Of a stretch of 20,644 nt of DNA, positions 1-20,644 are shown one piece after another; the first letter of the stretch is position 1; each line of letters starts with the position of its first letter. The position numbers and the translations under genes are program-made. The notes beneath the pieces are model-generated. The model saw nothing but the letters and a program-made list of their open reading frames with translations, was not told the origin of the DNA and did no database searches. Location: the IMG/VR virus record IMGVR_UViG_3300044530_000219, positions 1-20,644 of that record; one strand, written 5' to 3'. This stretch comes from a virus.

Positions 1-223
1 AGTCCACGGCATCCCAAACTCTACCCATCTGAACCCAAAACTTAGTCCTAAAATCAATGTCAACTAAAGTAATCAATCGGTCAACTCCCCATTTCTCATA
101 GTGCTGACCCTTTTTACGCTCAAGTTCAACCAGCACAGCATTAGATTGAATCTCCCACTGAGTAGCCTGACGTTTCGGTACTTGAACATCTGGAACATCT
201 TTTCTTGACCTTGATCTAACCAT
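1..223 (-). CDS. Hypothetical phage protein, C-terminus cut by window edge
   Basis: An open frame runs leftward from an ATG at 223-221 to the window edge, giving 74 visible codons with no stop. A good Shine-Dalgarno (AAGGAGT) lies about 8 nt upstream of the ATG. The visible N-terminus is rich in Arg and Lys (begins MVRSRSRKDVPDVQVPKRQA) and is followed by a charged helical stretch and a segment ending KFWVQMGRVWDAVD. I do not recognise a family. It lies downstream of the primase-helicase on the same strand, so it is probably part of the leftward replication operon. That it is coding is supported by the ribosome site and the intact frame; its function is unknown. Confidence 0.7.
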   Translation of the reverse strand, partial: MVRSRSRKDVPDVQVPKRQATQWEIQSNAVLVELERKKGQHYEKWGVDRLITLVDIDFRTKFWVQMGRVWDAVD

Positions 224-377
224 TTTTAAAACTCCTTAAATAAAAGACAAAGAGACAAAGGGACAGGAGACAAACCCCTTGTTTATAGACAAGGGGTGGT
301 TTGTCCCCATCTCCTCAAGGGGACATTTGGGACATTTGTCCCCGTTTGTCCCCTTTGTCACTGTATATCCATACATA
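224..377. repeat. Intergenic cluster of TGTCCC / GGGACA motifs
   Basis: This 154 bp non-coding gap holds six copies of the hexamer TGTCCC or its complement GGGACA: 260-265, 302-307, 320-325, 329-334, 337-342 and 347-352. The three TGTCCC copies are each followed by another C. Two copies form a close dyad (329-334 and 337-342, 2 bp spacer). The left part also has GACAAA repeats at 246-251, 254-259 and 269-274. One more GGGACA (2420-2425) lies just ahead of the primase-helicase start, so the motif flanks that gene. It could be an iteron or operator array, a replication origin near the primase, or part of a terminator; the sequence alone does not decide. Confidence 0.6.
274..297 (-). terminator. 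Perfect 9 bp hairpin downstream of primase-helicase
   Basis: ACCCCTTGT (274-282) is perfectly complementary to ACAAGGGGT (289-297) across a 6 nt loop. The hairpin lies about 80 bp past the primase-helicase stop and about 50 bp before the next minus-strand gene. On the minus strand it is followed by a pyrimidine-rich stretch but no clean U-run. It could be an intrinsic terminator, an RNA processing site or a structural part of the repeat cluster. Confidence 0.35.
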
Positions 378-2402
378 TCAGAAAACCTCCGAACTGGACT
401 TCAACCATACCCAACCAGAGCCTATGACAATCTTGTTTACGGCTACAAGTCTCTCCCTTGCTCGTAGCCATGCTTTCTTAAAGGCTGCTTTATCATCCTC
501 AGTACAGCCTTTCATGCCCCAAAACTCTGCTCTCCAATCGTCCAAAGCCACTCCATACCTACTAGTACCATCTACTTCACGATATGAGCCTTTAGCTTTA
601 ATTACTTTCATTAACGAATCCATCTCAATGCGTTGATTTCCACCGCTACCAGCGTTGTTTTTGTTGCCTTTTGAGTTGCTACTGGCGATCTCAGGGTTAT
701 GCCTCACGGCTAATGAAGTGATGGTTTCGAACCCCAAGGCTGACTCTCCCACCTCAACATTCACCACTTCAATACCCACGGCTATGGAGTCAGCACCATC
801 TTTCTGCTTGGTGACTGTGAGGATTGCATTGCCGATAACTGACGGGTCTGCCGAGTTGATGACCGAATCCTGCCTTTGTATCTCAAGTTCAGTATCCACA
901 GCACCAAGCAGAGAACTATGACCTCGCAGTCCCTTAGTTATGTCTTTACCGCTATGGTGAATCAGCAGCATGGCGCATAGGTAGATGGCTTGTATCTTTC
1001 CCGCTTGGGTGATGAAACCTCCCATATCTTCAGAACTGTTCTCGTTAAAGCCGCCACCACTCATACGCATCAATGTATCTAGGATGATTAGTTCAAGTGG
1101 TTCATCAATTTGCGCTATTAACTCGTTGATTGCGTTGATTAATGCGTCAAAGTCTTCTTGGCTTGATCTGATGTTGATTTGCGCTCTGATGACATACAGA
1201 TTTGCGCCATCGGGACTGTTATTCTGTATCTTGCAAGCCTTCACCCTTGCGCCCATACCGCCATGACCTTCACCAGCTATGTACAGGACTGCGCCTTTCT
1301 TGGGTACTCTGTAGCCCATCCAATCCCGACCTGTCGCTACTGCTTCGGCAATATCCAAGGCTATGAACGACTTGAATGATGCTGGCGGTGCGTACAAGGC
1401 TACGAATGCCCTCTTTGGGATGATGGACTCTATGAGCCACTCAACTGGTTCATCCTTTATGGAGTCCCAAGACTCGACAAGGAACTTAGACTTGGGGGGT
1501 TCTTCCTCTACTTGCGGAGTCTCAGGCACATAAAGACTCAGCCTTTGCGGAGTCCAGACTTCTTCACTTGACTTCACGATAGGACAGGCTTTGGCTATTT
1601 GCGCCAGCAAGGTTCTGCTGCCATCGTATCTATTGACCCACTCGTAAGCGTCTTCTTTGGGATTACTTAGGTTCAAGTCCAAGACCCTAACGCTTTTGGC
1701 TGTTGGTATTAGCGCCTCAACCACCTTCTGAGCGTAATGCCAACCTACTAGGTCATTGTCTGGCACGATTACCACGTTGGCATCTTTAAAGTATTGGTTT
1801 AACTCATCATTCCAACCACCAGCACCAGCATGACTTGTCGTAGCTACCACGCCCAAGCTGCCAAGGGCATCTGCCGCCTTTTCACCTTCTGTTATGTAGA
1901 CAACCCTACCAGCGGCTGTCGCCTGTCGCAGTTCGGGCAGTTTGTAGGGTACGAGTCTGCAATCTCCCAACTTACCTACTCGACTGCCATCAGGCATGAC
2001 TCGTAAGGTCTTATATGTCTTGCCTTTGGAGTCAAAGGTCTTGAATCTTTGCTTGATGAATAGGCTGATGCCATCTTCATCTGTGTAATGCCATTCATGC
2101 TCTAGCACAGGCGTAGAGATGAGTGGGATTGGCTTCATTGGTTTGATACTGTCGAGGTAGTCAGGTCTGTCGGGTAGTGCTGGCAATAGTCCCATCTCTT
2201 TGATGGTTGAGAAGACTGTATGCTGGTCACAGCCGCCATGGCACTTGAACAGGGGGTTGCCATCATCCGACATAGTTATGGACAGGCTTGGATGCTTGTC
2301 GCCGTTACCTTGACCATGACTAGGTACGGGGCAACTAGCAAGGTAACCACCACCAACTTTTTTTGCGTTACCCAGAATGGACGCTATTTCTTGTGCTGAC
2401 AT
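378..2402 (-). CDS. Primase-helicase (CHC2-type zinc finger, TOPRIM, RecA/AAA_25-like ATPase)
   Basis: A 674-residue replication protein expected to prime and unwind phage DNA at the fork. The N-terminus has a CHC2-like zinc site (C24-x4-H29, then C54-x3-C58 in FKCHGGCD). A TOPRIM-like segment follows near 167-220 (VVYITEGEKA with E172, then PDND around 215-217). The C-terminal half is a RecA-like ATPase: Walker A APPASFKS at 338-345, Walker B LIILD at 438-442, and an IHHSGKD motif at 481-487 typical of RepA/AAA_25 helicases. The Walker A lacks the second Gly of GxxxxGKS but keeps Lys-Ser, as is common in this phage family. The zinc-TOPRIM-ATPase order resembles T7 gp4. The gene starts 22 bp after a strong terminator and has no clear Shine-Dalgarno, so its own expression signals are unclear. 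Confidence 0.9.
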   Translation of the reverse strand: MSAQEIASILGNAKKVGGGYLASCPVPSHGQGNGDKHPSLSITMSDDGNPLFKCHGGCDQHTVFSTIKEMGLLPALPDRPDYLDSIKPMKPIPLISTPVLEHEWHYTDEDGISLFIKQRFKTFDSKGKTYKTLRVMPDGSRVGKLGDCRLVPYKLPELRQATAAGRVVYITEGEKAADALGSLGVVATTSHAGAGGWNDELNQYFKDANVVIVPDNDLVGWHYAQKVVEALIPTAKSVRVLDLNLSNPKEDAYEWVNRYDGSRTLLAQIAKACPIVKSSEEVWTPQRLSLYVPETPQVEEEPPKSKFLVESWDSIKDEPVEWLIESIIPKRAFVALYAPPASFKSFIALDIAEAVATGRDWMGYRVPKKGAVLYIAGEGHGGMGARVKACKIQNNSPDGANLYVIRAQINIRSSQEDFDALINAINELIAQIDEPLELIILDTLMRMSGGGFNENSSEDMGGFITQAGKIQAIYLCAMLLIHHSGKDITKGLRGHSSLLGAVDTELEIQRQDSVINSADPSVIGNAILTVTKQKDGADSIAVGIEVVNVEVGESALGFETITSLAVRHNPEIASSNSKGNKNNAGSGGNQRIEMDSLMKVIKAKGSYREVDGTSRYGVALDDWRAEFWGMKGCTEDDKAAFKKAWLRARERLVAVNKIVIGSGWVWLKSSSEVF

Positions 2403-2424
2403 TAGGTATCTTTATTAAAGGGAC

Positions 2425-2456
2425 AAAAAAACCAGAGTCTCCCCCGAAACTCTGGT
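2425..2456 (-). terminator. Strong Rho-independent terminator after the SSB-like gene
   Basis: On the minus strand ACCAGAGT (2456-2449) pairs perfectly with ACTCTGGT (2438-2431). The stem extends inward by three further pairs including one G-U, leaving a GGGG loop. A run of six more T follows at 2430-2425, giving seven T in a row with the last stem base. This is a textbook intrinsic terminator 18 bp past the SSB-like stop codon. It would limit transcription into the primase-helicase gene. Confidence 0.9.
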
Positions 2457-2474
2457 GCTGTGGAGTGCTAGTGG

Positions 2475-3068
2475 TTAGCTAAACATCTCGTCATCGTCAA
2501 GGGAAGGTGCTGGCTTTGATGGTGCTGGCTTGCTAGGTGCGGGTTTAGCGGCTGGTGCTGGCGCAGAGAACTCAGGCTCTGCTTGCGCTGCACCTTCTTG
2601 CAAAGCCGCGGGTCTAGCTACCCAACCTGTGACAGTGAACTCAGGTACACGAGTGCTTCCCTTGCCAACCTTTTCGGGGCGTGAACCCGTGTACTCAACC
2701 ACGGGCAACTTACCAGCATTAGCGCCAGCTTGCGCTTGCACTTGCTTCCACAGACCTTCCAAGCCCATGTTAGCGCCTGCGCCATTGGCACTGAACTCTG
2801 CGACTCCCATAGTCTTGTTATAGAAAGTAGCCTTAAAGCCACGCTTATGTTCGGCTGTAGGTTGCGCTGATTTACGACCAAGAGACTCATCAGGTTGAAA
2901 TTCAAAGACTCCAGTTGCAATCAACATCCAACCAGTTTGCAAGTTCTCGTGATCGAAAACAAACTTTTCGAGTGTGAATTCACCATCTTGGTTTGACCAA
3001 GCATTAGCTTGTGGCGAGAACCTGATGTAGTTGCCAGAGCCGCCAGAGTTTGAAAGGTTTAAGTTCAT
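2475..3068 (-). CDS. Single-stranded DNA-binding protein-like (acidic C-terminal tail)
   Basis: A 197-residue protein with a beta-rich N-terminal domain of about 150 residues. A low-complexity linker follows, with three KPAPS repeats near 175-189, and the protein ends in an acidic tail LDDDEMFS. A globular fold, Pro/Ala linker and acidic tip closing on Phe is the layout of bacterial and phage SSBs, where the tail recruits replication partners. Its place between the methyltransferase and the primase-helicase fits a role coating ssDNA. A Shine-Dalgarno-like AGGAAA precedes the ATG. A strong terminator directly downstream suggests it is the most abundant product of the operon. No signature OB-fold motif can be assigned by eye, so the call rests on layout and context. 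Confidence 0.65.
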   Translation of the reverse strand: MNLNLSNSGGSGNYIRFSPQANAWSNQDGEFTLEKFVFDHENLQTGWMLIATGVFEFQPDESLGRKSAQPTAEHKRGFKATFYNKTMGVAEFSANGAGANMGLEGLWKQVQAQAGANAGKLPVVEYTGSRPEKVGKGSTRVPEFTVTGWVARPAALQEGAAQAEPEFSAPAPAAKPAPSKPAPSKPAPSLDDDEMFS

Positions 3069-3124
3069 AAAGTTTCCTGTTTAAAGTTAAAGTTGAAGTG
3101 GCTTGTGCCACAGGGTTGGGGGAT

Positions 3125-3799
3125 TCATATTAAAGATGTTTGTTCTTGCTTGGGTCTTACATCTTCAAACAATCTTGGTTGCGCTACTGCTTGCTCAATG
3201 CGTTGGCAAGCAATGTCAAAGTATTTAGGTTCACGTTCAATACCAATAAACTTGCGCCCCATCTGGATGGCAGCTACGCCTGTTGTGCCGCTACCCATAA
3301 AGGGGTCGAGGATTGTTTCTGGGTTTCCTGCTTGGTTAATGCACCAACGCATAACTGCCAAAGGCTTTTGAGTTGGATGTTGCTTACCATCTTTTAAAGC
3401 TAATGATCTTGCATAATTTATTCTTCTTGATGCTTTATCTTGATTAGTCCATGCAAGTTCAAAATCTGCAAGAGAAAATCCATCTTGTCCTTTATCCCAA
3501 GACAACCATTGCATGGATGGTTTTAACCAATCTGTAAAATAATTACCGCCCCAAATTATTACAATTTTTCCCAAAGGTAAAAACAAGTCAAATGTTTTTT
3601 TATCTGGTCTTTGCTTATCCCATCCAGATATTTCCCATTGATTCCAGCCATTTTCTTTTTTTCCCGCATGAGAATCTGCCCCAATGCCATAAGGCGGGTC
3701 AGTAATCACCGCATCCACCTTGTCTAAGGTTAGCAGTATGTCCATGCAGTCCCCCAAGTACAGGGTTGCATCTCCGATTTTTTCGATTCTTGTATTCAT
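3125..3799 (-). CDS. DNA methyltransferase, N6-adenine/N4-cytosine, beta class
   Basis: A 224-residue S-adenosylmethionine-dependent methyltransferase of the N6_N4_Mtase family. The catalytic motif IV DPPYGIG is at 34-40, HPTQKP at 141-146, and the SAM-binding motif I DPFMGSGTTG at 165-174. Motif IV before motif I, with the target-recognition region between them, is the beta-class order. The specificity is not readable. It may modify phage DNA to evade host restriction; no cognate restriction gene is present. Codons for residues of about 47-146 are about 34% GC, while the flanks I counted are 53-57%, so the recognition region seems to have been exchanged. The Shine-Dalgarno is poor, and the start is 10 bp after the DUF2800 stop. 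Confidence 0.92.
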   Translation of the reverse strand: MNTRIEKIGDATLYLGDCMDILLTLDKVDAVITDPPYGIGADSHAGKKENGWNQWEISGWDKQRPDKKTFDLFLPLGKIVIIWGGNYFTDWLKPSMQWLSWDKGQDGFSLADFELAWTNQDKASRRINYARSLALKDGKQHPTQKPLAVMRWCINQAGNPETILDPFMGSGTTGVAAIQMGRKFIGIEREPKYFDIACQRIEQAVAQPRLFEDVRPKQEQTSLI

Positions 3800-3809
3800 G
3801 GGGTAGTGA

Positions 3810-4898
3810 TTATTGAGTTAAACCTTTGTCCCGTGCAAGCGTTAATCCGCTGGATATGCGGGAAGTTAACGCTTCAAGGTTCGGCTTTTGGTCTTTCGTT
3901 AGCAGTTTCTCAGCTTGTGCAGGGGTGATGAGTTCGTTCTTCGTTACTTGCCTTGGGTCAAGTCCAAGAGCCAAGAGTCCAGCATAAGCCTCTTTCTCAT
4001 CAGTCCACGACCTCAACGCTCGTTTAGGTTGCAGTTGCCATCCATCAATGACAGAACCTGATTCCATGCGTTTTAAGGCGTGATCTCGTACAGCCTTGAT
4101 GTAGCCCTCAACCATGTCAAACTTAGTCAGCAAGACGCTGATTTGACTCTCTGTGAGCATCTCTACAGGGGGTGCAGTGGCAACTACTTCAGCGATGTTT
4201 GCTTGTGCAGGGCAGATAGTTCTTGCGTTGCAGTATTGGCAAGCAGAGTCTGATGGCACTGGCTGGAACAGTGGGTTCAGTGCATTCTCAATGGCAGGGA
4301 CTAAAACGTAGTGTTCCCAATCTACGAGTTCTTGCGTTGTCATTGAGTGCTTGCGAGTCTCACCATGATGGGGTTGGATAATCCACAACTCGACCTTATC
4401 AATGTCTTGGTAGAGGTTGCCATCTTCAAATGCTGCCAATGCGTAAAGGCGTAACTGGTCATTGTCAGCGTCAACATATCCACGACCAGTTTTCAGGTCT
4501 GCAATGATGAGTTTGCGTTTCTGTTTGCTGACTCCAATTACGTCAGTTGTACCGCCTACCTTGGCTTTGTAAGTGTCTTGGTATTGCAGGAACTTCTCGA
4601 CTGTGACGCTACCCTTACCTAGTTCATCCTCAATCGCCCAAATAGCTTTCAGATGCTCTAGCGCCATCTCACAATTTTCCTCGGTCATCTTGATACCTTC
4701 AACGACTGTACCTACTGACTTCATGGGGTCAGAGTCCAACTGGTAGCAAGTCTCCGCCAAGGCATGAATGGCAGTCCCGATCTTCGCCGCTTCTCCACCC
4801 TCCACATAGGGCATCAGTGCTGAAAGTCTGGCACTGGCGGGACAGGCAATCCATCGGGATGCCGCTGATGCTCTAAGGCTTAGTTGTTTGATTGCCAT
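3810..4898 (-). CDS. DUF2800-type PD-(D/E)XK nuclease, Cas4/RecB-like with probable Fe-S cluster
   Basis: A 362-residue protein of the RecB/Cas4-like exonuclease group, matching phage DUF2800 proteins. The N-terminus has SRWIACPAS (C19) and GTAIHALAE (H45). The nuclease core follows: D119 in GGTTDVIG, D134-L-K136 in IIADLKTG, and Q148 in NDQLRLYALA. Three more cysteines, C220-x2-C223-x5-C229, together with C19 match the pattern that holds a 4Fe-4S cluster in Cas4 and AddB. Expected activity is DNA end resection or recombination. In this operon it sits between the SSB, methyltransferase and RuvC genes, supporting a recombination-dependent replication role. The start overlaps the upstream small gene by 19 bp. 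Confidence 0.85.
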   Translation of the reverse strand: MAIKQLSLRASAASRWIACPASARLSALMPYVEGGEAAKIGTAIHALAETCYQLDSDPMKSVGTVVEGIKMTEENCEMALEHLKAIWAIEDELGKGSVTVEKFLQYQDTYKAKVGGTTDVIGVSKQKRKLIIADLKTGRGYVDADNDQLRLYALAAFEDGNLYQDIDKVELWIIQPHHGETRKHSMTTQELVDWEHYVLVPAIENALNPLFQPVPSDSACQYCNARTICPAQANIAEVVATAPPVEMLTESQISVLLTKFDMVEGYIKAVRDHALKRMESGSVIDGWQLQPKRALRSWTDEKEAYAGLLALGLDPRQVTKNELITPAQAEKLLTKDQKPNLEALTSRISSGLTLARDKGLTQ

Positions 4899-5104
4899 GA
4901 TGCTCTTTCAATGTGATGGTTTTCAATGAGTAGTTGGTAGGCTATTTGCCTTGTTTCATTTGAGACTGCATGACCTAAGTCTTCGGGGTCTAACAGACGC
5001 TTGATGAAGACTACAGTCTGTTGGTTCTGCTTGCGTTCTTGCTCAAGTTGTGAGCCAAGCCAGACGATATGTTCACGCAAGATTTGCCGTTCTTTGTCAT
5101 CCAT
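4880..5104 (-). CDS. Small charged helical protein, unknown function
   Basis: A 74-residue product starting MDDKERQILREHIVWL, with heptad-like Gln/Glu/Lys-rich helices and no cysteines. The frame is open further upstream to 5218, but that part lies inside the RuvC gene. The ATG at 5104-5102 overlaps the RuvC stop by only 8 bp, matching the tight packing of neighbours, so I take it as the start. The 3' end overlaps the DUF2800 start by 19 bp. The gap between those two well-supported genes would otherwise be empty for nearly 200 bp, which supports coding. I do not recognise the family; an accessory factor for one of its neighbours is possible. Confidence 0.6.
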   Translation of the reverse strand: MDDKERQILREHIVWLGSQLEQERKQNQQTVVFIKRLLDPEDLGHAVSNETRQIAYQLLIENHHIERASWQSNN

Positions 5105-5588
5105 GACGCAATCCCCAACAAGCAATGAGTGCTGCATCAGCACGACCATCATCTTTAACCCTTTTGAACAGGTCAACATTCCAAGGGAAGACTTCCATTG
5201 CTCTAGCCCTAGCGCCATCTTTGCCGCCTGAAACTCCCATAGCTTTCTGCCAAACTTGAGGAGTTACGAGAGTGGACTTGATTGATCTAGCCGCTATAAC
5301 GCCTTCTATAGCCCCAAGAGAGCGACCAAAGCTAAAGACGCTTGTTACCCCTTGCCCTGCCATTGCAAACACCTTTTCGATGTACGCTTCTTCAGGCTTA
5401 AACATATCAAGGATTTCAATCAGTTCGGGGATGCTGATCTGACGCTTGGCTTTGCCATTGCGAGTTAGGGTGACAGTTGGCATATCGACTACACCAGTTA
5501 ATGTTTCGCCCCTCATCATGGCTATAGCGCCGTTAAGCCCTACATCAATGCCAATGATGCGTTTGGGGGTGAAGAATTGAGTGGTCAT
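5097..5588 (-). CDS. ruvC-like: RuvC-like Holliday junction resolvase
   Basis: A 163-residue RNase H-fold endonuclease of the phage RuvC group, expected to resolve branched DNA before packaging. The acidic catalytic set is visible: D15 in RIIGIDVG, E71 in AYIEKV, and D147 with D151 in DDGRADAALIA near the C-terminus. The length matches bacterial RuvC. The ATG overlaps the stop of the upstream HTH gene as ATGA, and AGAGG lies about 6 nt before it, so the two are translationally coupled. With the DUF2800 nuclease and SSB it forms a recombination set. Confidence 0.9.
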   Translation of the reverse strand: MTTQFFTPKRIIGIDVGLNGAIAMMRGETLTGVVDMPTVTLTRNGKAKRQISIPELIEILDMFKPEEAYIEKVFAMAGQGVTSVFSFGRSLGAIEGVIAARSIKSTLVTPQVWQKAMGVSGGKDGARARAMEVFPWNVDLFKRVKDDGRADAALIACWGLRHG

Positions 5589-5812
5589 TCTGTACCTCTG
5601 TTTAAAGCCATAAGACGCTGCTGGATTAGGGAATCTACCGATTCTTCTAGCCGTTGTATTGAAGTCACCAATGGTATGGTTCTACCAGTGGCATAACGAG
5701 ATACCTGAGAGGGGTCAAAGCCAGCGTGTCTAGCTACATCAGTAATGGTGTAGCCAGCCTTTTCAGCCTTTTCCCTAATGTTTTCAATGGTTTGCATGGT
5801 TGGAGTGTTCAT
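5585..5812 (-). CDS. Small XRE-type helix-turn-helix regulator
   Basis: A 75-residue DNA-binding protein. A Cro/C1-type HTH is visible at about 22-45 (TITDVARHAGFDPSQVSRYA), followed by a helix rich in Leu, Glu and Gln that could dimerise. It is the first gene of the leftward operon and faces the first gene of the rightward operon across a 152 bp control region, which is the position of a Cro- or CI-like switch protein. No Shine-Dalgarno precedes the ATG at 5812, and the predicted promoter would start RNA only a few bases upstream, so the mRNA may be leaderless. A second in-frame ATG at 5797 gives a shorter alternative. It lacks the C-terminal cleavage domain of a full CI repressor. Confidence 0.8.
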   Translation of the reverse strand: MNTPTMQTIENIREKAEKAGYTITDVARHAGFDPSQVSRYATGRTIPLVTSIQRLEESVDSLIQQRLMALNRGTE

Positions 5813-5820
5813 GGGTAAGG

Positions 5821-5850
5821 ATTCTAGGGAAGATTGGATTGATTAGTCAA
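5821..5850 (-). promoter_or_regulatory. Leftward sigma70-like promoter for the HTH/replication operon
   Basis: On the minus strand TTGACT (5850-5845) and TAGAAT (5826-5821) are separated by 18 bp. Each has one mismatch to the sigma70 consensus. The expected transcription start, about 7 bases past the -10, falls at about 5812-5815, next to the HTH ATG at 5812. That predicts a leaderless or near-leaderless transcript. Confidence 0.6.
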
Positions 5851-5859
5851 GTGCTATCT

Positions 5860-5895
5860 GATTAAATACCCTAGTGAAATGTGTGAGATTAAATA
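5860..5895. repeat. GATTAAATA direct repeat pair between divergent promoters
   Basis: GATTAAATA occurs at 5860-5868 and again at 5887-5895, a 27 bp period that is about two and a half helical turns. Both copies lie between the two opposed -35 boxes, where an operator for the HTH protein or a phage activator would be expected. The pair could be chance in an AT-rich gap. Confidence 0.4.
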
Positions 5896-5903
5896 GGTAG
5901 GGG

Positions 5904-5931
5904 TTGACTTAGTAGTCCAACTCTATATGAT
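5904..5931 (+). promoter_or_regulatory. Rightward sigma70-like promoter for the small-gene operon
   Basis: TTGACT (5904-5909) and TATGAT (5926-5931) are separated by 16 bp, each one mismatch from the sigma70 consensus. The expected start is near 5938, leaving a leader of about 27 nt with AGGAG at 5953-5957 before the ATG at 5965. The -35 box lies in an imperfect inverted repeat, GTTGACT-TAGT-AGTCCAAC (5903-5921), that could serve as an operator. Confidence 0.7.
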
Positions 5932-5964
5932 TGGCAACATCAACAACCAAGCAGGAGATTCAAA

Positions 5965-6594
5965 ATGGCTAACAACTTCTCACCAGTTATCGAAAACCCA
6001 GTGGCATATCACAATGCCGTTAAAAGCTACATCATTGCTAACGCTCAGAAAACTTGGCGCACCAAGACTGATCGTGCTGGCGAAATTGAAAGTGCTTTGA
6101 CCGCTGGCATCATACATAACAGTCATGGTGACTTTATGGGCTATGAAGATAGCTTTATTGGCTCTATGGCTAACTCTTTTTATACATGGGGCAAACTCAG
6201 CGAAAAGCAGTGCGCCGCTATCCTTAAAGGCATTGATGCCAAGGCTGCTCGTAAAGCTGAGTGGGCTGACAAAGAAGCTGCCTTGAATGCCTCACGCACC
6301 CACTTGGGTGAAGTTGGTGCTAAGTTGACCCTTACCCTCACCATTGGTCATATCGTTGTTTTAGATGGTGCGTATGGCACTAGCTACATCTACATCATGG
6401 AAGATGCCGACAAAAATGTTGTCATCTACAAAGGTAACTCTGATGCTGTTGCTTGGACTCCAGAGGGTACTGTGCGTAGCAAGGGTGACACTCTCACCAT
6501 CACCGCCACTGTTAAAGATCATGGTGTTCGCAATGGAGTCAAGCAGACTGTCATCCAGCGCCCCAAAGCTGTTAAAGAGTTAGTAGCCGCCTAA
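5965..6594 (+). CDS. Early phage protein with helical N-terminus and beta-rich C-terminus, unknown function
   Basis: A 209-residue product, first and largest of the rightward operon, directly after a good promoter and AGGAG site. Residues of about 10-115 look helical, including FYTWGKLSEKQCAAILKGI near 72-90, a pattern common in phage proteins of unknown role. Residues of about 119-203 alternate beta strands (KLTLTLTIGHIVVL, then SYIYIMEDADKNVVIYKG) and end with TITATVKDHGVRNGVKQTV and QRPK. That strand layout could be an OB-like fold, but this is inference. Its position suggests high early expression. Confidence 0.85.
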   Translation: MANNFSPVIENPVAYHNAVKSYIIANAQKTWRTKTDRAGEIESALTAGIIHNSHGDFMGYEDSFIGSMANSFYTWGKLSEKQCAAILKGIDAKAARKAEWADKEAALNASRTHLGEVGAKLTLTLTIGHIVVLDGAYGTSYIYIMEDADKNVVIYKGNSDAVAWTPEGTVRSKGDTLTITATVKDHGVRNGVKQTVIQRPKAVKELVAA

Positions 6595-6604
6595 TCAACC
6601 CAAC

Positions 6605-6618
6605 GGGGCGCAAGCCCC
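6605..6618 (+). terminator. GGGGC-GCAA-GCCCC hairpin, possible attenuator
   Basis: A perfect 5 bp GC-rich stem closed by a GCAA tetraloop (GNRA type) lies 10 bp past the 209-residue gene. Only a short ATCTTTC follows, so it is a weak terminator at best. It could reduce read-through into the small genes or protect the upstream mRNA from 3' decay. Confidence 0.4.
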
Positions 6619-6646
6619 ATCTTTCAACCTTAAAGGAGAATTGAAG

Positions 6647-6976
6647 ATGTTGACTCAAATGCCATTAATTGATTTGCATATCATGTCTGAAAATGATGAA
6701 TTACCAAATAATGTTGGATTCAAAATTGTTGGTGGGCGTACTATTTACAAATACATTGGATGGATGTGGAGACAATCTGATAAACAGATTTATCTGAATA
6801 AACACGATTGGTTTGTAGACAATGAAGAACGATCAAGACGCTACTTGTCTGATGATACTTTGATTGAAATTATTCCATTACAAAACTTAACTCAAACACC
6901 TTCATTCAACCACAACGCACCCTACAACGCTGAGTTCTTAGGCGCACAACCCGCTCGTGCTGGTCAAGACTATTAA
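6647..6976 (+). CDS. Small hypothetical phage protein, mosaic GC content
   Basis: A 109-residue product. The ATG at 6647 is chosen because AGGAG at 6634-6638 is 8 nt away; the in-frame TTG at 6641 would be too close to it. The N-terminal part (about 83 residues) has many aromatic residues, for example YKYIGWMWRQ and NKHDWFVDNEE, and could be a small mixed alpha/beta domain. The tail PSFNHNAPYNAEFLGAQPAR is polar and probably disordered. Codons up to about 6900 are about 32% GC (77 of 240 counted over 6661-6900). The next 60 bases are 55%, suggesting recombination inside the gene. I do not recognise a family. Confidence 0.75.
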   Translation: MLTQMPLIDLHIMSENDELPNNVGFKIVGGRTIYKYIGWMWRQSDKQIYLNKHDWFVDNEERSRRYLSDDTLIEIIPLQNLTQTPSFNHNAPYNAEFLGAQPARAGQDY

Positions 6977-6995
6977 ACCAAAGGAGACACCTCAA

Positions 6996-7136
6996 ATGAA
7001 CCACACCCAACACCCTTACATGGAAGAGCAAGCAAAGCGCTTAAATCGCCGCGCTGACTCTACCCTTGATTTTCTCACCGCCATTGCAATCGGCATTGGC
7101 TTTGCAGTCCTCTTGGCTTCATGGTGGTCATCATGA
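6996..7136 (+). CDS. 46-residue single-pass membrane protein
   Basis: A short frame begins MNHTQHPYMEEQAKRLNRRA and ends at TGA 7134-7136. AAAGGAGA at 6979-6986 is an excellent ribosome site. Residues of about 25-44 form one hydrophobic segment (FLTAIAIGIGFAVLLASWW) after a basic stretch, so the N-terminus is probably cytoplasmic. The stop overlaps the next start as ATGA. Function unknown; small inner-membrane peptides like this are common in phage early regions. Confidence 0.7.
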   Translation: MNHTQHPYMEEQAKRLNRRADSTLDFLTAIAIGIGFAVLLASWWSS

Positions 7137-7375
7137 AAAACCCACTAGCATTTCCCCCTATGCACGACCCCAATACGCATGAGTTTGGCATGACCTTGCG
7201 GGACTACTTTGCGGCAAAGGCAATGGAAAACCTAATGGGAGAAATGCACAATCGTATTTTTAAAACCTTAAAAAAATCATATGAGATTGAAGATGCAATC
7301 GAAATGTCAAAGGGCATTATTGCTGATACAGCCTATCAGTGGGCAGACGCAATGCTGAAAGCGAGGGAAGCATGA
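7133..7375 (+). CDS. Small conserved-type phage protein (TLRDYFAAKAM motif)
   Basis: An 80-residue product. The ATG at 7133 overlaps the preceding TGA (ATGA), so I prefer it to the in-frame ATG at 7121, which would start inside the membrane-peptide gene. The sequence has FGMTLRDYFAAKAMENLMG, a motif I recall from many small phage and prophage proteins of unknown role. A helical C-terminal half with EIEDAIEMSKGIIADTAYQW follows. It is translationally coupled on both sides. No catalytic motif is visible. Confidence 0.8.
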   Translation: MKNPLAFPPMHDPNTHEFGMTLRDYFAAKAMENLMGEMHNRIFKTLKKSYEIEDAIEMSKGIIADTAYQWADAMLKAREA

Positions 7376-7623
7376 CCGACCTTCAAGACTTCTGCCAAGA
7401 GCATCGCACTATGGATGAACTGGTAGAGGCTGGCTACAAGCCTACAAACGTCTACAACGCTGTTAAGCGTAAGGAGTTGACCAATACCAAGGCTACAGAC
7501 GATTGGGGGCGCAAGCTGCATGGTAAGGGTCTGTTCCTGTCCACAGTCACAGTTGCGCCAGTTAACTTCACCGCCTTGCAGTCAGCATGGCATACCCCAC
7601 AACCTCAAGGAGAAACAGCATGA
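7372..7623 (+). CDS. Small putative DNA-binding (HTH-like) protein
   Basis: An 83-residue product starting MTDLQDFCQEHRTMDELVEA. The ATG overlaps the preceding TGA (7373-7375); an upstream in-frame ATG at 7339 lies inside the previous gene and is not used here. Residues of about 14-35 (TMDELVEAGYKPTNVYNAVK) read as a helix-turn-helix in which GYKP would be the turn. Basic and polar residues with a beta hairpin-like WGRKLHGKGLFLS follow, as in small winged-helix proteins. The assignment is tentative; an early transcription modulator would fit. Confidence 0.7.
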   Translation: MTDLQDFCQEHRTMDELVEAGYKPTNVYNAVKRKELTNTKATDDWGRKLHGKGLFLSTVTVAPVNFTALQSAWHTPQPQGETA

Positions 7624-7886
7624 GCATCGCATCAGAAATCACAGAACTGATAAACCGCATAGCGCCAGCTAAAGGCATTGTCGGCGGCTTTATGAGTCGT
7701 AACGAGATCATCCAACTCATTGATAAGGTTGCCAATGATGCCGTTGCTATCGGTTGGACTCATGCAGAGAGCATGACCCGAAAGCGTTTGGAGAAGAAAA
7801 TTGATCTGATGGAACAGGAAATGACCATCATCAAGGAGCAGATGAAGTCCCTTGAACTCGACTTACTTGCGGCTGAGAGCAAATGA
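7620..7886 (+). CDS. Small coiled-coil protein, unknown function
   Basis: An 88-residue product starting MSIASEITELINRIAPAKGI. AAGGAG at 7607-7612 is 7 nt upstream of the ATG at 7620, and the start overlaps the previous stop. The N-terminal half is a short helical domain. From about residue 45 to the end it is a continuous charged helix (RKRLEKKIDLMEQEMTIIKE), probably a dimeric coiled coil. Many phage early operons carry such proteins, roles unknown. Confidence 0.78.
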   Translation: MSIASEITELINRIAPAKGIVGGFMSRNEIIQLIDKVANDAVAIGWTHAESMTRKRLEKKIDLMEQEMTIIKEQMKSLELDLLAAESK

Positions 7887-8230
7887 ATACGCTCATAAAG
7901 TTTGTCATTGCTGCTGCTTGTGCCGTGTCTCTGATGTACTTTGATTCATTGGATTACAAACCAAAGGAGAAGACTAATGTGGGAAACAGTCATATGGGTA
8001 GCCGTAATGGGGATTTCAGGGTTCGCATTGGGAATTTGCGTCTGCATCGGGTTTGTGTTGTACCTACTAAACAAGGAACAAGACGAGTAGTGAAGTGTCC
8101 AGTTTGCGATTGGGTGAGAACACCTGACAACCGTTATATGTGCAAGAAGATTGAACGAGTCATTCTTGCAACTCAAATAAAGAAAAGGAAAAAATATGGG
8201 ATGGAGAGAATTGACCACAAAGTACGTTAA
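7883..8230 (+). CDS. Open frame: membrane-anchored N-terminus in frame with zinc-binding C-terminus
   Basis: The ATG at 7883 overlaps the previous TGA and opens a 115-codon frame. Residues 1-31 look like a signal anchor (LIKFVIAAACAVSLMYF) plus a short Lys-rich tail. Residues of about 32-69 are Arg-rich and look out of frame, because the same DNA encodes a clean membrane peptide in another frame (7977-8090). Residues of about 70-115 contain KCPVCDW and YMCKK, a plausible zinc ribbon that could start separately at GTG 8090. So this may be one protein, or two genes (anchor and zinc ribbon) joined by a frame accident. A TAATG at 7975-7979 suggests the anchor gene once ended there in another frame. 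Confidence 0.4.
   Translation: MNTLIKFVIAAACAVSLMYFDSLDYKPKEKTNVGNSHMGSRNGDFRVRIGNLRLHRVCVVPTKQGTRRVVKCPVCDWVRTPDNRYMCKKIERVILATQIKKRKKYGMERIDHKVR
7977..8090 (+). CDS. 37-residue single-pass membrane peptide
   Basis: A short frame (MWETVIWVAVMGISGFALG, then a second hydrophobic stretch and a NKEQDE tail) ends at TAG 8088-8090. AAAGGAG at 7963-7969 sits 7 nt before the ATG, one of the better ribosome sites in the operon. Almost the whole peptide is one hydrophobic helix. Its reading frame differs from that of the larger frame spanning 7883-8230, so at most one is likely to be made at high level across this stretch, and the ribosome site favours this one. Confidence 0.6.
   Translation: MWETVIWVAVMGISGFALGICVCIGFVLYLLNKEQDE
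8090..8230 (+). CDS. Small zinc-ribbon protein starting at GTG
   Basis: A GTG at 8090-8092 shares its G with the TAG stop of the membrane peptide (TAGTG), a compact coupling arrangement. The 46-residue product starts (M)KCPVCDWVRTPDNRYMCKKI, with Cys at 3, 6 and 18, and has a basic tail KKRKKYG. It is in the same frame as the ATG at 7883, so it may instead be the C-terminal part of that longer frame. The nearest Shine-Dalgarno (AAGGA at 8073-8077) is 12 nt away, somewhat long, so reinitiation is the likely route. Confidence 0.45.
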   Translation: MKCPVCDWVRTPDNRYMCKKIERVILATQIKKRKKYGMERIDHKVR

Positions 8231-8417
8231 AGACTTGCTTAGAGCCAAGACCCCTTTGGAAGTAGCTGAAAAGGAACTTATTGAGGCACAACATTTAAAG
8301 ATGCAGGGTGAGAGTGCTGTTGAGTACGCTCAATCAATTGTCGGGTACAACGAGAAACGCATCCACAGGCTAAACAACATCATTGCTGAGTTAAAGGGTG
8401 AATACTATGACAGATGA
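8196..8417 (+). CDS. Small helical phage protein, unknown function
   Basis: A 73-residue product starting MGWRELTTKYVKDLLRAKTP. It is preceded by AAAAGGAAAAAAT and overlaps the preceding frame by 35 bp. The sequence is almost all charged helix with heptads (EVAEKELIEAQHLKM and EKRIHRLNNIIAELK), so a helical hairpin or coiled coil is likely. It resembles a class of small phage proteins I have seen beginning with W-R-E-L-T-x-K-Y, with no known role. Confidence 0.75.
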   Translation: MGWRELTTKYVKDLLRAKTPLEVAEKELIEAQHLKMQGESAVEYAQSIVGYNEKRIHRLNNIIAELKGEYYDR

Positions 8418-8607
8418 AGATGAGGCATTCAACGAGATTGAGAAGCAGAGTATGTGGCGCAAACGTGCCGTACAAGCTGCCATATCTAAACCCTCATACC
8501 GCAATCAAGTCATTGAAGAAGTAGCTTTAGAGGTTGAGAAGCTAACTGGCTTTGGTAAAGATACGATTGATGGCTTGGCAATTTACATCAGGAACATGAA
8601 GACATGA
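8407..8607 (+). CDS. Small acidic-then-basic helical protein, unknown function
   Basis: A 66-residue product. The ATG at 8407 is preferred over an in-frame GTG at 8398 because AAAGG at 8393-8397 is 9 nt from the ATG. It begins MTDEDEAFNEIEKQSMWRKR and is predicted helical throughout, with a hydrophobic face in VIEEVALEVEKLTGF. It overlaps the previous stop by 11 bp, and its TGA overlaps the next ATG. No family is recognised. Confidence 0.7.
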   Translation: MTDEDEAFNEIEKQSMWRKRAVQAAISKPSYRNQVIEEVALEVEKLTGFGKDTIDGLAIYIRNMKT

Positions 8608-8759
8608 AAGAAAAGACAGAGCAGGGTAGGGCTGTTAATTTGCGCCTTACGCAATCCGAATATGCCGAATACGTCAGATTGGGCGGGGTTAAGTTTTTGA
8701 GACTATTTCTGCAAATGAGTGCAGGGATACAGAAAGAAATTAAGGAGGCAAAGAAATGA
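8604..8759 (+). CDS. Small ribbon-helix-helix-like protein
   Basis: A 51-residue product starting MKEKTEQGRAVNLRLTQSEY. The pattern of a short basic strand (RAVNLRL), then a helix (TQSEYAEYVRLGG), then a second helix (VKFLRLFLQMSAGIQKEI) is that of Arc/MetJ ribbon-helix-helix DNA-binding proteins, which dimerise through the strand. The start overlaps the previous stop as ATGA. It could repress early phage or host genes. The call rests on pattern only. Confidence 0.6.
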   Translation: MKEKTEQGRAVNLRLTQSEYAEYVRLGGVKFLRLFLQMSAGIQKEIKEAKK

Positions 8760-8932
8760 AACAGCACTTTTGTCCAGCAGAGCAATCAATGGTTGCATTT
8801 GAGAAAGAATGCAATTGGTGTGGAGAAAAAGAAGTCTTGGAACAGCCAGAAGAACGCAACTTCTGTCCACGATGCGGTAAACGCACAAAAGACTTGACCA
8901 CCATTCACACTTGCACACCACCACAGGATTAA
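8756..8932 (+). CDS. Small CxxC zinc-ribbon protein
   Basis: A 58-residue product with two CxxC knuckles, C19-NW-C22-G and C37-PR-C40-GKR, which together can hold one zinc. AAGGAGG at 8742-8748 is a near-perfect ribosome site 7 nt before the ATG, and the start overlaps the previous stop as ATGA. Phage proteins of this size and motif often bind host polymerase or nucleases, but nothing here shows a partner. Confidence 0.68.
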   Translation: MKQHFCPAEQSMVAFEKECNWCGEKEVLEQPEERNFCPRCGKRTKDLTTIHTCTPPQD

Positions 8933-8935
8933 CGA

Positions 8936-9115
8936 ATGAATAAGCCAAAGACTGTATTCGATTGGAAAGATGGCACTCCCTCAATCTGGACAAGAGATAA
9001 GGAGATGCGCCAGATAGCGCAGGGTAGGGCATGGGGTCAGGCTGCACAAGCTAAAATTGGACTTCAAGAGAAGCAGCAAATTACCATCTATTCAAGGGCT
9101 AAACTTAGTAAATGA
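8936..9115 (+). CDS. Small hypothetical phage protein
   Basis: A 59-residue product starting MNKPKTVFDWKDGTPSIWTR. It has a basic N-terminus, an aromatic patch (FDW, IW) and a helical middle (KEMRQIAQGRAWGQAAQA). Only a weak AGGA precedes it. It lies 3 bp after the zinc-ribbon gene and its TGA overlaps the next ATG, so it fits the coupled gene string. Not recognised. Confidence 0.6.
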   Translation: MNKPKTVFDWKDGTPSIWTRDKEMRQIAQGRAWGQAAQAKIGLQEKQQITIYSRAKLSK

Positions 9116-9315
9116 TTCGTAAGATAAGAACCTTCTACGGCAAACAGAATGGTCAGCATGGGAATAAGCAGACCACTGTAGACATTGGCGTAGCATGGTT
9201 ATGCGAGAAGTGTGGTGAGGTGATCTTGTACGAACACCTCACCCCTAAACACTTCTGTAGGCGGCTAATTAAGCCTGTAGTCCTTGGAGATACTGAGTCT
9301 TACCCGCAACCTTAA
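9112..9315 (+). CDS. Last gene of rightward operon; Cys/His zinc-binding-like protein
   Basis: A 67-residue product starting MIRKIRTFYGKQNGQHGNKQ. C31-EK-C34-G and H47-F-C49 could ligate zinc. The ATG overlaps the previous TGA. Its last 47 bp run into the 3' end of the convergent M15 endopeptidase gene, so the two share coding DNA on opposite strands. The Cys/His residues lie before that overlap. Function unknown. Confidence 0.65.
   Translation: MIRKIRTFYGKQNGQHGNKQTTVDIGVAWLCEKCGEVILYEHLTPKHFCRRLIKPVVLGDTESYPQP
9208..9254. terminator. Long interrupted hairpin at the convergent operon junction
   Basis: AAGTGT-GGTGAGGTG (9208-9222) pairs with CACCTCACC (9235-9243) and ACACTT (9249-9254), giving 9 plus 6 perfect pairs with a 5 nt bulge and a 12 nt loop. 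It sits 15 bp past the M15 gene's stop for leftward transcripts and inside the last rightward gene. There is no U-run on either strand, so Rho-dependent ending or RNase processing fits better than intrinsic termination. Confidence 0.45.
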
Positions 9316-9733
9316 CGGCAGTCAATTCCTGCTTCTTGAGGTTATTTGGGTCATAGCTGACATGAACCCAACCCGAATCAGGGATACCTTGTGTGTAGAA
9401 CTCTAAGATTAACTGGGTGTAGTCCAAGTTATCCATAATCCATTGAGCCAATTCATGATTTGGGATGCCAACAATCTCTATATCAGCAGCTTGACCCTTG
9501 CAATGGTCTGAGGTCTTAGACCCACCAACAGCGGCATTGGACTCAGGGCTACGATAACCTGAGTTAACAGTCACAGACTTACCAAAATGCTCACGCACAG
9601 GTTGAAGCACCATTTCGCATAAAGTCTTCAAGTTCTCCAGAGCCTCATCATCAGGGGTATTGTCCAAACCCAATCTAGTGGCTGTATCGGACTTGGTTAG
9701 TTCTTTGAGGGTAAAGTTTGCGGAGAGGTTCAT
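9269..9733 (-). CDS. Endolysin: M15-family zinc peptidase (L-Ala-D-Glu or D-Ala-D-Ala type)
   Basis: A 154-residue peptidoglycan peptidase of the M15_3 group. The zinc ligands are H77 in SKTSDHCKG, D84 in GQAADIE and H124 in SGWVHVSY; NSGYRSPESNAAVGG at 57-71 is the family's signature loop. The N-terminal residues FTLKELTKSDTATRLG are typical of phage and prophage M15 enzymes. It should cut peptide cross-links or stems at lysis. There is no signal peptide, so release depends on the holin. The ATG at 9733 is chosen over 9769 because it overlaps the Rz stop (ATGA) and has AAAGGA about 5 nt upstream. Confidence 0.92.
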   Translation of the reverse strand: MNLSANFTLKELTKSDTATRLGLDNTPDDEALENLKTLCEMVLQPVREHFGKSVTVNSGYRSPESNAAVGGSKTSDHCKGQAADIEIVGIPNHELAQWIMDNLDYTQLILEFYTQGIPDSGWVHVSYDPNNLKKQELTAVKVAGKTQYLQGLQA

Positions 9734-10194
9734 TTCATTCCTTTCAAGGTTTCGTAGGTTTGGATACATTGGTTGAGTTTTCGGATGGCGGCATCTCCTT
9801 CTGAGGCGATGGCGATAAGAGTTTCACTAACCTGTCCACTAAGTTCGGTTCGTGTCTCTCCGCTGTTATCTCCAGCGGTAACGGCGGTAACTGAGGGGGA
9901 ACATACGGGGCTTTGGGTGGGGATTGACAGGCGCAAAGCACCAGAGGCAACATCAGCCCGTAACTTAGTTTCTTTAGTTCTAGCAGCATTTTGTGACTTC
10001 CTTAAAGTTTCAGCATAGGTATTTGCTACCTTTGCCATGTTTTGCTCAGTCTCTCTTGCTTTGGCGTTCAGCGCTGCAATCTCTACTTGCTGGCGGGTAT
10101 TCTCGTCATGCTGACCCTTAAAGTATCCACCGCCAGCAGCAGACAATACCGCCATCAAGATACCCAACAGCACCCAAGGATTAAACAGGCTCAT
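9730..10194 (-). CDS. Rz: Rz-like inner-membrane spanin
   Basis: A 154-residue i-spanin. Residues of about 5-24 form one N-terminal membrane helix (PWVLLGILMAVLSAAGGGY), followed by a periplasmic coiled coil from about 30 to 80 (ENTRQQVEIAALNAKARETE) and a C-terminal domain with two Cys (in SPVCSPS and NQCIQ). This is the layout of lambda Rz, which joins the outer-membrane Rz1 and fuses the two membranes after the wall is cut. Assignment is supported by the Rz1 lipoprotein encoded entirely within the gene in another frame. The start overlaps the holin stop as ATGA. Confidence 0.85.
   Translation of the reverse strand: MSLFNPWVLLGILMAVLSAAGGGYFKGQHDENTRQQVEIAALNAKARETEQNMAKVANTYAETLRKSQNAARTKETKLRADVASGALRLSIPTQSPVCSPSVTAVTAGDNSGETRTELSGQVSETLIAIASEGDAAIRKLNQCIQTYETLKGMK
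9744..9989 (-). CDS. Rz1: Rz1-like outer-membrane spanin lipoprotein nested in Rz
   Basis: An 81-residue lipoprotein encoded wholly inside Rz in a different frame, as in lambda. A basic start (MLLELKKLSY) and hydrophobic core lead to LPLVLCACQS, where C21 (or C19) would carry the lipid. The mature part is strongly Pro-rich (PPKAPYVPPQLPPLP), the Rz1 hallmark. AAGGA lies about 9 nt before the ATG at 9989. An in-frame ATG at residue 13 would leave too short a signal. Confidence 0.85.
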   Translation of the reverse strand: MLLELKKLSYGLMLPLVLCACQSPPKAPYVPPQLPPLPLEITAERHEPNLVDRLVKLLSPSPQKEMPPSENSTNVSKPTKP

Positions 10195-10514
10195 GGTGCA
10201 GGGGGGTCGTTATCAGTAGCTTCAGCCTTGGCACTCGCATTGGCTATTGCCTTGACTCCTGAACGACCAGCTACACCACCCAAAACACCAGTGATGAAAA
10301 CCATTATGGTCGAAATCTGTTGTGTATACACCTTGTCAATCGCCGCCATACTGCCGTTCATTGGCTGTTGAACAAACGAAACAGAGTAAAGAAACATACC
10401 CATAGAAGCCAACAGAATGCTCACCAAGACCACGATAACGAATGCCCATACTCTGACCTCAATCTCATCAGCAGTCAGGCGGTTGTTAGGTTTATATCCA
10501 ATAGTAGGCATCAT
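10191..10514 (-). CDS. Putative holin, two membrane helices
   Basis: A 107-residue membrane protein with helices at about 23-46 (VWAFVIVVLVSILLASMGMF) and 68-87 (ISTIMVFITGVLGGVAG), and a polar tail ending in DNDPPAP. Size, topology and position just before the Rz/Rz1 and endolysin genes fit a class II holin, which would permeabilise the inner membrane to release the M15 enzyme. Two adjacent ATGs (10514 and 10511) follow GGAGAAGAA; either may be used, and such dual starts can tune holin timing. The first overlaps the stop of the lipoprotein gene. Confidence 0.75.
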   Translation of the reverse strand: MMPTIGYKPNNRLTADEIEVRVWAFVIVVLVSILLASMGMFLYSVSFVQQPMNGSMAAIDKVYTQQISTIMVFITGVLGGVAGRSGVKAIANASAKAEATDNDPPAP

Positions 10515-10693
10515 TTCTTCTCCTGTTCGGGTTTAACTAACATCTCAGGGCAAGTACCAGCGGCGGTACAGATTGGGGGTTTACATTCAGCACTAGACCA
10601 ATTCAATGGGTCTTGGCAGGTATATCTGTACCTATCTGAACAAGCAGTCAGGACAGTGGTAAATATTATGATTTGAACAATATTTTTAATCAT
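10511..10693 (-). CDS. Small Cys-rich lipoprotein
   Basis: A 60-residue product with a signal peptide (MIKNIVQIIIFTTVLTACSD) and lipobox LTAC, lipidated at C18. The mature part has four more Cys, in RYTCQDPLNW, ECKPPICTAAGTC. I recall similar RYxCQDPxNW lipoproteins encoded beside holins in other phages, with no defined role. Possible roles are modulation of lysis or blocking superinfection at the periplasm. The ATG overlaps the HNH gene's stop as ATGA. Confidence 0.75.
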   Translation of the reverse strand: MIKNIVQIIIFTTVLTACSDRYRYTCQDPLNWSSAECKPPICTAAGTCPEMLVKPEQEKK

Positions 10694-11187
10694 GATGTAT
10701 GGTGCGTAAAGTATATGTTTTCTGTTGATTTTCTTGCAATAGATGCTTCTTCAGCAGTTTGAAAATATCCAATGTGAATAGCCTTTCTATTATGAGTAAT
10801 GTTTGCTGACCAAGGTTTACTTTTTAAACGCTTGTTGAAATGCACACCACGATAACCTGATGTATTTGTGCTTGTTCTAAACATATTTTCAGCGTTTTGT
10901 TTTGCAGTAGCAAGTCTAAGATTTGATATGCAGTTATTTGTTCGGCATCTATCAATATGATCTAAATTAATTGTTGGGAATTCACCATTAACATAAAGCC
11001 ACATAAGTCTATGTGCAAGATATTCTTTTCCATCAATCCCAATCTTTACATAACCATTGTGCATTAAACAACCAGCTTGTTTATCTCTCTTTCCTTTGCC
11101 ACCTGTGTTAGCTTTCCAAGTAAAAGTTCCTTTTTCTATATCAACAAAAAAAAGGTCTTCTAATCTCTTTTGCGTTAGTTTATTCAT
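10690..11187 (-). CDS. HNH endonuclease with AP2-like domain, probable homing endonuclease
   Basis: A 165-residue nuclease of the HNH_3 type. H59 in AHRLMW, D76-H77 in INLDHIDRCR and N89 in CISNLRLAT form the HNH metal site at about 59-95. A C-terminal AP2-like DNA-binding segment at about 111-155 contains SGYRGVHFNK, then KAIHIGYFQTAEEAS. That pair of domains is typical of free-standing phage homing endonucleases, which cut unoccupied alleles and spread by repair. The gene is about 34% GC (143 of 420 counted), lower than the lysis genes beside it, consistent with transfer. Its TGA fuses with the lipoprotein ATG, so the insertion is seamless. Confidence 0.9.
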   Translation of the reverse strand: MNKLTQKRLEDLFFVDIEKGTFTWKANTGGKGKRDKQAGCLMHNGYVKIGIDGKEYLAHRLMWLYVNGEFPTINLDHIDRCRTNNCISNLRLATAKQNAENMFRTSTNTSGYRGVHFNKRLKSKPWSANITHNRKAIHIGYFQTAEEASIARKSTENIYFTHHTS

Positions 11188-11189
11188 GT

Positions 11190-11354
11190 TTATTTTTCCT
11201 TTTCTCTTTCCTTTTGTTCAACTTGTCTTCTGAGTTTCTCGACCTTCTCTACCTGTTGGTTAACCTGATGCTTTGCCTCTAACGTGTCCAGCAGAATTAT
11301 GCCCATGATAGGCAACAGCAATATTACTAGAACACAACAGGCAATCCATCCCAC
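11190..11354 (-). CDS. Small membrane protein with C-terminal coiled coil
   Basis: A membrane helix (GWIACCVLVILLLPIMGIIL) is followed by a charged coiled coil (VNQQVEKVEKLRRQVEQKE). I give the short form starting at GTG 11354-11352, which shares its G with the upstream TAG (TAGTG) and has GGGA about 7 nt before it; the product is 54 residues. The frame is open upstream to an ATG at 11477, which would give 95 residues with a Ser/Pro-rich N-terminus but would overlap the 228-residue gene by 124 bp. Either is possible. The topology resembles a small i-spanin, but clear Rz/Rz1 genes lie downstream, so the role is open. Confidence 0.6.
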   Translation of the reverse strand: MGWIACCVLVILLLPIMGIILLDTLEAKHQVNQQVEKVEKLRRQVEQKEREKEK

Positions 11355-12040
11355 TACATTTTCCCAATCTTGCTTATGAACGCTATCAGAAGCCACAAAT
11401 ATAGGAGGCAGAGGATAGTCACCATTAGATACGCTTGTTTTTCGGCTAGAAGACGCTCCTTTTGCTTTCGTTGCCATATTTCTGCATCCCGATTCTTCCT
11501 TGCTTTTGTTTGCTCTGCCGCAATCACATCTCTCATGGCAAAAACTTCTGAGTACAAAGCGCCCATATCTTTAGAGCCGTATACCATCACCTCACGAATT
11601 TGAACGACCATCCGTTCCATTTCTTGTGCTGCAAGAACCCTGTTAAGCGATTCTTCCATCAGGTTTACATCATCAGCAAATACAACTGTTCTGGCTTTAA
11701 GTTCTTCCTGTTCTATATGCTGCTGTAGCTGTGCTTGCAATTTGAAGAATGCACTTAAATCCTTTACGATTTTTGCTTTGACTTCAGTTTCATCAACATT
11801 GACATACTCAGACTTTTTAGCTTGAGCCACAGACTTTGCAGCTTGAGGCTTGGGACTACCACCAAATAGCTTGACCAACGTACCCCAAAACGATTTAACG
11901 TCCCTGCCAATGGCAACAACATCATCAGCGGTTTTTTTAATTGAGACAAACTGCTCACGAGTTTGTTGATACAACTCGACAGAAGATTGGATGCTCTTAA
12001 CCAGCGATCCCGCAAGGAGGCAGATAGAGATTGGGTCAAT
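11354..12040 (-). CDS. Tail-anchored coiled-coil phage protein with apparent ATT start codon
   Basis: A 228-residue product if translation starts at ATT 12040-12038. The frame has no ATG or GTG between the upstream in-frame TAG (12052-12050) and a TTG at 11974. AGGAG lies 6 nt before the ATT, and the resulting N-terminus (M)DPISICLLAGSLVKSIQSS matches the MDP-type start I recall in similar phage proteins. The middle is a long charged helix (LSAFFKLQAQLQQHIEQEEL) and the end is one hydrophobic helix (MVTILCLLYLWLLIAFIS). It lies after the ejection-protein genes, so it may be a virion or late membrane protein. The unusual start could also be a sequencing error for ATG. Confidence 0.75.
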   Translation of the reverse strand: MDPISICLLAGSLVKSIQSSVELYQQTREQFVSIKKTADDVVAIGRDVKSFWGTLVKLFGGSPKPQAAKSVAQAKKSEYVNVDETEVKAKIVKDLSAFFKLQAQLQQHIEQEELKARTVVFADDVNLMEESLNRVLAAQEMERMVVQIREVMVYGSKDMGALYSEVFAMRDVIAAEQTKARKNRDAEIWQRKQKERLLAEKQAYLMVTILCLLYLWLLIAFISKIGKM

Positions 12041-12049
12041 TTCAGTCTC

Positions 12050-14104
12050 CTATTGGGTTGAGAACAAGCCTGCTGCATTTTGGATATTGGGTGCTGCTGT
12101 ACCAGACATAACGCCAACAGATGAGGGGCTCAAAATAGTCCTGCCTAAAGCTGGTAGAAGTTCTGGAACATCTTTACTGATTACATCGTAAAGACTGCGA
12201 CCAGACAACTCCTTGCCAATCTTTTGCAGTTTTGCAGGATTAGTTGTTGTCAAAATTCTAACCATTTCAGTGGCAACCGCCCTAGTTTGTTCATCACCTA
12301 AGTTTGCATAATCTCTTTGCAATGCCCTAGTCAGAATGCCTTGAATACTCATTACAGGCATTTCTCGCATTGCTTTACCGCCAGCACGAACATCTTGAAT
12401 TGCTTGAGTTCGTTCAGCAGTTTGCGACCCTTGCAATACTTGTTTTGAAGTACTTTTCATCTCAACTTCAGTCTTCAAGTTTTTCATGAATTGACCAAAA
12501 GCCTTGTCTCCAGCTTCATCTTTTGGGAAAGTCTCTCTAATAATTCTTAAATTCTTTGGGTTGTTGATGATCTTCAATGCTGGATTTCCAGTTGCGCCAA
12601 CAACAGTGTCAGCCACTTGCGCTCCACCTAAACGATCTAAAAGGTTTTGCATAGTTCCAAGACGCAAACCTTCAAGTTCTGATCTAGTCATTGTCTTCAT
12701 ATCTTTTAGCAATACGTCAACATCTTTAGGGCTTTTGTTGAAGACTGTCCTCCCTTCTTCCATAGCATCCATGACTGCTGTATCAGATGCCCATACACGC
12801 CTTGCGTTTTTATATGTGCCATTAGATGCATCTAACAAATCAAGAAACTTTGATCTGGTATCTTTAAAGGCATTAAGTTGGGTTGACCCAATTCCACTTG
12901 TCGGACTTTTGCCAGTAAAAATACCATCGTCCAAACCCATCTTTACATAATGCAAAAAAGTTGTGTTTATATTTGTAACTGGGTTGCCATCTGATGTAAC
13001 AAGTTTTCCATTTACCACTTGTACATCGGGCAATTTAACTCCTTGTTCTTTGGCTAATTCTTGCGCTCTGACAAAAGCATTTTTAACACTTGGTCTATCC
13101 ATTAAAGCAACCAAGTCAGGAGTTACAGGAATATCTTTCTTTAACGCTCTATCATATAAAGCCCCACCAAGCTGAGATCGTGCTTGTTTAAGAGCATTGA
13201 ACTCATCAAAGAATGCGGCTTTTGAACCAAAAGCAACTTGCAAGTCTGTTGTCAATCTTGCCAACATACCTTTGTCACGATTAGTTATAAATTCATTTGC
13301 CTCTTTTTTACCGACACTAGGTATGGTGTTAGCAGCATCTAAATATGCTCTAGTATTTGCCCCTACATCAGCTAAAGCATAAGGCTTCCCCTTACGCTCT
13401 AAGACATACTTAATAGCTTCATCAACCCCACCAACATCAGACACTAATGCTTGTTTGATTAGCGACCTAGCTTCATCAGTGCCTAGCTTTTGTGGGTTGT
13501 CAAAAATTGACTTTACAACACCACGATAAACAGTGCCAGCACCCATACCTACAACTTTGGTAATTGGAAGCATCACCAATGCTGTAGCCGCACCTGTAGC
13601 ACCAGTTTTCAAAGATTCTGGGCTAAACAATTCAGCTTCAGATTCGCCAATTCCAGCGGTAAGACCAGCGGCAGCAGTTACCCCAACTTGTGCGGGTAAT
13701 GAAGTTATTGGTTTTTTGGTAAGAAATGCTGGAGTAGCTGCGCCAACAATATTAGCCGCAACTGATTTAACAGGGTTCTCTTTGCTGTATTCTTCTAAGC
13801 CAATTCGCTCTAACGCAACTCCAACATCTGATGGTGATGGTGCTGGCTGATCTGGTGAAGCCATGCCAACTTGTTTAGCGACATTAGCTGGTGCAGGGCT
13901 TAAAAAAGATTTAATTGAGCCAATTGCATTCTCAGAAAAATTTGCTGATAACCCTTGCAGAAATTGACCAACGCCTTGAGTAGTCCAACTTTTTGTATCA
14001 AGTTGGTCTAGCATTTTTTGCCCATCAGCAGTTAACTTGCCCTCATCTTTGGCAATCATTAACTCATCACGCAAGTCTAAAATCTGGTCTTTAAGAGATG
14101 ACAT
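12050..14104 (-). CDS. Large internal virion / DNA ejection protein
   Basis: A 684-residue protein, third of three large Ala/Gly-rich products between the fibre and lysis genes. A helical N-terminus (MSSLKDQILDLRDELMIAKD) is followed by Pro-rich linkers. Hydrophobic Gly/Ala stretches at about 140-195 (VGVTAAAGLTAGIG and ATALVMLPITKVVGMGAGTV) could enter membranes, and a long helical C-terminal region follows. Podovirus ejection proteins have this build and this gene position. No enzyme motif (such as a transglycosylase) is visible. About 40% GC by eye. It ends in TAG, directly in frame with the next gene. Confidence 0.7.
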   Translation of the reverse strand: MSSLKDQILDLRDELMIAKDEGKLTADGQKMLDQLDTKSWTTQGVGQFLQGLSANFSENAIGSIKSFLSPAPANVAKQVGMASPDQPAPSPSDVGVALERIGLEEYSKENPVKSVAANIVGAATPAFLTKKPITSLPAQVGVTAAAGLTAGIGESEAELFSPESLKTGATGAATALVMLPITKVVGMGAGTVYRGVVKSIFDNPQKLGTDEARSLIKQALVSDVGGVDEAIKYVLERKGKPYALADVGANTRAYLDAANTIPSVGKKEANEFITNRDKGMLARLTTDLQVAFGSKAAFFDEFNALKQARSQLGGALYDRALKKDIPVTPDLVALMDRPSVKNAFVRAQELAKEQGVKLPDVQVVNGKLVTSDGNPVTNINTTFLHYVKMGLDDGIFTGKSPTSGIGSTQLNAFKDTRSKFLDLLDASNGTYKNARRVWASDTAVMDAMEEGRTVFNKSPKDVDVLLKDMKTMTRSELEGLRLGTMQNLLDRLGGAQVADTVVGATGNPALKIINNPKNLRIIRETFPKDEAGDKAFGQFMKNLKTEVEMKSTSKQVLQGSQTAERTQAIQDVRAGGKAMREMPVMSIQGILTRALQRDYANLGDEQTRAVATEMVRILTTTNPAKLQKIGKELSGRSLYDVISKDVPELLPALGRTILSPSSVGVMSGTAAPNIQNAAGLFSTQ

Positions 14105-14114
14105 TTTTATTCCT

Positions 14115-15713
14115 TTATGGGTTAGTCAAACCGCCACGATTGGTAGCGTCACGGGCATTAGAACGACCCGAACCTCTTTGTGTTGTTGAACCAAGTGCGT
14201 TAAATTGCTCCCTCAATCTGCTTGCTGATGGTGCATATAAAGGGCTGCTTTGTGTATACGCATCAAAATCAGAGTTAAATTTAACAAAGGCTTCAGTTGG
14301 ATTAGATGTTGTTAATCTACTGTTTTGAGACAACCAAGTGTTTGTAAATTTTGACAAATCTTGGTCACGCTCACCTTTTAACCTCAAGGCAGACAACATC
14401 AACTTATTACCAGCAACTGTTTTTGACAGGCTAGGTGAACCAGTGTTGATGAACTTCAAATCAGTGTCAGTTGGATTAACACCAAGCTGTTTAACTTGTG
14501 GCAAGACTAAGTTAGTTGCAATAGACTGTAATGCTTCTTGTCCTGCCAATCCTTTGACATTGAAGTCAGGGTTAAAAACTTGACCAACCTTGCCAACTTG
14601 CAACATTGTTTCTTGACCGAATCCAGTTCTTACACCTTCATCTAACAATATTTGCATACTATCAACCGCCCCCAAAATTGGTCTAGCCAATCTTCCAGCC
14701 TTAATGTTTGATGTAATAGTCTCTGTTAAGTTTGCGCCAAAACCTTCTTGCATTTTATTTTCAATAGTTACTTTCGTAACTGGTGTTTTGCGTCTTCCTG
14801 CTGCTTCGGCTTTTTGGGCAACCGCATCAAGTCCAGCTTGACCATATGTGTTAAAAATCTTTACAGGGTCATTTGTTTGATACAAAGTAAGAGCCGCATT
14901 GGACTCATCACCTGTAAATGGAACTGGTTTTTCACCTTGCTTAATTACTTTGGATTCTTCACCTAAAACAGGAACAGTCATTATTGTTTCATCACCTTTA
15001 ACTGACATTGTTTTTGGTGCGTTTTCCTCTAGAATTTTTCTACCTTCAGGTGTTTTACGCAATTCAGCAACAATTTGTAAGTTAGGAGTTCCATTTGCAT
15101 TAAACAATCCTTGAGCCAATTGTTGGGCTTGCATTGATTTTACACTTTGCACACCTTTAAGTCTTTGGTCAACAATAGTTGCCCCAATTTGCCCATAGTT
15201 ATTTATCAAGTCAGCATAAACAGTTTGATCTACAGTTCCATTTTGAGTGATAAGTGATTTTGATTTTTCAAGTGCTTCTGCTTGTAGAACTCTTGTTCTC
15301 ATACCCTCACCACGATCAATCAAAAACTTCTCACGCTCAAAGCCACGAGCCTCTGCAACAGCAGATTGCTCTTTTGCCCTCATCATCTCATTACGCAACA
15401 GGAAAGCAGCTTCTTGATCTCCACCCTGCAATGCCATCTGAATAGCTTGAGCATAGGAGTCAGGGTTAGATGGGTCAATCATCCCAATCAACTGCTGACG
15501 CTGACTAATCTTTTGCAGCATAGGGTCTTGACCACCCAAAGCACCACCAATAGCACCGCCTAGCTTTTGACCAGCAAGGAAAGTCCCATAGTTAGCACGA
15601 GCCATTGGGTCAAGATTTGCATACTGAATAGCTTGCGCCTGTTGTGCTTGCTGTTGAGCAAGTTGGTATTGTTCAGGAGTAGTAAATAAACCGAGAATTT
15701 CTGAGGTTGCCAT
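14115..15713 (-). CDS. Internal virion / DNA ejection protein
   Basis: A 532-residue protein. The N-terminus is Gln/Ala-rich (EQYQLAQQQAQQAQAIQYAN), followed by a Gly-rich amphipathic segment (AGQKLGGAIGGALGGQDP), long charged helices at about 90-210, and a C-terminal helical domain. It begins after AAGGAG and lies between two similar putative ejection proteins. The composition and place match podovirus internal proteins that form the trans-envelope channel. No enzymatic motif is visible, and the assignment is by context. Confidence 0.65.
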   Translation of the reverse strand: MATSEILGLFTTPEQYQLAQQQAQQAQAIQYANLDPMARANYGTFLAGQKLGGAIGGALGGQDPMLQKISQRQQLIGMIDPSNPDSYAQAIQMALQGGDQEAAFLLRNEMMRAKEQSAVAEARGFEREKFLIDRGEGMRTRVLQAEALEKSKSLITQNGTVDQTVYADLINNYGQIGATIVDQRLKGVQSVKSMQAQQLAQGLFNANGTPNLQIVAELRKTPEGRKILEENAPKTMSVKGDETIMTVPVLGEESKVIKQGEKPVPFTGDESNAALTLYQTNDPVKIFNTYGQAGLDAVAQKAEAAGRRKTPVTKVTIENKMQEGFGANLTETITSNIKAGRLARPILGAVDSMQILLDEGVRTGFGQETMLQVGKVGQVFNPDFNVKGLAGQEALQSIATNLVLPQVKQLGVNPTDTDLKFINTGSPSLSKTVAGNKLMLSALRLKGERDQDLSKFTNTWLSQNSRLTTSNPTEAFVKFNSDFDAYTQSSPLYAPSASRLREQFNALGSTTQRGSGRSNARDATNRGGLTNP

Positions 15714-15722
15714 GATTACTCC

Positions 15723-16787
15723 TTAAATTTGTTGTCCATCATATGAAAAACTTGTATATGGATAAGGTTGAGTTTGTCCTTGCTGTGGTGGCCCAACTTG
15801 GTATCCACTATAGGTTTCATATGGTTGATTAATACCAAACAACTTTTCAAACCCAGTTTGCAGTCTTGGACTACTAGCCGCACCCTGCAACAAACCAGCT
15901 AAAGGACTATATCCTTGACCAGCCTGTTGAGTCATTGCCGCAGACATACCACCTCTAAGCAAATTAGAGCCAACATTAGCACCATAAGCCGCCGCTTGAC
16001 CACCTAAACCAGCACCCAAGGTCAAAGGCTGTTGACCCATTTCCTCAATTGCTTGACCAGTACCTAAATAAGCCGTAAATGGGCTTAATGCGCCTACCTG
16101 ACCAGCTTGATACTGACCTAACAACTGGCTTCCTGTTCCAAACAATCCTGTACCAAACGCAACATTCTGTTGACCAGCTTGCTGTGCTTGTGCCGCCAAC
16201 TGAGCATCTTGTTGAGCAATAGCGTTGTAATAGGCTTCCATCTCAGGGGTAGTAGCACCCAATCCTGCCGCACCACTTGGACGCATACCTGTAGCACCTA
16301 CAGACAAACCGCCACGACCTTGTTGGAACAACTGGTTCTGCAACTGAGCCATCTGACGCTCACGGCTAGGAGCAAGCAAATCCTGTTGCTGTTGGATATA
16401 TTTAGCCGCGACCTGTTCAGGACTCTGTGCAAGATACTGCTGACCCAATCCAAACAAGCCTGTAGCCGCAGTCTGCAAAGGGGCATACTGTTGTTGCGCC
16501 TGTTCAGCTTGACCTAAAGCACCGCCAGTTAAACCCATCAACCTATCTTGATAGGCTTTTAGTTCAGGGCTTACGTTATAACCAGCACCAGACAAATAAC
16601 CACTAGGGTCAAATTGGAAGTTGGATGTGCCGTAACGTGTAGTAATCCCTACAGGGCGAAACTTAGCCGCTTCAGCCGCTTGCCTAGCCGCATCACGTTG
16701 AGCCGCCGCAGACTGATTTGCCGCATACTCTGTGGCAGATGCTTGTTCTTGCGCCCCTAAAAATCCTAATACTGCACTAATTGGCAT
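15723..16787 (-). CDS. Ala/Gln/Gly-rich internal virion protein
   Basis: A 354-residue protein, first of the three putative ejection proteins. It has a short hydrophobic start (MPISAVLGFLGAQEQASA), an Ala-rich helix, and then FRPVGITTRYGTSNFQFDPS, a segment I recall in related phage virion proteins. Long Gln/Gly/Ala stretches follow, and the tail is Tyr/Pro/Gln-rich (QTQPYPYTSFSYDGQQ). Its low-complexity make-up resembles P22 gp7/gp20-type pilot proteins. It starts 1 bp after the cupin stop, with AGGGGA upstream. Confidence 0.65.
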   Translation of the reverse strand: MPISAVLGFLGAQEQASATEYAANQSAAAQRDAARQAAEAAKFRPVGITTRYGTSNFQFDPSGYLSGAGYNVSPELKAYQDRLMGLTGGALGQAEQAQQQYAPLQTAATGLFGLGQQYLAQSPEQVAAKYIQQQQDLLAPSRERQMAQLQNQLFQQGRGGLSVGATGMRPSGAAGLGATTPEMEAYYNAIAQQDAQLAAQAQQAGQQNVAFGTGLFGTGSQLLGQYQAGQVGALSPFTAYLGTGQAIEEMGQQPLTLGAGLGGQAAAYGANVGSNLLRGGMSAAMTQQAGQGYSPLAGLLQGAASSPRLQTGFEKLFGINQPYETYSGYQVGPPQQGQTQPYPYTSFSYDGQQI

Positions 16788-16788
16788 A

Positions 16789-17085
16789 TCAATCCCCTTT
16801 AATCAAAATCTCATCCACTTTAGACGGGTCTTTCTCGTCTGTGGCATGAATACAAAACCAAACACAATCAGTAATCGCCTTAACCCCATGTATCAATCCC
16901 GCTTTAATCTCTAAACAAGCAGGAGCATTCACAATATCAATCTCATTCCCACGCAATACAGCAACCTTACCTTCAGCCAAGATAGACAAATGACTGAAGT
17001 TATGGGTGTGTTTTAAGATGGCTACACCAGCAGGAAACCTAGCTTCCTTGGCATACAGTCCATCAGAAAAGTGGTGAGTAATCAT
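16789..17085 (-). CDS. Cupin-fold metal-binding protein
   Basis: A 98-residue small cupin. Motif 1 reads G20-VAILK-H26-T-H28-NFS-H32-LSILAEG, with His where the usual Glu stands, and H66 in AGLIHGVKA supplies the motif 2 ligand, so a four-His metal site is expected. The ATG at 17085 overlaps the fibre stop (ATGA) and has GGAAA upstream; an ATG at 17100 would overlap more and lacks a ribosome site. Being coupled to the HxH-type tail fibre suggests a link, such as metal supply or a small structural part, but this is inference. A stand-alone dioxygenase or sugar-binding role is the alternative. Confidence 0.8.
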   Translation of the reverse strand: MITHHFSDGLYAKEARFPAGVAILKHTHNFSHLSILAEGKVAVLRGNEIDIVNAPACLEIKAGLIHGVKAITDCVWFCIHATDEKDPSKVDEILIKGD

Positions 17086-17762
17086 GCTGTGCGTTTCCAT
17101 ATATACACAGTAATGTATGGTTGATAGTTAGCATTTGTACCAGAAGAACCTGCTGAAGTATTAGTTGTTGAAACAGTTATGCCAGTGGTTGCGGTATTTG
17201 TTGTAAATGTAGTATTGGTGTTTATACTTCTAGGTATTGTTTCACTTCCACCACCTAAAGAAGCATTTGTAATTGCAATCATAGTATGGCTATGACTAGG
17301 GTCTGTAACAGTAGATGTTGCGGTGTGAGTATGGCTAACAACAATTGCGTCTGCACTACCACCAGTTTCTTCAGCGGTATCAAATAAAGCATTGCCAGAA
17401 TCAAAACCAACCATTACACGACCAGCCGCAAATGCTGTCCATGTACCAAACCCTAACAATGTTGCAGGGTTAGTGCTTACAGTCGCATTTGTATAGATTG
17501 AACCAACTGGATACAGTAAAGCAATTGCGGCTTGAACAAATGCAGTTGTTGCTAATTGAGTTGTACTCGTTCCCGCACTAGCAGTAGGCGCAAGCGGAGT
17601 ACCAGTAAAGGTAGGACTTGCCAAATCAGCTTTAGTTGCAACAGCAGTTTGAATATTGTCAAACTCAGTGTTGATCTCAGTGCCTTTAACAATCTTTAAA
17701 GGATTGCCAGAAGTCAAAGCATCTTTAGTGGCAAAGTTGGTTGATTTTGTATAATTAGACAC
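17082..17762 (-). CDS. Tail fibre / receptor-binding protein with HxH motifs
   Basis: A 226-residue fibre. The N-terminus is a short attachment segment. Residues of about 44-78 (KADLASPTFTGTPLAP, then TTQLATTAFVQ) form a phage_fiber_2-type repeat unit. LLYPVGSIYTNATVSTNPAT and LLGFGTWTAFAAGRVMVG at 82-119 match the C-terminal domain seen in T4 gp10-like and collar proteins. H144-T-H146 and H157-S-H159 are HxH pairs like those that coordinate iron in the T4 gp37 tip. The tail is Thr/Ser-rich and ends YQPYITVYIWKRTA. The start is GTG with AAAGGA 8 nt upstream. Confidence 0.85.
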   Translation of the reverse strand: MSNYTKSTNFATKDALTSGNPLKIVKGTEINTEFDNIQTAVATKADLASPTFTGTPLAPTASAGTSTTQLATTAFVQAAIALLYPVGSIYTNATVSTNPATLLGFGTWTAFAAGRVMVGFDSGNALFDTAEETGGSADAIVVSHTHTATSTVTDPSHSHTMIAITNASLGGGSETIPRSINTNTTFTTNTATTGITVSTTNTSAGSSGTNANYQPYITVYIWKRTA

Positions 17763-17773
17763 GATGTTTTCCT

Positions 17774-19333
17774 TTAGCTTACTTTGCCATTTTTGGCTTG
17801 AATTTCAATCTTCTGAATAGACAACTCAGTACCATTTATGTCTGTTTCGTACCCAGTTTGAACAACCTTTCCACTGCCAGATGCAGAAACAGTTAAAGTC
17901 TGCAACGCAACACCATCAGAGTATTCTGCAACTACAGTGGCATTAGCACCATACTCAGCAATACCATAGTAAGACTCGCCTTGAGTTGGGATAGTGTCAT
18001 CAGCAGACAAATAGTTTGTCTTAAAGTCAAATCCCCACTTAAAGGTAACAGTTTGATTTGTGCCGCCAATAACCACAATGGACAACTTCTTCAGAATAGA
18101 CGTTTGATTTTGATTCCCAAGGTCTGCATGGTTTGTGTAATACAACATACGGTATGTAGATTGGTAATCTTGGTAAGTATCATAGAAACCGATATAGCCA
18201 TTCTTACCAATGTACAAAGTACCATCACGCCTAGACAAAAAAGCCGTTGGTGTTATAGAGTCCCAAGTTGTTGCTCTTGCAGCACCATCAGGTAAATAAG
18301 CCTTGGTATCAAAGCAAAATACATTACCTACAGATGGTGTAGTCAATAAATAAAACGCTTCACGCTCAGAATAGACAGACTTAACATTTGCCAATGTCTC
18401 ACCAGCAATGATAGTCATTAAATCATTACGAATGTTCTTAGATAAGTCTCTCTCAGGTGAAGACTTCTCTTGAATTGTTCTCATCAAAGAACGAACACCA
18501 GAGTTAGACAAGAAAAGCACATCAGTGCTGGTAGTCTGAATACTGTCTCTTGCAATGCAACCAATACCCTCAACAGTGTCACTCAATGACATTGATGCTG
18601 GTGTAGTAGCATTTTGATAAATTAGAATTTGACGTTTACCAAAGATGAATAGGAAACCATTGTGTGCGGCAAGACCTGTGATCTCATCAGCACCATTTGC
18701 CCAGACACGATCTACATTTAAAGAGCCTGATGTGCCTGTTGACCAAACATGACCAGCAATTAAATCAGAAAAAAAGACTGTTGCGTTATTGGCTGTGGTG
18801 TTTGCTACCCACAATCTACCAAAAGCAGAGATTGCAATGTTGGCATCAGGAACAGTGCCTACATAACCTGTCTTCTCAGACACTCTACGATAGGTTGTAG
18901 TGCTAACAGCAGGGTCATAAATCAAAGGATTTTGACCAGACTGAAAGAAATAAGTTATGTTATTTAATGATGCACATTGCCAGTTGCTATCAGTAATGGT
19001 TGGTGCAGTACCACCACCACCATAAGTTAACTCAGTAACTACATTGCTTGCACCAAGTTTAAATATCTTGTTGTTTCCAGCAAACAATACAGTCAAAGTG
19101 CCATCAGCTTGGACTAACTCATGAATAACTTTTACGTCATTAGCGCCTAAATCACCACTAGACGCATTGACTCTTGAGAAACCTTTGCGTGAACCCATAC
19201 GACCATACTGGTCAATGATGCAGTTTGTCGCAACCAAAGCATATCCAGCCGCAAGATCAAGAGGTGAATCTTGCGTATTCAGACCATATAGTGCTGGCGC
19301 TGAAACGCTAAAGGTTTGTATTTGCTGGCTCAT
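17774..19333 (-). CDS. Tail nozzle / P22 gp10-like stabilisation protein
   Basis: A 519-residue beta-rich protein. Repeated short strands, with segments such as FFQSGQNPLIYDP, RLWVANTTANNATVFFSDL and FLFIFGKRQILIY, read like blades of a beta-propeller. The N-terminal stretch LAAGYALVATNCIIDQYGRM followed by RKGF is typical of podovirus tail nozzle or packaged-DNA stabilisation proteins. It would sit under the adaptor at the tail tip and close the channel. Its ATG overlaps the adaptor stop, and it lies between adaptor and fibre as expected. Confidence 0.75.
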   Translation of the reverse strand: MSQQIQTFSVSAPALYGLNTQDSPLDLAAGYALVATNCIIDQYGRMGSRKGFSRVNASSGDLGANDVKVIHELVQADGTLTVLFAGNNKIFKLGASNVVTELTYGGGGTAPTITDSNWQCASLNNITYFFQSGQNPLIYDPAVSTTTYRRVSEKTGYVGTVPDANIAISAFGRLWVANTTANNATVFFSDLIAGHVWSTGTSGSLNVDRVWANGADEITGLAAHNGFLFIFGKRQILIYQNATTPASMSLSDTVEGIGCIARDSIQTTSTDVLFLSNSGVRSLMRTIQEKSSPERDLSKNIRNDLMTIIAGETLANVKSVYSEREAFYLLTTPSVGNVFCFDTKAYLPDGAARATTWDSITPTAFLSRRDGTLYIGKNGYIGFYDTYQDYQSTYRMLYYTNHADLGNQNQTSILKKLSIVVIGGTNQTVTFKWGFDFKTNYLSADDTIPTQGESYYGIAEYGANATVVAEYSDGVALQTLTVSASGSGKVVQTGYETDINGTELSIQKIEIQAKNGKVS

Positions 19334-19977
19334 ATCGCTACAAACTCCTGATTCTCAGGATAGCGAGTGCCTTCCAAAGCAATGCTGTCAGACAACATGG
19401 CTTTATACAACTGGTATGCCTCAGATGAACTCAAACCACCATCTTCACCACGCTCTACCAAAGCACGAGCATAGGCATTCTGAGCCACCAAAGTGTCAGC
19501 AACAGCCACAACAGTTGAGTCTGATGTCAAGGTAGCCTGTGGCACTGTCAGGGCAAACTTAATTGTGTAAACACCATCAGGTATTGGATATAGATTTACC
19601 TTAGTGTCGTAACTACCATCAACCCCATCAAAGGCAAATTCTGTAGGTATTGAATTAACAAGTGGAGTAAAGTTTAGCTTGCGGTTCATGTCCACAAAAG
19701 TGATGTTTATGAGTCCAACATTGCTTGTGGTATTAATTACATCCATCACTTGAAACTTCTGACCAGCACCTGTCAAAGAATAGGATGCTGTTGATGATGC
19801 GGTGGTGACTGTAATGGTTTGACCCAACACATTCCATGCAAAAGCATCTTCAATCTGACGTTTTGCATCATTTACAAACTTGCCAATTAGGGCAGAATAA
19901 GAGGTTTCGGAAACAGTAGAAACTGTTGTCTCACGCAACCTTACGAGTACATCGTTTACAAGTTCAAGGTAGGTCAT
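19330..19977 (-). CDS. Head-tail adaptor protein (SU10 adaptor / tail tubular A-like)
   Basis: A 215-residue protein that would join the portal to the nozzle. The N-terminal helices (MTYLELVNDVLVRLRETTVS and then SALIGKFVNDAKRQIEDAF) are the signature start of podovirus adaptor proteins. A central beta domain (TITVTTASSTASYSL to about 160) and C-terminal helices (ALVERGEDGGLSSSEAYQLY) follow. Length and layout agree with that family. The ATG overlaps the stop of the 111-residue gene as ATGA. Confidence 0.8.
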   Translation of the reverse strand: MTYLELVNDVLVRLRETTVSTVSETSYSALIGKFVNDAKRQIEDAFAWNVLGQTITVTTASSTASYSLTGAGQKFQVMDVINTTSNVGLINITFVDMNRKLNFTPLVNSIPTEFAFDGVDGSYDTKVNLYPIPDGVYTIKFALTVPQATLTSDSTVVAVADTLVAQNAYARALVERGEDGGLSSSEAYQLYKAMLSDSIALEGTRYPENQEFVAI

Positions 19978-20309
19978 GCTCTACTCAACCCTTCTTCTTC
20001 AAATGTTGCTATAAAACTAAATGAACTTGCAGATTGAGTAGTTATTTTTAACTTATCGCCTTCTTCAAAAACAATGTAGGCATTACCATCAAACTGCAAA
20101 TATTCTTTTGTACTGAAATCAAGAGCAGTCAATATATCAAGAGTGGTATTAGCACTTGCGTCAAACCATTGAACAGTTATATGCTTGGTAGAGCCGCCTG
20201 TATTGTGTATATACATTACAGTAAATTTAGAGTAATAGCCAGTAGGACAGGTATAGACAGTTGTGTCTACTGCTGCTGTAGGACTAACTCCAACTGATAA
20301 TGCTCTCAT
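19974..20309 (-). CDS. Small beta-rich virion protein
   Basis: A 111-residue product with alternating strands (TTVYTCPTGYYSKFTVMYIH; HITVQWFDASAN; LDFSTKEYLQFDGNAYIVFE) and an acidic end. I recall similar proteins of about 110 residues with YTCPTGY and WYDA-type motifs next to adaptor genes in aquatic phages, where they are thought to be structural (decoration or tail-associated). The codons are AT-rich (about 33% in the one 60 bp block counted). Coupled to both neighbours by ATGA overlaps. Precise role unknown. Confidence 0.7.
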   Translation of the reverse strand: MRALSVGVSPTAAVDTTVYTCPTGYYSKFTVMYIHNTGGSTKHITVQWFDASANTTLDILTALDFSTKEYLQFDGNAYIVFEEGDKLKITTQSASSFSFIATFEEEGLSRA

Positions 20310-20608
20310 TTCGCTTTTGCCTTATTCCTGTCGGATATAGCTTTAGCTTTTGCCTTTGCGTCAGCCTTTGAGGTTGCACCCCATGCCTTGAGCGAAAGAA
20401 GCAGTCTTGTTGGTTCACCATCCTTGTACTCTGCACCAGCATTGTTGCCCATGCGAGCCAAGAAACTTGCTCTACGAGGGTTATCCCCCGACTTTACTGG
20501 AGGCTTCAGATTACCCCCAGTTTCTGCATTATAAGACGATCTACCCTTGGCATTCAAGCCGCCTTTTGGATTTTGACCAGCTTTTGTTTGCCAAGTGGGT
20601 GTTTTCAT
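20306..20608 (-). CDS. DUF6321-like basic phage protein
   Basis: A 100-residue, very basic product. It contains GGLNAKGRSSYNAETGGNLK and then PPVKSGDNPRRASFLARMG, followed by EPTRLLLSLKAWGATSKADA, the conserved blocks I associate with DUF6321. The C-terminus is a Lys/Ala helix (ADAKAKAKAISDRNKAKAK). It might bind nucleic acid or be a minor head component; its function is not established. It starts straight after the stop of the upstream gene, with AGGTGAAG before the ATG. Confidence 0.8.
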   Translation of the reverse strand: MKTPTWQTKAGQNPKGGLNAKGRSSYNAETGGNLKPPVKSGDNPRRASFLARMGNNAGAEYKDGEPTRLLLSLKAWGATSKADAKAKAKAISDRNKAKAK

Positions 20609-20644
20609 CTACTTCACCTTTTTAGGCTTCTTTGCAGTCTTTGC
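20609..20644 (-). CDS. Lys-rich C-terminal end of an upstream gene, cut by window edge
   Basis: The frame entering from the right edge reads AKTAKKPKKVK and stops at TAG (20611-20609), next to the DUF6321-like ATG. Only 11 residues are visible. A Lys-rich tail is common on phage structural proteins, but nothing further can be said. Confidence 0.6.
   Translation of the reverse strand, partial: AKTAKKPKKVK

Follow-up and report, generated by a model that had tools for sequence, protein, structure and literature searches.

The methyltransferase gene of a phage genome fragment has a GC-poor middle between ends of ordinary composition, and the question that this locus raises is whether one enzyme has been put together from parts of different descent. 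The window, that is the whole stretch of DNA analysed, comprises positions 1-20,644 of the IMG/VR virus record IMGVR_UViG_3300044530_000219 and is a 20.6-kb fragment. Within it the initial annotation had proposed a cassette swap in the methyltransferase. The reading favoured here, to which we give a probability of roughly 80%, is that phages exchange an interchangeable core on a conserved chassis, the core presumably being the specificity part, so that each exchange would bring a new anti-restriction pattern. The gene and its surroundings are as follows.

3125-3799, minus strand: DNA methyltransferase gene, 224 aa (open reading frame, start ATG, stop TGA)
3127-3799, minus strand: ORF-precise insert that separates the exonuclease gene from the following one and is lacking in most lineage members
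3810-4898, minus strand: neighbouring PD-(D/E)XK exonuclease (DUF2800; PF10926, 3e-60; phrog_69)
2475-3068, minus strand: neighbouring conserved protein, conserved in 67 loci
5097-5588, minus strand: neighbouring RuvC-like Holliday junction resolvase (phrog_1770, 7.9e-30)

The gene product matches Pfam PF01555 (N6_N4_Mtase) above the curated cut-off (8.1e-25, 88.5 bits; cut-off 26.7) and phrog_67 at 4e-53, and scores 78.1 bits with the CcrM equivalog NF050803, below the threshold of 830. The beta-class motif order is present (DPPY at residues 34-37, HPTQKP at 141-146, DPFMGSGTT at 165-173); these correspond to motifs IV, X and I. Judged by motifs and domain matches, the 224-aa enzyme is a small DNA amino-methyltransferase of the beta class, apparently a phage orphan. 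Its setting is that of a phage, with phage exonuclease and virion/tail family matches in the window of a virus record. No cognate restriction enzyme was found among ten window proteins (PADLOC) or seven (Pfam) of the 20.6-kb fragment. The neighbour at 2475-3068 gave no Pfam or PHROG match, and is possibly, as a guess, an ssDNA-binding protein. Region 5109-5588 of the RuvC-like gene is 27-57% identical to L082, L083, L088 and L125, despite well-aligning exonuclease genes, and is kept at 68-97% in L084, L090 and L099; from these identities it appears to be a second mosaic site beside the methyltransferase locus.

The lineage of the window was defined by scans with the neighbouring exonuclease (76 loci) and the downstream conserved protein (67 loci). 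The insertion site could be read in 71 of 80 lineage loci (nine were unreadable), and the exonuclease/next-gene junction is empty in 64 of the 71 and occupied by a methyltransferase in seven. In L082, L083, L084, L087, L095 and L100 the empty site reads CCCC joined directly to GAATCCCC; L082 and L083, the closest loci by exonuclease (99% and 98% identical to the window), are among those that carry no methyltransferase.

Phage methyltransferases usually serve to protect the phage from restriction by the host, and the window enzyme may well have that role too. An enzyme that serves phage gene regulation, packaging or replication timing, its core exchange being a by-product of general mosaicism, would agree with the finding of no restriction partner among the window proteins scanned in this 20.6-kb fragment, and with the apparent mosaicism of neighbouring replication genes (the RuvC region). 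Such an internal role is nevertheless unlikely: most of the lineage lacks the methyltransferase, so the gene is not essential, core turnover is far above chassis turnover, and lactococcal phage methyltransferases protect against HphI and DpnII (PMC4190342).

The seven occupied loci represent five distinct phages: window/L001, L014, L033, L009-L011 and L125. All five have a common chassis, with an N-terminus carrying IGDATLYLGDC and the tail PRLFEDVRPKQEQ(T/A)SLI, and on it they bear four cores (that of the window, one found in both L014 and L011, that of L033 and that of L125), which by sequence comparison are mutually unrelated. The parts of the window gene are:

3683-3799, minus strand: N-terminal chassis, residues 1-39, holding motif IV; common to the lineage and to unrelated phages
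3689-3700, minus strand: motif IV, DPPY, residues 34-37
3380-3682, minus strand: exchangeable core, residues 40-140 (WGGNYF, WDK, ELAW and the ELAW-to-HPTQKP stretch), used for the amino acid identities
3362-3379, minus strand: motif X, HPTQKP, a frequent C-side alignment edge
3308-3379, minus strand: linker from motif X to motif I, residues 141-164, with variable C-side breakpoints (HSP edges) and intermediate core-type changes
3281-3307, minus strand: motif I, DPFMGSGTT, residues 165-173
3125-3307, minus strand: C-terminal chassis, residues 165-224, with the lineage-specific tail; 98-100% amino acid identity to L014, L033, L011 and L125
3361-3660, minus strand: low-GC block nested in the exchanged tract (33.3% GC, GC3 0.19)

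Independent acquisition of different complete methyltransferases at the same site, with no exchange inside the gene, would explain the ORF-precise insert, the seven occupied and 64 empty junctions among 71, and the absence of the gene from L082 and L083. The methyltransferase gene does move, as the chassis ends of L108 and L125 are nearer to the window than their flanks are. Whole-gene uptake alone is quite improbable, since the lineage-specific tail is found in all five phages with unrelated cores, and since reciprocal pairs exist in which the same core has different ends; mosaic genes already contradict it.

Exchange of the core on a retained chassis is the reading to which the alignments point. 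From L014 and L033 the window differs little over the upstream genes (~86% DNA identity, 3684-5975 and 3684-5947) and below 3379 (85%), with nothing alignable in between. Amino acid identities to the window in core and C-terminal chassis are 26% and 98% for L033, 32% and 98% for L014, 34% and 100% for L011, and 13% and 98% for L125, while L002 has 73% in the core and 82% in the C-terminal chassis, and L003 has 70% in the core. Sliding identity between the window and four lineage members is 85-93% at the N end, 33-67% in the core and 80-98% at the C end. The L125 core, by its sequence, comes from another beta-class methyltransferase subfamily. Wider relatives, all on viral contigs, were sampled as the 80 stretches most like the window out of 202 (best 80 of 202), and turnover rates apply to that sample; most of these 80 (best 80 of 202) can be aligned to the window inside the gene only. 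The 82 methyltransferase sequences reduce to 69 distinct ones (13 exact duplicates, which were restored for the flank-identity bins) and 2346 pairs. Alignment A1 contains 66 of 69 rows (without L033, L062 and L125) and A2 contains 50 of 54 (without L263, L267, L278 and L284; L223, the same gene as L125, was entered as L125).

Breakpoints had been predicted near 3365 and 3665, and BLASTN edges do cluster on both sides. When the 68 unique relatives (best 80 of 202) were aligned to the window, 12 aligned straight through and one gave no match; all 56 N-side edges fall at 3675-3687, and the C-side edges fall at 3379-3385 (40/50) or 3310-3333 (9/50). In a quick tree of the ends (DNA, 294 columns) the window groups with L014, L011, L033 and L125 (SH-aLRT 82), and in a careful tree this five-member clade has UFBoot 98 yet SH-aLRT 42; support for the chassis clade is only moderate. 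The core tree, made without L125, groups the window with L002, L003 and L004 (SH-aLRT 98). In AU tests, the flank grouping forced on the core is rejected (118 log units, p 4e-95), as is the core grouping forced on the ends (100 log units, p 0.001). The grouping of the window with L002 alone is not rejected on the ends (p 0.08), which counts against the exchange reading, as does the N-terminal chassis of the window, which is no closer to L033 and L014 (74-79%) than to unrelated phages (86% to L002). The chassis segments are short and conserved, thus part of their high identity reflects constraint.

When L014 was taken as the parent of the chassis and L002 as that of the core, the 193 informative sites of a triplet test divided 43:5 outside and 22:123 inside a tract at residues 17-160, and none of 20000 permutations was as extreme. 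Other parents gave tracts 25-173, 25-160, 25-178 and 30-160, with 0/20000 permutations in all 10 triplets run. The window gene is thus a mosaic, with a chassis like that of the L014/L033 lineage and a core like that of L002; by the sequence evidence, chassis and flanking genome are of one lineage and the core is of another. The exchanged tract extends from about residues 17-40 to 147-178 and is larger than the GC block on both sides, as the triplet tracts reach beyond it. It carries motifs V-VIII, and often X, besides the TRD. The recipient in the exchange may have been either the window or its sisters. Alignment edges, the conflict between ends and core trees and the triplet tests all support the proposed cassette swap.

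A middle that evolves very fast, through diversifying selection on the target-recognition region and with no exchange, would likewise leave the core as the least conserved part family-wide, as it is (mean pairwise amino acid identity over 2346 pairs: N-terminal chassis 85%, core 36%, C-terminal chassis 75%; sample from the best 80 of 202). This is very improbable: cores are discrete types (27 at 60% identity) that recur with other chassis, the window core is 73% identical to that of L002 and 26-32% to those of sisters with 86% flanks, the pair L050-L068 has a core 98% identical in DNA with ends at 70-81%, and the AU and triplet tests and the tree conflict stand against it. Metagenome misassembly, by which the ends of one phage gene would be joined to the core of another at conserved motifs, is hardly credible, for although nearly all sequences are metagenome contigs and the longest exact matches between the window and eight relatives that were checked are 41 nt (N side) and 54 nt (C side) long, the junctions recur in separate contigs (L001 is 99.7% identical to the window over 5479 nt), 16/16 near-identical pairs carry the same core, and the pattern recurs between two named bacterial strains, Sphingobium bisphenolivorans YL23 and Novosphingobium mathurense SM117, which have C ends at 89% DNA identity and cores at 18% amino acid identity.

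Core exchange being the preferred reading, the GC-poor block that had first suggested it can be placed within the exchanged tract. The block is real: G+C amounts to 100/300 (33.3%) at 3361-3660, 62/120 (51.7%) at 3241-3360 and 33/60 (55%) at 3661-3720, and the earlier counts (101/300; 65/120, 54%; 34/60, 57%) were slightly off, with the picture unchanged. GC3 is 0.52 in codons 1-46, 0.19 in codons 47-146 and 0.38 in later codons. Equally GC-poor 300-nt intervals make up 1.5% of the record, and 45 of 5000 permutations of codon order within the gene gave a 100-codon stretch as GC-poor. The residue span given by the initial annotation (about 47-146) was right, the block covering residues 47-147; its location exactly between motifs IV and I was not, as the block ends with motif X (141-146), 18 residues short of motif I. 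The block also contains the conserved WGGNYF, W(x)WDK and ELAW, and is thus more than a target-recognition region.

GC3 is lower in the core than in the ends in 56/68 unique relatives (best 80 of 202 stretches), so GC is a weak marker of exchange, its profile being in part common to the family; among these 68 (best 80 of 202), the dip is deeper than that of the window in L015 alone. GC content was considered as proof of exchange and found not decisive on account of this dip. Against a swap, a GC profile common to the family and the lack of a breakpoint had been named together; the former was found in part, and breakpoints are clearly present. Two further sites in the window are equally GC-poor, 6610-6921 and 10618-11264. 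The first is a GC-poor 300-nt stretch over a 111-aa ORF without a family assignment. The second, the longest low-GC stretch of the window, lies over an HNH endonuclease gene (10690-11187; phrog_99, weak AP2 match) that is probably a mobile homing-type gene.

Across the family, ends at least 85% identical are combined with cores at most 50% identical in 373/2346 pairs (69 distinct sequences; best 80 of 202), and cores are at least 5 points more alike than ends in 47/2346 (best 80 of 202). At the DNA level, L011 and L033 are 97% identical at the N end, 39% in the core and 91% at the C end, and L050 and L068 are 98% identical in the core and 70% at the C end. At 60% identity, 27 core types are present in the 69 sequences (best 80 of 202). 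For the label count the 13 types with at least two members were used (55 rows), and the 14 of 27 with a single member were left out. The chassis tree needs 38 core-type changes, where 12 is the lowest possible number and 500 shuffles gave 41.4 +- 1.6 (38 or fewer in 26 of them); a control tree built from alternate codons of the core needs 12, and a tree of the 24-codon X-to-I segment 25. The 294 columns resolve little, so core-type changes on the ends tree are also inflated. By this count, cores are spread almost at random over chassis and combined almost freely across the family. Pooled synonymous-codon identity (2346 pairs: N 0.54, core 0.44, X-I 0.48, C 0.49) was set aside as too weak alone, specific pairs being clearer.

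Homologous flanks of at least 600 nt were available for 98 pairs (best 80 of 202), which are not independent of one another; 88 have cores at most 50% identical and eight have cores at least 85% identical. Once the duplicates are restored (pairs again not independent), the core is the same in 16/16 pairs with flanks at least 98% identical. Different cores are found in 3/4 pairs at 90-95% flank identity, 16/16 at 85-90% (19/20 for 85-95% combined), 10/10 at 80-85%, 18/20 at 75-80%, 52/61 at 70-75% and 33/36 at 60-70%. Of the 71 loci that have the L125 core, 40 match the family chassis at 60% identity or more in both ends and 10 stay below 50% in both, thus this core lives on quite different chassis too. 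In L258, L273, L276-L280, L282-L286 and L288 an L125-type core stands behind an unlike, GDLWLLGEHRLLCGDSTKAEDV-like N-terminal stretch, which appears to be a second chassis for it. L080 has tandem methyltransferases (2992-3663 and about 3738-4396) with the same chassis and unlike cores in one phage, possibly an intermediate or donor arrangement for exchange. Relatives L327-L406 are found in many proteobacterial genomes (Rhodoferax, Paraburkholderia, Rhodanobacter, Variovorax and others), where they probably reside in prophages.

The predicted structure of the window enzyme (pLDDT 87.9) has M.BceJIV (9c3s) as its best PDB match (Z 19.4, 185 residues, rmsd 2.9), followed among beta-class folds by CcrM (Z 18.2), MboIIA (Z 17.0) and RsrI (Z 15.1). 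The model of the L125 chimera (pLDDT 84.5; 9c3s match with Z 21.6, rmsd 2.2, 193 residues) is still predicted to fold as a whole methyltransferase. Going by strand order in the models, the strand bearing DPPY and that half of the sheet which holds motif I would come from the chassis, and the core would contribute the recognition segment together with the other strands.

That recognition domains flanked by conserved ends can be swapped has been established for Type III Mod genes (PMC3311624, PMC3983042), such as modA of Neisseria/Haemophilus and those of H. pylori, where the domain moves as one block both inside a species and across species (PMC3311624). In these genes, a highly variable central recognition domain lies between conserved 5' and 3' portions that carry DPPY and FxGxG, and conserved ends around an exchanged centre are likewise what identities, trees, triplets and label count give for the window enzyme. 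In contrast to Mod, it has 224 aa (616 in the EcoP15I Mod chain), is found in phages, and has an exchanged piece that includes motifs V-VIII, that is half of the catalytic fold. There is no adjacent res gene, the neighbours being the exonuclease and the conserved protein, thus the enzyme was not filed as a Type III system. No phase-variation simple repeats were found within 3125-3799; a TTAAAG run of 3.2 copies lies outside the gene at 3081-3099.

Tetart et al. in 1998 reportedly described T-even tail-fibre adhesins in which recombination between conserved motifs swaps specificity; that swapping alters receptor specificity, whereas the window case concerns DNA modification. Hill et al. in 1991 are said to have described how a plasmid-borne methylase exchanged a domain with a lactococcal phage, giving the phage a functional methylase domain; that would be a plasmid-phage event, unlike the family-wide chassis-and-core arrangement here. 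In variable islands of cryoconite phages, methyltransferases outnumber all other known genes (51, or 11% of those identified there), with recombination given as the explanation (PMC7468147); the variants described there are of whole genes, whereas here exchange takes place inside the gene on a fixed chassis, with core turnover measured. Actinophage methylases (Gosselin et al. 2023, PMC9957025) are sparsely distributed and recombine within the gene, but the mobile parts there are inteins, a homing endonuclease and the ShiLan domain, and not a specificity core. No description of small phage methyltransferases that exchange their cores on a fixed chassis was found in the open-access literature, which does not prove absence. 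TRD swapping in Type III Mod and variable phage-island methyltransferases are thus known; the fixed chassis, the freely exchanged half-fold cores and their measured turnover appear to be new.

As to mechanism, a double crossover between co-infecting phages or prophages would swap the core, with crossovers in two stretches of well-conserved DNA, one coding for motif IV and the other for motifs X/I. Agreement of the 36-nt junction stretches with their consensus is 91% (N side) and 87% (C side), exact matches of at least 15 nt are present at both ends in 719/2346 pairs (best 80 of 202), and the longest in the eight relatives checked are those of 41 and 54 nt given above. Conserved anchors with exact matches of at least 15 nt would be enough for homologous or annealing recombination, and the neighbouring exonuclease and RuvC-like products could assist the exchange. 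A dedicated switching device was considered and rejected, as repeats around the gene are only short and imperfect; the inverted pair 3053-3070/3810-3827 that flanks the gene (18 nt, 83% complementary) may be due to chance. No silent cassette was seen in the 20.6-kb fragment, which contains this one methyltransferase only.

By analogy with the family, the core probably sets the methylated sequence, so that a change of methylation target on core exchange, as the initial annotation had suggested, is to be expected, and each exchange would give the phage a new pattern of protection against host restriction. Selection for rare methylation patterns may keep core turnover fast. Beyond this locus, it is fairly likely that one standardised chassis draws on a common pool of specificity cores, some from other methyltransferase subfamilies, with turnover between 2% and 10-15% genome divergence, giving a combinatorial anti-restriction repertoire at the population level that is comparable to tail-fibre swapping. 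If this is right, the modification specificity carried by phages would move as fast as receptor specificity, and the family would amount to a collection of naturally chimeric enzymes built on a single chassis, so that recognition could be mapped by methylome comparison. One could also test directly if restriction is what drives the mosaicism of phage genes, and the unit of exchange, half a catalytic fold with the recognition segment, suggests where such enzymes tolerate crossovers.
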